From assembly GCA_003171255.1 (NCBI GenBank), contig PMYK01000042.1, positions 1 to 51,580 of the forward strand: a stretch of 51,580 nt of DNA. Reading direction: 5' to 3'. The DNA is from Chloroflexota bacterium. GTDB taxonomy: Bacteria; Chloroflexota; Limnocylindria; Limnocylindrales; CSP1-4. Both the position numbers and the translations under genes were made by a program. The notes below the pieces were generated by a model. That model saw only the letters and a list, made by a program, of their open reading frames with translations. It had not been told where the DNA came from and ran no database searches. This document shows positions 1-51,580 of this stretch, piece by piece; within the stretch, counting starts at the first letter, position 1, and each line of letters begins with the position of its first letter.

Positions 1-324
1 CACATCGAGAACCGCTTCCCCGGCGGCGACATGAACGCCTACCTGGCCTACGCCGCCGAGGTGGGCGCCGGGCTGTACGGCATCGAGCACAAGATCGAGC
101 CGCCGACCGAGTACAAGGGCAACGGCTACGTTGCCAAGGGCTGCGATCGGATGCCGCGGGCGATGTACGAGGCCATTGCCGAGCTGGAGAAGAGCAAGGC
201 CGCCGTGGAGATACTCGGCCAGGACGTGGTCGATCACTACCTGAACGCCGCCCGCGTCGAGCGCGACGCCTACGACGCGGCCGTGCATGCCTGGGATCGC
301 GAGAGGTATCTCGAGCGGGGCTGA
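1..324 (+). CDS. glnA: Glutamine synthetase, C-terminal fragment (runs off the window start)
   Basis: The reading frame is open from base 1, so only the last 107 residues are present. They match the C-terminal end of the catalytic domain of type I glutamine synthetase, which makes glutamine from glutamate, ammonia and ATP in the cytoplasm. Visible marks are the R-[IF]-P-G-x-D-x-N-x-Y-L-A stretch (here RFPGGDMNAYLAYAA) and the following G-x-x-G-I-E-x-K-I-E-P-P segment, followed by the family's usual helical tail with HYLNAARVERDAYDAAV. The ATG at base 31 is internal and is not the start. The stop is TGA at 322-324. No adenylylation-site segment can be judged because it lies upstream. Confidence in the family is high; the GS subtype (GSI alpha, beta or a glutamine-synthetase-like enzyme) cannot be fixed from this tail. 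Confidence 0.93.
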   Translation, partial: HIENRFPGGDMNAYLAYAAEVGAGLYGIEHKIEPPTEYKGNGYVAKGCDRMPRAMYEAIAELEKSKAAVEILGQDVVDHYLNAARVERDAYDAAVHAWDRERYLERG

Positions 325-484
325 GGCGCACGGCAACCGGCTCCGCCCGCAGCAACCAAATCCGCCCGCAGCCGGGTCATGGTCCTGATCGAACGGCGAT
401 CAGACTGAACAAAACAATCTGGGTCCTCGTCTGGATGGTCGAATACGCCACCGTGGCGCTATCAGAGAGAGGACTCACCGTTCC
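325..484. other. Intergenic spacer with a short direct repeat
   Basis: This is 160 bases between the glutamine synthetase stop and the next gene. TCCGCCCGCAGC occurs twice (342-353 and 360-371). An AGAGAGGA stretch near 464-472 could be a poorly spaced ribosome binding site for the ATG at 485. I see no clear terminator or promoter. Confidence 0.4.
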
Positions 485-1291
485 ATGCGTACCTCACGTT
501 GGACAGCACTGCTGGCATCCGCTGCAGTGGCACTTGCAGGTTGCTCGGGTGTAACTGCCACTCCGACCGCCGCCCTAACGGCGTCTCCCACACCAGATCC
601 TACGCCGGCGACACTCACGGTCGCATATGAAGGCAACTGCCAGGTCGAGCTGATTGCTCCCTCCGGACAGCGAATCCTGATCGACGTCTACGACCCCACT
701 CAGCTGACGAGCCCGGCCAAAGACACCGACATCCTGCTGACGACTCACACTCACTCCGACCACTATCTGGAGTCGTTCGAACAGAGCTTCCCGGGCAAGA
801 AGATAACCAACAAGACGACAGAACTGAATGTTGGCAACATCAGTATCAAGTCGCTCGCCGCATCGCACAACGACACGGCCATCGATCCGGTCAGCCCATC
901 CAACCACATTTTCGTGATCGAGTTCGATGGCTTCAAGATCGTTCACGGGGGCTCAATCGGTCAACTGCAGCTCACGCCTGACCAGCTGACCGCAATCGGT
1001 GGCAACGTCGACATCGCGGCAATGGCTCTCGTCAACGTGGGCGGGCTTGATCCGAAGGACCAGAAGGCGATGGATGTCATCAAGCAGGTCAACCCGAAGC
1101 TGCTGATCCCCACGCACGCCTCACTCGACACCATCACAGCCGCGGGCAAGGCGTTGAGCGCCACGTTCTCGGCGAACAAGACGGTCACGATCCCGCGCGA
1201 TCAACTGACGGCGCAGACGAGGATGCTGATGATGGGCCGAATGGCCAAGAACTACGGCGTCATCCTGAACGCGCCCGAGTCCAAGTGGTAA
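485..1291 (+). CDS. Metallo-beta-lactamase-fold lipoprotein (UlaG-like)
   Basis: A 268-residue protein. The N-terminus is a lipoprotein signal with lipobox LAGC (Cys20), followed by a Thr/Pro-rich linker, so it is probably anchored on the outer face of the membrane. The rest is an MBL fold: the metal motif THTHSDHY (HxHxDH) lies near residues 87-94, a later His is in AASHND, and a C-terminal PTHASLD supplies another His. The usual HxGD segment of UlaG-like hydrolases reads HGGSIG, so the expected bridging Asp is Ser; one metal site may be altered. The substrate is unknown. Base composition around this gene is less GC-rich than its neighbours, and a broken second copy of its C-terminus follows directly, both of which suggest a mobile or recently rearranged stretch. 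The fold call is firm; function is open. Confidence 0.82.
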   Translation: MRTSRWTALLASAAVALAGCSGVTATPTAALTASPTPDPTPATLTVAYEGNCQVELIAPSGQRILIDVYDPTQLTSPAKDTDILLTTHTHSDHYLESFEQSFPGKKITNKTTELNVGNISIKSLAASHNDTAIDPVSPSNHIFVIEFDGFKIVHGGSIGQLQLTPDQLTAIGGNVDIAAMALVNVGGLDPKDQKAMDVIKQVNPKLLIPTHASLDTITAAGKALSATFSANKTVTIPRDQLTAQTRMLMMGRMAKNYGVILNAPESKW

Positions 1292-1328
1292 CTGAATAGC
1301 CCTACAACTCCTTCAGCACCATGGATGA

Positions 1329-1571
1329 GACCAACCAGAGGGCTTCAATCGGATGAAGCAGGTCAAACCGCTCATCTTCGTGCCGACTCATCTCAACATC
1401 GACACTGCGCTCCTGGCCGGTACAACGTGGAAAGCTACCTCCTCAGTTGCCCCGGTAACCATCACGCGAAGTCAGCTACCAGCCGAGACGACCGATCTGT
1501 TCCTGGGTTCGCACGCCGACTCCTATGGCACGATGCTCAATCGGTGCCGCCCTCCTGTAGCTGTGCGCTAG
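1329..1571 (+). pseudogene. Truncated tail of a second MBL-fold paralogue
   Basis: An open frame beginning just after a stop at 1326-1328 (first possible ATG at 1353) encodes a peptide that lines up collinearly with the last third of the upstream MBL lipoprotein. KQVKPLIFVPTHLNIDT matches KQVNPKLLIPTHASLDT, then ITRSQLPAET matches IPRDQLTAQT, and SYGTMLN matches NYGVILN. The copy lacks the signal peptide and the HxHxDH motif, so it cannot be a working hydrolase. It diverges enough to be an old duplicate or a remnant of a related neighbour rather than a recent tandem copy. Its stop at 1569-1571 overlaps the stop of the convergent gene. A short expressed peptide is possible but not supported. 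Confidence 0.6.
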
Positions 1572-2491
1572 TTCTTGGCCGCAAGATATGTGGCCAACGC
1601 GTCCGACAACGGCATCAACGTATGCGGGAGGCATTCGTGGAGCGGGCCCGTGTCTACCTGGGCCGATTGAACGATGAAGTCGATCGCTGACGGTGTCATA
1701 GGTGGCGATGGCAGCAGCGTCAACGGTGCCGTCAGCAACTTCATCAGCACGACCGGTGCGTGCAGTATCGGACGTCGCCGGCCCAGAACATGCAGGGCGG
1801 CACGTATAATCTGATCCATCGTCATGGTCTCGGGGCCGCCGACCTCGAGCGTTACGTTGTGGGCAGCCGACGTTTCCAGAGCGTCGGCGGCCAGGGCGCC
1901 CATATCGCCAACGAAGACGGGCGCAAGGCGCTGCTGGCCGTTGCCGATCTGGGGGATGAAGGGCAACCAGCGCGAGAAGCCCAGGAACCGGTTCAGCGAT
2001 CGGTCGCCGGGCCCATAGACCCAACTCGGCCGGAAGATGGAGTAGCCGATACCGCTGCCACGGACGGCCTCCTCGGCCCGCCACTTGGCTCGGAACCAGT
2101 GTCTGGCTGCGTCCGGCGCCGCCCCGGCGCCCGAGATATACACGAGGTGGCCGACGCCGGCCGCTTTGGCCGCCGCTACGAGCGCCACCGTCCCTTCGGC
2201 ATCAACGCGCTCGAAGGTCTGGCCTCGCCGGGGCGCCTCGATCGGCGAGTTCCGGAAGGCCAGGCTGATGACCAGGTCGTCTACGCCCGCCAGGGCGGCG
2301 GCGAGGCTCTCCGGCCGGGTCACGTCTGCTTGCCGGTATTCGAAGTCACCCGTGTCCGCGTCGCCCGCGGGCAGGCCACGGCGATGCGTGAGAACCACGA
2401 CACGGTGACCTCGAGAGGCCAACTCGCGAGCAATCGCCCCGCCAACGAAGCCGGTACCGCCGGCCACCGCCAAAACTCGCTCTGGACCCAC
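1568..2491 (-). CDS. NAD(P)-binding epimerase-like protein (atypical SDR, NDUFA9-like)
   Basis: A 307-residue protein with a Rossmann nucleotide-binding motif at the very N-terminus (AGGTGFVGGAIARELASRGH, residues ~9-28) and the atypical SDR pattern seen in complex I NDUFA9-like and NAD-dependent epimerase proteins: a YISGAGA strand, then a RAKWRAEEAVRGSG helix instead of a strict YxxxK, then SIFRPSWVYGPGD. A hydrophobic stretch near residues 245-265 (ILHAPVVLMKLLTAPLTLLP) is also typical of this subgroup. The start is GTG at 2491, chosen because GGAGG sits seven bases upstream. It stands alone between a remnant and a divergent gene. The reaction is not known; likely roles are lipid or quinone-linked metabolism or membrane maintenance. 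Confidence 0.82.
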   Translation of the reverse strand: MGPERVLAVAGGTGFVGGAIARELASRGHRVVVLTHRRGLPAGDADTGDFEYRQADVTRPESLAAALAGVDDLVISLAFRNSPIEAPRRGQTFERVDAEGTVALVAAAKAAGVGHLVYISGAGAAPDAARHWFRAKWRAEEAVRGSGIGYSIFRPSWVYGPGDRSLNRFLGFSRWLPFIPQIGNGQQRLAPVFVGDMGALAADALETSAAHNVTLEVGGPETMTMDQIIRAALHVLGRRRPILHAPVVLMKLLTAPLTLLPSPPMTPSAIDFIVQSAQVDTGPLHECLPHTLMPLSDALATYLAAKN

Positions 2492-2746
2492 CTCACGCCT
2501 CCTGGTCTGGGCGCCTGCGGTCGGCGCTGGTCGCCCCCATCAGGATAGAGACCGGGCCTCTCGATGCTCGAGATGTCCCGTCAGGCCGACCGCCCCGTGG
2601 TCTGAGCCTCGGCGCCGGGGAATCGAGCCCGGCCCTGGGTGATCGGGCTATCGGCCTGTAAGCTAACCTGGCGACAGGCTGGCTCTGAACGCCGGAAGCG
2701 GTCACCCTGATCGAAGCTGTCATTCACCCAGAGCGGAGGCGCGAGG

Positions 2747-3514
2747 ATGCGGCTGAAGGAGAAGGTCTCGATCATCACCGGCGCGGGCAGCGGAATGGGA
2801 CGAGTCGCGGCGCTGCGGTTCGCCGCCGAAGGCTCGCGAGTCGTGGTGGCGGACAACCAGGAAGCCGCCGCGGTGGAGACCGTTCGCCAGGTAAGGGCCG
2901 CCGGGGGCGAAGCCACTCCAATCACCGTCGACGTATCGGTCGAGGCCGATGCGAAGGCAATGGTCGAGCTGGCGATCCAGAAGTACGAGCGCGTCGACGT
3001 TCTCTACAACAACGCCGGGATCATGCCCGAGGCCGATCACTCGGTCGTGGACACGCCGGTCGAGGCCTGGGACCAGGTCATGGCCATCAACGTTCGGGGC
3101 GTGTATCTGGCCTGCAAATACGCCATCCCGCGCATGCTCGAACGCCGTTCCGGCTCCATCATCAACGTCTCGAGCTTCGTCGCCCTCCTGGGTTGTTCGG
3201 TGCCTCAGGACGCATACACGGCCTCGAAGGGCGCCGTTCTGGCTCTGACCCGGTCGCTGGCCGTCCAGTTCGCGCCGCAGGGCGTTCGGACGAACGCCAT
3301 CCTGCCCGGGCCGGTGGAGACGCCGCTGCTGATGGAATGGCTGCTCAAGGACGAGGAGGCAAAGAAGCTGCGCCTGGCTCGAAACCCGACCGGCCGTTTT
3401 GGCAAGCCCGAGGAGGTCGTCGCTCTGGCGGTCTATCTCGCTTCCGATGAGTCCGCCTGGACGAACGGCGCGTCGCTCGTGATCGACGGCGGGATCAGCG
3501 TGAACTACTTCTGA
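2747..3514 (+). CDS. SDR-family oxidoreductase (classical short-chain dehydrogenase)
   Basis: A 255-residue classical short-chain dehydrogenase/reductase. It shows the cofactor motif TGAGSGMGR (residues ~11-19), an acidic residue after the second strand (VVVADN) suggesting NAD preference, the NNAG motif (YNNAGIM), catalytic Ser in NVSSF, the Y-x-x-x-K pair in AYTASKGAV, and a PGPVETPLL loop. The C-terminus DGGISVNYF is standard. The start ATG follows GCGGAGGCGCGAGG. It is followed 40 bases later by polyphosphate glucokinase in the same direction, so the two may be cotranscribed. The substrate cannot be read from sequence; homologues are annotated as glucose, 3-oxoacyl-ACP or cyclic alcohol dehydrogenases. 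Family certain, substrate unknown. Confidence 0.9.
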   Translation: MRLKEKVSIITGAGSGMGRVAALRFAAEGSRVVVADNQEAAAVETVRQVRAAGGEATPITVDVSVEADAKAMVELAIQKYERVDVLYNNAGIMPEADHSVVDTPVEAWDQVMAINVRGVYLACKYAIPRMLERRSGSIINVSSFVALLGCSVPQDAYTASKGAVLALTRSLAVQFAPQGVRTNAILPGPVETPLLMEWLLKDEEAKKLRLARNPTGRFGKPEEVVALAVYLASDESAWTNGASLVIDGGISVNYF

Positions 3515-3554
3515 TGCCCAACCGGGCGGCAGGCTGACGTGAGGAGGAGTGTCG

Positions 3555-4400
3555 ATGGCAACTGAGGTGAAGCCGAGCGATCTCGCGGTCGGGATCGATT
3601 TCGGTGGCAGTGGCATCAAGGGGGCCGTCGTCAACACCCGAACGGGCCAGTTCATGGGCGAGCGCATCCGCGTGCGCACGCCGCAGCCGTCTGTCCCGCG
3701 CGACGTCGTGGCGGTGATGGATGGCCTGGTCCGGAGCCTGCTCGAGCCACTTGTCGGGGGCGAGGGGCCGCTCACCGCCGCCGATGCGGCCGGCCTGCCC
3801 GTTGGCGTGGGAATTCCCGCAGCCACCCGAGGCGGAACGACTCTCACGGCCGCGAATATCGACTCCGGCTGGATCGGATTCCAGGCCGAGCGGGAGATGA
3901 GCCTGGCCATGAGCCGGGTCGTGGCCATCGGCAATGACGCCGACGTGGCGGGGCTGGCCGAGCTGCGGTTCGGCGCCGGGCGCTACCAGCGCGGCACCAT
4001 CATCGTTCTGACGATCGGCACGGGCATGGGATCCGCAATCTTCGCCGACGGCCGCCTGCTGCCAAACACGGAGTTTGGCCACGTCGAGCTCCACGGCCAG
4101 GACGCCGAAGTCCGTGTCGCCGAGTCCGCTCGCGACCGACTGGGGCTCAGCTGGAAGGAATGGGCCGCCGGCTTCGACGATTACCTGCACCTGCTCGAGA
4201 AGCTGTTCTGGCCCGACCTGTTCATCCTGGGCGGCGGGGCCTCGAAGCGCTCGGACAACTACATGCAGTACGTCACGGTCAAGACTCCGGTCGCCATCGC
4301 CACTCTCAAGAACAACGCCGGCATCGTGGGCGGCGCGCTCATCGCGATCGACAAGCGGAACCGCGAAGCGATGAGCGGAACAGGCGAATCGATCTCCTGA
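3555..4400 (+). CDS. ppgK: Polyphosphate glucokinase (ROK family)
   Basis: A 281-residue ROK-family sugar kinase of the polyphosphate/ATP glucokinase subgroup, which makes glucose 6-phosphate using polyphosphate as donor. It has the phosphate loop DFGGSGIKGAVV near the N-terminus, the catalytic Asp in IGNDADVAG, the second phosphate motif LTIGTGMGSAIF, the NTEFGHVELHGQDAE block, and FILGGGASKR; PNTE(L/F)GH and the late GGGASK motif are hallmarks of PPGK. The ATG at 3555 is preferred to the in-frame GTG at 3549 because GAGGAGG (3541-3547) lies seven bases upstream of the ATG and directly abuts the GTG. It converges on a small zinc ribbon gene 11 bases away. Confident. Confidence 0.92.
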   Translation: MATEVKPSDLAVGIDFGGSGIKGAVVNTRTGQFMGERIRVRTPQPSVPRDVVAVMDGLVRSLLEPLVGGEGPLTAADAAGLPVGVGIPAATRGGTTLTAANIDSGWIGFQAEREMSLAMSRVVAIGNDADVAGLAELRFGAGRYQRGTIIVLTIGTGMGSAIFADGRLLPNTEFGHVELHGQDAEVRVAESARDRLGLSWKEWAAGFDDYLHLLEKLFWPDLFILGGGASKRSDNYMQYVTVKTPVAIATLKNNAGIVGGALIAIDKRNREAMSGTGESIS

Positions 4401-4411
4401 TCCGTCGGACG

Positions 4412-4645
4412 CTACCTGACGGGCACCCGCAACTCGACCTTGCGGCAGGCTGGGCAGGCGAAGATCTCGAAGTCGATCATCCCTTCGCCGAGTTCGGCCA
4501 ACTCGCCGAACAGCATCTTCCAGCCTCCCGACGAGCCACCGACGCGGAAGCTCTCGATTCCGATAGGCTGCACCAGCGTCCCACAGCGGAGGCAGCCGCC
4601 GTAGCCAGCGGGCTGGGCCTGCGGTTCCTGGCCTGGGTTCGACAT
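4412..4645 (-). CDS. Small zinc-ribbon protein
   Basis: A 77-residue protein with two cysteine pairs, CLRCG near residue 18 and CPAC near residue 64, the layout of a single zinc ribbon with a long loop between the knuckles. The loop holds a conserved-looking ESFRVGGSSGGWKMLFGEL segment. There is no membrane segment. The start ATG is supported by AGAGGAGGA a few bases upstream. It lies immediately downstream of the potassium channel gene's stop side, convergent with ppgK and in its own direction upstream of nothing obvious. Function is unknown; such proteins are probably nucleic-acid- or protein-binding adaptors. Confidence 0.72.
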   Translation of the reverse strand: MSNPGQEPQAQPAGYGGCLRCGTLVQPIGIESFRVGGSSGGWKMLFGELAELGEGMIDFEIFACPACRKVELRVPVR

Positions 4646-4677
4646 CGTGTCCTCCTCTTGACCGGTTCGCCCTTGGC

Positions 4678-5784
4678 CTACGACTTCGCCTCGATGCCCC
4701 TCAACTCACGCAATCGCGACACGCTGCCCGACACCACCAGCGTCTCGCCGGCACTCAGGATGCGATCCGCCGGCGGATTGGCCTCGTAGCTCTTCTCGCC
4801 GGTCACGATCGCCAGGACGAAGACGCCCGTGTCGCGCAGTGAACCCACGGTCGCGCCATCGAGAGTTGGGTCGCCGGCTACGACCTCGACCTCCTCCATC
4901 GAGAATGCCAGCTCGCCGTGGGACAGGGCCGCGTCGATGAAGTCGACGACGCGCGGCCGCGTTGCCAGCTCGGCCAGTCGATGGCCGGCCATGGTGTAGG
5001 GCGAGACGACGCGGCTGGCGCCGGCTTGCATCAGGCGGGCCTCGGAGTCCTCCGTGTTGGCTCGGGCAACGACGAAGAGCTTCGGGTTGAGTGCCCGGGC
5101 CGAGAGAATGACATAGACGTTGTGCGCGTCCGAATCGATGGTCGTGATCAAGCCCGTTGCCCGCTCGATCCCGGCCGCGCGGAGAGTCGCCTCCTCGGTC
5201 GCGTCGCCTTCGACTTCGAGGAAACCCTCGCGCCTGGCTCGAGCAAGCGACTCGGGCAGGATATCGATCACGATCACCTTGCGGCCGGCGTGGACCAGCT
5301 CGCGCGCGACCGTCAGGCCGACGCGGCCGTAACCGCACAGGATGTAGTGGCCCGACAGCTTGTTGACCGCGTCTGCCATCCGTTGCGCCTCCCTACGTCC
5401 GCTGGTCGCTTCGACGACAAGGTACTCGGCCACGATACCGACCGATCCGAAGATAAGCCCGACGCCGGCCAGTGACAGAACCATTGTCCACACCCGCCCG
5501 GCGTCGCCGAGGGGCTGGACTTCGCGGAAGCCGACGGTCGTGAGCGTGATGACCGTCATGTAGAGGGCGTCGATGAGCCGCCATCCGGGGTCGAGGAGCA
5601 TGTAGCCCGTGGTCCCGATGGCGATCGCGGCCAGGACGACGCCCAGCCATATCCGCACGTGGGTCGACGTGATCACGGCCGGCGCCGCGACCCCGGGCCA
5701 CGTGCCGCGGCGGGCATGGGCCGGTGCGGCGGCCGCGCCGTCCGATCTGACTCTGGTCCGACCCAGCTCGTCCGTGTCGGCCAC
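4678..5784 (-). CDS. Potassium channel with RCK/TrkA regulatory domains
   Basis: A 368-residue two-helix potassium channel joined to cytoplasmic RCK domains. After a ~45-residue leader come two membrane helices (VRIWLGVVLAAIAIGTTGYM and VWTMVLSLAGVGLIFGSVGI) flanking a pore loop with the filter TTVGFRE (Gly85), then a TrkA-N Rossmann domain with YGRVGLTVARELV and a strand ending VIVID, and a TrkA-C domain in the last ~80 residues. The filter differs from the textbook TVGYGD: Phe replaces Tyr and the second Gly is Arg. The open frame extends far upstream but is only the antisense of neighbouring genes; GTG at 5784, preceded by GAGCGAGGTGA, is the likely start. It controls potassium flux in response to a nucleotide or ion bound by RCK. 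Confidence 0.85.
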   Translation of the reverse strand: MADTDELGRTRVRSDGAAAAPAHARRGTWPGVAAPAVITSTHVRIWLGVVLAAIAIGTTGYMLLDPGWRLIDALYMTVITLTTVGFREVQPLGDAGRVWTMVLSLAGVGLIFGSVGIVAEYLVVEATSGRREAQRMADAVNKLSGHYILCGYGRVGLTVARELVHAGRKVIVIDILPESLARARREGFLEVEGDATEEATLRAAGIERATGLITTIDSDAHNVYVILSARALNPKLFVVARANTEDSEARLMQAGASRVVSPYTMAGHRLAELATRPRVVDFIDAALSHGELAFSMEEVEVVAGDPTLDGATVGSLRDTGVFVLAIVTGEKSYEANPPADRILSAGETLVVSGSVSRLRELRGIEAKS

Positions 5785-5952
5785 GGGGTCACCTCGCTCT
5801 GAGAGATGGTGTCGCGATTGTAGGCGTCCCGGGATGGCGACCATTGCCCCGGCAGGATGCCATTCGCGGCTTGGCGGCCACTTACCCCGCGTATCATCCG
5901 AGTCATCGGCGGCGGCGAATCCAGACCCGACCGACCCCAACGAGGTGCCGCG
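5785..5952. other. Divergent intergenic region
   Basis: 168 bases separate the starts of the minus-strand potassium channel and the plus-strand aldehyde dehydrogenase. Both promoters should lie here, but I see no confident -35/-10 pair. Confidence 0.35.
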
Positions 5953-7425
5953 ATGACCACGGAAGCGCCCACACCGGCCGCCATTCCCACGCTCCGAATG
6001 GTCATAGGCGGGGAGCAGGTCGCCGCCGCGGACGGCCAGACTTTCGACGTCGTCAGCCCCGTGACCGGCGCGGTCATCGCCCGCGTCGCGAAGGGCGGCG
6101 CCGAGGACGTGGATCGGGCCGTCAAGGCCGCCCAGAAGGCCTTCGACGGCGAGTGGCAGACGTGGAGCCAGACCCGCCGCGGCCAGACCCTCGGCCGCTT
6201 CGCGAACATCATCCGGGACCGCCTCGAGGAACTCGCCCGTCTCGAGAGCAGGAATATGGGCAAGCCCATCTCCTCGGCGCGCTGGGAGATCGGCGCGGTG
6301 GCCAACGTGATGGAGTACTGGGCCGGGGCCGCGAACAAGCTCATGGGCGAGACCATCCCCGTCTCCAAGCCCGGCTTCGACTTCACCCTGCGCGAGCCGA
6401 TCGGTGTCGTGGGCCTGATCGTGCCCTGGAACTTCCCGCTCATGCTGGCCAGCTGGAAGATGGGCCCGGCCCTCGCCGCCGGCAACGCCGCCATCCTCAA
6501 GCCCGCCAGCTACACGCCCCTGACGGCGATCCGCGTGGCCGAGCTTGCGCTCGAGGCCGGCTTCCCGCCCGGAGTGCTCAACGTCGTCACCGGCCCCGGC
6601 GGCACCGCGGGCGCGGCCATCGCCGCGCACCCCGGCATCGGCAAGGTGGCCTTCACCGGCGAGACGGCCACGGGGCAGGAGATCATGCGGGCCGCCGCCG
6701 GCAACATCAAGAAGGTCAGCCTCGAGCTTGGCGGCAAGAGCCCCAACGTGGTCTTCGCCGACGCCGACCTGGAGCGATTCGCCGCAGAGTCGCCGTACTC
6801 CGTCTTCGACAACTGCGGCCAGGACTGCTGCGCTCGTGCCCGCATCATCGTCGAGCGCTCCGTCCACGATCGAGTCGTTGAGCTGTTCGCCGCCGCCACG
6901 CTCAAGGTCATGGTCGGCGACCCGGACGACGAAGCCACAGAAGTAGGGACGATGGTTAGCTTCCGACAACGCGAGACCGTCCTCGACTACGTTCGAATCG
7001 GGCGTGAGGAGGGAGCCAATGTGGTCGTCGGCGGCGGCATCCCGACCGACCCCGCCCTCGCCGGGGGCGCCTACATCGAGCCGACCGTCCTCGACCGCGT
7101 CACCTCGCGGATGCGCATCGCCCAGGAGGAAGTCTTTGGCCCCGTGGTCGTAGTCATCCCGTTCGACACCGAGGAGGAGGCGGTCCGGCTGGCCAACGAC
7201 ACTCCGTACGGGCTGTCGGGCTCGATCTGGACCCGCGACATCGCGAAGGCGATCCGAACGGCCAGGGGCGTGCGGTCGGGCGCCATCTCGGTCAACTGCA
7301 ACTCGAGCGTCCATACCGAGGCGCCGTTTGGAGGCTACAAGATGTCGGGTGTGGGCCGCGAGAACGGCATGCACGCCTTCGAGCAGTACACGCAGGTCAA
7401 GAACGTCTACGTCGACCTGAGCTAG
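5953..7425 (+). CDS. Aldehyde dehydrogenase (ALDH superfamily)
   Basis: A 490-residue NAD(P)-dependent aldehyde dehydrogenase, full length for the family. It carries the cofactor/active-site region PWNFPLMLASWK, the general-base Glu258 in LELGGKSPN, and the catalytic cysteine region NCGQDCCARAR (Cys292/293), with EEVFGPV and the C-terminal PFGGYKMSGVGRE block. The GQDCCAR form resembles betaine-aldehyde and aminobutyraldehyde dehydrogenases rather than acetaldehyde enzymes, but the substrate is inference. Although the frame is open from 5857, the ATG at 5953 preceded by CGAGGTG is the realistic start because the earlier residues do not resemble the family. No partner enzyme (amine oxidase, choline dehydrogenase) sits beside it. 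Confidence 0.92.
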   Translation: MTTEAPTPAAIPTLRMVIGGEQVAAADGQTFDVVSPVTGAVIARVAKGGAEDVDRAVKAAQKAFDGEWQTWSQTRRGQTLGRFANIIRDRLEELARLESRNMGKPISSARWEIGAVANVMEYWAGAANKLMGETIPVSKPGFDFTLREPIGVVGLIVPWNFPLMLASWKMGPALAAGNAAILKPASYTPLTAIRVAELALEAGFPPGVLNVVTGPGGTAGAAIAAHPGIGKVAFTGETATGQEIMRAAAGNIKKVSLELGGKSPNVVFADADLERFAAESPYSVFDNCGQDCCARARIIVERSVHDRVVELFAAATLKVMVGDPDDEATEVGTMVSFRQRETVLDYVRIGREEGANVVVGGGIPTDPALAGGAYIEPTVLDRVTSRMRIAQEEVFGPVVVVIPFDTEEEAVRLANDTPYGLSGSIWTRDIAKAIRTARGVRSGAISVNCNSSVHTEAPFGGYKMSGVGRENGMHAFEQYTQVKNVYVDLS

Positions 7426-7522
7426 ATCATCGGGTGCCGACGGGCGATCCTTTGGGGAACCGACGAAGTCATACTGGTGCCGACGGGCGCGGTGATTCGC
7501 CCACCCGGATGAGAGGTCGAGG

Positions 7523-9487
7523 GTGACACTGGGGCAAGGCGCAGAGATTCCAACGTGCCAGTTCTGCGGCGCGAAGCTGATCTTTCGCGGGCAGACGAGC
7601 TGCCAGTCCTGCGGCAGGGAACTGACCGGGCGAGCCGTCGCGCCCGCGACCGGGACCGCCGCGGATTCTGTGGGGCCGAGCGCCGCGCCTGAGCGGACGC
7701 CCGCGCCCGAACCGCCTGCCGTTCCTTCGACCGCTGCCCCAACTCGGTTCTTCCAGTCGTTCGCCCTTCCGCCGGCGAGCCGGATGCCGTCGGCGACTGC
7801 GCTCAGCGACAGCTCCGCCCCCACGGCCTCCGAGGTCCCCGTGGTTCGGACTGTGACTCCTGCGGATGCGAGCGCCACCGCCACGGGCTCGCTCGCAGGC
7901 GAGGCGCCGCGCTCGACGATGGCCCAGCCCACTCCTGCCCAGCGCACTCCTGCCCAGCCCACTTTCACCCAGCCGGAGGCGGTCCAGCAAAGGGGCGCTC
8001 GCCGCTCGGGTGGTTCCGTTCGCAAGCCGCCGCAGTCGTGGGGATCGCCGCCGGCACGTCAATCCGCCGGCCCGAACACCGGCTCGCTCGGGCCCGGACG
8101 CGAAACCTCAGCTCGCCAGGCCCAGTGGAATGCGCAACGGGACTATTCGAACCGCAGGGGCGGAACCAGCTGGGGCGTCTGGCTCGTGGTCGGCGTCGCC
8201 GTGGTCATCGTGCTGACGGCAATCGGCGGCTTGAGCGGCGGCCAAACGATCAACTACGCTGGGGACACGCCATATGAGTTCGGCAACCCGGTCCCTGTCC
8301 GCCAGGTCACGCCCGAAGGAGCGTATGTCCCTGCCGTATTCCCGTCGACCGATCCTCTGGTCGCGGTCGGTGGGCTGACAAGAGCCCGAACCCATCACAC
8401 CGCGACCTTGCTGCCCGACGGCCGCGTGGTGGTTGTCGGCGGTATCTCGGTCGTCGGGGGCTCGTCAACTGCCCTGACCTTGATCGAGACCTACGATCCG
8501 ACGACGCGCTCATTCTCGAGGACGGGCGATCTGCTGACGGCTCGCTCGGATCACACCGCCACGCTCTTGCGGGACGGTACGGTTCTCATCGCAGGCGGCA
8601 AGACCAGCGACGGGACTGCCCTGGGCTCGGCCGAAGTCTACGATCCCAGGACGGGCGAGTCGCGGGCCACCGGCGCGCTGGCGTCGGCTACTTACTCGGC
8701 CTCCGCGGTGGCGCTCGACGACGGCAGCGTGTTTGTCGTCGGTGGCTACGGAGACAACGACATCTCCGTCGGGGCCGAGATATACGACCCGACCAGCGGG
8801 ACGTTTGGGCCCGTTGGGCCACCCAATGGCGAGGGCCTTGTGACCGCGGTCAAGCTCAACGACGGCCGCGTGCTGGTTTCCGGAGGCCTTTTGAGCGGCG
8901 AATCGCTCGACTCGGCCGAGGTCTTCGATCCGACGACCAAGCAGTTCGATAGCACCGGCTGGATGTCTGAGGCCCGCGCGGGCGCCACGTCCTGCCTGCT
9001 CGACGACGGCCGAGTCCTGGTTGTCGGCGGCGGCAACCTCTGGCAGGTGCCGAGCTCGACCGCGGAGATCTACGACCCGGCTGAAGGCGACTTCATCAAG
9101 GTGGCCCAGCTGGGCGACGTTCGTTCGCAAGGCACCGCAACCGTGCTCCCGGACGACTCCGTTCTCATGGTCGGGGGCGTCGATGGCACCGGCAGCCCGA
9201 TTGCGACGATCGAACGCTTCGACCCTGCAACGGGCGTCTCCACGCCGGTCGGCACAATGGCTGAGAGTCGGGCCGGCCAGACTGCCACCCGTCTGGCCGG
9301 CGGGTCCGTCCTGATCGTCGGCGGCTCGATCTCCACCACTGCGGTGACGGCCGATGCCGCGGTCTACGACCCGAGCGCGCCGCCGGTGGCTTCAGCCAGC
9401 CCGTCGCCCGACGCCAGCGCGGCCTCCAGCCCGTCGTCGATGCAGTCGGTCGTGCCCTCGTCGACCCCGCCGGCCAGCCCGTCGTAG
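7523..9487 (+). CDS. Membrane-anchored zinc-ribbon/kelch-repeat protein
   Basis: A 654-residue protein of unknown function built from four parts. Residues ~10-35 form a zinc ribbon (CQFCG...CQSCGREL). A long Pro/Ala/Ser-rich stretch follows, including short repeats of TPAQPT/TPAQRT encoded at ~7925-7965. One membrane helix is at ~215-237 (WGVWLVVGVAVVIVLTAIGG). The rest is about six kelch-type repeats, each with a D-G-R/S-V-L-V-x-G-G strand, an AEVYDP-type turn and a TG(x)M/L segment, ending in a Pro/Ser tail. Topology is probably zinc ribbon in the cytoplasm and propeller outside. The GTG start has GAGAGGTCGAGG upstream. It may sense or bind an extracellular ligand or polysaccharide; that is speculation. 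A terminator-like hairpin follows. Confidence 0.78.
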   Translation: MTLGQGAEIPTCQFCGAKLIFRGQTSCQSCGRELTGRAVAPATGTAADSVGPSAAPERTPAPEPPAVPSTAAPTRFFQSFALPPASRMPSATALSDSSAPTASEVPVVRTVTPADASATATGSLAGEAPRSTMAQPTPAQRTPAQPTFTQPEAVQQRGARRSGGSVRKPPQSWGSPPARQSAGPNTGSLGPGRETSARQAQWNAQRDYSNRRGGTSWGVWLVVGVAVVIVLTAIGGLSGGQTINYAGDTPYEFGNPVPVRQVTPEGAYVPAVFPSTDPLVAVGGLTRARTHHTATLLPDGRVVVVGGISVVGGSSTALTLIETYDPTTRSFSRTGDLLTARSDHTATLLRDGTVLIAGGKTSDGTALGSAEVYDPRTGESRATGALASATYSASAVALDDGSVFVVGGYGDNDISVGAEIYDPTSGTFGPVGPPNGEGLVTAVKLNDGRVLVSGGLLSGESLDSAEVFDPTTKQFDSTGWMSEARAGATSCLLDDGRVLVVGGGNLWQVPSSTAEIYDPAEGDFIKVAQLGDVRSQGTATVLPDDSVLMVGGVDGTGSPIATIERFDPATGVSTPVGTMAESRAGQTATRLAGGSVLIVGGSISTTAVTADAAVYDPSAPPVASASPSPDASAASSPSSMQSVVPSSTPPASPS

Positions 9488-9584
9488 ATCCGTTCGGGCG
9501 CCCGCGGTCGAACCTGAAAGAGTCGGCAGACTGACCCCGACCCGCGGCGTCACCGTCGACGGGTCTCCTTCGCCAGTTTCCCGA

Positions 9585-9614
9585 CCCCGGCCGCTCCCTT
9601 CTCCGCGGCCGGGG
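9585..9614 (+). terminator. Terminator-like hairpin after the kelch gene
   Basis: CCCCGGCCGC (9585-9594) and GCGGCCGGGG (9605-9614) form a perfect 10-bp stem with a 10-base loop, followed by CCCCTTTCT. It lies about 100 bases past the kelch gene stop and before murT. The following T-run is weak. Confidence 0.55.
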
Positions 9615-9680
9615 CCCCTTTCTGCGTGCCGCGTGCCGCGTGGCGCGTGCTGGGCCGCTTACCCGTTACACTCCCCGGGC

Positions 9681-11111
9681 ATGACCAGCCAGATCAGCCG
9701 GCGTCCCGCTGGCCCGAAGAAGCGCATCTCCCCCCGCGCCTTCATGGCGCTCGCCGCGGGTAAGGGCGCGGCCTGGGCGACCCGCCTGGTCGGCCGCGGC
9801 GGCGGCACCGCGATCACGGGCATGGTGGCCCGCAAGGTGGATCCGCACATCCTCGACGAGCTGGTGCGCATCCCCGGCGTGCCGGTTGTTGCGATCACGG
9901 GCAGCAACGGCAAGACCACCACGGCCCGTTTCACCGCGGCGCTGCTGCGCGGCGAGGGGATCACCGTCAGCCACAACTCCGCCGGCGCGAACCTCGTCCA
10001 GGGCGTCACGAGCCTCGCCGTCAGCCACGCGGACATGCGCGGGCGGCTCCCCGAGGGCGTGCTCGTGGCCGAGGTGGATGAAGGCGCGCTCCCGAAAGTG
10101 GCCCCGGAGACGCTGCCGCGGGCGCTCCTCATCACGGACCTCTTTCGCGACCAGCTGGACCGCTTCGGCGAGATATACGCCGTTGCCGACGCCATCGAGT
10201 CAGTGGCGGTGGCGCTGCCCGCCGACTCGGCCCTGATCGTGAACGCGGACGATCCGATGGTCGCGACCCTGGCCGAGAAGCGCGTCGGGCGGCGCGTGAC
10301 GTTCGGCCTCAGCATCAAGCGTTCGACCGACCAGATCACCCGCGCCGCCGATACGATCCGCTGCCCGCGCTGCAAGGCCGACCTCAAGTACCGCCACGTC
10401 TATCTCTCGCACATGGGCGACTACAGCTGCCCGGCCTGCGGCTTCGCCCGGCCCAAGCTGGACGTGGCTGTGACGGCGCTCGAGGTCCCGGGCCTCGATC
10501 GAACTCGGCTCGACGTCCAGACGCCGAGCGGCAAGCTCAGCCTGGACATACCGCAGTCGGGCGTGCACATCGCTTACGACGCCGCCGGCGCGATCGCCAT
10601 CATGGTCGGGCTCGGGATCTCGCTCGAGCATGCCGCCGCGTCGCTGGCTTCGGTTGGGCCGGCGTTCGGACGGCTCGAGAAGATCGACGCTGACGGCCGC
10701 ACGGTCATCCTCGCCTTCGCGAAGAACCCGACCTCGTACAACACCACGCTTCGGGCGCTCGCCACCGAAGGCGAGCCGCGGCAGCTCCTGATCGCCGCCT
10801 CGAACACGCTGGTGGACGGTGAAGACTTCGGCTGGCTCTGGGACGTCGACTTCGAATCGATGGCGCCGAAGGTCGAGCGCGTGATCGTCTCGGGCACACG
10901 GGCCGACGAGCTGGCCAACCGGCTCCACTACGCGGGCGTGCCGCGGGGCAGGCTGACGGTGGTCGAGGACCGGCCGCTGGCGTTGCGTGAGGCGCTCTCG
11001 CCGCTGCTGCCCGGGGCCAGGCTGGTCGTGCTGTCGGGCTACACGCCGCTGATCGAGCTGCGCAACGAAATGCGGCGGCTCGGCTGGACGGGGAGATACT
11101 GGGCCGTATGA
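9681..11111 (+). CDS. murT: Lipid II isoglutaminyl synthase, MurT subunit
   Basis: A 476-residue Mur-ligase-like protein. With GatD, MurT amidates the alpha-carboxyl of D-glutamate in lipid II, using glutamine-derived ammonia and ATP. Visible are the P-loop ITGSNGKTTT (~residues 72-81), the DLFRDQLDRFGE segment, and a zinc ribbon inserted in the central domain, CPRCKADL...YSCPACGF (~residues 228-256), which is a MurT hallmark absent from MurC-F. The C-terminal DUF1727-type part includes FAKNPTSYN and the DVDFE stretch. The ATG at 9681 is used; the open frame upstream is low-complexity antisense-like sequence. The stop overlaps the gatD start by four bases (ATGA), giving translational coupling. 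This implies a peptidoglycan wall with amidated D-iGln. Confidence 0.93.
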   Translation: MTSQISRRPAGPKKRISPRAFMALAAGKGAAWATRLVGRGGGTAITGMVARKVDPHILDELVRIPGVPVVAITGSNGKTTTARFTAALLRGEGITVSHNSAGANLVQGVTSLAVSHADMRGRLPEGVLVAEVDEGALPKVAPETLPRALLITDLFRDQLDRFGEIYAVADAIESVAVALPADSALIVNADDPMVATLAEKRVGRRVTFGLSIKRSTDQITRAADTIRCPRCKADLKYRHVYLSHMGDYSCPACGFARPKLDVAVTALEVPGLDRTRLDVQTPSGKLSLDIPQSGVHIAYDAAGAIAIMVGLGISLEHAAASLASVGPAFGRLEKIDADGRTVILAFAKNPTSYNTTLRALATEGEPRQLLIAASNTLVDGEDFGWLWDVDFESMAPKVERVIVSGTRADELANRLHYAGVPRGRLTVVEDRPLALREALSPLLPGARLVVLSGYTPLIELRNEMRRLGWTGRYWAV

Positions 11112-12262
11112 CCGAGCCACGCAAAGTCAAGCCGCCGGTCCCGCAGAAGCCCTCGCCAAAGACGGTGGCCGTCCGGCCGATCCCGACCGACTACCAGACC
11201 GATCCGGCCGATCCGTTCCCGCTGATCGCCCCGGCTCCGGCGCCGGCGCCCCGCGCCCGGGCGACCAGGGCCGCGAAGTCGGAGGATGCGATCGGGTCGG
11301 CCCCGAAGGCCGCCGTCGTCCCGAAGGTGGCGCCGACGCTCCAGTCGACCGCTTCGCCCGCCCAGTCGACCGCTTCGCCCGCCCAGTCGACCGCCCCGGC
11401 TCCTCCGGTGCCGCCGGCTGCCGCGCTGCATTCGCCTCGATCGAGTCATTCGCGCGACCACGAACCCCTTCGCATCGCCCACCTGTACCCGTCACTGCTG
11501 AACGTGGCCGGGGACGGCGGCAACCTGATCGCAATCCAGCGCCGGGCCCAGTGGCGGGGCATCCCCGTCGAGGTCGTGGCAATCGAGAAGGCCGAGACGC
11601 CGGACTTCCGCAAGTTCGACATCGTCCTTTTCCACGGTGGCCAGGACGTCGAGATGGCAGTCGCGGCCGAGGATTTCGCGCTCAAGGCGCCGTCGCTGCG
11701 GGCCGCTGTCGCCGACGGCGTGGTCGTGTTCGCCGTCTGCGCGGGGCTGCAGCTGCTCGGCCATCGCTACATCTCGAATGCGGGTGAGGAGATGCTCGGA
11801 GCCGGCATCCTGGATCTGGAGACCCGCGGCGGCCCGCAGCGCTTCATGCAGCACGCGGCCTGCGAAGTCACCATCGACGGCGCCACCGAGACGATCGTCG
11901 GATTCGAGAACCACTCCGGGCTGACGCAGCTGGGGCCGGGTTGCGAGACGTTCGGGCGGGTGATCGCAGGGGCGGGCAACAACGGCCGGGACGGCCTCGA
12001 AGGTGCGCGGTTCCGGAACGTCTTTGCCACCTACCTGCACGGCCCGTGTCTGCCGAAGAACCCGTGGCTGACCGACCAGCTCATCCGGATCGCCGTCGGC
12101 CGGGCCGAGGGTGTCCTGCCGGGCAAGGTGGCGCTCGCGCCGCTCAACGACGAACTCGAGGCCCGCGCCCATGAAGTGGCGCTTGCCAAGGCGATGGCCA
12201 ACCGTGGCAAGCGCACCGCACTGGAGCCGGCCAGGCTCGTACGAGGCCAGCAGAAGGGATAG
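11108..12262 (+). CDS. gatD: Lipid II isoglutaminyl synthase, GatD glutaminase subunit with a disordered N-terminal extension
   Basis: A 384-residue protein whose last ~265 residues are the class I glutamine amidotransferase GatD, which supplies ammonia to MurT. The core opens with LRIAHLYPSLLNVAGDGGN; the nucleophile is Cys211 (VFAVCAGLQLLG) and the catalytic His is His311 (TYLHGPCLPKNP). Known GatD proteins are about 240-270 residues, so the first ~118 residues are extra: a Pro/Ala-rich, basic, probably disordered segment. Part of it is a near-perfect 21-base tandem repeat (11341-11397) encoding AQSTASP units. The ATG overlaps the murT stop. A later internal start is conceivable, but no good ATG or GTG with a binding site exists just before the core. 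Confidence 0.92.
   Translation: MTEPRKVKPPVPQKPSPKTVAVRPIPTDYQTDPADPFPLIAPAPAPAPRARATRAAKSEDAIGSAPKAAVVPKVAPTLQSTASPAQSTASPAQSTAPAPPVPPAAALHSPRSSHSRDHEPLRIAHLYPSLLNVAGDGGNLIAIQRRAQWRGIPVEVVAIEKAETPDFRKFDIVLFHGGQDVEMAVAAEDFALKAPSLRAAVADGVVVFAVCAGLQLLGHRYISNAGEEMLGAGILDLETRGGPQRFMQHAACEVTIDGATETIVGFENHSGLTQLGPGCETFGRVIAGAGNNGRDGLEGARFRNVFATYLHGPCLPKNPWLTDQLIRIAVGRAEGVLPGKVALAPLNDELEARAHEVALAKAMANRGKRTALEPARLVRGQQKG
11341..11397 (+). repeat. 21-base tandem repeat inside gatD
   Basis: Two full copies (11341-11361 and 11362-11382) and a partial third copy of a 21-base unit starting CCAGTCGACCGC encode repeated QSTASPA units in the disordered N-terminal arm of GatD. In-frame length variation would change arm length without a frameshift. 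Confidence 0.85.
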
Positions 12263-12324
12263 CGTCTGTGGCTGCCGCGGAGTGACGCGGCGCCGCGATC
12301 AGCCTCGGCTGGTCAGCGGCTGGC

Positions 12325-12507
12325 ATGCTGACCGAGGACGAGCAGATCGTCCTGGGCCTTCGATTCGGGCGCGACATGACGATCCCGCAGATCGCCTTAC
12401 AGGCGGGTCTGCCCGAAGGCACGGTCAAATCGAGACTTCATTCCGCGCTGGAGCACATGCGAGCCGAGCTCGATGCCGAGCACCGAGCCGAGGAGCAGAG
12501 ACGATGA
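12325..12507 (+). CDS. Sigma-70 region 4-only protein (orphan domain)
   Basis: A 60-residue protein that is essentially one complete sigma-70/ECF region 4 helix-turn-helix: the opening helix TEDEQIVLGLRF, then IPQIALQAGLPEGTVKSRLHSALEHMR, matching the -35-recognition domain of ECF sigma factors. Region 2, which binds the -10 element and core polymerase, is missing, and only 62 bases separate the gatD stop from the ATG; the frame is closed by a stop at 12283-12285. It is therefore either a remnant or a stand-alone domain. Its stop overlaps the start of the next gene (ATGA), the arrangement typical of ECF sigma/anti-sigma pairs. Intact reading frame and coupling argue for some function. It could modulate another sigma factor. 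Confidence 0.7.
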   Translation: MLTEDEQIVLGLRFGRDMTIPQIALQAGLPEGTVKSRLHSALEHMRAELDAEHRAEEQRR

Positions 12508-14279
12508 GCGATCCCAATCTGGAGCCCAAGCTGCGGCCCTACCACCGGCGGTTCGAGCCGGACAATTCCACGCGGCTGGCGCTGGCGGCACGAGAGAAGC
12601 TCGACGAGGCACGGCAGCCGCGGCCGGGACGTTCGCTGTGGGCCACGCTGCGGCTCGTTGCGACCCTCGTGGGGGCGATCATCATCGTGGCAGTGCTGCT
12701 TGAGGGCCGTTTCGGCGCCGATCAGGGCACCGTCCCCGGCGGCGGCACGGGCTCGCCCGGCCCCACGTTCAACCTGCCGGCCGCCCTCGACGCGCGGGTC
12801 GACCAGGCCGGGCTGATGCGAACGAGCGGCATCTGGGCGGTTCAGGGCTCCTATCTGCTCACCTCGACCGACAACGGGGCAACGTGGCGGGCGGGTACGT
12901 TCCCGGCCCTGACCTTCACGGGCGGCGGTCTGGCCGGGCCGGCGGCAGTGTTCGTCCTCGATCCGGACCACGCCTGGTCCATCGCCCACCGGGACGTCGG
13001 CGGCGCAACGGAGCCCAGTCCCACGCCCGCAGGGCAGCTGTTCGTCGTCGATCGAACTGCCGATGGCGGCACGTCCTGGCAGTCGACGCCGGTGTCGGGC
13101 GACTTCCGCTGCGACACGGCCACGATTGCGTTCGCGGACACCAGCCACGGCTTCATCATGTGTGCCTATCCCGCGGACGTGGCCGCGGGGGTGGCGGGCC
13201 CCTACGGCGCGGTCCTGCGGACCGACGATGGCGGCGCGACGTGGTCGGTAGTGAGTGACGCGACAGGCCTTGGCTCGCAGTTCACCGCGAGCGACGCGAC
13301 CACCCTCTGGTCGGCGCCCGACTCGAACTCCCCGGTCCTGAAGGGCGTGGCTCTGTTCGTGAGTCGAGATGCGGGCCGGATATGGGCGCCGGTCGATTTG
13401 CCCGAGCTGTCGTCCGTGCCTGTGGGCGCCAAGGTCCGCGTCGAGGCAGGACCGCTGTTCTCGGACGCGTCGAACGGCGCGATCGCGGTCGGTGTCTTCG
13501 TCAACGGCGCAGGAGGCGAAGACGCCGTCTGGTTCTATCGAACTTCCGATGCCGGCCGATCGTGGGCCGTCGTCAAGAAGGCGATCGACTTCCCGATGAT
13601 CGACTTCCCGCCGGCCTCCGCGGTCGGTCAGGTGTGGGCAGCCAGGATGTTGGGCAACTACAAGTGGACGGTGAGCGGCGACTTCGGCGCGAGCTGGACG
13701 GAGGTTTCGGGGTCCGGGCTGCCGCCCAACACGCAATTCCTGTGGTTCGATTTCGCCGACGCGAGCCACGGCGTCGGCACTGTCTTCGCCGCCCCAGGCA
13801 GCAACGCCTTGATGCTCTCGTCGGACGGCGGCCAGACGTGGCACGCGGCCGACTTCGGCGACGCGCGGGCGAAGGTACCGTCCGACCCATCGCAGGATCC
13901 TGCCGCGGCGACGAAGACCGTCAACGACTTCGAGGAGGCGGCCTACAAGGCGAGCCCGGCGATGGCGTGGAACATGCTCGCGTCCTACTCGCAGCGGGCA
14001 TTCGGTAGCGAACCGGCCTTCGAGACCGCGACGGCCGCTCTGCGCAAACGGACCAACTACTCGTACCAGGTCGGCGAGGCGACGCACGACGCCACCATCC
14101 GCGACCGGCTGAACCTCACACCGGGCGTCTGGGACGACCTGACCGCGTTCGCGGACCTGACCCGCGCCTACATCGTGGTCGTGACCTACCCCGGCACGTC
14201 CGAGCTGCCGGAGACCCTCGTCGTTGCGCCGCTCACGGTCACGGGCGACTGGCGCATCTGGGTCGTGACGATGCCGTAA
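12504..14279 (+). CDS. Membrane protein with outside BNR/YCF48-like repeats
   Basis: A 591-residue single-pass protein. About 45 charged cytoplasmic residues (KLRPYHRRFEPDNSTRLALA...) precede a membrane helix near 48-68 (WATLRLVATLVGAIIIVAVL). The exported part holds six or seven BNR/Asp-box-type repeats of the form [ST]-x-D-x-G-x-x-W, for example STDNGATW, TADGGTSW, RTDDGGATW, SRDAGRIW, TSDAGRSW and SSDGGQTW, as in sialidase-like and YCF48-like propellers. A final ~110-residue domain after the propeller resembles a small helical ligand-binding or stress domain. Its start overlaps the stop of the sigma region 4 gene, so its position matches that of an anti-sigma factor, but I see no recognised anti-sigma domain in the short N-terminus. 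Function unknown. Confidence 0.75.
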   Translation: MSDPNLEPKLRPYHRRFEPDNSTRLALAAREKLDEARQPRPGRSLWATLRLVATLVGAIIIVAVLLEGRFGADQGTVPGGGTGSPGPTFNLPAALDARVDQAGLMRTSGIWAVQGSYLLTSTDNGATWRAGTFPALTFTGGGLAGPAAVFVLDPDHAWSIAHRDVGGATEPSPTPAGQLFVVDRTADGGTSWQSTPVSGDFRCDTATIAFADTSHGFIMCAYPADVAAGVAGPYGAVLRTDDGGATWSVVSDATGLGSQFTASDATTLWSAPDSNSPVLKGVALFVSRDAGRIWAPVDLPELSSVPVGAKVRVEAGPLFSDASNGAIAVGVFVNGAGGEDAVWFYRTSDAGRSWAVVKKAIDFPMIDFPPASAVGQVWAARMLGNYKWTVSGDFGASWTEVSGSGLPPNTQFLWFDFADASHGVGTVFAAPGSNALMLSSDGGQTWHAADFGDARAKVPSDPSQDPAAATKTVNDFEEAAYKASPAMAWNMLASYSQRAFGSEPAFETATAALRKRTNYSYQVGEATHDATIRDRLNLTPGVWDDLTAFADLTRAYIVVVTYPGTSELPETLVVAPLTVTGDWRIWVVTMP

Positions 14280-14338
14280 GCGGCCGGGTGACGCCGGATA
14301 TCCAGGGTCAATAGGTGCGCGCGATCTTGCGAAAGACC

Positions 14339-14359
14339 CTCGGCGCCGTCGGCGCCGAG
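14339..14359. terminator. Bidirectional-looking hairpin between convergent genes
   Basis: CTCGGCGCC (14339-14347), three-base loop, GGCGCCGAG (14351-14359), then TTTG. The perfect 9-bp stem sits between the plus-strand BNR gene and the minus-strand ABC permease, where a shared terminator is expected. Confidence 0.55.
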
Positions 14360-14370
14360 TTTGCCGCTCC

Positions 14371-15141
14371 CTACAGCTCCTGGCGGCGGAAGACGAGCCA
14401 CGTGACCGCGAAGACCGCCGGCACGAGGGCGATGTTGAAAAGCAGCGGGCCCAGGAAGTTGCCGGCGTCGTTGCCGAGCATCAGGGCCAGGGCCGGCGTG
14501 CCGAGCGACACCGGCATATAGGGGCCGATGACCGGGAACGCGGCCAGGATGCCGAGGACCAGCATGGCGACCAGGCCAATGCCGGCCGCGGCGATCGCCG
14601 ACCGGGTCAGGGTGCTGCCCAGCATCGTGATCGCGACGAAGCCGACCATCATCCACCACATCAGCAGGGCCATCGCCACGAAGCCGCCGAGCGGGAAGAC
14701 CGTGGGGTAGAGGATCAGCGTGTAGACGTAGCCGAAGCCACAGCCCAGAGCCACGGCGAAGCCGAGCGTCAGCGAGATGGCGACGAGCTTGGCGCCGAGG
14801 AAGGCCGCTCTCGAGGCGGGCTTGGTCAGGATCATCCCCGCCGTGCCGCGCTCCTTCTCCCAGGCGACCGAACCCATGGCCAGCAGCAACGCGCAGATGA
14901 TGCCGAATTCCGACAGGTTCTTGAGGATCTGGCTGCCGGCGCCCATGAGGCTGGGGCCCGGAACCTGGATCGTGAAGCCGCCGCTCTGGCTGCCGATCGC
15001 GTCGATCAGCTCCTTCATGTAACGGTCGGTAAGAGGACCGATGATGCCGAACAGCACGAAAACGGCGACCACGGCGATGAATCGATTGGTCCGCAGCTGC
15101 TCGCGCAGTTCCTTGATCAGGAGGACTCGGAAGCCCATCAT
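14371..15141 (-). CDS. ABC-2 type exporter permease
   Basis: A 256-residue membrane protein with about six helices. It starts with the MGFRVLLIKELREQLRTNR pre-helix typical of NatB/ABC-2 permeases (a KEL motif before the first helix), has a large outside loop after helix 1, and a cytoplasmic EKERGTAGMILTKPASR segment, the conserved coupling stretch of this family. The ATG at 15141 follows GGGAGGGG and overlaps the stop of the ATPase gene by four bases, so the two form one transporter operon. Substrate unknown; relatives export drugs, lipids or peptides, or act in gliding and cell-envelope processes. Confidence 0.88.
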   Translation of the reverse strand: MMGFRVLLIKELREQLRTNRFIAVVAVFVLFGIIGPLTDRYMKELIDAIGSQSGGFTIQVPGPSLMGAGSQILKNLSEFGIICALLLAMGSVAWEKERGTAGMILTKPASRAAFLGAKLVAISLTLGFAVALGCGFGYVYTLILYPTVFPLGGFVAMALLMWWMMVGFVAITMLGSTLTRSAIAAAGIGLVAMLVLGILAAFPVIGPYMPVSLGTPALALMLGNDAGNFLGPLLFNIALVPAVFAVTWLVFRRQEL

Positions 15142-16448
15142 CGCCGGCCCCTCCCATCGAGGCCCCAGACGGGGACGGTGACAGCCGGCGCGATGGCCGG
15201 GCCGCTCTCGGCCACGAGGCGGAGGAAGACGTCCTCCAGGCTGGGGCGGGCGCGCTCGTATCGGACCAGATTGACGCCGCTGGCCACGACGAGCGGCAGA
15301 ATTGCCGGGCCGGCCACCTTGGGGTCGGTCACGAAGACGCGGACGGTGTCGGGCGTGGTCTTGACCTCGCCGGCCCAGACCTGGCCGCGCATGGCGGCCG
15401 CCAGTCGGTCGATGGCGCCGGGCTGCTGGGGTTCGGGCTCGAGCTCGTAGATCGGCTGGGCGTATCGGTCGAGCAGCTCGTCGATCGGTCCTTCGACCAC
15501 CAGGTGGCCGTAGTTGAGGATGGCCACACGATCGCAGACCCGTTCTACGTCGTTGAGGATGTGGGTGCTCATGAAGACCGTGGCCGTGCCGCGCAGCTTC
15601 GAGATGATCTCCAGGACATCGCGCCGGCCTTCCGGATCGAGCGAGCTGACCGGCTCGTCGAGGAAAAGGACGCGTGGCTGGTTGATAAGCGCCTGGCCGA
15701 TGCCGAGGCGCTGGCGCATGCCGCCCGAGTAGCCGCCAATCCGTCGATGGCCCGCTTCGGTCAGGCCTACGATCTCGAGCACCTCGCCGACGCGCTGCCG
15801 CAGCGCCGCCCCGTGGAGACCGTGGAGCTGGCCGACCATGTTCAGTAGCTCGCGGCCACGCATCCAGCCGTAGAAGCGCGGGTCCTGGTCGAGGTAGCCG
15901 ATGTTGCGGGCAAGCTCGCCGCCGGTGCCGCCGATGCGGACGCCCGCCACAGTGCCGCTGCCCCCTGTGGCCGTGGCGAGTCCGGTGAGGAGCCGCAGGG
16001 TCGTGGTCTTGCCTGCGCCGTTTGGCCCGAGGAAGCCGAAGATCGTGCCGCTCGGGACGTTGAGGTTCAGATTGTCGAGCGCCACCACGCCGCCGCCGTA
16101 GCGCTTCGTGAGGCCGGTGGTCACAACCCCGGCGTCGGTTGCCTGGGCGAGCTTTGGCCACGTGGCGAGGATGCGGGCGATCGAGTCGGCAGGTGCGGCC
16201 GGGACGGTTCCGGTCTCGGCGCCGCGCGAGTCGTCGCGACCGACGAAGAAGTAGACCAGCGGGCCAAGCAGACTTACGAAGGCGATGATCAGGGCCCACA
16301 TGATTTTGCTGTCGCCTCGAACGCGCCGATCCTCCTGGAAGAGGTCGTACAGCGCGTACAGCATCAGCCCGAGCTCAATCACCACGAATGGGATCACGAC
16401 CAGGGCGATCGTCGCTGGATCGAGGGAGGGCTTGCTCGCGGTCGGCAT
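15138..16448 (-). CDS. ABC exporter ATPase with N-terminal PLDc_N membrane domain
   Basis: A 436-residue fusion. The first ~70 residues are a PLDc_N-type domain (the two-helix cardiolipin synthase N-terminal module): hydrophobic helix ATIALVVIPFVVIELGLMLY, a LFQEDRRVRGDSKIMWALI turn, and a second helix ending GPLVYFFVGRDD. After a linker comes a standard ABC-2 ATPase: Walker A GPNGAGKTTT (~residues 142-151), signature YSGGMRQRLGIGQA, Walker B RVLFLDEP, D-loop SSLDP and switch His in STHILND. The last ~110 residues form the usual accessory domain. Fusion to a membrane anchor is unusual because the ATPase normally docks only through its permease. The stop overlaps the permease start. Confidence 0.88.
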   Translation of the reverse strand: MPTASKPSLDPATIALVVIPFVVIELGLMLYALYDLFQEDRRVRGDSKIMWALIIAFVSLLGPLVYFFVGRDDSRGAETGTVPAAPADSIARILATWPKLAQATDAGVVTTGLTKRYGGGVVALDNLNLNVPSGTIFGFLGPNGAGKTTTLRLLTGLATATGGSGTVAGVRIGGTGGELARNIGYLDQDPRFYGWMRGRELLNMVGQLHGLHGAALRQRVGEVLEIVGLTEAGHRRIGGYSGGMRQRLGIGQALINQPRVLFLDEPVSSLDPEGRRDVLEIISKLRGTATVFMSTHILNDVERVCDRVAILNYGHLVVEGPIDELLDRYAQPIYELEPEPQQPGAIDRLAAAMRGQVWAGEVKTTPDTVRVFVTDPKVAGPAILPLVVASGVNLVRYERARPSLEDVFLRLVAESGPAIAPAVTVPVWGLDGRGRR

Positions 16449-16520
16449 TGCCTTCAGTTTCGCACGAGGACCAGGGTCCGTGCGGGCCGGTTATGCATCG
16501 CCGCGCCGTGGCGGCCGCTC

Positions 16521-16562
16521 CCCCTACGCGTCGAAGTCGCTCCCTACGCGCCGAAGTCGCGG
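16521..16562. repeat. 20-base tandem duplication at the Nudix gene 3' end
   Basis: CTCCCCCTACGCGTCGAAGTCG-type sequence is followed at once by CTCCCTACGCGCCGAAGTCG. The second copy contains the stop and last codons of the Nudix gene (minus strand) and the first lies just beyond, so the gene's end was duplicated outside the frame. Confidence 0.6.
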
Positions 16563-17143
16563 CGGATCGTCGCGGGTTCTGGCAACGGCAGGTCCGGGCG
16601 GACCCTGGCGATCCAGTCGCTCAGGGCCCGAACGCTCGTCTCGAAGGCGATCTCGGGCCACGGTATCGACTCCGGGGCGAAGGGTCGCGTCTCGAGCGAC
16701 TCACGCGTGACCGTGGGCGCTCCGCCGACTATTCGAGCCTCGAATGCGACCATGACCACTGCTGCCTGCAGGCGCGAATAGAGCCCGACGATGGCCCCGG
16801 GCTCGACCTTCAGCCCCGTCTCCTCGAGCGTCTCGCGGATGGCTGCGTCGCGGACCGTCTCGTCGATCTCGAGGAAGCCGCCCGGTTGGGCCCATAGCCC
16901 CAACCCCGGCTCGATGCCCCGCCGGATCAGCATCACCTCGCCCCGATCGGTGATCGGTAGGGTGGTCACGACCAGACGCGGATTGACGTAGCTGACCAGT
17001 CCGCAACTCGGACATGCGAGGCGGTCGCGTTCCTCATCTTCGACCGCTCCGAACGTCAGGCGGCTGCCGCAGCGCGAGCAGTACCGGACCATCGCCTCGA
17101 GCCAGTCAGGGACGCCGCCGGGGCCGAATCGGACGTCGCTCAT
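16544..17143 (-). CDS. Nudix hydrolase with N-terminal zinc ribbon
   Basis: A 199-residue protein. A zinc ribbon (CSRCGSRL...CPSCG, residues ~25-53) precedes a complete Nudix box, GGFLEIDETVRDAAIRET followed by LEETGL, the catalytic magnesium-binding helix that hydrolyses nucleoside diphosphate derivatives. The layout resembles NudC/ADP-ribose-pyrophosphatase-like proteins found in many bacteria and archaea. The ATG at 17143 is chosen over the longer frame because homologous sequence begins there and GGGGAG lies upstream; the longer frame would overlap purE. Probable role is clearing ADP-ribose, NADH or damaged nucleotides; exact substrate unknown. Confidence 0.87.
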   Translation of the reverse strand: MSDVRFGPGGVPDWLEAMVRYCSRCGSRLTFGAVEDEERDRLACPSCGLVSYVNPRLVVTTLPITDRGEVMLIRRGIEPGLGLWAQPGGFLEIDETVRDAAIRETLEETGLKVEPGAIVGLYSRLQAAVVMVAFEARIVGGAPTVTRESLETRPFAPESIPWPEIAFETSVRALSDWIARVRPDLPLPEPATIRRDFGA

Positions 17144-17162
17144 GCGGATGTTCTCCCCGCGG

Positions 17163-17675
17163 CTAGGGCGCCCGCCGGAGGTCGGCGTTCGTTTCGTCTT
17201 CCTCGATCGAACGTGTCTGGGCGTCGCGGTATGCCTGCAGCCGCCCCCGCAGCGCCGGGTCGGAGAGAGCCAGGATCTCGGCCGCGAGCAGGGCCGCATT
17301 CTCCGCGCCACCGACCGCGACGGTGGCCACGGGAATCCCCTTTGGCATCTGGACGATCGACAGCAGCGAATCCAGGCCGCCCGCCACCTGCGTCGGGATG
17401 GGAACGCCGATCACCGGGAGGATAGTCTTGGCGGCGACGACGCCCGGCAGATGGGCCGCCCCGCCCGCCGCGGCGATGAAGACGCGGATGCCGCGAGCCT
17501 CGGCTCCGCCAACGAAACGGAACAACAGGTCCGGCGCCCGATGAGCCGAGATGGCGTGCATCTCACACGGGACATCGAGCCGGCCGAGCAGCTCGACCGC
17601 CTTCTCCATGACCGGGAAGTCGGAGCGGCTGCCGCAGACGATCCCCACCCGCGCCGCTGTCTCGTGTTCGGCCAT
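17163..17675 (-). CDS. purE: N5-carboxyaminoimidazole ribonucleotide mutase
   Basis: A 170-residue PurE. It carries the nucleotide-binding loop GSRSDFPVM near the N-terminus, SAHRAPD with the catalytic His, and the IAAAGGAAHLPGVVAAKT and GVP segments that line the active site. PurE moves the carboxyl group from N5 to C4 of the imidazole in purine synthesis; when PurK is absent a class II PurE carboxylates AIR directly. PurK is not next to it, so the class cannot be judged from context. It lies between galT and the Nudix gene on the same strand, with only 19 bases before the Nudix start, so these two may share a transcript. Confidence 0.94.
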   Translation of the reverse strand: MAEHETAARVGIVCGSRSDFPVMEKAVELLGRLDVPCEMHAISAHRAPDLLFRFVGGAEARGIRVFIAAAGGAAHLPGVVAAKTILPVIGVPIPTQVAGGLDSLLSIVQMPKGIPVATVAVGGAENAALLAAEILALSDPALRGRLQAYRDAQTRSIEEDETNADLRRAP

Positions 17676-17767
17676 GCTCGTCCTCTGATACTGCTGGTTG
17701 CTGGATTATGGCGCCCCGGCCGTCGCTGGACCGCGTCGGGCGGCGGTCAGCCCGAGCGACCGGCATC

Positions 17768-18841
17768 TCATCGCTGAGTGGCGCCGTCGATGGCCGACCG
17801 CAGCAACTCTGCGGCGTCCTCCGCGGTCAGGTCGCGCTGCGGCTCGGAGAGCAGCTCGTAGCCGACCATGAACTTTCGGACCGTGGCCCGCAGCAGGGGC
17901 GGGTAGAAGTGGGCGTGGAGCTGCCAGCCCAGTCTGTCGACGCCGTCGAATGGCGCCTGGTGCCAGCCCATTGAGTACGGGAACGGCGCCGAGAACAACC
18001 CATCGTAGCCGCGGAGCAACCGCCCGAGGTTGTCCGCCAGCGAGTCGCGCGCTCGATCGTCCAGCTCCGACAACCTTGACACCGGCCGGCGCGGCACGAT
18101 CAGCGTCTCGAACGGCCAGGCCGCCCAGAAGGGCACGACGACCAGCCAGTCATCGTCGCTGCCGAGGTCACGCGGCCCACCTGCCTCCTGCCCGGCGTAG
18201 TCGAGGAGAAGTCGCCGCCCCGTGGCCTCGAAGTGGCGGCGCTGCGTAGCGTCCTCCTTCACCGCCTCGCGCGGCAGGGCATCGCCGGCCCAGATCTGGC
18301 CGTGCGGGTGAGGGCTCGACGCGCCCATCGCGGCGCCCCGATTCTCGAAAACCTGGACCCACTCGAAGCGCCTGCCGAGCGCCTCCGATTCGGCCGCCCA
18401 GGCGTCCACGATCATCCGGATCTGGGCCGCGTCCATCTGCGACAAACTCAGGTCGTGGCGAGGCGAGAAGCAGATCACCTCGCACGTGCCGCGCTCGGCC
18501 CTGGCTCGCAGCAGGCCGTCCTCGAACGACGCCACCGGCGTGTCCGGTTGCAGTGCCGCGAAGTCGTTGGTGAACACGAACGTGGACGCGTAGTGCGGAT
18601 TCTGCTCGCCACTGGCCCGGACGTTGCCGGGGCACAGGTAGCAGGCGGGGACGTACGTGGGTTCGTCGCGGAGCGGCGCGGCCTCTTCTTGGCCGCGCCA
18701 GGGTCGGGCCGTCCGCTCGGCCGAGACCAACAGCCACTCGTCGGTCAGGGCGTTGTGGCGGCGCTGCGGCCCCGATGGCAGCTCGGCCGCGATGCGGTTC
18801 GCCGGGGTCTCGTTCACGGTTGCACCATAGCCGATGGCCAC
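17768..18841 (-). CDS. galT: Galactose-1-phosphate uridylyltransferase
   Basis: A 357-residue GalT, which swaps UMP between UDP-glucose and galactose 1-phosphate in the Leloir pathway. The active-site triad HPHGQIW (His178-Pro-His180) is intact, and the metal-site CxxC (CYLCPGN, ~residue 67) is present with the NPHYASTFVFTNDF segment after it. The second half holds the LIVPRRPVSRLSEL and HAHFYPPLLR motifs. The start is uncertain: ATG at 18841 gives a slightly long N-terminus, and an in-frame GTG eight codons in (MNETPANR...) is an alternative; neither has a strong binding site. No galK or galE neighbours. Confidence 0.92.
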   Translation of the reverse strand: MAIGYGATVNETPANRIAAELPSGPQRRHNALTDEWLLVSAERTARPWRGQEEAAPLRDEPTYVPACYLCPGNVRASGEQNPHYASTFVFTNDFAALQPDTPVASFEDGLLRARAERGTCEVICFSPRHDLSLSQMDAAQIRMIVDAWAAESEALGRRFEWVQVFENRGAAMGASSPHPHGQIWAGDALPREAVKEDATQRRHFEATGRRLLLDYAGQEAGGPRDLGSDDDWLVVVPFWAAWPFETLIVPRRPVSRLSELDDRARDSLADNLGRLLRGYDGLFSAPFPYSMGWHQAPFDGVDRLGWQLHAHFYPPLLRATVRKFMVGYELLSEPQRDLTAEDAAELLRSAIDGATQR

Positions 18842-18987
18842 GACCCCGGCTCACCGGCGGCGGACGCGGGATCCTGCCTCGGAACATGGCCCGCGACGCG
18901 GTCAACAAGCTGCTCGCCCAACTCAGCCAGCCGCCGATCGGCTAGTCAGCCGCGGTCGGGGCTGCCGCTGGGAGTTACCATCCGGGC

Positions 18988-20040
18988 ATGAACGGCAACG
19001 CCAGCCGGACCCCGATCCTGGTCGACTGCGACACGGGCATCGACGACAGCCTGGCGCTGCTGTACGCACTCGCCTCGCCGGAATGCGAGCTGGTTGCGGT
19101 CACCTGCACGGCGGGCAACGTCGACGCGCGTCAGGTAGCCGAGAACACACGCGCTCTGTTGGAGCTGGCGGGCCGCCCTAACGTTGAGGTGGCGATTGGC
19201 CGCGAAACCCCGCTGGCGCGGGCACTTGTGACGACTCCGGAGACGCACGGGCCGCGCGGCATCGGGCACGCTGAGCTGCCGCCGGCAACGATGCCGCTCT
19301 CGCCGCGCTATGGCCCGGACCTGATCGTCGAGGAGGCTCGCCGCCGCCCCGGCGAGTTGACGCTCGTCACGCTCGCGCCACTTACGAACGTGGCTCTCGC
19401 CGTCCTGCGCGAGCCCGAGCTACCACGCCTTCTGCGCCGGCTGGTGATCATGGGCGGCAGCTACCGATCGGCCGGCAACACCGCGCCCACGACCGAGTGG
19501 AACGTCAGCGTCGATCCCGAGTCGGCGAAGATCGTCTTCGAGGCGTTCGGGCCGGGCTCGGCCGAAAGGTCGGCCGCCGCCGCTGGACCGGCTGAGCCGG
19601 CTCGGCCCATCGCTCTCGGCCTCGACGTCACCGAGAAGGCCAGGATGCTGCCCGAGCATTTGGCTGCGCTGGCGGCACGGGCCGGTTGCGCGCCCGACGG
19701 GAGACGCCCCGATGGCACGGTCAACCCGATCGTTCGGTACCTCGCCGACGCCCTGCGCTTCTACATGGAGTTCCACAGCCGCCACGACGGCTTCTACGGC
19801 GCCTTCATCCACGATCCGCTGGCGCTCGCGGCGGCGCTGGATCCGACCCTGGTGCGCACGGAGGCCGTCACCGTGGACATCGAACTCGGCGGGCGGCTCA
19901 CCACCGGTGAGACCGTGACCGACTGGCGGCGCGTCTGGGGCAGGGCTCCGAACGTGGACGTGGCGGTTGAGGCGGACTCGGCCCGTTTCATGGCCCAGTT
20001 CATCGAGCGGGTTGGGGACCTGGCAGCGGCGCCGAGGTAG
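18988..20040 (+). CDS. Nucleoside hydrolase (IUNH family)
   Basis: A 350-residue inosine-uridine-preferring nucleoside hydrolase. The calcium site DCDTGIDD is at residues ~13-20, followed by LTLVTLAPLTNVALAV, the MGGSY loop and TEWNVSVDPES region around the substrate, and the C-terminal HDPLALAAAL with a late metal/base-contacting His. The enzyme splits the N-glycosidic bond of purine or pyrimidine nucleosides into base and ribose. There is an extra ~30-residue Ala/Gly-rich insertion near 185-215. It sits upstream of an entire ECF transporter, which suggests the two handle the same nucleoside or a modified nucleoside. Substrate specificity is not readable. Confidence 0.92.
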   Translation: MNGNASRTPILVDCDTGIDDSLALLYALASPECELVAVTCTAGNVDARQVAENTRALLELAGRPNVEVAIGRETPLARALVTTPETHGPRGIGHAELPPATMPLSPRYGPDLIVEEARRRPGELTLVTLAPLTNVALAVLREPELPRLLRRLVIMGGSYRSAGNTAPTTEWNVSVDPESAKIVFEAFGPGSAERSAAAAGPAEPARPIALGLDVTEKARMLPEHLAALAARAGCAPDGRRPDGTVNPIVRYLADALRFYMEFHSRHDGFYGAFIHDPLALAAALDPTLVRTEAVTVDIELGGRLTTGETVTDWRRVWGRAPNVDVAVEADSARFMAQFIERVGDLAAAPR

Positions 20041-20171
20041 GGCGCGGGCCACGGCGCTTTTGGGTCGCATCTCGCCGGGGCTGGCGGGTGTCCGCCGGAC
20101 CTGCCAAGCTGTGGCCGCGCGGCACCCGTTCATCCGACCTGGCCGCGTTCCGCACGAGGAGAGCAGGAGAG
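20041..20171. other. Spacer between nucleoside hydrolase and ECF genes
   Basis: 131 bases with no gene. AGGAGAG at 20164-20170 is the ribosome binding site for the next ATG. No recognisable riboswitch or promoter was found by eye. Confidence 0.4.
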
Positions 20172-21095
20172 ATGGATCTGCTGAAGCGCTGGGTATCTCG
20201 CCAGTTCTCGACCCGCGTCATCGTCCTGATGCCGGTCGCTATCGCGATCAACATCGTCCTCGGGGCCACGGTTCAGCAGGGGCTCAAGCTCCCGATCTAC
20301 CTTGACTCGATCGGAACGATCCTGGTCGGCGTGCTCGCCGGCCCGCTCGCCGGCGCCCTGACCGGCATCCTCAGCAACCTGATCTGGGGATACCTCCTGC
20401 CGTCGCCCATCGGCTCCACGACCACCGGTCCATTTGCCATCACCGCCGGCGTCATCGGCCTGCTTGCAGGCCTGTGGGGCCAGCTTGGACTCTTCCGGCC
20501 ACGCCGCGGCCGGGTTGCAAGCATCGCGGGGGCGGTCATTGCCGTCGTCCTCGTCGGAGCCCTGGCCCTCTACACGTACGCACGGGCCTACGCCAGCACG
20601 GATGCCTTCAATAACAACGTATTCGGCAACTCGTCGATCACGATCGACCAATCGAGGGCCTTCTTCCTCGTCGTGATGGTTGTCTACGTCGCCCTCGTGG
20701 CGTCGGCGCTCTTCCTGCGTCGCGACGTTGGCGCGGTGTACGCGATCGGCGCCGGGCTCGTGACGGGGATCGTGGCCGCGATAGTGTCGGCCCCGATTAA
20801 CGCGGTTGTCTTCACGGGAGTTACGGGCGGCGGAACCGACGCGATCGTGGCGGCCTTCCGGGCCGGCGGCGATTCGCTGTACTCGTCAACGCTCAAGCAG
20901 GGTCTCCTGTCCGACCCGATGGACAAGATGATCACCTCGTTTGTGGTCTTCTTCATCGTGGGCAGCCTGTCGCGGCGGTTCGTCTCCCGCTTCCCGAACG
21001 GCGACAGGGCGGTCGGGGACGCGCCCGACGACGCGCCCGAATCGGCGCCCGAATCGGCGCCCGAGGCTTCGCCCCAGCCCGCCGCGAACGACTGA
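20172..21095 (+). CDS. ECF transporter substrate-binding (S) component
   Basis: A 307-residue integral membrane protein with about six or more helices and a hydrophilic tail rich in Ala/Pro/Asp (repeated PESAPE). Helix 1 region VLMPVAIAINIVLGATV and the LPIYLDSIGTILVGVLAGPLAGALTGILSNLIWG stretch match the Alanine-motif interface and first helices of S components of energy-coupling-factor importers. The start ATG has AGGAGAG just before it. T and two A components follow, so this is a complete group I ECF importer. The ligand is unknown; a purine, nucleoside or nucleobase-like vitamin is the best guess because of the nucleoside hydrolase in front. Confidence 0.85.
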   Translation: MDLLKRWVSRQFSTRVIVLMPVAIAINIVLGATVQQGLKLPIYLDSIGTILVGVLAGPLAGALTGILSNLIWGYLLPSPIGSTTTGPFAITAGVIGLLAGLWGQLGLFRPRRGRVASIAGAVIAVVLVGALALYTYARAYASTDAFNNNVFGNSSITIDQSRAFFLVVMVVYVALVASALFLRRDVGAVYAIGAGLVTGIVAAIVSAPINAVVFTGVTGGGTDAIVAAFRAGGDSLYSSTLKQGLLSDPMDKMITSFVVFFIVGSLSRRFVSRFPNGDRAVGDAPDDAPESAPESAPEASPQPAAND

Positions 21096-21106
21096 CCCGT
21101 AGCCCC

Positions 21107-21913
21107 TTGACCGTCGTCCCAGCCGCTGCCGAACCCGGCCTGCCCGATTACGTCGCCCGCCAGCCGAGTGGCTTCTACCGGTCGATCAACCCCGGCACCA
21201 AGCTGGCTGTGGCCGCCCTCGAAGTCGTGGCCGCGTTTGTGGTGCCGGGCTGGGTCGGCCCGCTGCTCGTTCTGGCGGTCGTCCTGGCCACGGCCGCCGC
21301 GGCGCGACGGCTGCGTGGGCTCGGGACGATCGCCCTGGCGACCACGCCGATCGTCGGTTCGATCCTGCTCATCAACCTGTTCCTGCTACCCGGCGCGAGC
21401 GATCCGATCGCACGGCTGGGTCCGCTGGCGCCGACCTGGAGCGGGCTGTGGTTCGGTCTGCAGACGGTGGCGCGCCTGATGGCCTTCTCGCTCGCGATCG
21501 GCCTGGTGTACCTGACCACGGCCGTCGACGATCTGCTGTCCGATCTGGCGCGAAGGGGTCTCGGTCGACGGGCCATCTTCGTGGTGGGCGCGGCGGTCCA
21601 GATGGTGCCGGCGACGATCGAACGCGCGGGCGAGATCGTCGAGGCCCAGCGTTCGCGCGGCATGGACACCGAGGGTCGGATCTGGCGGCGGGCCCGCGGC
21701 GTCCTGCCGTTGGCGGGGCCGGTCGTCTTCGGGGCCCTCACCGAGGTCGAAGAGCGGACGATGGCCCTGGAGGCGCGAGCCTTTTCGGCCCCGGGCCGTC
21801 AGACGCTCCTGCGCGTTCCGGCCGACCGCGCGGCCCATCGAGCTATCCGCTGGGCGGCGGTCTTCGCGCTCGTCGCGATCGTCGTTCTGCGGGCAACGGG
21901 GCGGTTGGGCTGA
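21107..21913 (+). CDS. ecfT: ECF transporter transmembrane (T) component
   Basis: A 268-residue membrane protein, the scaffold of an energy-coupling-factor importer that couples the ATPases to the S component. It has five or six helices and a cytoplasmic coupling segment with EAQRSRGMDTEG (~residue 181), the first of the two Ala-Arg-Gly-type motifs of EcfT; the second is probably EARAFSAPGR (~residue 222). The start appears to be TTG at 21107, only 12 bases after the S-gene stop, because no ATG or GTG lies before the conserved region; this start is uncertain. Downstream the ATPase follows without a gap. Confidence 0.88.
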   Translation: MTVVPAAAEPGLPDYVARQPSGFYRSINPGTKLAVAALEVVAAFVVPGWVGPLLVLAVVLATAAAARRLRGLGTIALATTPIVGSILLINLFLLPGASDPIARLGPLAPTWSGLWFGLQTVARLMAFSLAIGLVYLTTAVDDLLSDLARRGLGRRAIFVVGAAVQMVPATIERAGEIVEAQRSRGMDTEGRIWRRARGVLPLAGPVVFGALTEVEERTMALEARAFSAPGRQTLLRVPADRAAHRAIRWAAVFALVAIVVLRATGRLG

Positions 21914-21915
21914 GC

Positions 21916-22731
21916 GTGGCGATCGAACTTTCGGGCGTTCGATATCGATACGCCGGCGCGTCGGCTCCGGCCCTTGCCGCGATCGATCTGCGACTCGAGC
22001 CGGGTCGGGTGGTCGGCGTGGCGGGGGCCAACGAGTCGGGCAAGTCGACGCTCTGCCTGGTTGCCGCCGGCCTCGCGCCGGGTGTGATCGGTGGGCGGCT
22101 CGACGGGTCGGTCCGGATCGACGGTCTGGAGACCAGGGCGATGCGACCCCATGAGCTGGCCCAGCACTGCGGGCTGCTCTTCCAGAACGCGGCCACGCAG
22201 CTCTCCAACACCACGGCCACCGTCTTCGAGGAGGTCGCCTTCGGCCCGTGCAACCTGGGGCTGCCGGTCGCGGAGGTGGTGGAGCGGGTCTGGTGGGCGC
22301 TGCGCGCGGTGGGCGTGGGTGATCTGGCGCCGCGCGATCCGGCCCGTCTCTCCGGCGGGCAGGGACAGCTGGTGGCGCTGGCCTCGGTCCTGGCGCTGCG
22401 GCCCAGGTATCTCGTTCTCGACGAGCCCACGAGCGAGCTCGATCCGGCCGGTACGCGGCTCGTGGCCGAGGCGCTGGCCCGGATCGCCCGCGAGACCGGC
22501 GTCGGAATCCTGCTGGTCGAGCACAAGACAGACGTGCTGGCGCAGATCGCCGACGAGGTCGTCGTCTTGGATCGCGGGACCGTTGGGCTCTGGGGCCCTG
22601 CGGCCGCGGGCCTCGCCGATCCCCGGCTGGTCGAGCTGGGAGTCGAGCCGCCCGCGGCGGTGCGGCTGGAGCGCGCCGTCCGGGCGTCCGGGCTCGAATG
22701 GTCGGCCGCTCTGGCGGAGGCGATCGAATGA
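21916..22731 (+). CDS. ecfA1: ECF transporter ATPase (first A subunit)
   Basis: A 271-residue ATPase with all motifs intact: Walker A GANESGKST (~residues 36-44), Q-loop LLFQNAATQLSNTTATVFEEV, signature LSGGQGQLVALAS, Walker B RYLVLDEP, D-loop SELDP and switch His in LLVEHKTDV. The FQN(x)nQ(x) form of the Q-loop region is characteristic of ECF ATPases. The start is GTG at 21916, two bases after the T gene stop; it is preferred because the Asp/Glu-strand IELSGVRYRYAG is the family's true N-terminus. The stop overlaps the second ATPase start (ATGA). Confidence 0.9.
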   Translation: MAIELSGVRYRYAGASAPALAAIDLRLEPGRVVGVAGANESGKSTLCLVAAGLAPGVIGGRLDGSVRIDGLETRAMRPHELAQHCGLLFQNAATQLSNTTATVFEEVAFGPCNLGLPVAEVVERVWWALRAVGVGDLAPRDPARLSGGQGQLVALASVLALRPRYLVLDEPTSELDPAGTRLVAEALARIARETGVGILLVEHKTDVLAQIADEVVVLDRGTVGLWGPAAAGLADPRLVELGVEPPAAVRLERAVRASGLEWSAALAEAIE

Positions 22732-23597
22732 CCGCCGGCTCGGCTGCCGGGTCGACTGCTTCCGTGCCCTCGATCGAATTCGAGGCCGTCTCGTTCGCAT
22801 ACCCCGACGGCACCCGCGCGCTGAGTGACGTCGCCCTACGGATCGGGTCCGGCGAGTCGATCGCGATCGTCGGCCAGAACGGCTCGGGCAAGTCGACCCT
22901 GGTACGACACCTCAACGGCCTGCTTCGGCCCACGTCGGGGAGAGTCTTGCTGGACGGTCGAGACGTCCGGCCGATGCACGTCGCAAGGCTGGCCGGTCTG
23001 GTCGGGCTGGCGTTCCAGAACCCCGATCGGCAGCTCTTCGCCGGGCGCGTCTCGACCGAGGTGGCCTTCGGACCGCGCAATCTCGGGGTTCGCGGGCAGG
23101 AGCTGGAGGAACGGGTGCGGGCCGCGCTCGAGGAGGTGGGTCTCGCAGCGGAGGCCGCGACCAACCCGTACGACCTGGGCTACTCGCGCCGGAAGCTGCT
23201 GGCGCTGGCGTCGGTCGTGGCGATGCGGACGCCGATCCTGGTTCTCGACGAGCCGACGACGGGCCAGGATGCGCGGGGCGTGGCCCGGGTGCGGGCCGTC
23301 GTGGCTGCCGCGACGGAAGAGGGGCGAACGGTCATCGCGATCAGCCACGACATGGCGTTCGTGGCTGAGTGTTTCCGGCGGGTGGTCGTCATGCGCGTCG
23401 GGCGAGTGATCCTGGATGGAAGGCCGGAGGCGGTGTTCGGCGAAGCGGCATGGCCGGAGCTTCGCGCTACGTACCTGGAGCCGCCGCTTGCGGCGGTTGC
23501 CGGGGCGCGCCTCGGCCTGGGCGCCACGCCGACCGCCTCATCTTTCGTGGCGGCACTATCAGGGCGGGCGTGGGCCCGAAGGGGAAGCCACACGTAA
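22728..23597 (+). CDS. ecfA2: ECF transporter ATPase (second A subunit, non-standard signature)
   Basis: A 289-residue ATPase starting with a four-base overlap with its partner. Walker A GQNGSGKST, Q-loop FQNPDRQLFAGRVSTEVAFG, Walker B PILVLDEPT, D-loop GQD and switch His in AISHDMAF are all present. The signature is not LSGGQ but DLGYSRRKLLALAS (~residues 146-159). Pairing one standard and one altered signature makes the two composite ATP sites unequal. The C-terminal ~70 residues are Ala-rich. It completes a four-gene ECF importer. Confidence 0.9.
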   Translation: MTAGSAAGSTASVPSIEFEAVSFAYPDGTRALSDVALRIGSGESIAIVGQNGSGKSTLVRHLNGLLRPTSGRVLLDGRDVRPMHVARLAGLVGLAFQNPDRQLFAGRVSTEVAFGPRNLGVRGQELEERVRAALEEVGLAAEAATNPYDLGYSRRKLLALASVVAMRTPILVLDEPTTGQDARGVARVRAVVAAATEEGRTVIAISHDMAFVAECFRRVVVMRVGRVILDGRPEAVFGEAAWPELRATYLEPPLAAVAGARLGLGATPTASSFVAALSGRAWARRGSHT

Positions 23598-23666
23598 GCG
23601 GGCGTCCGTGTCGGCTGCGCGCGGCTGCCTCCAACGATCGGCCGTGGAACGGGTAGCCTACGGACG

Positions 23667-24851
23667 ATGCGTGTTCTCGTTCTGAACCCCGGGTCCAGCT
23701 CGCTCAAGTCGAGCGTGATCGAGACGGCGTCGATCCCGGTGGTCGGGGCCGACGGCGTGGTTTCGGACGCGTCCTCCGAGTCGCTGGCGCCGCTGGGCCA
23801 GCTCGGCGTGGATTGGGGTGTGGACGCGACCGCCGGCGGCGATCCCGCGGACGACATCCGGGCGCTCGTGGCGAAATACGAGGCCGCGGGCATCACGCTC
23901 GCATCGCTTGGTGCGGTCGGGTACCGCGTCGTCCACGGCGGCGCGACGTTCCGGCAGCCCGTGCTGGTGACGCCCGACGTGATCGGGCAGGTTACGGCGT
24001 TGACCGACCTGGCTCCGCTCCACAACGGCATCGCGGCGGCGACGATGACCGCTGGTCTGGCGGCGATCCCGCACCTGCCCCATGTCGCCGTCTTCGACAC
24101 CGCCTTCCACGCGACGCTGGCGGAAGAGGCGTACCGATACCCCGTCCCGGAGCCGTGGTATCGGGACTGGGGCGTCCGCCGCTACGGCTTCCACGGGATG
24201 TCCGTCGCGTGGTCGACGGAGCGCGCCGCCGCGATCCTTGCCCGTCCCGTCGGCGAGTTGCGGACCGTGGTCGCGCACCTTGGCAGCGGCTGCTCCGTCA
24301 CGGCCGTCGATGGCGGCCGGTCGGTCGCCACGTCGATGGGCCTTACTCCGCTCGAGGGCCTGATGATGGGCACGCGGGCCGGCTCGATCGACCCCGGGGT
24401 CCTGTTCTACCTGCTCCGAACGGGTCGCCTCGACGCTGACGAGCTGGCCGAACAGATGGACCACGAATCGGGCCTGGTCGGCGTATCCGGGAATACCTCA
24501 GACGTGCGCGAGCTGCTCCGCCTCGAGTCGGCCGGGGATGGGCCGGCGAAACTGGCCCTGACCATGTTCGTGCGCCGCGCCGCCGAATGCCTGGCGGCGG
24601 CGGCGACGGCACTGCCGGCGCTCGACGCGATCGTCTTCACGGGCGGGATCGGCGAGAACGCGGCTGGGCTGCGGGCCCGGATCGTCGCCCGACTCGGGTC
24701 GATCGGCGTAGCCCCGATCGGCGACGCCGGGGCGACGGAAGATGCGGTTCTGTCGGCCGTCGAGAGTTCCCCGGCGGTGCTTCGGATCGTGGCCCGCGAG
24801 GACCTCATCGTCGCCCGCGAAGCGGCCCAACTGGTCGGCAAGGCCAGATAG
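23667..24851 (+). CDS. ackA: Acetate kinase
   Basis: A 394-residue acetate kinase, which interconverts acetate/ATP and acetyl phosphate/ADP. It opens with LVLNPGSSSLKS (the first phosphate motif), and holds VVHGG, LAPLHN, VFDTAFH with catalytic residues, RYGFHGMS, HLGSGCSV, MGTRAGSIDPG and the adenosine motif FTGGIGENA. A phosphotransacetylase gene is not adjacent, so whether the cell makes or uses acetate here is unclear. It starts 69 bases after the ECF operon in the same direction and ends seven bases before a convergent MBL gene. Confidence 0.95.
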   Translation: MRVLVLNPGSSSLKSSVIETASIPVVGADGVVSDASSESLAPLGQLGVDWGVDATAGGDPADDIRALVAKYEAAGITLASLGAVGYRVVHGGATFRQPVLVTPDVIGQVTALTDLAPLHNGIAAATMTAGLAAIPHLPHVAVFDTAFHATLAEEAYRYPVPEPWYRDWGVRRYGFHGMSVAWSTERAAAILARPVGELRTVVAHLGSGCSVTAVDGGRSVATSMGLTPLEGLMMGTRAGSIDPGVLFYLLRTGRLDADELAEQMDHESGLVGVSGNTSDVRELLRLESAGDGPAKLALTMFVRRAAECLAAAATALPALDAIVFTGGIGENAAGLRARIVARLGSIGVAPIGDAGATEDAVLSAVESSPAVLRIVAREDLIVAREAAQLVGKAR

Positions 24852-24858
24852 TCGAGAC

Positions 24859-25713
24859 CTATAGCTCCCCGGCGAGTTGAGCGAACGCGCGCCGCAGGGC
24901 GGACCGTGCGGCGGTGACGGGGAATGGCGAAAGTGGCAGCGCGTCGTTCGACGAGCCGCCATCGAATAGGACGCGCCGCGCCAGCTGAGCCAGGGCCGCG
25001 AGATCGGCCATCTGCCCCTCGACGAACGCCCGACTGACCACCTCCCCGTGCCCGGGTACGACCGGTCCGCTGGCGACATCGAGCAGCCGGCTCAGGGTTC
25101 CGGGCCAGTCCATCGGGTACGAATCCTCGAACGAGGGCGGACCGCTCTGCTCGATCAGGTCGCCGGCGAAGACAACGTGAACATCCGGCACGACCGCCAC
25201 GATGTCGTTGTCGGTGTGGCCGCGTCCGAAATGGGTCAGCTCGACCTTCCGGCGCCCGAGCTCGAGCGTGACGCTCTCGCGGAAGGTCTTGATCGGGGGC
25301 GTGATGTGTGTGTCGGTGTACTCCTGGGCGACCTCGGGCATGGCCGCCGCCAGCGCCAGTTGCGTCGTCCGACTGTCGGAGCGGAGGCGGGCGGAGCACT
25401 GCTCGTGGGCCCATATCTCCGCCGGCAGGAAGGCGAAGTTGCCAAAGGCGTGGTCGTAGTGGTGATGGGTGTTGGCGACGATCATCCGGCCGTGGGTGAG
25501 CCAGTGGATCTCGTTGGCCAGCTCGCGGCCCTGGCGCTCAGAGCCCCGAGTGTCGACGACCAGCGCGGCCTCGTCGCCCACGACTAGCCCGACGGTCACG
25601 TTGAAGTCGACGAATCGCCTGACGAAGACCTGATCCGCGATTTCGTGCCACATCCTGGCGGCGCGAGCTGCGCTGGGCGAGCCGTAGTGGTTCATCGGCT
25701 CTGGGCGACCCAC
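24859..25713 (-). CDS. MBL-fold metallo-hydrolase
   Basis: A 284-residue metallo-beta-lactamase-fold enzyme of the glyoxalase II-like/SoxH type. The zinc motif THHHYDH (HxHxDH) is near residues 83-89; further ligands are the HTDND region (RGHTDND), the Asp in VFAGDLIEQ, and PGHGEVV. There is no signal peptide, so it is cytoplasmic. GTG at 25713 gives the longest frame; ATG at 25695 (MNHYGSPS) is an alternative with an equally weak binding site. It is convergent with ackA and divergent from nothing obvious. The reaction is unknown. Confidence 0.88.
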   Translation of the reverse strand: MGRPEPMNHYGSPSAARAARMWHEIADQVFVRRFVDFNVTVGLVVGDEAALVVDTRGSERQGRELANEIHWLTHGRMIVANTHHHYDHAFGNFAFLPAEIWAHEQCSARLRSDSRTTQLALAAAMPEVAQEYTDTHITPPIKTFRESVTLELGRRKVELTHFGRGHTDNDIVAVVPDVHVVFAGDLIEQSGPPSFEDSYPMDWPGTLSRLLDVASGPVVPGHGEVVSRAFVEGQMADLAALAQLARRVLFDGGSSNDALPLSPFPVTAARSALRRAFAQLAGEL

Positions 25714-25984
25714 GCAGAGCTCACGCCGCAGGAGGAGCTCACGCCCCGGGCTACGCCATCGCCCCTCGCCGCCAGCACCAGCTCGCTCCGCCTTCCAGGT
25801 AGCCGCCCGGGCTCAGATAAGGCCGACGAATCGGGGCGAAGGGTACTCCGGGCCGAGGGTGCTCGCAGCGCCTCGATGGTCCGGGCCTCGGTCGATCTGC
25901 CGGCCATTTTGCCCGGAAGCGGCGTCGTCCGGCGCGCGTCAGCCCCGACCATCTGGGACTGACAGCCGGCGTCTTCCGCCGCGC
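25714..25984. other. Spacer without a recognised gene
   Basis: 271 bases between sufU (stop at 25985) and the MBL gene start. It holds a short direct repeat of the AGAGCTCACGCC / GGAGCTCACGCC type (25717-25745) and several open frames without binding sites or recognisable homology. I see no clear terminator for the suf cluster. Confidence 0.4.
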
Positions 25985-26398
25985 TCACTGGCCGGGCTGG
26001 GGCTGGGTCTCCTCGGCGGAAGCCTGACCGGAAGCCTGGTCGGCCAGGGCGTGCGCCACGGTGTCGAGCGAAAGCAGGGCGCATTTCAGGCGTGCCGGAC
26101 TGATTTCGATGCCGATCAGGTCCAGGAGGTCTTCGGGGGTCATCTTCTCGACCTCTTCGACGGTCTTGCCCTTGATCTCGTCGGTCAGCATCGACGCGCT
26201 CGCCTGGCTGATGGCGCAGCCGCGTCCGGTGAAGGCCACTTCACGCACGACCCCATCCGATATGCCGAGCATCATCGTGATGCGGTCACCGCAGAGCGGG
26301 TTGGAACCCTCGTAGCTCGCCGTGGGTTGGTCGAGCACGCCGAAATTGTGGGGTCGTCGGTAGTGTTCGAGGATGTAGTCGCGGTAGAGGTCGTCCAT
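25985..26398 (-). CDS. sufU: Iron-sulfur cluster scaffold/zinc-dependent sulfur transfer protein SufU
   Basis: A 137-residue SufU of the IscU/NifU fold. The three conserved cysteines sit in NPLCGD, GRGCAIS and ARLKCALL, with the Asp after the first, forming the zinc or cluster site. SufU takes persulfide sulfur from SufS. A Gln/Pro/Ala tail follows the domain. It is the last gene of the minus-strand run Rrf2-sufC-sufS-sufU; 17 bases separate it from sufS. The start ATG lies at 26398. Confidence 0.93.
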   Translation of the reverse strand: MDDLYRDYILEHYRRPHNFGVLDQPTASYEGSNPLCGDRITMMLGISDGVVREVAFTGRGCAISQASASMLTDEIKGKTVEEVEKMTPEDLLDLIGIEISPARLKCALLSLDTVAHALADQASGQASAEETQPQPGQ

Positions 26399-26415
26399 CG
26401 GTGTCGAGGATACCG

Positions 26416-27693
26416 TCAGCGCTCAAAAATGCGGACGACTTCTCGGAGACCGACCGCCAACGCGTCGATTTCCTCCGGGATCGTGTAGACGTTGAAGCTC
26501 GCTCGGGCCGTGGCCGCCAGATCGAAGCGCTCGTGGAGCGGCATCGTGCAGTGGTGGCCGGCTCGGATGCAAATGCCCGAGCGGTCCAGGATCTGGGCCA
26601 CGTCGTGAGGATGTATGCCCGGCAGGTTGAAGGACACGACGCCGCCCCGATCGCCCGCCTCCGGTCCGTACATCTCGATGCCGGGGACCTCGCGCCGCAG
26701 CGTTTCGATTGCGTAGCGGGCCAGCTCCTGCTCGTGAACTCGGATCGCGTCCATGCCCAGGCCCATCAGGTATTCGGCCGCGGCGCCGAGGCCGATTTCG
26801 GCCGCGATGTCGGGCGTCCCGGCCTCGAACTTGTACGGGATCTCGTTCCAGTCCGAGCGGCGGAGGTGAACCTCCCGAATCATGTCGCCGCCCGCCAAAA
26901 ACGGCGGCATGGCTTCGAGCAACTCGCGCCGCGCCCACAGGGCGCCGGAGCCGGTTGGTCCGAGCATCTTGTGGCCGGAGAAGACGTAGAAGTCGGCCCC
27001 GATCGCCTGCACGTCGACCGGGATGTGCGGCACCGCCTGCGCGCCATCGATCAGGACGAGCGCTCCGGCGGCGTGGGCCATCTCGGTCAGCTCGCGCACC
27101 GGGTTGATCGTGCCGAGCATGTTCGAGACGTGGGTGAACGCCACGAGCTTTGGATGCAGGTGGAGGAGCGCTTCGTACACCTCGAGGCGGAGCAGGCCAT
27201 CGTCGGTGATCGGGATGAATTCGAGGTCGCCGTCCCTCTCCTGGACCAGAACCTGCCAGGGCACGAGGTTGGCGTGGTGCTCCATCTCGGTAAGCACGAT
27301 GGTGTCGCCCCGGCCGATGTTACGGCGGCCCCACGAATAGGCGACGAGGTTGATCGCTTCGGTGGCATTGCGGACGAAGACGATCTCGGCCGCCTCGGGG
27401 GCGTTGATCAGCCTGGCCGTCGAGACCCGGGCCGCCTCGTACGCGGCGGTGGCCCGCTCGGCGATCTCGTAGATGCCGCGATGGATGTTCGAGGAGTACT
27501 CGCTGTTGTAGCCGTCCACGGCCTCGATGACGGCCTTGGGCTTGAGGCTGGTGGCGGCGCTGTCGAGGTAGACGAGCGGCTTGCCGAAGCGGTTGGCGGT
27601 GGCCAGGATCGGAAAATCGGCCCGGATCCGGTGGGGGTCGATCCGGGCGGGTTGGGTTCGGATCCTCGCGGTAGGCGTGGCGGTGTCGGCCAT
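26416..27693 (-). CDS. sufS: Cysteine desulfurase SufS
   Basis: A 425-residue class V aminotransferase-fold desulfurase using pyridoxal phosphate. The cofactor Lys242 is in FSGHKMLGPTGSG and the catalytic Cys382 is in RAGHHCTMPLHE; the EMEHHANLVPW stretch holds the cofactor-stacking His. It strips sulfur from cysteine as a persulfide that is passed to SufU and on to Fe-S assembly. Length and motifs are standard for group II (SufS) enzymes, apart from a ~20-residue N-terminal extension. It follows sufC by 12 bases and precedes sufU by 17, so these are cotranscribed. Confidence 0.95.
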   Translation of the reverse strand: MADTATPTARIRTQPARIDPHRIRADFPILATANRFGKPLVYLDSAATSLKPKAVIEAVDGYNSEYSSNIHRGIYEIAERATAAYEAARVSTARLINAPEAAEIVFVRNATEAINLVAYSWGRRNIGRGDTIVLTEMEHHANLVPWQVLVQERDGDLEFIPITDDGLLRLEVYEALLHLHPKLVAFTHVSNMLGTINPVRELTEMAHAAGALVLIDGAQAVPHIPVDVQAIGADFYVFSGHKMLGPTGSGALWARRELLEAMPPFLAGGDMIREVHLRRSDWNEIPYKFEAGTPDIAAEIGLGAAAEYLMGLGMDAIRVHEQELARYAIETLRREVPGIEMYGPEAGDRGGVVSFNLPGIHPHDVAQILDRSGICIRAGHHCTMPLHERFDLAATARASFNVYTIPEEIDALAVGLREVVRIFER

Positions 27694-27705
27694 GACTCGC
27701 CCGCC

Positions 27706-28563
27706 CTAGCGGGCGGCCTCCAGCGCCGGTTCGGCGGCCTCGTCCGTGACTTCACCTTCGAGCCCGGCCTCGGCGAGGATCGGCGCATAGCCCTCATCCT
27801 CGAGGCGCAGGGCCAGGTCCTTGCCGCCGCTGGCCACGATCCGGCCGGCCGCCAGAACGTGGACCCTGTCGGGCGTGATGTAGTTGAGCAGGCGCTGGTA
27901 GTGAGTGATCACCAGCACGCCCATGTTCGGGTTGAGCATGGCGTTTACGCCTTCGGCCACGATCCGCAGGGCGTCTATGTCCAGGCCTGAGTCCGTCTCG
28001 TCGAGAATGGCCATCTCGGGCTGCAGAACCGCCATCTGGAGCATCTCGAGCCGCTTCTTCTCGCCGCCTGAAAAGCCCTCGTTGACGTACCTGGACGCGA
28101 TCGACTCGTCCATCTTGAGAAGCGCCATCTTCTCGCGGACGAGCTTGCGGAACTCGCCCATCGGAATGCCGCCCCTGATCGAGTCGGTTGGATCGATGTT
28201 CGGGTCGGGAGTCAGCCCGGAGCGACGGGCGTTGATGGCCGACCGCAGGAAGCTCGCCACCGACAGGCCGGGGATGGCCATGGGGTACTGGAACGCCAGG
28301 AACATGCCGAGCCGGGCCCGCTTGTCGGCGGACATCTTGAGGATGTTGTGGCCCTGCCACAGCACCTCGCCGGACTTGACCGTATACGCCGGGTGGCCCA
28401 TCAGCGCGTAGGCCAGCGTCGTCTTGCCGGACCCGTTGGGGCCCATGATGGCGTGGACCTCACCCTTGCTGACCGTCAGGTCGATCCCCTTGAGGATCTC
28501 GTGATCGGGCTTCGCGGTAGGGGCCACGTGCAGGTCGCGGATGACCAGGTCTTGATCGCTCAC
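27706..28563 (-). CDS. sufC: Fe-S assembly ATPase SufC
   Basis: A 285-residue SufC, the ATPase that powers SufBCD scaffold assembly. Walker [10 protein letters not shown] (~residues 40-48), Q-loop FLAFQYP, SufC-specific signature [13 protein letters not shown], Walker [15 protein letters not shown] (with the typical SufC DETDSGLD) and switch His in VITHYQRLL are all present. A ~30-residue acidic C-terminal extension is extra. The GTG start at 28563 has AAGGAG 13 bases upstream, slightly far. The usual partners SufB and SufD are not beside it: the regulator precedes it by 36 bases and sufS follows by 12. Confidence 0.94.
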
Positions 28564-28599
28564 GTTGTCTCGATTGCTCCTTGGGCGGTGGCGGTTCGC

Positions 28600-29136
28600 T
28601 CAGTCCGCGAGGGTGAGTGGGTTGGCGCCGCTCGACGGGGGATTGCCCGCGCGAGCGCGCAGGACCGCGAGATCGGCTTGACCGATGCGGGTCAGTGGCG
28701 GAACGAGGTCGGCCAGGGTCATCGAGTCGAGGGCGCCCGCAATTGCGTCGCGCACTCGAACCCACATGAAGTTGACGGTGCAGTGGCCGCTCCGCTCGCA
28801 GGTCATGTGGCTGGGGTCGTCGGTGACGCAGATCATCGGTGCGATCGGTCCCTCGAGGGCTCGAAGGACATCACCCATCAGCATCAGCTCGGGCGCGCGA
28901 GTCAGTTCATAGCCGCCGTGAGCGCCGCGGGTGCTGTGAACGAGATCGGCGTCGCGGAGGCTGATGACAAGCTGCTCGAGGTATGCCCGCGGCAGATCCT
29001 CCTCCTCGGCGACCTCGGTCAGGCTGGCCGGACCGGAGCCATAGCGGCGGGCAAGCTGGGCCATAAGGCGTACGCCGTACTCGCCCTTCGTGGAGAAGGA
29101 TACGGCGCCGGTGCTGTGGTACGTCCGGTTGGCCAC
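28600..29136 (-). CDS. Rrf2-family Fe-S-sensing repressor (IscR/SufR-like)
   Basis: A 178-residue Rrf2 winged-helix regulator. The N-terminal reading head is KGEYGVRLMAQLARRYG, with AYLEQLVISLRDADLVHSTRGAHGGYEL as recognition and wing. Three cysteines, Cys103, Cys113 and Cys119 (C-x9-C-x5-C), are placed where IscR and NsrR bind their cluster. The GTG start at 29136 is chosen because AGGAAGGAA lies eight bases upstream; a longer frame from 29217 has no site. It is the first gene of the suf run and is preceded by a consensus-like promoter with a palindrome at the start point, so it probably represses its own operon according to Fe-S supply. Confidence 0.9.
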   Translation of the reverse strand: MANRTYHSTGAVSFSTKGEYGVRLMAQLARRYGSGPASLTEVAEEEDLPRAYLEQLVISLRDADLVHSTRGAHGGYELTRAPELMLMGDVLRALEGPIAPMICVTDDPSHMTCERSGHCTVNFMWVRVRDAIAGALDSMTLADLVPPLTRIGQADLAVLRARAGNPPSSGANPLTLAD

Positions 29137-29233
29137 AGTGGGTTCCTTCCTGGCGACGGCGGAGTGGCCGCACACGGCCGCATCCGTCTCGGTGACGGTC
29201 TGCTCGAAACGGCGCACGAAAGTCCGCAGCTAA

Positions 29234-29254
29234 TTCCGACCAAAACTGTCGGAA
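29234..29254 (-). promoter_or_regulatory. Palindromic operator candidate for the Rrf2 regulator
   Basis: TTCCGAC (29234-29240), seven-base spacer, GTCGGAA (29248-29254): a perfect 7-bp inverted repeat located just downstream of the -10 element, at the predicted transcription start. This is where an Rrf2 dimer would block initiation. Confidence 0.65.
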
Positions 29255-29257
29255 ATG

Positions 29258-29286
29258 AGTATATGAGCGCCCTTGGGGCTCGTCAA
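29258..29286 (-). promoter_or_regulatory. Sigma-70-type promoter of the suf operon
   Basis: Reading the minus strand, TTGACG (29286-29281), exactly 17 bases, then TATACT (29263-29258). Both hexamers are near consensus and lie about 120 bases before the regulator start codon, with the palindrome at the expected start point. Confidence 0.7.
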
Positions 29287-29608
29287 CGGACGGGTCGAGG
29301 TCGACTCGAGATGCCCGGTGGGCTTCTGGGGTCCGTCCGCACCGGGGCTTACGTTCATCGGGGTAATCGCTAGGGGAGCAGCTGGGTGGTTCGCCGTAAG
29401 TCGAGTCTTAGCTGCGAACGACGAAACTGCCTGGCGCTCTCCAGAGCGGGAAACTAGGGCATCTGTCGGCGTTGACCCGCACCTGGTCGCGAGATACCTT
29501 CATCGTTTATCCGTGGGTGCGTTATGCCTCGGAGGGAGGTCGACCGTACCGGCGGGGGTCGTTGGGAGCGCGACCCATCCAACAGTTTCTCGGCCAGGAG
29601 GAGCGGGA
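29287..29608. other. Upstream region of the subtilase gene
   Basis: About 320 bases between the suf promoter and the protease start. Apart from the candidate promoter at 29472-29500 it holds a small hairpin-capable stretch GGGTCG...CGACCC near 29556-29575 and the GGAGGAG ribosome binding site at 29596-29602. No gene is supported. Confidence 0.4.
29472..29500 (+). promoter_or_regulatory. Candidate promoter for the secreted protease
   Basis: TTGACC (29472-29477), 17 bases, TACCTT (29495-29500), about 108 bases before the ATG at 29609. The -35 is good, the -10 moderate. Confidence 0.4.
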
Positions 29609-32600
29609 ATGAAACGTCGTGTCTTTGCTGCACTGACGGTATCAGTTCTTGTGTTGGGCACAATCGTGCCCGCCACCGCTGCCGCCGGAGGCACAGTCTC
29701 ACGCTTCCAGCAGATCAGCGTGCCGAAGATCGACCCGCAACTGCTGCCCTACATGATCGACAAGACCCGCCAGCTCGACGTGATGGTCGAGCTCTCCGAC
29801 CAGCCGGTGGCCGCCCTGGTAGGCGACGCGACGGACAATGGCAAGACCGCGACCAAGGCCGATCGCGACACCTGGCGGAGCCAGATCAAGACCAACCAGA
29901 CGCCCGTCGTGGATGCCGTCCGCAAGAATGGCGGCGTCGTCGTCAGCCAGGTCCAAGACGCCTACGACGGCGTCCATGCCCGCATCTCGGCCGGGTCGGT
30001 CTCGAACATCGAGGCCCTGCCGGGCGTCGTTGGCGTCCATCTCGTGCCAACCTACAAGCCTGCCCTGACTGAGAGCGTGCCCTACGTCGGCGTTCCGGGA
30101 GCGTGGAGCGCGACCGGCCAGACCGGCGCCGGGGTCAAGATTGCCGTCATCGACACCGGCGTTGACTTCTACCACGCCGACTTCGGCGGCTCCGGCAGCA
30201 CGGCCGACTACAACTACGGCCTGGCCAACGACACAACCGCCCCGGCCTTCAACGCCGACGGCACGACCCAGGCCTTCCCGAGCGCCAAGATCCCGGTCGG
30301 TTGGGACTTCGTTGGCGATGCCTACGATGCATCGTCCGGCGACCCGGCGGCCACGACCCCGCATCCCGACCCGAACCCGCTCGACTGCAACAGCCACGGC
30401 ACCCATACGGCCAGCACCATCGCCGGCTTCGGCGAGCTGTCCGACGGCTCGACATACCACGGGCCCTACGATTCGTCGATCTACGCCTCAACCGACTTCA
30501 AGATCGGCCCCGGCGTTGCCCCGAAGGCGCAGCTCTACGTCTATCGCGTCTTTGGCTGCGCCGGCTCCACTGACGTGGTCACCGAAGCGATCAACAGGGC
30601 CGTCCAGGACGGTGTCGACGTCATCAGCATGTCGCTCGGCTCCGACTTCGGTACGACCAGCACTCCGGACGCGGTCGCGGCGGAGAACGCGTCTCGCGCC
30701 GGCGTCGTCGTGGTCGCGTCAAGCGGCAACGAAGGCCCGAGCGCGTACATGACGGGCACTCCGGCCTCGAGCTCGCGAACCATCTCGGTCGCCGCGCTCG
30801 ACTCCAACGCGACGTTCCCGGGCGCCACGATCCAGCTCGCCGGCGGCGCCACCGTATCCGCCCTCAACGCCAACAACGGTCCGCTGCCCCAGTCGGGCAA
30901 GCTGGACGTTCTGATGTCTGGCGGGAGCATCTCGCTCGGCTGCAGCCTCGGTGACTACGCCGGCATCGGTGCCGGCGACATCGTCGTAACCATGCGCGAC
31001 GTCTGCCCGCGCGTCGACCGGGCCAAGCTCGGCCAGTTGGCCGGCGCCTCGGCCGTAATCATGGTAAACAGCGGCGCGGGCCTGCCGCCCTTCGAAGGGC
31101 CCATCCCCGGCGTCCACATCCCGTTCATCGGCGTCCTCGAGTCGGACGGGCCTGCGCTCGTCGCCGCCAACGGCTCGACCGTGACGATCGTCTCGGCCGG
31201 CATGCTCTCCAATCCCACCTACGAACAGCTTGCGGACTTCACGTCGTTCGGGCCGCGTTTCGGCGACAGCGCCCTCAAGCCCGAGATCACCGCTCCCGGC
31301 GTGAGCATCGTCGCGGCGGGCATGGGCACCGGCGACGACGTTCTCGTCGACTCGGGCACGTCCATGGCTGCGCCGCACATCGCCGGCATTGCTGCCCTGG
31401 TCCTCGCCGCCAACCCGAAATGGACGGTGAACGAGGTCAAGGCCGCGATCATGAGCACCTCGGACGACACCGCGGCCAGGATTGTCGGCTACGATCCGGT
31501 TGGGGCCGGCTCCGGCGTGGCGCAGGCGCAGCGTGCGACCACGACGGCGGCAATCGCCCTGACCCGCGACCATCTCGATAGCTTGTCGTTTGGCTACGTG
31601 TCGCTCGACGGTTCCTTCTCGGACGTCCAGAGCTTCACGATCGAGAACAAGAGCGCCAAGTCGATCACGTATAGCCTGGCCTCGAGCTTTGTCGGCGGTT
31701 CGGCCAAGGTCAAGGTCAAGGTCGATCCCTCAAAGATCACGGTGCCGGCCCACCAGGCGCGCGACGTCGCTGTGACCCTGTCCCTGTCTTCCTCGGCGGC
31801 TGCGGCCCTGCCGACGGCCGACACCTTCGGTGGCGTCGGTCCGGGTGGCGTTCTGACGGTCGAGGGCCTGGTCACTGCCACACCGACCGCCTCCGGCACG
31901 GGCGTATACCCGCTCCACATTCCCTTCCTGCTCGTGCCCAGAGGCGAATCGTCCGTGGTGGCCGGTCCGCCCTCGCCCTACAAGCTCACCAGCGGCGTCG
32001 CCAACGCAAATGTGGTGCTCAAGAACAAGGGCATCCATGACGGCACCGCCGACGTCTACGCCCTCGGCATCAGCGACAAGGACCGCACCAAGGGCATCGC
32101 CAGCATCCGGGCCGTGGGCGTGCAGTCGCTGCCGGGTGACGCCTGCGGCGGCGCCGCCTCTGACGCCTGCCTGAACTTCGCGATCAACGGCTGGCACCAA
32201 TGGTCCAACGCCGCGGCGGCCGAGTACGACATTGCCATCGACACCAACGGCGACGGTGCACCCGAGTTCTTCGTTGTAGGCGTCGATCTCGGGGCAATCA
32301 CCACGGGTGCCTACAACGGCATCGAGGCGTCGTTCACCTTCGATGCCGCCGGCAACCTCTATCGCATCTTCTATGCGGACGCGCCGATGAACGGCTCGGT
32401 CATCGAGCTGCCCGCGTTCGCCAGCGACATGGGCATTACCAGCGGGGCGCCCACTTTCGCCTACTCGATCGTCGGCGTCGACCTGATCACCGGAAACGTG
32501 GACGCCGTCGCGGCCACCGCGGCCTTCAACGCCTTCAACCCGAGCGTCTCGAACGGCCAGTTCGCGTCGCTCGCCGCCGGCGCTTCTGCCACCCTGCCGA

Positions 32601-32725
32601 TCAGCGTCAACGTCAGCCTCCAGACGGCCACTCCCGCCCTCGGCTGGATGGTCGTCAGCCTCGACAACCCGAACGGAGCCGCGCAGGCGGCCCTGATCAC
32701 GGTGGGCAAGCTGCCCACGCACTGA
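29609..32725 (+). CDS. Secreted subtilisin-like serine protease (S8 family)
   Basis: A 1038-residue exported protease. Signal peptide at residues 1-27 (MKRRVFAALTVSVLVLG...ATA). An inhibitor-I9-like propeptide follows (~40-150). The S8 catalytic domain has Asp182 (VIDTGVDFYHADF), His263 (SHGTHTAS) and Ser585 (SGTSMAAPHIAG); an inserted PA-type domain lies at ~420-540 (DIVVTMRDVCPRVDRAKL, VHIPFIGV). After residue ~650 come fibronectin-like beta domains found in large subtilases, including an Asp-rich IDTNGDGAPEFFVVGVDLG segment that looks calcium-binding. The ATG at 29609 is chosen over the longer frame because of the signal peptide and the GGAGGAG site. It probably degrades extracellular protein. 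A hairpin follows the stop. Confidence 0.93.
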   Translation: MKRRVFAALTVSVLVLGTIVPATAAAGGTVSRFQQISVPKIDPQLLPYMIDKTRQLDVMVELSDQPVAALVGDATDNGKTATKADRDTWRSQIKTNQTPVVDAVRKNGGVVVSQVQDAYDGVHARISAGSVSNIEALPGVVGVHLVPTYKPALTESVPYVGVPGAWSATGQTGAGVKIAVIDTGVDFYHADFGGSGSTADYNYGLANDTTAPAFNADGTTQAFPSAKIPVGWDFVGDAYDASSGDPAATTPHPDPNPLDCNSHGTHTASTIAGFGELSDGSTYHGPYDSSIYASTDFKIGPGVAPKAQLYVYRVFGCAGSTDVVTEAINRAVQDGVDVISMSLGSDFGTTSTPDAVAAENASRAGVVVVASSGNEGPSAYMTGTPASSSRTISVAALDSNATFPGATIQLAGGATVSALNANNGPLPQSGKLDVLMSGGSISLGCSLGDYAGIGAGDIVVTMRDVCPRVDRAKLGQLAGASAVIMVNSGAGLPPFEGPIPGVHIPFIGVLESDGPALVAANGSTVTIVSAGMLSNPTYEQLADFTSFGPRFGDSALKPEITAPGVSIVAAGMGTGDDVLVDSGTSMAAPHIAGIAALVLAANPKWTVNEVKAAIMSTSDDTAARIVGYDPVGAGSGVAQAQRATTTAAIALTRDHLDSLSFGYVSLDGSFSDVQSFTIENKSAKSITYSLASSFVGGSAKVKVKVDPSKITVPAHQARDVAVTLSLSSSAAAALPTADTFGGVGPGGVLTVEGLVTATPTASGTGVYPLHIPFLLVPRGESSVVAGPPSPYKLTSGVANANVVLKNKGIHDGTADVYALGISDKDRTKGIASIRAVGVQSLPGDACGGAASDACLNFAINGWHQWSNAAAAEYDIAIDTNGDGAPEFFVVGVDLGAITTGAYNGIEASFTFDAAGNLYRIFYADAPMNGSVIELPAFASDMGITSGAPTFAYSIVGVDLITGNVDAVAATAAFNAFNPSVSNGQFASLAAGASATLPISVNVSLQTATPALGWMVVSLDNPNGAAQAALITVGKLPTH

Positions 32726-32746
32726 CCGATCCAGCGGTCGCAATCG

Positions 32747-32779
32747 AGAGGCCCGCCCGGTCAGCCGGACGGGCCTCTT
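32747..32779 (+). terminator. Terminator after the protease gene
   Basis: AGAGGCCCG and CGGGCCTCT (outer arms) with inner CCGG/CCGG pairing around a TCAG loop, one C/A mismatch, followed by TCTCATTC. It lies 22 bases past the stop. Confidence 0.65.
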
Positions 32780-32938
32780 CTCATTCGTCGATTTGCGAAC
32801 CGCCACCGAACCCCGAGCCGTCGGTCGTGGTCATACAGGTGGTGACGATGCTAAGAGCAAGGCGAACTACGCCCGTTCATGGGCCGGCGAAGCATTACCA
32901 TGGGCAGGCATTTCCAGGCCAGCGTTCGGAGAGTAGAA

Positions 32939-33166
32939 GTGTCGTACGACGTCATCGGGAAGATGGGGCGCGTCACGGCTGACATCACCCCGGGGCACCT
33001 CGGCGAGGTGCTGATCGAGGTCCGGCAGGGGACGGAGCGGTTCAACGCGTCGGCCGCGGACCCCGAGGCGACGATAAGGAAGCACACCCAGGTTCTGGTG
33101 GTCGGCAGCCTGGGGGGTCGGACAGTTGAGGTGGCACCGACCGATAGCGTGAGGCTTCCGCGATGA
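32939..33166 (+). CDS. Small NfeD-like OB-fold protein upstream of flotillin
   Basis: A 75-residue beta-rich protein, SYDVIGKMGRVTADITPGHL..., resembling the C-terminal OB-fold domain of NfeD proteins: a G-x-x-G-x-x opening, V-L-I-E-V strand, and a VLVVGSLGGRTVEVAP ending. NfeD-type proteins are encoded beside flotillin/SPFH partners in many bacteria, but usually with a membrane part that is missing here. The GTG at 32939 is preferred because GGAGAG lies five bases upstream; ATG at 32903 is possible. Its stop overlaps the flotillin start (ATGA). The role is probably to bind flotillin at the membrane. Confidence 0.72.
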   Translation: MSYDVIGKMGRVTADITPGHLGEVLIEVRQGTERFNASAADPEATIRKHTQVLVVGSLGGRTVEVAPTDSVRLPR

Positions 33167-34722
33167 GTTCCGGTGACACGTTTCTCGTAGCAGTGGGCGT
33201 CGGCGTCCTCATCCTCGTGATCCTGTTCGTCATTGCGTTCAAGTCCACCTGGCGGATCGCCGAGCCGGACGAAGCCCTGGTCATCTCCGGCATCTCGCGC
33301 GGCCATTCGGCCGGCGGTGTCGCAGGCGAAAGCATGCGTTTCAAGATCGTGACCGGTGGCGGCGCGATGGTCCTGCCGGGCCTGTCCAAGGTCCGTGCCC
33401 TGTCGTTGATGGCTCACGAAAGTGAGATCACAGTCCCGTGCGTGAGCCAGCAGAAGATCCGCTTGGACCTGCGTGGCGTCATCGTCTACAAGGTCGGCGA
33501 CGACTACCGTTCCATCGCCAACGCCGCCCGCCGCTTCCTGGATCGCCCGGCCCAAGAACTCGAGTCCAAGGTCCAGAACGTGTTCGTCGGCCACTTGCGG
33601 GCGATCGCCGGCTCGATGACCGTCGAAGAGATGATCAGCGACCAGGACAAGTTCGCCCAGCAGGTTCGCGAGCGCTGCACGGTTGAGATGGAGTCCTTCG
33701 GACTCGTCATCGACAGCTTCCAGATCCAGTCCATCACCAGCCCGTCCAACTACATCGAGAACCTGGCAGTGCCGCACCAGGCCGCGGTCGAGCAGGACGC
33801 CCGCATCGCGCGCGCCAACGCCGACCGGACCGCCGTCGCCCAGGAGCAGAGCGCCCAGGCCCAGATCGCCGAGTCGATCCGAGGCACCGAGATCAAGAAG
33901 GCCGGCTTCCAGGCCGAGATCGACCGCGCCCAAAAGCAGGCCGGCCAGCAGGGCCCCCTGGCCGAAGCCCAGGCTCGCCAGGCTGTCGTCGAGCAGGAGA
34001 CTCTCGTCGCCCAGCTGCAGGCCCAGCGGACCGAGCAGCAGCTCCAAGTCGACGTTCGCAAGCCGGCCGATGCCGAGGCGTACCGCCAGACCACTCTCGC
34101 AGCCGCCGGACGCGATGTCCGCATTCGTCAGGCTGAGGCCGCCGCGCAGGAAGTCCGGCTGGCGGCCGAGGCGCAAGCCGCGGCCGTGAAGGTCCAGGCC
34201 GAGGCCCAGGCCAACGCCACCCGTCTCAACGGCCAGGCAGACGGCGATGCGATCAAGGCCCGCGGCCTGGCCGAAGCGAACGCAATCCAGGCCCGCGCCG
34301 AAGCCGAAGCAATCGGCATCTCCAAGCGCGCCGAGGCTCTCAGCAAGAACCAGGAAGCGGTCATCGCCCAGCAGATCGCCCAGACCATGCCGGACATCGT
34401 TCGAGCGGCCGCAGAGCCGTTCGCGCACGTGGGCCAATTCACGGTCCTCAACGGAGCTCAGGGCGTGACGAGTGCCCTGGCCGAGGTGATCCAGCAGGCC
34501 GGCGCGCTCGCCCTGATCGCCCGCCGGACCATCACCCCGCTGCTCAGCGGGGTGAACGCCCAGAGCGATGGCAATGGCCCCGCGGCCAAGCCCGGGACCG
34601 TCTCGACGTCCCAGCCAGCACCCGCTGCAAGGCGAGTGGTGAGGCCGGCCGACGCCCCGAGGCCGCCTGCCGTCGCCAAGCCCGCGGACGCGCCAAAGGC
34701 GACCGACGAATCCAAGGGGTAG
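33163..34722 (+). CDS. Flotillin-family SPFH protein
   Basis: A 519-residue flotillin. An N-terminal membrane helix (residues ~6-26, FLVAVGVGVLILVILFVIAF) is followed by an SPFH domain (~40-220, with FLDRPAQELESKVQNVFVGHLRAIAGSMTVEEM), then a long Ala/Glu/Gln coiled coil (~225-400, repeats of AEAQA and EIxRAQxQA type) and a flotillin tail (TMPDIVRAAAEPFAHVGQFTVLNG). A Pro/Ala/Lys-rich disordered end finishes it. Flotillins oligomerise on the inner leaflet and organise membrane microdomains. It is translationally coupled to the OB-fold gene in front and followed 15 bases later by telA, suggesting one membrane-stress operon. Confidence 0.94.
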   Translation: MSSGDTFLVAVGVGVLILVILFVIAFKSTWRIAEPDEALVISGISRGHSAGGVAGESMRFKIVTGGGAMVLPGLSKVRALSLMAHESEITVPCVSQQKIRLDLRGVIVYKVGDDYRSIANAARRFLDRPAQELESKVQNVFVGHLRAIAGSMTVEEMISDQDKFAQQVRERCTVEMESFGLVIDSFQIQSITSPSNYIENLAVPHQAAVEQDARIARANADRTAVAQEQSAQAQIAESIRGTEIKKAGFQAEIDRAQKQAGQQGPLAEAQARQAVVEQETLVAQLQAQRTEQQLQVDVRKPADAEAYRQTTLAAAGRDVRIRQAEAAAQEVRLAAEAQAAAVKVQAEAQANATRLNGQADGDAIKARGLAEANAIQARAEAEAIGISKRAEALSKNQEAVIAQQIAQTMPDIVRAAAEPFAHVGQFTVLNGAQGVTSALAEVIQQAGALALIARRTITPLLSGVNAQSDGNGPAAKPGTVSTSQPAPAARRVVRPADAPRPPAVAKPADAPKATDESKG

Positions 34723-34737
34723 CCGCCCCTTGACCCT

Positions 34738-35898
34738 GTGAGCAACACGAGCCATTCATCGAACCCGGCAGAGCCCGCGAAGGCTTCGCCGGGTTCGGTT
34801 TCCGAAGTGCCCGACCCCGCCCCCGGCGCTCTCGAGATCGCGCCCGAGGCCCGTGAGCGCATCGAGCGACTCGTCGCGGGATACCTCGACTCGATCCTGC
34901 ACATGCCGGCGACCAGCCTCGAGTACGGCCGGGCGCTGGACGCGATCGATCACCTCGGCGAGCGCGACTTCGTGGCCACGGCCGTCATGAGCGGCCGCGT
35001 CCTGGATCGCCGCTTCGAGGCGATGCGCGGCCTGCTCGCGGCCAGGGCGCCGCTGGCCCGCCAGATGGCCGACCTCCGCAAGGCGGCCACGGGCCTGGAT
35101 CCAGCACGAATCAAGCTGGGCGGCCGGCGCTCGCCCCACGAAGAGCTGGAGGAGCTCGACCGCTACTTCGAGCGGTTCTCCAAGTCGCGGCCTCGCATCG
35201 AGGGGCTTCTGGCATCGCTGACCGAGGGCCGGCTCGCGCTGGAGCAGGACAACGCCGCGGTCGTCACGGAGCAGGCATCGCTGGCCACCGAGATCCAGAC
35301 TCTGCGCCAGTACGCCTTCATGGCACGTCTCCTGGACGGGGAGCTGACCGCCCGCATCGATGACATCGCGAGGACGGACGCGGCTCGCGCGAAAACGCTG
35401 CGCGTGGATCTGCTCTCGGTCGTCCGGCGGCGGCACCAGGAGATCCTCACTCAGCTGGCCATCGTCACGCAAGGTTATGCCGCCCTGCGCATCGTCGAGG
35501 ACAACAACGCGGATGTGATCCGAGCCGTGGCCTCGGCCATCACAACCACGGCCGGAGCTCTACGCACCGCGGTCATGGTTGCCAGTGCGGCCGCGAGCCA
35601 GCGAGCGACGCTCGAACAGCTGCAAGCCGCGCGCCTGGCCGCCACCGCCATGGCCAACCACGCGGCCGCGCTCGAGGCCGATGTTTCCGGTCCGGGCGGG
35701 CACGCTGCCATGCTCCGAGCAGCCTGGGGCGAGGTCTACGACGCACTCGATCGGGTCGAGGCCCAGAAGGCCCGCGTCCTGCGAACGATCTCGGAGGCCG
35801 ATCGCGAACTCACTCACCGAGGGCCCAGCCCCGCCACCGACACAGGGCCTGAGGCCGACATGCCCGGCTCAGCCGACCCCAGGCCGCGACTCCGCTGA
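34738..35898 (+). CDS. TelA-like toxic anion resistance family protein
   Basis: A 386-residue all-helical protein matching the TelA/YceG-like family: after a disordered ~35-residue start there is RIERLVAGYLDSILHMPATSLEYGRALDAIDHLGERDF, then long amphipathic helices with LDRYFERFSKSRPRIEGLLASLTEGRLALEQDNAAVVTEQ, and RRRHQEILTQLAIVTQGYAALRIVEDNNADVI near 270-300, typical TelA hallmarks. No membrane helix. TelA proteins are linked to tellurite and antimicrobial resistance and often sit with envelope-stress genes. GTG at 34738 is the start, 15 bases after flotillin, so it belongs to that operon. Its biochemical role is not established. Confidence 0.82.
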   Translation: MSNTSHSSNPAEPAKASPGSVSEVPDPAPGALEIAPEARERIERLVAGYLDSILHMPATSLEYGRALDAIDHLGERDFVATAVMSGRVLDRRFEAMRGLLAARAPLARQMADLRKAATGLDPARIKLGGRRSPHEELEELDRYFERFSKSRPRIEGLLASLTEGRLALEQDNAAVVTEQASLATEIQTLRQYAFMARLLDGELTARIDDIARTDAARAKTLRVDLLSVVRRRHQEILTQLAIVTQGYAALRIVEDNNADVIRAVASAITTTAGALRTAVMVASAAASQRATLEQLQAARLAATAMANHAAALEADVSGPGGHAAMLRAAWGEVYDALDRVEAQKARVLRTISEADRELTHRGPSPATDTGPEADMPGSADPRPRLR

Positions 35899-35965
35899 GT
35901 CGCAGGCCGCTCCCGCCCCGACTCAACCCCGCAGGGCGGCTGCTCGGCGTCGCCGGCGCCAGAAC

Positions 35966-36790
35966 CTACTGCGCCAGTCGGGGATACAGGCGGGCGGCGA
36001 TCACGATCAGGACCACCGTCGAGACGATCAGCACCGCGAAGTCGAGCGCCAGCGGGAAGCTCTCGACCGAGCCCTGGACCATCAACCCGCGCAGCGCGTC
36101 GACCTGGTAGGTGAGCGGGTTGACCTGGGCGACCACCTTGAGCCAGTCGGGCATGATCGAGATCGGATAGACCGCGCTGCTGGCGAAGAAGAGGGGCATG
36201 GTCAGGACCTGGCCGATACCCATGAATCGTTCGCGGGTACGGACAAGGCAGGCGATGACCAGCGAGAAGGTCGCGAACGCCGCCGACCCGATGACCACCA
36301 CCAGCGCGACCCCGACAAGAGAGAGCGGGTCGAGTCGAAGGTGAACGCCGATCACCAGCGCCAGCAGGTAGACCATCGCCGCCTGCACCAGCGACCGAAG
36401 CCCGCCGGCCAGGGCCTTGCCCGTGACCAGGGCGCTCCGGGCGGCCGGGCTGACGAGGTACTTATGCAGGACGCCGAGATCGCGTTCCCAGATGACTGCG
36501 ATGCCGAAGAAGATGGCCGAGAAGAGGGCGCTCTGGGCCAGGATGCCCGGCGCCAGAAAGTCGATGTAGCCGAGGTTGCCCGTCGGGATCGCGCGGGTCT
36601 GGCCGATCACCTGCCCGAAGACCAGCAGCCACAGGATCGGCTGGACGGCCCTCGTCAGGAGCTCGGTCGGATCGTGGCGGAGCTTGCGCAGCTCGCCTTC
36701 GGCGATGGTCCAGGAGTCCAGAACGAACCTGATCGGGGCGGTGAGCTCAGCCCAGACGGCGGGCCGTTCGACGCGTTCGAGCGACGTCAC
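35966..36790 (-). CDS. ABC-2 exporter permease (drug-type)
   Basis: A 274-residue membrane protein with six helices, of the DrrB/NodJ-type ABC-2 family: a cytoplasmic N-terminus ending EGELRKLRHDPTELLTR, helix 1 VQPILWLLVFGQVIG, the ERDLGVLHKYLVSPAARSALVTGK coupling segment, and SSAVYPISIMPDWLKVVAQVNPLTYQVDALRGLM, the conserved C-terminal family motif. It overlaps the ATPase gene by 44 bases. With the divergent MarR regulator, this looks like an inducible drug or antibiotic exporter. Confidence 0.93.
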   Translation of the reverse strand: MTSLERVERPAVWAELTAPIRFVLDSWTIAEGELRKLRHDPTELLTRAVQPILWLLVFGQVIGQTRAIPTGNLGYIDFLAPGILAQSALFSAIFFGIAVIWERDLGVLHKYLVSPAARSALVTGKALAGGLRSLVQAAMVYLLALVIGVHLRLDPLSLVGVALVVVIGSAAFATFSLVIACLVRTRERFMGIGQVLTMPLFFASSAVYPISIMPDWLKVVAQVNPLTYQVDALRGLMVQGSVESFPLALDFAVLIVSTVVLIVIAARLYPRLAQ

Positions 36791-37556
36791 GGTATTGGCC
36801 TCCTTGCTCGCCGGTCTCGCTCAGCCCCGAGCCGGTGAAGTGGGTGAACGCGTCGTCCAGGTCCTTGCCCTTGCCTGCTTGAGCGGCGAGCTCGGCGGGA
36901 GTCCCCAGGGCCACGAGCTTGCCCAGATGCATGAACCCGACCCGGCCGCACAGCTCGGCGGCCTCGTCCATGTAGTGGGTCGTCAGCAGGATGGTGGTGC
37001 CCTCCGTCTCGCGGAGTTCGCGGATATGACCCCACACCGCTCGCCGGGCATTCGGATCGAGCCCGACCGTCGGCTCGTCGAGGAACAGGACCTCGGGCCG
37101 GTGGAGCATCGCCTGGGCGATCTCCAGACGCCTGATCATGCCACCGGAGAACGTCCGAACCAGCCGGTCCGCCGCCGACTCGAGGGCCATGAACTGGAGG
37201 GCCTGGTCGATCCTGGTTCGACGCTCCGATGCGGGCAGGTGGTAGAGCCGAGCGCTGGTCATCAGGTTCTCGCGCGCCGACAGCGCCCCGTCCGACGAGA
37301 GGAGCTGGGGCACGTAGCCGATCGAGCGCCGGACCAGGCGCGGGTCGTGGAGTATGTCGTGGCCGGCCACGCTGGCGCTGCCACTGGTGGGTGGCAGGAG
37401 CGTGATCAGCATCTTGATGGTTGTGGTCTTGCCCGCGCCGTTGGGTCCGAGCAGGCCGAATACCTCGCCGGCCTGAACGTCCAGGCTCAGGGCATCGACC
37501 GCGGTCAGGGCGTCGAAGCGCCTGGTCAGCTCGTGGGTGGCAATCGCGGGAGGCAT
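36747..37556 (-). CDS. ABC exporter ATPase (DrrA-like)
   Basis: A 269-residue ATPase of the daunorubicin-resistance type. Walker A GPNGAGKTTT (~residues 37-46), Q-loop YVPQLLSSD, signature FSGGMIRRLEIAQAML, Walker B VLFLDEPTVGLDPNARRAVW and switch His in LLTTHYMDEA are intact. The LDPNAR and THYMDEAE forms are typical of DrrA. The last ~40 residues run past the permease start (44-base overlap). It powers the permease encoded next. The start ATG at 37556 lies about 50 bases from the divergent MarR gene. Confidence 0.94.
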   Translation of the reverse strand: MPPAIATHELTRRFDALTAVDALSLDVQAGEVFGLLGPNGAGKTTTIKMLITLLPPTSGSASVAGHDILHDPRLVRRSIGYVPQLLSSDGALSARENLMTSARLYHLPASERRTRIDQALQFMALESAADRLVRTFSGGMIRRLEIAQAMLHRPEVLFLDEPTVGLDPNARRAVWGHIRELRETEGTTILLTTHYMDEAAELCGRVGFMHLGKLVALGTPAELAAQAGKGKDLDDAFTHFTGSGLSETGEQGGQYRDVARTRRTARRLG

Positions 37557-37586
37557 GGATCCTCGGTACGGGGCGCTCGCCCATGA

Positions 37587-37605
37587 TAGTTAGCGGACTT
37601 AACTA
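37587..37605. promoter_or_regulatory. Palindrome between MarR and ABC exporter: operator candidate
   Basis: TAGTTA (37587-37592), seven bases, TAACTA (37600-37605), an AT-rich perfect 6-bp inverted repeat in a GC-rich genome, directly abutting the MarR ATG at 37606. Typical MarR operators are 16-20 bp AT-rich palindromes overlapping promoters. Binding here would shut off both genes. Confidence 0.65.
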
Positions 37606-38067
37606 ATGTACCATGCTCCCGTGGCAGAGACGACATCCGATCAGGTCGCGGTCGCGATACTCGAAACGATTCCGCCGCTCATGCGCGCAATCCGCGAGCA
37701 GATGAGATCCGGGCGGGCGGCCAGCCTGTCCGTGGCCCAGTTCCGGCTGTTGCTCTTCGTGAGGCGCAACCCCGGGACGAACCTGTCGTCGGCCGCCGAG
37801 CATCTGGGGACGACCCTCCCCGCCGCCTCGCAGCTGGTGGAGCGGCTGGTGCGAGCCGGATTCATGACCCGCGTTCAGCACCCCAAAGAGCGTCGCCGCG
37901 TCGAGTTGCGACTGACCGACGCCGGCGGAGCCACCCTCGCAGAATGCGATTCCCGAACACGGGCCTGGCTGTGCGAGCGACTTTCCGGGTTGGGTGAGTC
38001 CGAGCTGGATGGACTCGCCACGACGCTCGGCGAACTCCGCGGCGTGCTGACTCAAGACGGGGACTGA
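37606..38067 (+). CDS. MarR-family transcriptional regulator
   Basis: A 153-residue MarR regulator with the winged helix-turn-helix: SVAQFRLLLFVRRNPGTNLSSAAEHLG, then TTLPAASQLVERLVRAGFMTR and the wing HPKERRRVELRLTDAGG, the D-x-R-R/R-R-V-x-L-x-L-T-x-x-G hallmark. It is divergent from the ABC exporter and separated by a palindrome, so it probably represses that operon and is released by a drug or phenolic ligand. The ATG at 37606 sits immediately beside the palindrome with no ribosome binding site, implying a leaderless message; the in-frame GTG at 37621 is the alternative. Confidence 0.93.
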   Translation: MYHAPVAETTSDQVAVAILETIPPLMRAIREQMRSGRAASLSVAQFRLLLFVRRNPGTNLSSAAEHLGTTLPAASQLVERLVRAGFMTRVQHPKERRRVELRLTDAGGATLAECDSRTRAWLCERLSGLGESELDGLATTLGELRGVLTQDGD

Positions 38068-38674
38068 CGCCAACGCTGCTAGTCCTTCCGGACCGCCGGA
38101 CGGGGGATCAATTCCACGGGCGGCGGGCCCGACGACTACACCAGCCAGTCGTATCAGGATGGGCCCAAGACGACTATGCCTCGACGTGCCGACGCGCTCG
38201 ATCCGGGGGATGGCGCGGGCGCTGCTCTCGCGCTACAGACGGAAACCGCTTCCGCCGCGCGGTCTCCGGCGCCCGCGACCATGCCTGCGCCGTGGACCCC
38301 GGTCGCGCCGTCGATCGTGCCTGCCCTGCGCGTTCTCCCAGCGGCCACTCTGACGTCCGCTCCGGAGGTCCCGACCGTGGTGCCCGCCGGGCCCGCCGCC
38401 GCACCCTCGCCGTCGCCTCGCCCGCGCCTCGCTTCGATACTGATACGCCGTGCGGATCAGGCGATGTACCGCGCCAAGGCCGCGGATGGGAACAGGTCGC
38501 TCGACTGCTGATACAACCCCTAAGTACCGCGTAATTCGTCGCCGAGTTACTGGACAAAGCGGCCGTCATAAGTGGTACCCTCCGCCCGACGGGTCAATAG
38601 GCCCCGGATCCCGCGGCTGCCACGATCGCTCCTCTCAACGGTTCTCGGCGAGACAGACGTGTCGCTGAGGCCGC
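38068..38674. other. Gene-poor stretch with a GGDEF remnant
   Basis: About 600 bases between the MarR gene and the next gene. A 111-codon frame (38176-38511) is Pro/Ala-rich nonsense in its first two thirds and ends with a short GGDEF tail. No ribosome binding site fits its ATG. Apart from that tail I find nothing functional. Confidence 0.45.
38437..38511 (+). pseudogene. Remnant tail of a GGDEF (diguanylate cyclase) domain
   Basis: The frame reads ILIRRADQAMYRAKAADGNR and stops five residues later. L-x-R-A-D-x-A-[ML]-Y-x-A-K-x-x-x-x-N-R is the closing helix of GGDEF domains. The GGDEF loop and everything before it are absent in all frames upstream, so this is a decayed fragment. Confidence 0.5.
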
Positions 38675-38692
38675 ATGAGCAAGGAGCGTTCT

Positions 38693-39028
38693 TTGTACGC
38701 ATCGGACAAGACTCTGGTTTGCCAGGACTGCAACCAGGAGTTCGTCTTCAGCGCGAGTGAGCAGCAGTTCTACGCGGATCGCCAGTTCAGCGAACCGCGA
38801 CGCTGCCCCACCTGCCGAGCCGCCCGCAAGGCCCAGCGCGGTGACTTCGGCGGCGGATCGCACAGCGGCGGCGGCGGCGCCGGCGGTCGCGGCGGCTACT
38901 CCTCCGGCCCCCGCGAGATGTTCTCGGCCACATGCTCCAGCTGCGGCCGCGAGGCCCAGGTCCCGTTCCGCCCCAGCGGCACCAAGCCGGTCTACTGCAG
39001 CGACTGCTTCACCGCTCGTCGCGCATAG
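38693..39028 (+). CDS. Zinc-ribbon protein with paired CxxC motifs and Gly-rich linker
   Basis: A protein of 111 residues with two zinc ribbons: CQDCNQEF ... CPTCRAAR and CSSCGREA ... VYCSDCF, joined by a Gly-rich linker (GGGSHSGGGGAGGRGG). The second ribbon has the CxxCGxxxxVPFxP...PVYCxxCF pattern common in Chloroflexota and candidate-phyla proteins of unknown role. I place the start at TTG 38693 because AAGGAG (38681-38686) is correctly spaced before it and related proteins begin with M-Y-x-x-D-K-T-L-x-C; ATG at 38675 would add six residues. It may bind nucleic acid. A strong hairpin follows. Confidence 0.82.
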   Translation: MYASDKTLVCQDCNQEFVFSASEQQFYADRQFSEPRRCPTCRAARKAQRGDFGGGSHSGGGGAGGRGGYSSGPREMFSATCSSCGREAQVPFRPSGTKPVYCSDCFTARRA

Positions 39029-39059
39029 TACCGGGCCGCAAGGCCCACGCTAGAACGAA

Positions 39060-39091
39060 GAAGAACCCGGCGAGCGATCGCCGGGTTCTTC
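39060..39091 (+). terminator. GNRA-looped terminator hairpin
   Basis: GAAGAACCCGGCGA (39060-39073), loop GCGA, TCGCCGGGTTCTTC (39078-39091), then GTTAT: a perfect 14-bp stem 31 bases past the zinc-ribbon gene. The T-run is poor, but the arms are A-rich and T-rich. Confidence 0.8.
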
Positions 39092-39119
39092 GTTATGCCC
39101 GCACAGCGCGAGTTGGTTG

Positions 39120-39330
39120 TCAGGGCGCCGACGCGGGCATCGCAGCCAGCAGGTTCGCCCTGAGTGCCTGCGAGGATTGGGGTCCGAAGCGGTTACGCAG
39201 CAGGTCGTATTCCGTCTACGGCCGGTCGTCGGTGATGAGCGTGCCGCTCGCTTGAATCTGGCGGGGCACATTGCGCAGGACCGGCGCGGTGATGGGCGCG
39301 TTCCTCCGCGGCAATTGCCCTAAGGATGGC
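39120..39330 (-). pseudogene. Broken C-terminal fragment resembling an aminopropyltransferase-like protein
   Basis: In one minus-strand frame the sequence reads VPRQIQASGTLITDDRP, then an in-frame TAG at 39218-39216, then TEYDLLRNRFGPQSSQALR and a final TGA. The pattern LxTDDRP-Y-TEY(x)LLR occurs at the C-terminus of spermidine-synthase-like proteins, with the TAG exactly where Tyr (TAC/TAT) is expected. No start or upstream domain remains. The family assignment is from memory of the motif and is tentative. Confidence 0.35.
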
Positions 39331-39372
39331 CGTTGGGGATGGCCGTTGGGGGATGGCCGTTGGGGATGGCCC
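39322..39372. repeat. Short tandem repeat of GGATGGCCGTTGGG units
   Basis: Roughly three and a half copies of a 14-15 base unit GGATGGCCGTTGGGG lie just past the 3' end of the beta-lactamase-fold gene. Confidence 0.8.
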
Positions 39373-39392
39373 GAGGTGTCCGGCGGGCCCGC

Positions 39393-40673
39393 TCAGCCCA
39401 GGACGATCGTCGCCAGAGCGGAGGAGGCCGCGACCGGGTCTGCCCATTCGGCGTTGGTCAGGACGACGATCGTGACGTGACAGTCCGGCAGATACTCCAT
39501 CGCCGACCAGAACCCGTCGAGGTGGCCGCGATGGCCCCAGGCCACCTGGCCGGCGACGGTCGTCTCCTCGAACCCGAGCCCGTACGGGGGAGTTTTCGGC
39601 TTGAACGTCAGCGTCGGCGAGATGTCGACCATCGACGCCAGCGTGGCCTGGTCCAGCACGTGGCCGCCGTACAGGGCGTCGGCCCAGATCGCCAGATCGG
39701 ATGGGGTGGAGACGTAGGCGCCGGCGAAGCCGAAGGCAGTGGCTTCGGCCGTGAAGGGGATCATCGTCCCGGCCGAATTGTCGACTGGAACCGATGCGGG
39801 CGGCATGTAGCCGTGGGCCTCGGCCCCCTGAGCCTGCTCCTCGGTCTGCATGTAGGTGTGCACCAGGCCCAGCGGAACGAGGAAGGCCGAGCGGACCAGT
39901 GCCGCCAGCGGCTGCGCGGTGATCTTCTCGACGACCTTCCCGAGCAGGACGTAGTTGGTGTTCGAGTACTGGTAGCAGGTGCCAGGTGCGCAGTACGGAC
40001 GCCCGACCCAGGAGAGGAACTGGTCCGCGGTCCATGTGGCGCCGGGGTGGGCGAGGACGGCGTCATTGAAGCTCTGGTCGGTGGATGGGTCCCGGAGGCC
40101 GCTGGTGTGGTTGAGCAGCTGGCGGAGGGTGATGTTCGCGGCGTTCGGGTAGTCGGGCAGGTACTTGGCCAGCGGATCGTCCAGCCCGAGTGTGCCGACC
40201 GAGGCGAGCTGGCCGACGAGCGCCGCGAGGAACGTCTTGCTTATGCTGCCGATGGAGAAGAGCGTGGTCGTGGTCAGCGGCGTGTGTGGCGACAGGATCG
40301 CCGCGCCCGAGACGCCGGTCCAGATCGCGCCGTCCGGGAAGATGATCGCCGCCGAGACGCCCGGGTATCTGCCGCCGCTTCGGACGCTATCGAGAGCGGC
40401 CTGAAGCGCGGCACTCTTGGACGGGTCGAGTCGGGCCGCGAACGAGCTGGCCTCGACCAGCTGCGTGGTGGGGACGGCGACGATCGAGGCGATGGACCCG
40501 GCGGTCGCCGAACTCGAGGCCAGCGCGACGGCCGACGGCGTGGCAGTCGGCGACCCCGTTGCTGCCGGCGTCGGCGATGGGCTGCCGCACGCGGCGGCGG
40601 CCACGATCACGACGATGGCAGCAACCAAACCCGCGGGCAGGCGATTCCGTGGTGTGCGGATGGCTTGGATCAC
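39393..40673 (-). CDS. Serine beta-lactamase-fold hydrolase lipoprotein (class C/esterase type)
   Basis: A 426-residue penicillin-binding-protein-like hydrolase. A signal with lipobox AAAC (Cys29, AAACGSPS) and a Ser/Thr/Pro linker anchor it outside. The three serine hydrolase motifs are present: SIGSISK (SxxK, ~residues 147-150), YSNTN (YxN, ~236) and a late HRGH in GHRGHLDGF in place of KTG. These match the beta-lactamase/D-Ala-D-Ala carboxypeptidase/esterase EstB group. Substrate unknown; it need not give antibiotic resistance. GTG at 40673 is the apparent start with no clear binding site. Confidence 0.88.
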   Translation of the reverse strand: MIQAIRTPRNRLPAGLVAAIVVIVAAAACGSPSPTPAATGSPTATPSAVALASSSATAGSIASIVAVPTTQLVEASSFAARLDPSKSAALQAALDSVRSGGRYPGVSAAIIFPDGAIWTGVSGAAILSPHTPLTTTTLFSIGSISKTFLAALVGQLASVGTLGLDDPLAKYLPDYPNAANITLRQLLNHTSGLRDPSTDQSFNDAVLAHPGATWTADQFLSWVGRPYCAPGTCYQYSNTNYVLLGKVVEKITAQPLAALVRSAFLVPLGLVHTYMQTEEQAQGAEAHGYMPPASVPVDNSAGTMIPFTAEATAFGFAGAYVSTPSDLAIWADALYGGHVLDQATLASMVDISPTLTFKPKTPPYGLGFEETTVAGQVAWGHRGHLDGFWSAMEYLPDCHVTIVVLTNAEWADPVAASSALATIVLG

Positions 40674-40731
40674 GAAGTGAATGATGCACCAGCGGCCGGG
40701 TTCGGCGCCGCACCGGCCGGCGCCGGAGCTG

Positions 40732-41493
40732 TTAGCGACGGCCGCCTCCGCCGAAGAGTCGCAGCAGGAAGAGGAAGATGTTCACGAACTCAAGGTAGAG
40801 AAGCAAGGCGCCGAGCACTGCCCCCTTCTCCATCGACCCGGTCATCGCCGCGAACTGACCGCGCGAGATGCGCTGGACCGTCGACGCGGTGAGGGCCGTG
40901 AAGATGATCACGCCGACGATCGAGATGATCGTGTCGAGCATGCCGTTGTTTAGGATCAGGTTCAGCAGGATGGCAACGAGCAGTCCCCACGTGGCCATCG
41001 CCAGATAGCCGAACATGCTCGCCAGCGACCGACGCGTGACGGCGCCATACAGGGCCGCCCCGCCGAACATGGCCGCCGCGCTCACGAACGCCTCCACGAC
41101 CGTGCCCGCGGAGCCGGACTGGTAGGTGTAAGCCAGGATGATCACGCCGAACGTCAGGCCGTTGAGCCCCGCGTACACCAGGAACAGCCCCAGCGCCACG
41201 GTTGCGTTTATCCGCCGGATGGCGACCTGCAGGCCGACGCCGATGACCATCTCCGCGATGATCAAGGGCAGCCAGAGGTTGATTGCGGTCGATGCCAGGC
41301 CACCCGTGATCCCGGTCGAGGTCACGCGTGTGCTGCTCTCGACGAGGTAGGCGACGAACGCGCTCAGCAAGAGGCCCAGGAACATCCACATGAACGCCTG
41401 GGATAGGAAGCCGACCGACAGCGCGACCGCGGGCCGGGCCCCAAGCTGTTCGGGCGCGTAACCGCCGCGCGGGTCGTATCGAGAGTCGTTCAC
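40732..41493 (-). CDS. Bax inhibitor-1/YccA-family membrane protein
   Basis: A 253-residue protein with seven membrane helices matching the BI-1/YccA (TMBIM) family: FLSQAFMWMFLGLLLSAFVAYLV at helix 1, YAGLNGLTFGVIILAYT in the middle, and the family-defining NGMLDTIISIVGVIIFTALTASTVQRI, with ALLLYLEFVNIFLFLLRLFGG at the end. Bacterial members form pH-dependent calcium leaks or interact with FtsH. The GTG start at 41493 has GGAGGAA six bases upstream. It is not coupled to its neighbours. Confidence 0.93.
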   Translation of the reverse strand: MNDSRYDPRGGYAPEQLGARPAVALSVGFLSQAFMWMFLGLLLSAFVAYLVESSTRVTSTGITGGLASTAINLWLPLIIAEMVIGVGLQVAIRRINATVALGLFLVYAGLNGLTFGVIILAYTYQSGSAGTVVEAFVSAAAMFGGAALYGAVTRRSLASMFGYLAMATWGLLVAILLNLILNNGMLDTIISIVGVIIFTALTASTVQRISRGQFAAMTGSMEKGAVLGALLLYLEFVNIFLFLLRLFGGGGRR

Positions 41494-41609
41494 CGATTTC
41501 CTCCGATCGAGGTCGCGGCCGGTAGCTGTGCCATCGCCCTGCCCGATGATCCTATCCTGTTGGCGTCGGCGCGGAGACGGCCGGGCGCCGCGATCCCGGG
41601 TACGGAACG

Positions 41610-42254
41610 TCAGGCGTGGCGCCCGTGTGGCGGTCCGGGTTCAGCTCGCGACGGAGTGGCCGCTCGCGATTCACCCTGCTCGGCGGCGCGGGCGAAGATC
41701 CACAGCAGGTCCGCGAGGCGGTTCAAGTACGGGACGACCTGGTCGCCGGGTCTGGGCTCGGCGCGGCGGATCGCCACGGCTCGCCGCTCGGCACGCCGGA
41801 CGATGGTTCGGGCCAGCTCGAGGGCCGCGGACAGGCGAGTCTCGCCCGGAACGACGAACTCACGCGGCAGCTCGATGGCTGCCTCCGTCTCGGCCAGCAA
41901 GGCGTCGAGGCCCTCGACCATTTCGGCCGTCACGCGCGTCCGACCGGGTGTGCCGCGGTCGATTGCCTCCGGAGCGGTCGCCAGTTCGGCCCCGGCGACG
42001 AACAGTTCGCGCTGGAGGCGAAGGATCAACTCCGGCAATCGGTCGATCGTCCGCGCCAGGCTTCCGTCTTGACCCTTCGAGCCGAGCTCCGCCCGAGCCA
42101 CACCCAGCGCCGCAACCGCTTCGTCGATGGCGCCGTACGCCTCGGGCCGGGGATCATCCTTGAAGACGCGCTCGCCCCCGAAGAGCAGACCCGTGGTGCC
42201 GTCGTCGCCGCGACCGGTGGCCACCGATGACTTGCGTGCTTGCTTCTCGGGCAT
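41610..42254 (-). CDS. Cob(I)alamin adenosyltransferase, PduO type
   Basis: A 214-residue ATP:corrinoid adenosyltransferase that makes adenosylcobalamin. Motifs are RGDDGTTGLLFGG at the N-terminus for ATP, YGAIDEAVAALG, FVVPGETRLSAALELARTIVRRAERR with the conserved Arg pair, and YLNRLADLLWIFAR. A ~15-residue Ala/Gly-rich tail follows. The start ATG has GAGGGG upstream. The gene follows the MIP18-type gene by 24 bases in a possible short operon. Coenzyme B12 supply would suit other radical enzymes in the cell. Confidence 0.93.
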   Translation of the reverse strand: MPEKQARKSSVATGRGDDGTTGLLFGGERVFKDDPRPEAYGAIDEAVAALGVARAELGSKGQDGSLARTIDRLPELILRLQRELFVAGAELATAPEAIDRGTPGRTRVTAEMVEGLDALLAETEAAIELPREFVVPGETRLSAALELARTIVRRAERRAVAIRRAEPRPGDQVVPYLNRLADLLWIFARAAEQGESRAATPSRAEPGPPHGRHA

Positions 42255-42278
42255 GGTCCCCTCGATCGATCTAGGTTG

Positions 42279-42668
42279 TCACCACATCAGGCCGGCGTCG
42301 CGCGGGTCCCAGCGCTCGGCCAGCAGGGTCACTTTGACGGGGTGCTCGAGCACCGACTCGGTCTGGTCCTTGATCTGCTGCACCATCGAGCCGGCATACG
42401 GGCAGAACGGCGTCGTCAGGACCATCTTTATCTCCGACGACTCGGTGCCGATGATGATCTGCCTGATCAAGGCCAGCTCTACGACGTCCATCCCGAGTTC
42501 GGGATCGACCACGGCGCGCAGGGCGTCCAGGACGGCCAGCTCGGTTGCCCGTTTCTGCGGGTCGAAGGCGGGCGTGTCCTCGGCTTCGGCGGTGGCGGGG
42601 GAGCCGCTGTCGAGAGTGCTGGTGGTGTCGGTGGGGGCGGCCTCGATGGCCGATGTGGTGTCGCTCAT
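42279..42668 (-). CDS. MIP18/DUF59-family Fe-S assembly protein (SufT-like)
   Basis: A 129-residue protein. After a ~40-residue disordered Thr/Glu-rich leader, residues ~45-125 form the MIP18/DUF59 domain: VLDALRAVVDPELGMDVVELALIRQI, then LTTPFCPYAGSM with the conserved Cys after T-T-P-F, and VKVTLLAERWDP. SufT and its archaeal and eukaryotic relatives help mature Fe-S proteins, consistent with the suf cluster elsewhere in this window. Its start has only a weak site. Confidence 0.88.
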   Translation of the reverse strand: MSDTTSAIEAAPTDTTSTLDSGSPATAEAEDTPAFDPQKRATELAVLDALRAVVDPELGMDVVELALIRQIIIGTESSEIKMVLTTPFCPYAGSMVQQIKDQTESVLEHPVKVTLLAERWDPRDAGLMW

Positions 42669-42745
42669 GGCGATCGATATCCTACCAGTTTCGTCGGAAT
42701 AGTCGAATCAGGACACGGTCCGCGGCGGCGAGTCGGGCGCTCCGG

Positions 42746-43087
42746 TCAGGCTCTGGCGCGGGCGGCGGCCTTCGGCTTGGCGATGACCACGCCGGCGATG
42801 CGGAGGTCCTCGGGCAGGACGGACGCCTCCTCGTCGGTGAAGGCGGGCCCGGCGAGGGCGCCGCCGCGATCGAAGAACTCGCGGTATAGGTCGCGGTGCT
42901 CCGACGCGTAGCGGTAGGCCTGGGCGATGCCGACAACGCGCAGCTCGGGATGCTCGCGCATCAGCCGGGCCACGCCGTAGCCGTTGCGCCGCAGCTCGAG
43001 CAGCTGACGAACGGTCAGGCGGGTGTTGTAGCAGAACGGCTCGCCGCGCATGACCAGCGGATCCACCTTCACCCACTTGATCGTCAT
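42746..43087 (-). CDS. DUF433-family protein
   Basis: A 113-residue protein with a DUF433 helix-turn-helix-like domain: VDPLVMRGEPFCYNTRLTVRQLLELRRNGYGVARLMREHPELRVVGIAQAYRYA follows the I-x-x-D-P-x-x-x-x-G-x-P-x-x-x-x-T-R-x-T-V pattern. DUF433 proteins often act as antitoxins paired with PIN-like DUF5615 toxins, but no such toxin lies here. A ~40-residue basic tail is extra. The ATG has GGAGG upstream. It could be a solitary regulator. Confidence 0.8.
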   Translation of the reverse strand: MTIKWVKVDPLVMRGEPFCYNTRLTVRQLLELRRNGYGVARLMREHPELRVVGIAQAYRYASEHRDLYREFFDRGGALAGPAFTDEEASVLPEDLRIAGVVIAKPKAAARARA

Positions 43088-43144
43088 GTCAGCCTCCGTT
43101 CCGGATTGGCGCGGCGCCCGCGCGGCAGGTTGAGAGCGGCACGG

Positions 43145-43786
43145 TCAGACGCCGCGGTACATCCACTTCCAGAGCGCGTTCCGCTTGTGGCTGTCGCCGG
43201 CCAGCCGGCCGTCGCGCTTGAAGATGACGCGGGCGGCTTCGAGCGACCGCTTGGCCGCCGCGAGCTCGTCGGCGCCGAGAAGCGGCTCGACGGTCTCCGC
43301 GATGCCCGAGCAGAGCGCGCCGAGGTCGGCCAGCGGCACGCCTCGGCGGCGGTAGATGGGGACGATCCATTCCGCGTATTCGGTCAGCCAGCGGTCGTTG
43401 CTGCTGCCGAGGCACATGGCCAGGCGCTCGGCAAGCAGCCCGCCATCGCTGAGCAGCCGGCGCAGCCCGACCTCGTCGTAGCGGGTCTCGATGGTCGGGT
43501 CGGCCTTTACCGCGGCCTCGAGGGCTCCCGCGGCGATGCTTGCGGCCCCGCCGCGGACCTTCTGCGCAGCCGACGCGAAGCCGCTCGTCATGCCGATGGG
43601 GGCGAGGCCGAGGTTCGGGTGCCGGTGGGCAGGCGTCCTGGCGGCCTTCGGCTTCGCGGGGGCGGCGGCACGAATGGCGGCCTTCGGCGCGGCGGCCTTC
43701 GGCGCGGCGGCGTTCGGCGCGGCGGTCTTCGGCGCGGCGGTCTTCGGCGCGGGTGGCTTGGCCCCGAGGTTGCTGCTCTCTGTCAC
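43145..43786 (-). CDS. Unknown protein with Ala/Pro/Lys-rich repeat N-terminus
   Basis: A 213-residue protein. Residues ~10-55 are repeats of the AAPK/APKTA type encoded by five near-identical 15-base units (43681-43750), giving a basic, histone-H1-like, disordered arm. The remaining ~140 residues are a helical domain (RYDEVGLRRLLSDGGLLAERLAMCLGSSNDRWLTEYAEW...) that I do not recognise; it ends RNALWKWMYRGV. The GTG start has no strong site. The arm could bind DNA or RNA, which is speculation. It is not overlapped by another plausible gene. Confidence 0.65.
   Translation of the reverse strand: MTESSNLGAKPPAPKTAAPKTAAPNAAAPKAAAPKAAIRAAAPAKPKAARTPAHRHPNLGLAPIGMTSGFASAAQKVRGGAASIAAGALEAAVKADPTIETRYDEVGLRRLLSDGGLLAERLAMCLGSSNDRWLTEYAEWIVPIYRRRGVPLADLGALCSGIAETVEPLLGADELAAAKRSLEAARVIFKRDGRLAGDSHKRNALWKWMYRGV
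43681..43750. repeat. 15-base tandem repeat in the unknown protein gene
   Basis: Five copies of a GGCGCGGCGGCCTTC-like unit encode the (A)APKTA repeats of the basic arm. Confidence 0.85.
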
Positions 43787-43843
43787 GAGGGAAAGTCTAG
43801 CCTCACGAGTCGCCGGCCGCTGATAGCGGACCAGGCTCCGCTT

Positions 43844-43951
43844 CTACCATCCGCCCGGGCCGAAGTAGGCCTCGACGAGTCCGGGCAGCAGCTCGCCCAG
43901 GCGAAGCGCCAGCAGCAGGTAGTCGCGACCGATTGGGTCCGGGACCGCCAT
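43844..43951 (-). pseudogene. Short N-terminal remnant resembling a DUF885 protein
   Basis: A 35-codon frame starting ATG at 43951 encodes PIGRDYLLLALRLGELLPG, followed by LVEAYFGPGGW and stop. The L-x-L-x-L-R-[IL]-x-x-x-x-P-G-[LF]-V-[DE]-A-Y-[FY]-G-P pattern is that of the N-terminus of DUF885-type (carboxypeptidase-like) proteins of several hundred residues. No continuation is found, so it is truncated. The assignment is tentative. Confidence 0.4.
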
Positions 43952-44120
43952 CTTTCGATCCCCGCCAACCGCCGGTATGCGCTCATTGCCCAGGTCCATG
44001 TCTCTCCGGACGCGCTACAGGCTCAACCAGGGGGCCGCGAACTTCAAGCGGCCTCAGAAGGCAAATGTAGGCGACGCGTCGGCTCGACGGCGACACTTCC
44101 TCGCCGAGAGCCAGCACGCC
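43952..44120. other. Spacer with no recognised gene
   Basis: About 170 bases between the DUF885-like remnant and the class IV aminotransferase stop. Nothing supported. Confidence 0.35.
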
Positions 44121-45023
44121 TCAGGTAGACCGCGAGATGGCGTCGATCCAGCTTTCGCGGGCTGCCCGCAGGGCGATCGTGCGCGGGCCGGGCCTACCGC
44201 CACCAATCGCTCGATCGTCGAGCCGGACGACCGGTATGACGCCGGCGATGCTCGAGCAGACGGCCGCCTCGTCGGCTTCGAAAACGTCGTCGAGCCGCAG
44301 GTCCTGCTCGACCATGCGCAAGCCCACGGCGCTGCCGTGACCCACGAGCCAGGCTCGCGTAGTCCCGGGGAGAAGTCCCGTCCCGAGGCGGGGAGTGGCG
44401 CAGATATCGCCGCGGATCAGTAGAACGTTGGAGGTCGTGGCTTCGGTAATGCGGCCGTCGGTCGTGAGGAAGAGGGCATCGTCCGCGCCGGCCCGTTGGG
44501 CCTCCAGGCGGGCGTAGACCAGCTCTGCGCGCGAGATCGTCTTGATGCCGGCAATCGGCGAGTCGGCATCGCGGCGGATGACGCTGGTAATGAACCGCTC
44601 GCCTTCCTCGACGACGCGCCCCGACGGCGGAGTGAGCGGCCAGACCTGGATCGCCACCGATGCGGTGCAACCGTTCGACGGGGCCACTCCGCGCTCGGGG
44701 TCGTAGCCGCGGCTGACGGTGATTCGGACGGCGACGTCGCCGGCAGGCTCATCGGCGTCCCAGCCCTCGGCCCGGAGGAGGTCGGAAATGCCCGCGACGA
44801 TGACTTCGTCGCCGAAGGGCAACTCGAAGGCGAGCGCCTCGAGGCTGGCGTGGAGCCTGGCGAGGTGCCCTTCGAGTTCGATGGCCACGCCCCGCCGGGC
44901 TCGGAGCGCCTCGAAGACGCCGTCGCCCAGCTGGAAACCGCGATCGTATGCGGACAGGTGCGGACCGGCCGAGGGCAGAAGCCGGCCATTGAGCCAGATG
45001 TGGGACGCGGCCGGTGGGGTCAC
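44121..45023 (-). CDS. Class IV aminotransferase (branched-chain/D-amino acid/aminodeoxychorismate lyase type)
   Basis: A 300-residue fold-type IV PLP enzyme. It shows WLNGRLLP near the N-terminus, the SAYDRGFQLGDGVFEALRARRG segment, the cofactor Lys in IAGIKTISRAELVYARLEAQRAGADDALFLTTDGRITEATTSNVLLIRGD, and the GLLPGTTRAWLVG loop. This group includes IlvE, D-alanine aminotransferase and PabC; the GIKTxxR and TTDGRITEATTSN forms fit all three. The GTG at 45023 is preferred over the long upstream frame because AAGGAGG lies just upstream. A structured, T-box-like leader precedes it, which would favour an amino-acid role (IlvE-like). Confidence 0.9.
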   Translation of the reverse strand: MTPPAASHIWLNGRLLPSAGPHLSAYDRGFQLGDGVFEALRARRGVAIELEGHLARLHASLEALAFELPFGDEVIVAGISDLLRAEGWDADEPAGDVAVRITVSRGYDPERGVAPSNGCTASVAIQVWPLTPPSGRVVEEGERFITSVIRRDADSPIAGIKTISRAELVYARLEAQRAGADDALFLTTDGRITEATTSNVLLIRGDICATPRLGTGLLPGTTRAWLVGHGSAVGLRMVEQDLRLDDVFEADEAAVCSSIAGVIPVVRLDDRAIGGGRPGPRTIALRAARESWIDAISRST

Positions 45024-45302
45024 CTTGCCTCCTTGGCCAGTGAGGGAGCGGGGCGCCCAGCCGAGGGGGAAGCTGGACGCCCCATGATGAGAGGGGTGCG
45101 GGAAGAGCGGTGGCCAGAGTTGCGGGACCCACTTTGTTCCTTCCCCAACCGGTTGTCCGGCCGAGGAACCCCCGCTCAGTCCGCCCAAATGATAGGCACG
45201 ACCGGGGAGTCAACGCAGGGCCCACATCCTGCAAAGGCGAAACGGAGGTGCCGAGGCATCTGAACCAGCGAGGGCCCTCCGGAGCTGGGGTTGAGTTGTC
45301 GG
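45024..45302 (-). promoter_or_regulatory. Long structured leader of the aminotransferase gene (T-box-like)
   Basis: About 280 bases precede the start with no gene. A core reading GAACAAAGTGGGTCCCGC on the minus strand (45139-45122) resembles the T-box consensus AGGGTGGNACCGCG, imperfectly. Downstream is a strong hairpin (45050-45083) and the AAGGAGG site. T-box riboswitches occur before amino acid genes in Chloroflexota. The match is loose and stem I features were not located. Confidence 0.3.
45050..45083 (-). other. Stable hairpin in the aminotransferase leader
   Basis: Minus-strand GGGGCGTCCAGC (45083-45072) pairs with GCTGGGCGCCCC (45061-45050) across a 10-base loop, 12 bp with one G-T pair, about 15 bases before the AAGGAGG site. 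It could be a terminator or sequestering hairpin in the leader; no T-run follows. Confidence 0.6.
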
Positions 45303-46094
45303 TCAGACGCTGGCTGCGTCAGGATCGAAGCCGGAATGGCCGGCGCCGAGAGGCACTGCGACGGCCTGAGTGGCCATCACAGGGGTTCCGGCGCGCTGGC
45401 CGGCGTCGCGGATGCGGCCGTCGCGCATCTTGATGACGCGGTCGCAGGCCTCTCCGACCTCGGAGTCGTGGGTCACGAGAATGATCGTCTGACCGTGTTC
45501 GCGGTTGAACTGGCGGAAGAGGGCCAGGACTTCGGCGCTGCGGTCGGAGTCCAGGTTGCCGGTGGGCTCGTCGGCCAGGATGATCTCCGGCTTGTTGACT
45601 AGAGCCCTGGCGATGGCCACGCGCTGCTGCTCGCCTCCCGACAGCTCGGATGGCTTGTGGCCGCCACGATCGGCGAGTCCGACGAGGCCGAGCGCCTCAA
45701 CGGCGGCGTCCTTGGCGGCCTTGCCTCGAATGCCGGCGTAGTCGCAGGCCAGGAGGACGTTCTCGAGAGCGGTGAGGGTGGGGACGAGATTGAAGTCCTG
45801 GAAGACGAAGCCCATCCGGCGTGCCCGAATCTTCGTCCTGGCGTTGTCGGACAGGGCGGCGACGTTCTCGCCGGCGAGGCGGAGCTCAGGGGCGGGGCCG
45901 TGGTTCGGGTCCGGGGCGTGGAGCAGGCCCAGAATGTGCATCAGGGTGCTCTTGCCCGAGCCCGACGGGCCCATGATCGCCACCATCTCGCCCTTGTCGA
46001 TCGAGATCTCGACGCCCTTGAGGGCTTCGACGGTGTTCTTGCGGCTGAGGCGGTAGGTCTTGCGGAGATTGCGACCTTCGAGGATGGTTGCCAT
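45303..46094 (-). CDS. ABC transporter ATPase (MacB/LolD type)
   Basis: A 263-residue ATPase of the MacB/LolD/FtsE family. Walker [10 protein letters not shown] (~residues 42-50), Q-loop [18 protein letters not shown], signature [18 protein letters not shown], Walker [13 protein letters not shown] and switch His in LVTHDSEV are present; DEPTGNLDS is the mark of this family. A ~25-residue C-terminal tail is extra. The ATG follows AAGGAG by eight bases. It lies 70 bases downstream of the FtsX-like permease gene in the same direction; a two-component system lies farther upstream on the same strand. Confidence 0.94.
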
Positions 46095-46164
46095 TGCTCT
46101 GTCTCCTTGACGGGCCGCGCGAGGCGGCCCGCGTTGCGTTCAGGCGGTTCGTGTCTCGGCGCTG

Positions 46165-47334
46165 CTACTCGTAGCGGAGGGCGGCCACCGGGTCGAGCCG
46201 CGAGGCATGCCAGGCCGGGATGAAGCCGGCCGTCGCGCCCAGGATCGTGGCGAAGGCCACGGACGAGAACGCGGTGCCGAAGGTCAGATCGAACAGGATC
46301 GTGGCCGAGTCGCGCCCGGCGTCGTTGCCGAGGGTCGTGATCAGGAACCCGAGTGCGAGTCCGAGCAGACCGCCTATCAGGCCGATGACCGACGACTCCA
46401 CCACGATCTCGCGGCGGATGCGCCAGCGTGAGGCTCCGATCGCTCGCTTGATGCCGATCTCGCGGGTCCGCTCGGCGACAGACATGGCCATCGTATTGAT
46501 GACCGAGAGCCCGCCGACCAGGAGGCTGATGAGGCCGATGCCGATGAGGATTGCGTTGAGCACCGAGGTCGCTGCCCCGATTTGCTTGTCGAAGTCCTTG
46601 CCCGTCATCGGCGTGACGCCGGCGACCGCAGCGTTGATCGCGTCCGCGATCTTCTGCGGGTCGACTCCCGTCTTCGGGTACACGATGAGGCCCGTCGCGA
46701 TCTCGTTGACGCTGAGCTTGTCGGCGACCAGCGTGGGCAGCGTCTTGATGAAGAGCTGCTGGGCTGCCGCCATCGGGACCATCGCCTCGTTGTCGGGGGC
46801 GGTAAGCGTCGGCTCGAGGATCCCAACGACCTGGAAGCTGACGTCACGCAGGGTGACCGTAGCGCCCACCTTGGCCTTGAGCTGTTTGGACAGGTCCGAG
46901 CCGAGGACGACGACGTTGCTGCCTTCGTCCTGCGCCGTCAGGGCGCGCCCGCTGGCGTAGTCGAGCTTGAACGTCTCGCGGCCCTTGTCGGAGCCCGCGA
47001 CCGAGCCCTGGATCATGGGCGGGACGCCCATCGACACACCGCTGGCGTCATCGCTGAGCATCATCGAGGTGCTGGCCACGACGACATCGACGCCGTCGAG
47101 TGCCGCGATCTGATCGGCCATCCTGGTGGAGAGCACTCCGCCGACACCCATGTAGCCGCCCTTGGCGCTGACGGTGACCTTGTCCTTGTAGTAGGTGCTG
47201 CCACCCTTGACCAGGGCATCGATCTTGTTGGCCATCGATCCGAAGACGACGAGGGCCATGATGCCGATCATGATTCCGGTGATCGTCAGGGTGGAGCGGA
47301 GCTTGCGGCGACCGAGGTCGCGCACTAGTCGCAT
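46165..47334 (-). CDS. ABC transporter permease (MacB/FtsX type)
   Basis: A 389-residue FtsX-like permease. Helix 1 (STLTITGIMIGIMALVVFG) is followed by a ~240-residue MacB-PCD-like outside domain and three C-terminal helices (GIGLISLLVGGLSVINTMAMS..., SVIGLIGGLLGLALGFLI, FGTAFSSVAFATILGATAGFIPA) with the RTREIGIKRAIGAS coupling motif. With the ATPase it forms a tripartite-type or peptide exporter or a mechanotransmission complex. ATG at 47334 has AAGGAG upstream. No MacA-like adaptor is present, consistent with a single-membrane (monoderm) wall. Confidence 0.93.
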   Translation of the reverse strand: MRLVRDLGRRKLRSTLTITGIMIGIMALVVFGSMANKIDALVKGGSTYYKDKVTVSAKGGYMGVGGVLSTRMADQIAALDGVDVVVASTSMMLSDDASGVSMGVPPMIQGSVAGSDKGRETFKLDYASGRALTAQDEGSNVVVLGSDLSKQLKAKVGATVTLRDVSFQVVGILEPTLTAPDNEAMVPMAAAQQLFIKTLPTLVADKLSVNEIATGLIVYPKTGVDPQKIADAINAAVAGVTPMTGKDFDKQIGAATSVLNAILIGIGLISLLVGGLSVINTMAMSVAERTREIGIKRAIGASRWRIRREIVVESSVIGLIGGLLGLALGFLITTLGNDAGRDSATILFDLTFGTAFSSVAFATILGATAGFIPAWHASRLDPVAALRYE

Positions 47335-47872
47335 CTGGTTCTCCTTGGCTGTGCGCGGGATCTGTCGTTGCTCGTCAGGTCGAGGACGCTGCGCCGACGT
47401 CTATCTCGTCGTATCGAAAGCTACTGGCAGAACGGGGCCGCGCCGTCGTCCGAGATGTCTAAACCGCGGTCGTCCAGGGGGCGGAACTCGGCGTCATACC
47501 TGCGGATGACGGATTGGCGTAGAACGCGGCCTGAGGAGGAGGGCGGCGCCACGTGGCCACCCCGCCAGACCCGGCGATCGACGCGAGAAGATCGGCGACC
47601 CCTGCTCACCGGGTGAGCACATCCGACCCAACGACCGCCTGACGACCGCCTTACGGGCCAATGGAGGTCGAGGCTGCTCAGATCTGGCACCAACCTCGGC
47701 TGCACACCGCTGTCCCGCGTCGAAGTTGCTCTCTACACGAGCAACTTCGACCACGGAGGGCGCTCATCCCTGGCCATGTGGTCGCGCATGCTCGCCCGGT
47801 GAGCACGGACCGGTTGCCGCCCTCAATTCCGATCAATCCGATCGCGGGATCGCCGGCCGACGGGGGATCGAC
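47335..47872. other. Long intergenic region with a perfect inverted repeat
   Basis: 538 bases between the response-regulator stop and the permease start. Open frames here have no binding sites or recognisable homology. GTCGAAGTTGCTC (47719-47731) and GAGCAACTTCGAC (47739-47751) form a perfect 13-bp inverted repeat, and CCGGTGAGCAC-like sequence recurs near 47608 and 47799. Confidence 0.45.
47719..47751. repeat. 13-bp perfect inverted repeat, 7-base loop
   Basis: Arms 47719-47731 and 47739-47751 are exactly complementary around TCTACAC. It lies ~120 bases past the response regulator stop on the minus strand. Possible terminator, but no T-run; or a protein-binding palindrome. Confidence 0.65.
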
Positions 47873-48529
47873 TCAGACCAGGCCGGTCTCGTAGGCGAGG
47901 ATGACGGCCTGCACGCGGTCCCGGATGTCGAGCTTGGCCAGCACCCGCGAGACGTGCGTCTTCACGGTCGTCTCGGAGACGACGAGCTTCTCGGCGATCT
48001 CGGCGTTGGACATGCCCCTGGCCACGAGCTTGAGAACCTCGAGCTCGCGGTCGGTCAGCTCGGACAGGGCCGGGATGGTGTCCTCGTTGGCGGGTGGCAG
48101 TCGGCTGGCGACGCGGTCGAGGAGGCGGCGCGTCACCGACGGGGCCAGCAGGGCATCGCCGGCGGCCACGATCCGGATCGCCTCCACGAGGTCTTCCGGG
48201 GGAGCGTCCTTGAGGAGGAAGCCGCTGGCGCCTGCCCGAAGCGACTCCACCACGTACTCGTCCGAACCGAAGGTCGTGAGAATCAAGACCTTGATCGGCT
48301 CCTCAACGCCCGGGCCGGCCAGGGCGCGAGTGGCCTGGATGCCGTCCATGCCCGGCATGCGGATGTCCATCAAAACTACATCGGGCTTGAGGCGCCGCGC
48401 GAGCTCGACGGCCGCTGCGCCTTCGCCCGCCTCGCCGACGACGGTCAGATCGGACTCGGCCGAGAGGATCATCCGGAACCCGGTTCGAAGTAGCGGCTGG
48501 TCGTCCACCAGCAGAACGCGCGTCGTCAA
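47873..48529 (-). CDS. NarL/LuxR-type response regulator
   Basis: A 218-residue two-component regulator. The receiver domain has acidic pair Asp9-Asp10, phosphorylation site Asp55 (VVLMDIRMPGMDG), Thr in LTTFG and Lys in LLKDAPP. The C-terminal LuxR HTH reads LTDRELEVLKLVARGMSNAEIAEKLVVSETTVKTHVSRVLAKLD. The start is TTG at 48529, overlapping the kinase stop by four bases (TTGA) with GAGGGCGAG upstream. It pairs with the kinase in front and probably controls a neighbouring target such as the MacB-type ABC transporter on the same strand. Confidence 0.94.
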   Translation of the reverse strand: MTTRVLLVDDQPLLRTGFRMILSAESDLTVVGEAGEGAAAVELARRLKPDVVLMDIRMPGMDGIQATRALAGPGVEEPIKVLILTTFGSDEYVVESLRAGASGFLLKDAPPEDLVEAIRIVAAGDALLAPSVTRRLLDRVASRLPPANEDTIPALSELTDRELEVLKLVARGMSNAEIAEKLVVSETTVKTHVSRVLAKLDIRDRVQAVILAYETGLV

Positions 48530-49926
48530 AGCTCGCCCTCTCGCTCTCTGCGGCCGTGAGGCCTGCTCTGTTCTGTGGGATGCGGCGGCAACACGCGCAC
48601 CATCATCGGCGGCACGGTTCTCGGTCTGGACTCGGGCTGAAACCTTCCGGCGTCCCGATGGGCATGCTCGCGTCGATTGCGATCGGCCGAGTTCTTGATT
48701 GCCGCGGCCGATGCCTCTCGCTCGGACCTCGTTCGCACAACGTCGTCCGGCTCGACCGGCATCCTGGCGAAGACACGGTAGCCGCCGGTCAAGACCGGCC
48801 CGGCCTCCAGCACTCCGCCGAAGAGGGCAACGCGCTCTTTCATTCCGATCAGGCCATGACCACGGCCGTCGCCCGCGGTCAGCAGCGGCGCCGCCGCGCC
48901 TCTGCCGTCGTCGACGACCTCGATCTCGAGCGTGTCCGAGGTATATCGGACGGTGACGCGCGCGGTGGCCTTGCCGCCGTGCTTGACCGTGTTGGTGAGT
49001 GCCTCCTGTGCGATGCGATACGCAGCCAGGTCCATGCCGGCCGGCAGGCAGCAGGCCGATCCCTCGATCGAGAGCTCCACGGGCAGGCCGGCATCGCGAA
49101 CGTTGCCGATGAGCCGCTCGATCTCACCCAGGCCAGGCTGCGGGCCCATGCCCGGATCGTCGGCGCGCAGGACCTCGAGCATGCGGCGCATCTCGGTCAG
49201 AGCGGTCCGACCTGCCGCCTCGACGGCCTCGAGCGCGCCTTTCGCCGACGCTGGGTCCTTGTCCACGACCCGGCGCGCGCCCGCGGCCTGGACGACCATG
49301 ACGCTGACGTAGTGAGCGACGACGTCGTGCAGCTCGCGAGCGATGCGGGCCCGTTCCTCGGTCACGGCCTGGGTAGCCTTCTCCTCCCGCTCACGCTCCA
49401 GCTCCACGGCCCGGTCCTCGAGCTGTCTCGTGTACGCGCGGCGGACGCGCAGGTTGTCGCCGATCAGCCAGGCCACGCCGTAGGAGAGGTAGGTGCTGGT
49501 GAGCTCCCCGGACCAACCGGGTCTCGAGCCGAGGAAGGCGTACGCCTCGACGCTGATCAATATGCCGCCGGCGGTGATCGCAGCCGCGATCGTAGCCCGG
49601 CGCCGCGGCTCGTTTGCGGCGACCGTGTAGAACGCAACAAAGATGCCGAGATACGCGATCGACTGGGTGTAGCCGAGCACGCTGTACAAGGTGATGGCGG
49701 AGCCGGTGATGTACAGGATCCGCATCGGATTCTGGCGACGCCAGGCGATCGGCAGCGTCTGCAGCACCAGCAGGGGGACGCTTATGGCGTCCAGCCGAAC
49801 GTTGCCGTTCACCGCCGTTCCGAGGGCCAGGCACATCAGGATCACGGCCATCGCCACATCGACGCGGTCCTGGTTCCAGTGGAGGCGACTCAAGTCCCGC
49901 CGCGGGATGGCGATAGCGCGTTGCAT
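48526..49926 (-). CDS. Sensor histidine kinase (HisKA_3/NarX-like)
   Basis: A 466-residue sensor kinase. The N-terminal ~160 residues carry about five membrane helices (VAMAVILMCLALG..., ILYITGSAITLYSV, IAYLGIFVAFYTV, AAAITAGGILISVEAYAFLG). After a short coiled coil, HisKA_3 has the phosphorylated His200 in ARIARELHDVVAHYVSVMVVQA. The ATPase domain shows the N-box LTNTVKHGG, DDGRG and GHGLIGMKERVALFGG. The last ~75 residues are a disordered Arg-rich tail. ATG at 49926 is chosen; an in-frame ATG nine codons earlier is possible. Its stop overlaps the regulator start. The signal is unknown. Confidence 0.92.
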   Translation of the reverse strand: MQRAIAIPRRDLSRLHWNQDRVDVAMAVILMCLALGTAVNGNVRLDAISVPLLVLQTLPIAWRRQNPMRILYITGSAITLYSVLGYTQSIAYLGIFVAFYTVAANEPRRRATIAAAITAGGILISVEAYAFLGSRPGWSGELTSTYLSYGVAWLIGDNLRVRRAYTRQLEDRAVELEREREEKATQAVTEERARIARELHDVVAHYVSVMVVQAAGARRVVDKDPASAKGALEAVEAAGRTALTEMRRMLEVLRADDPGMGPQPGLGEIERLIGNVRDAGLPVELSIEGSACCLPAGMDLAAYRIAQEALTNTVKHGGKATARVTVRYTSDTLEIEVVDDGRGAAAPLLTAGDGRGHGLIGMKERVALFGGVLEAGPVLTGGYRVFARMPVEPDDVVRTRSEREASAAAIKNSADRNRREHAHRDAGRFQPESRPRTVPPMMVRVLPPHPTEQSRPHGRREREGEL

Positions 49927-50266
49927 GGTCGCACGGTACCCCCCGGCCGCCATCCCCGCATCAGTCGCAGGCAGGATCGTCGCCACTCCACGCGGATGAA
50001 ACTGGCCCCGGTGCTCCAGAGTGGTGCTTCTCCCGACTTTGGTCCCAGGACCAACCGGCCGACTTCCAACAAGGAGGGGACCGACGACAAGAAGCCCAGG
50101 AGCGCAACGGTGAGCAATCCCGTGGGAGAGTCGGCCTCGACCGGAGCCGGACCCGCCAGCACCTCGCAGTCGCGCCGCGCGGCCTGGTCCTGCCCCGGCT
50201 CGCCCGCACGCTCAGCCGCGTAAGCAGCATCGGCGCCTTGACCGTTGGTCCCCGCTCGGTTGGTTT
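49927..50266. other. Spacer with no recognised gene
   Basis: About 340 bases upstream of the kinase. Frames here lack convincing starts; one minus-strand frame contains a short hydrophobic stretch but no binding site. The kinase promoter is expected here, but I cannot place it. Confidence 0.35.
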
Positions 50267-50566
50267 CTAGTGCGCCGGTGCGCGCCGAATGTACGTAACG
50301 GTCAGCTTTCCGATAGGGCGCGAAGTTAGGATCTGCGACCAGATCACGAGGCCGACGATCAACGGGGTGAGTATCAGCGCAAGAAGCCCCCAGGCGGCGC
50401 CCCACTGTCCCTCGACGTAGTGCTGTCCGGCCGGCTCATAGCCCTGGCTCAGTAGCAGGACCGCATCGCGGTGGAAGGACTCAATGAGATCCTCGTAGCG
50501 CCGGCTGTGATAGCCGCGGATGAGGACCGGGCTGTTTCCCTCCGGCGGCCAAGTGTCGATGTCCAT
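50267..50566 (-). CDS. Small membrane protein of unknown function
   Basis: A 99-residue protein with one membrane helix (~residues 58-80, AAWGLLALILTPLIVGLVIW). Before it comes FHRDAVLLLSQGYEPAGQHYVEGQWG; after it PIGKLTVTYIRRAP. The GY-x-P-x-x-Q-x-[YW]-x-x-G-[QY]-[WY]-G then helix then P-x-G-x-L-T-V-T-Y pattern is shared with a set of short uncharacterised bacterial proteins. ATG at 50566 follows GGGAGGAG. Function unknown. Confidence 0.72.
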   Translation of the reverse strand: MDIDTWPPEGNSPVLIRGYHSRRYEDLIESFHRDAVLLLSQGYEPAGQHYVEGQWGAAWGLLALILTPLIVGLVIWSQILTSRPIGKLTVTYIRRAPAH

Positions 50567-50831
50567 GATCGCTCCTCCCTCAGCGGAATCCGAATTCGCT
50601 GGCAGTCCAAGTAGGAGCTGACCGCCCGCGGCACAGGGCCGGTATTGGTGAGTTTAGTCCGGGCAGTCAGATTCCGAGAGCCCGGCCGGGCTCGGTAGGT
50701 GGCAACACGGACGCTATTGGGCTGCCGACAACCGGTGATCTGGCCTCGCGTTACCCCGGTTGGAATCTGTCCAGGTTCGAGCGGGAGTAGCCGGCGGCGG
50801 GGCGGCCTCGGGCACAGAACTGCGTTGGTCG
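50567..50831. other. Spacer between kamA and the small membrane protein gene
   Basis: 265 bases. Contains GCCCGGCCGGGC-type self-complementary sequence near 50683-50694 that could act as part of a terminator. No gene supported. Confidence 0.35.
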
Positions 50832-51580
50832 CTAGAGCAGCTCTCCGTGTGACCAGCCCGTAGCGTCGCCCTCGCGGGGGCGGGGCTCCTCGCCGGGCGG
50901 GTACTCGAACGTTGGCTCGTGCGTCGCCGCAGGCTTCGCCGCCGAGGTGGAGGTCTCGGGCGCGGGTGCTCCATTCGCGCCGCCGGCCACCGCGGCCCCC
51001 GGCGTCTGGCCGTTCGAGCCGGGCTCCAGAGCGCCCATCGGCTGCCTGGCCGTGCCTTCGATCGCCCCTACGCCGTAGGGCACCCATTTCGACGGATTCT
51101 GAAGTCGATGAGGTTCCGTGCGACCGCGGAGGTGGGCCTGCTCGAAGCCGGACGGCTCGATCCACATCTGCTTGCCATCGAGCAGCCCTTCGATGCCGCC
51201 CTGGCCCGGCTGGGAGCGGGGGTGCTGGCAGTACTGGCAGTTGGCCTTGTCGTGGGGCGTGTACTGCGCGGGCTCCTCGTAGGTCGTGATGTAGCCCTCG
51301 AAGTTACGCAGCACGACCTTGTGGTCCGAGTAGCTGATCAGGTAGTTCGGCATGACCGGGATCTTGCCGCCGCCGCCTGGGGCGTCCACGACGTAGGTCG
51401 GCACGGCGTAGCCCGAGGTGTGGCCGCGGAGGCCCTCCATGATCTCGATGCCCTTGCCGACCGGCGTTCGGAAGTGGCCGGAACCCTCGACGAGGTCGCA
51501 CTGGTAGATGTAGTAGGGCCGGATGCGGAACTCGACGAGCTTGTGGACGAGGGCCCGCATGATGTGGACGCAGTCGTTGA
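50832..51580 (-). CDS. kamA: Lysine 2,3-aminomutase, C-terminal part (runs off the window end)
   Basis: The frame is open through the last base, so the N-terminal part, including the radical-SAM CxxxCxxC motif, lies outside the window. The visible 249 residues are Kam[69 protein letters not shown], with the PLP Lys in GGGGKIP, then a C-terminal [15 protein letters not shown] that supplies metal-binding cysteines seen in KamA. The enzyme turns lysine into beta-lysine. A ~60-residue Pro/Ala/Gly tail ([19 protein letters not shown]...) after the domain is longer than usual. Confidence 0.92.

Follow-up and report, generated by a model that had tools for sequence, protein, structure and literature searches.

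A sigma region 4 remnant overlapping the gene of a membrane BNR-repeat protein in a Chloroflexota genome

In the window analysed here (the whole 51,580-nucleotide stretch of contig PMYK01000042.1), a 60-aa protein made up of sigma-70 region 4 only is encoded directly before a membrane BNR-repeat protein. Such an arrangement can be read in two ways, either as the remains of an ECF operon whose sensor survived or as a region 4-only modulator tied to an outside sensor, and the first-pass annotation had proposed both. Comparison with related genomes indicates that the region 4 protein is very probably the stump of a normal ECF sigma factor, left in a degenerate ECF sigma/anti-sigma operon whose membrane partner is intact.

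The region 4 remnant and its membrane-bound neighbour

The remnant lies on the forward strand at 12325..12507 and corresponds to an ECF sigma factor reduced to region 4 and the C-terminal tail, with a 59-residue match to full-length ECFs in relatives. Pfam analysis revealed a Sigma70_r4 match (PF04545, E 2.5e-12, 46.6 bits vs. a cut-off of 24.1) and a second match to Sigma70_r4_2 (PF08281, E 1.3e-8), and no other sigma-factor domain in the ORF. Upstream in the same frame only 13 codons precede a stop, with no region 2 among them, and the open frame including these codons amounts to 73 aa. The ATG at 12325 is separated by 62 nt from the end of gatD (12262), and no Shine-Dalgarno-like sequence could be read before it. 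At the other end, the TGA of the remnant overlaps the ATG of the BNR protein at 12504 (ATGA). The short region 4-only protein, the missing region 2, the overlap and the gap of about 60 bases after gatD, all described in the first-pass annotation, were confirmed by these data.

The region 4 ORF is not a chance frame, as 97% of its 59 region 4 residues are the same in the nearest relative (L051, a Chloroflexi metagenome genome, PLNK01000113.1), with 5 nucleotide differences in 177 nt. These amount to two amino-acid differences and no decay is visible, so either little time has passed since the deletion or some constraint acts on the fragment. The window copy, with region 4 only, lacks the combination of sigma2 and sigma4 domains, connected through a short linker, that characterises ECF sigma factors. 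Region 4 by itself can neither form a holoenzyme nor open a promoter; the sigma factor therefore appears to have been lost, and the stump is most likely inactive as such.

Region 4 could still serve in transcription if region 2 were provided by a separate protein. A precedent exists in SigO-RsoA of Bacillus subtilis, where sigma4 and sigma2 are carried on separate proteins (PMC8103513), and the window resembles this system in having sigma4 as a separate small protein. However, no separate sigma2 protein was found in the window genome (91% complete): all 23 region 2 matches lie in frames of at least 183 aa, every ECF-size match also has a region 4 match at the same place, and no region 2-only frame is present. 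A split sigma factor is thus extremely unlikely.

The BNR ORF (12504..14279, forward strand) is intact and encodes a single-pass membrane protein of 591 aa, probably a former anti-sigma factor. Its first 45 residues (12504..12638) form a cytoplasmic anti-sigma-like segment, followed by a transmembrane helix at residues 46-67 (12639..12704), which is seen as a hydrophobic stretch and as a helix in the predicted model. The outer part consists of a BNR/Asp-box beta-propeller at approximately residues 100-455 (12801..13868), with matches to PF02012, BNR_2 and PSII_BNR and a corresponding strand pattern in the model, and of a C-terminal alpha/beta domain at residues 456-591 (13869..14276) without Pfam match. 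The structure prediction, made from three aligned sequences, is of low confidence (mean pLDDT 40, pTM 0.31). Within these bounds, the Pfam matches and the predicted helix agree with the earlier description of a single-pass protein carrying a BNR propeller and a C-terminal domain outside. A weak match to Ycf48-like BNR propellers covers one repeat stretch and reflects repeat-level resemblance only; unlike those proteins, the window protein has an N-terminal membrane helix and an extra C-terminal domain. The latter domain occurs also without the propeller in two loci (L038 in G044 and L043 in G052), where it belongs to small proteins that have a hydrophobic stretch at the N-terminus; it is therefore taken as a domain in its own right, for which Pfam has no name.

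Full-length orthologues and the extent of the deletion

Related loci were collected with the BNR protein as query against 100 related genomes and a species collection, and come mainly from the same genus. In 16 loci the region 4 stretch sits in an open frame that could accommodate a whole ECF sigma factor; wherever the start could be located, 114-126 residues precede region 4. In 15 of these loci the frame still overlaps the membrane protein gene by ATGA. The order of a sigma gene followed by an overlapping gene for its membrane partner, which the first-pass annotation had named as typical of ECF systems, is therefore present in the relatives. In the L051 orthologue, Sigma70_r2 spans residues 23-86 (E 1e-12) and Sigma70_r4 residues 115-163 (E 2.8e-12), both above the Pfam cut-offs, with a linker of fewer than 50 residues as in ECF sigma factors; among solved structures its best matches are ECF proteins, e.g., SigL of M. 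tuberculosis. When the 60-aa sequence was used as query against 60 genomes, the closest orthologues (78-97% identity) were found in frames of at least 176 aa in 11 of 11 cases vs. 73 aa in the window.

Many genomes of the genus thus have, between gatD and the ATGA overlap, a full-length ECF sigma factor that includes both region 2 and region 4, and the region 4-only form was found in no genome but that of the window. Relatives with the full-length protein, disruption of the window copy and lack of conservation of the short form, the three signs of decay that the earlier annotation had named, were all seen, and its reading as a decayed ECF operon with a surviving sensor is upheld. Compared with ECF sigma factors (sigma-70 group 4), such as M. 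tuberculosis SigL and R. sphaeroides SigE, the intact relatives have both regions, an AAC/CGT-type promoter before their own gene and an overlapping gene for a membrane partner, whereas the window copy is without region 2, start codon and promoter.

Two further short sigma matches, of lower identity, were rejected as region 4-only genes: in G018:C63 the contig end cuts the frame, and G009:C166 resembles an ECF copy with a frameshift or an internal loss of sequence. The latter (G009:C166:2712-2864, L064) is a different ECF gene, apparently damaged between regions 2 and 4, and is possibly another decaying sigma factor.

Blastn and global alignment placed the deletion junction at 12263..12327 (forward strand), where the window has 65 nt and L051 has 591 nt containing the ECF promoter, the sigma start, region 2 and the linker. 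The murT-gatD part aligns with L051 to the end of gatD, and the alignment restarts at 12328, the start of region 4. The net loss relative to L051 is approximately 526 bp, covering 118 codons of the sigma gene and about 172 nt that lie before it. Among 14 full-length loci examined, 10 carry a promoter-like motif, GAACG-16/17 nt-CGTA, before the sigma start (L023, L024, L025, L026, L027, L030, L033, L041, L042 and L051); in the more distant G012, G007, G003 and G018 the first half is related, but the spacing differs or the second half is less clear. The motif is absent from the window upstream of the remnant. Promoters of the AAC/CGT type have been described for autoregulated ECF operons (PMC8103513); the window copy has none of its own, the motif being found in the relatives only. 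A strict-motif scan of 21 genomes matched the sigma promoter in four and few other sites, and gave no match in the window genome. As so few other sites were found, the regulon of the motif may consist mostly of the operon itself.

Could the missing stretch have been dropped by the assembler, so that the true genome has the full-length ECF gene? The window belongs to an apparent metagenome assembly, which is incomplete and in 55 contigs, and synonymous divergence from L051 changes sharply at the junction (0.55 in gatD, 0.07 in region 4; 0.38 in murT), as a two-strain chimera could give. Against this, synteny holds on both flanks, the alignment contains no repeat at the junction, and the lost region 2 is nowhere else in the assembly. 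The 65-nt spacer has a distinct sequence of its own, for which a source was looked for and none found. Similar jumps occur also inside the BNR gene, where synonymous divergence is about 0.15 over the first 200 residues, rises to 0.75 in the middle part and falls to 0.16 for the end, suggesting recombination between lineages. We consequently regard an assembly artefact as improbable.

A Fisher test with sites treated as independent separates the low-divergence part from gatD (p ~2e-12). The mosaic along 12328-14178 vs. L051 suggests that the locus was exchanged or recombined between species-level lineages, including within the propeller gene. The deletion junction falls on one edge of the low-divergence part, and it is speculation that the exchange produced the deletion.

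For the decayed ECF operon, the following course can be proposed. The ancestor would have had the order gatD, ECF promoter, a sigma factor of about 177 aa and, overlapping it by ATGA, a membrane protein composed of a short anti-sigma segment in the cytoplasm, a single transmembrane helix and an outer BNR propeller. The deletion would then have taken out promoter, start codon, region 2 and linker, and left region 4. The stump would persist since the deletion ended there and since its 3′ end holds also the ribosome site of the BNR gene, a Shine-Dalgarno-like GAGGAG (12490..12495, forward strand) 8 nt before the BNR ATG. The BNR protein is probably now made through this site by read-through from murT-gatD, and was most likely retained for its outer function.

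The N-terminal segment and the putative anti-sigma role

Alignment of the sigma-linked membrane proteins revealed a common 45-residue N-terminus before the transmembrane helix, with the pattern LE..LR..Y. The segment has no conserved zinc ligands in this alignment and is without a Pfam match. It occurs alongside the sigma factor, and three sigma-less, gatD-linked BNR copies lack it; an exception is G056, where an anti-sigma-like N-terminus occurs in a broken frame without adjacent sigma factor. As in ECF/anti-sigma operons, the two genes are adjacent, co-oriented and overlapping (ATGA) in the window and in relatives. Judged from gene order and from the co-occurrence of the N-terminus with the sigma factor, the putative role of the BNR protein as anti-sigma partner has good support, although the predicted model is too poor to bear on the fold of the segment. 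Of the earlier proposal of such a partner, the gene order stood and was joined by an N-terminus that travels with the sigma factor, and the binding role is to be taken as putative.

Known anti-sigma domains touch region 4 via their first helix. The window protein is similar to class II CnrY and class III RsbN in its short cytoplasmic N-terminus free of a zinc motif, its single transmembrane helix and its overlapping gene after the ECF gene. It differs from them in its outer part, here a BNR propeller plus alpha/beta domain or, in some relatives, PepSY, and in an N-terminus without Pfam anti-sigma match, so that the class is likened by length only and is a guess. Across the relatives the outer part consists of BNR plus the C-terminal domain, BNR alone, or PepSY (G001, G017). 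In the PepSY-type loci (L042 in G001, L041 in G017) the same ECF sigma factor and anti-sigma-like N-terminus are present, and the sensor part therefore looks exchangeable. The intact family, with one ECF type, a short anti-sigma-like N-terminus and exchangeable outer parts (BNR or PepSY), is a more interesting object than the stump. Our literature search found no ECF sigma factor with a BNR partner; for beta-propeller partners it gave a single paper, on Leptospira.

The anti-sigma-like segment is also where the second reading of the first-pass annotation, a region 4-only modulator tied to an outside sensor, has to be weighed. By this reading the fragment is a functional modulator or decoy which binds the N-terminal segment of the BNR protein, thereby releasing or adjusting a different sigma factor. 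In its favour, the frame is intact, region 4 is little changed and neither the ATGA overlap nor the N-terminal segment has been lost; contact with sigma4 is common to the anti-sigma domains of classes I-III (PMC7406223). Yet the short form occurs in no other genome, no ribosome site is recognisable before the stump ATG, the promoter is gone, and the sigma factor and the N-terminal segment have been lost together in three relatives. The segment itself is altered in the window at an otherwise conserved Tyr: Tyr14 is replaced by His, whereas 15 of the 16 other aligned sequences have Tyr and the most distant one (L040) has Phe. In total, the window segment has three residue changes vs. none in L051, at sites that are all identical in six outgroups. 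This 3:0 split between lineages is not significant alone, and the changes hint at relaxed constraint.

Taken together, a modulator or decoy role is quite unlikely, and the proposal of the annotation is not supported. In its specific form, with the stump kept as a small protein that occupies the anti-sigma segment and relieves or tunes another ECF of the same genome, we consider it highly improbable; if true, a sigma/anti-sigma switch would have turned into a decoy. An assembly error or a decoy role could also explain the data, but each is less likely than a decayed ECF operon. With the stump read as the product of such decay, a tempting but wrong candidate for a region 4-only regulator is removed.

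gatD-linked loci and stages of loss in the genus

The upstream neighbour gatD (GATase_3; 11108..12262, forward strand; Pfam E 1.5e-32) is syntenic and is the probable source of transcription after the deletion. The identities of murT and gatD were confirmed, and in most relatives, too, the sigma/BNR locus is preceded by gatD. The sigma factor and its membrane partner are complete after gatD in 10 genomes (G001, G003, G004, G007, G009, G011, G012, G014, G017 and G018), and extra complete copies away from any detected gatD are present in G010, G013, G019 and G020. In G006 and G008 the BNR protein follows gatD directly, without sigma factor and without the N-terminal segment. Both are missing also from G013:C83, where an OsmC-like gene lies between gatD and the BNR protein. 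Within the stretch examined downstream of gatD, neither sigma factor nor BNR protein was found in G015, G016 and G010:C38, and G002 was uninformative due to a contig end. Region 4 without region 2 was found in the window only. In G006, the -35 half of the promoter remains before the shortened BNR gene, with CGCA vs. CGTA elsewhere.

Stages in the dismantling of an ECF operon can thus be seen within one genus: complete in most genomes, with the sigma factor truncated but its partner intact in the window, and with the sigma factor and anti-sigma segment gone but the propeller retained in three genomes. As the outer protein outlasts the sigma factor, it is suggested to have a job beyond holding it.

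Tandem pairs of complete sigma/BNR modules, of diverged subtypes, were noted in three loci: L066 (G010:C87), L067 (G020:C39) and L068 (G003:C30). The window also encodes, at 7523-9487 upstream of murT, another large membrane protein, whose N-terminus is rich in Cys and whose outer repeats look Kelch-like by eye, so that two propeller-like membrane proteins flank murT-gatD.
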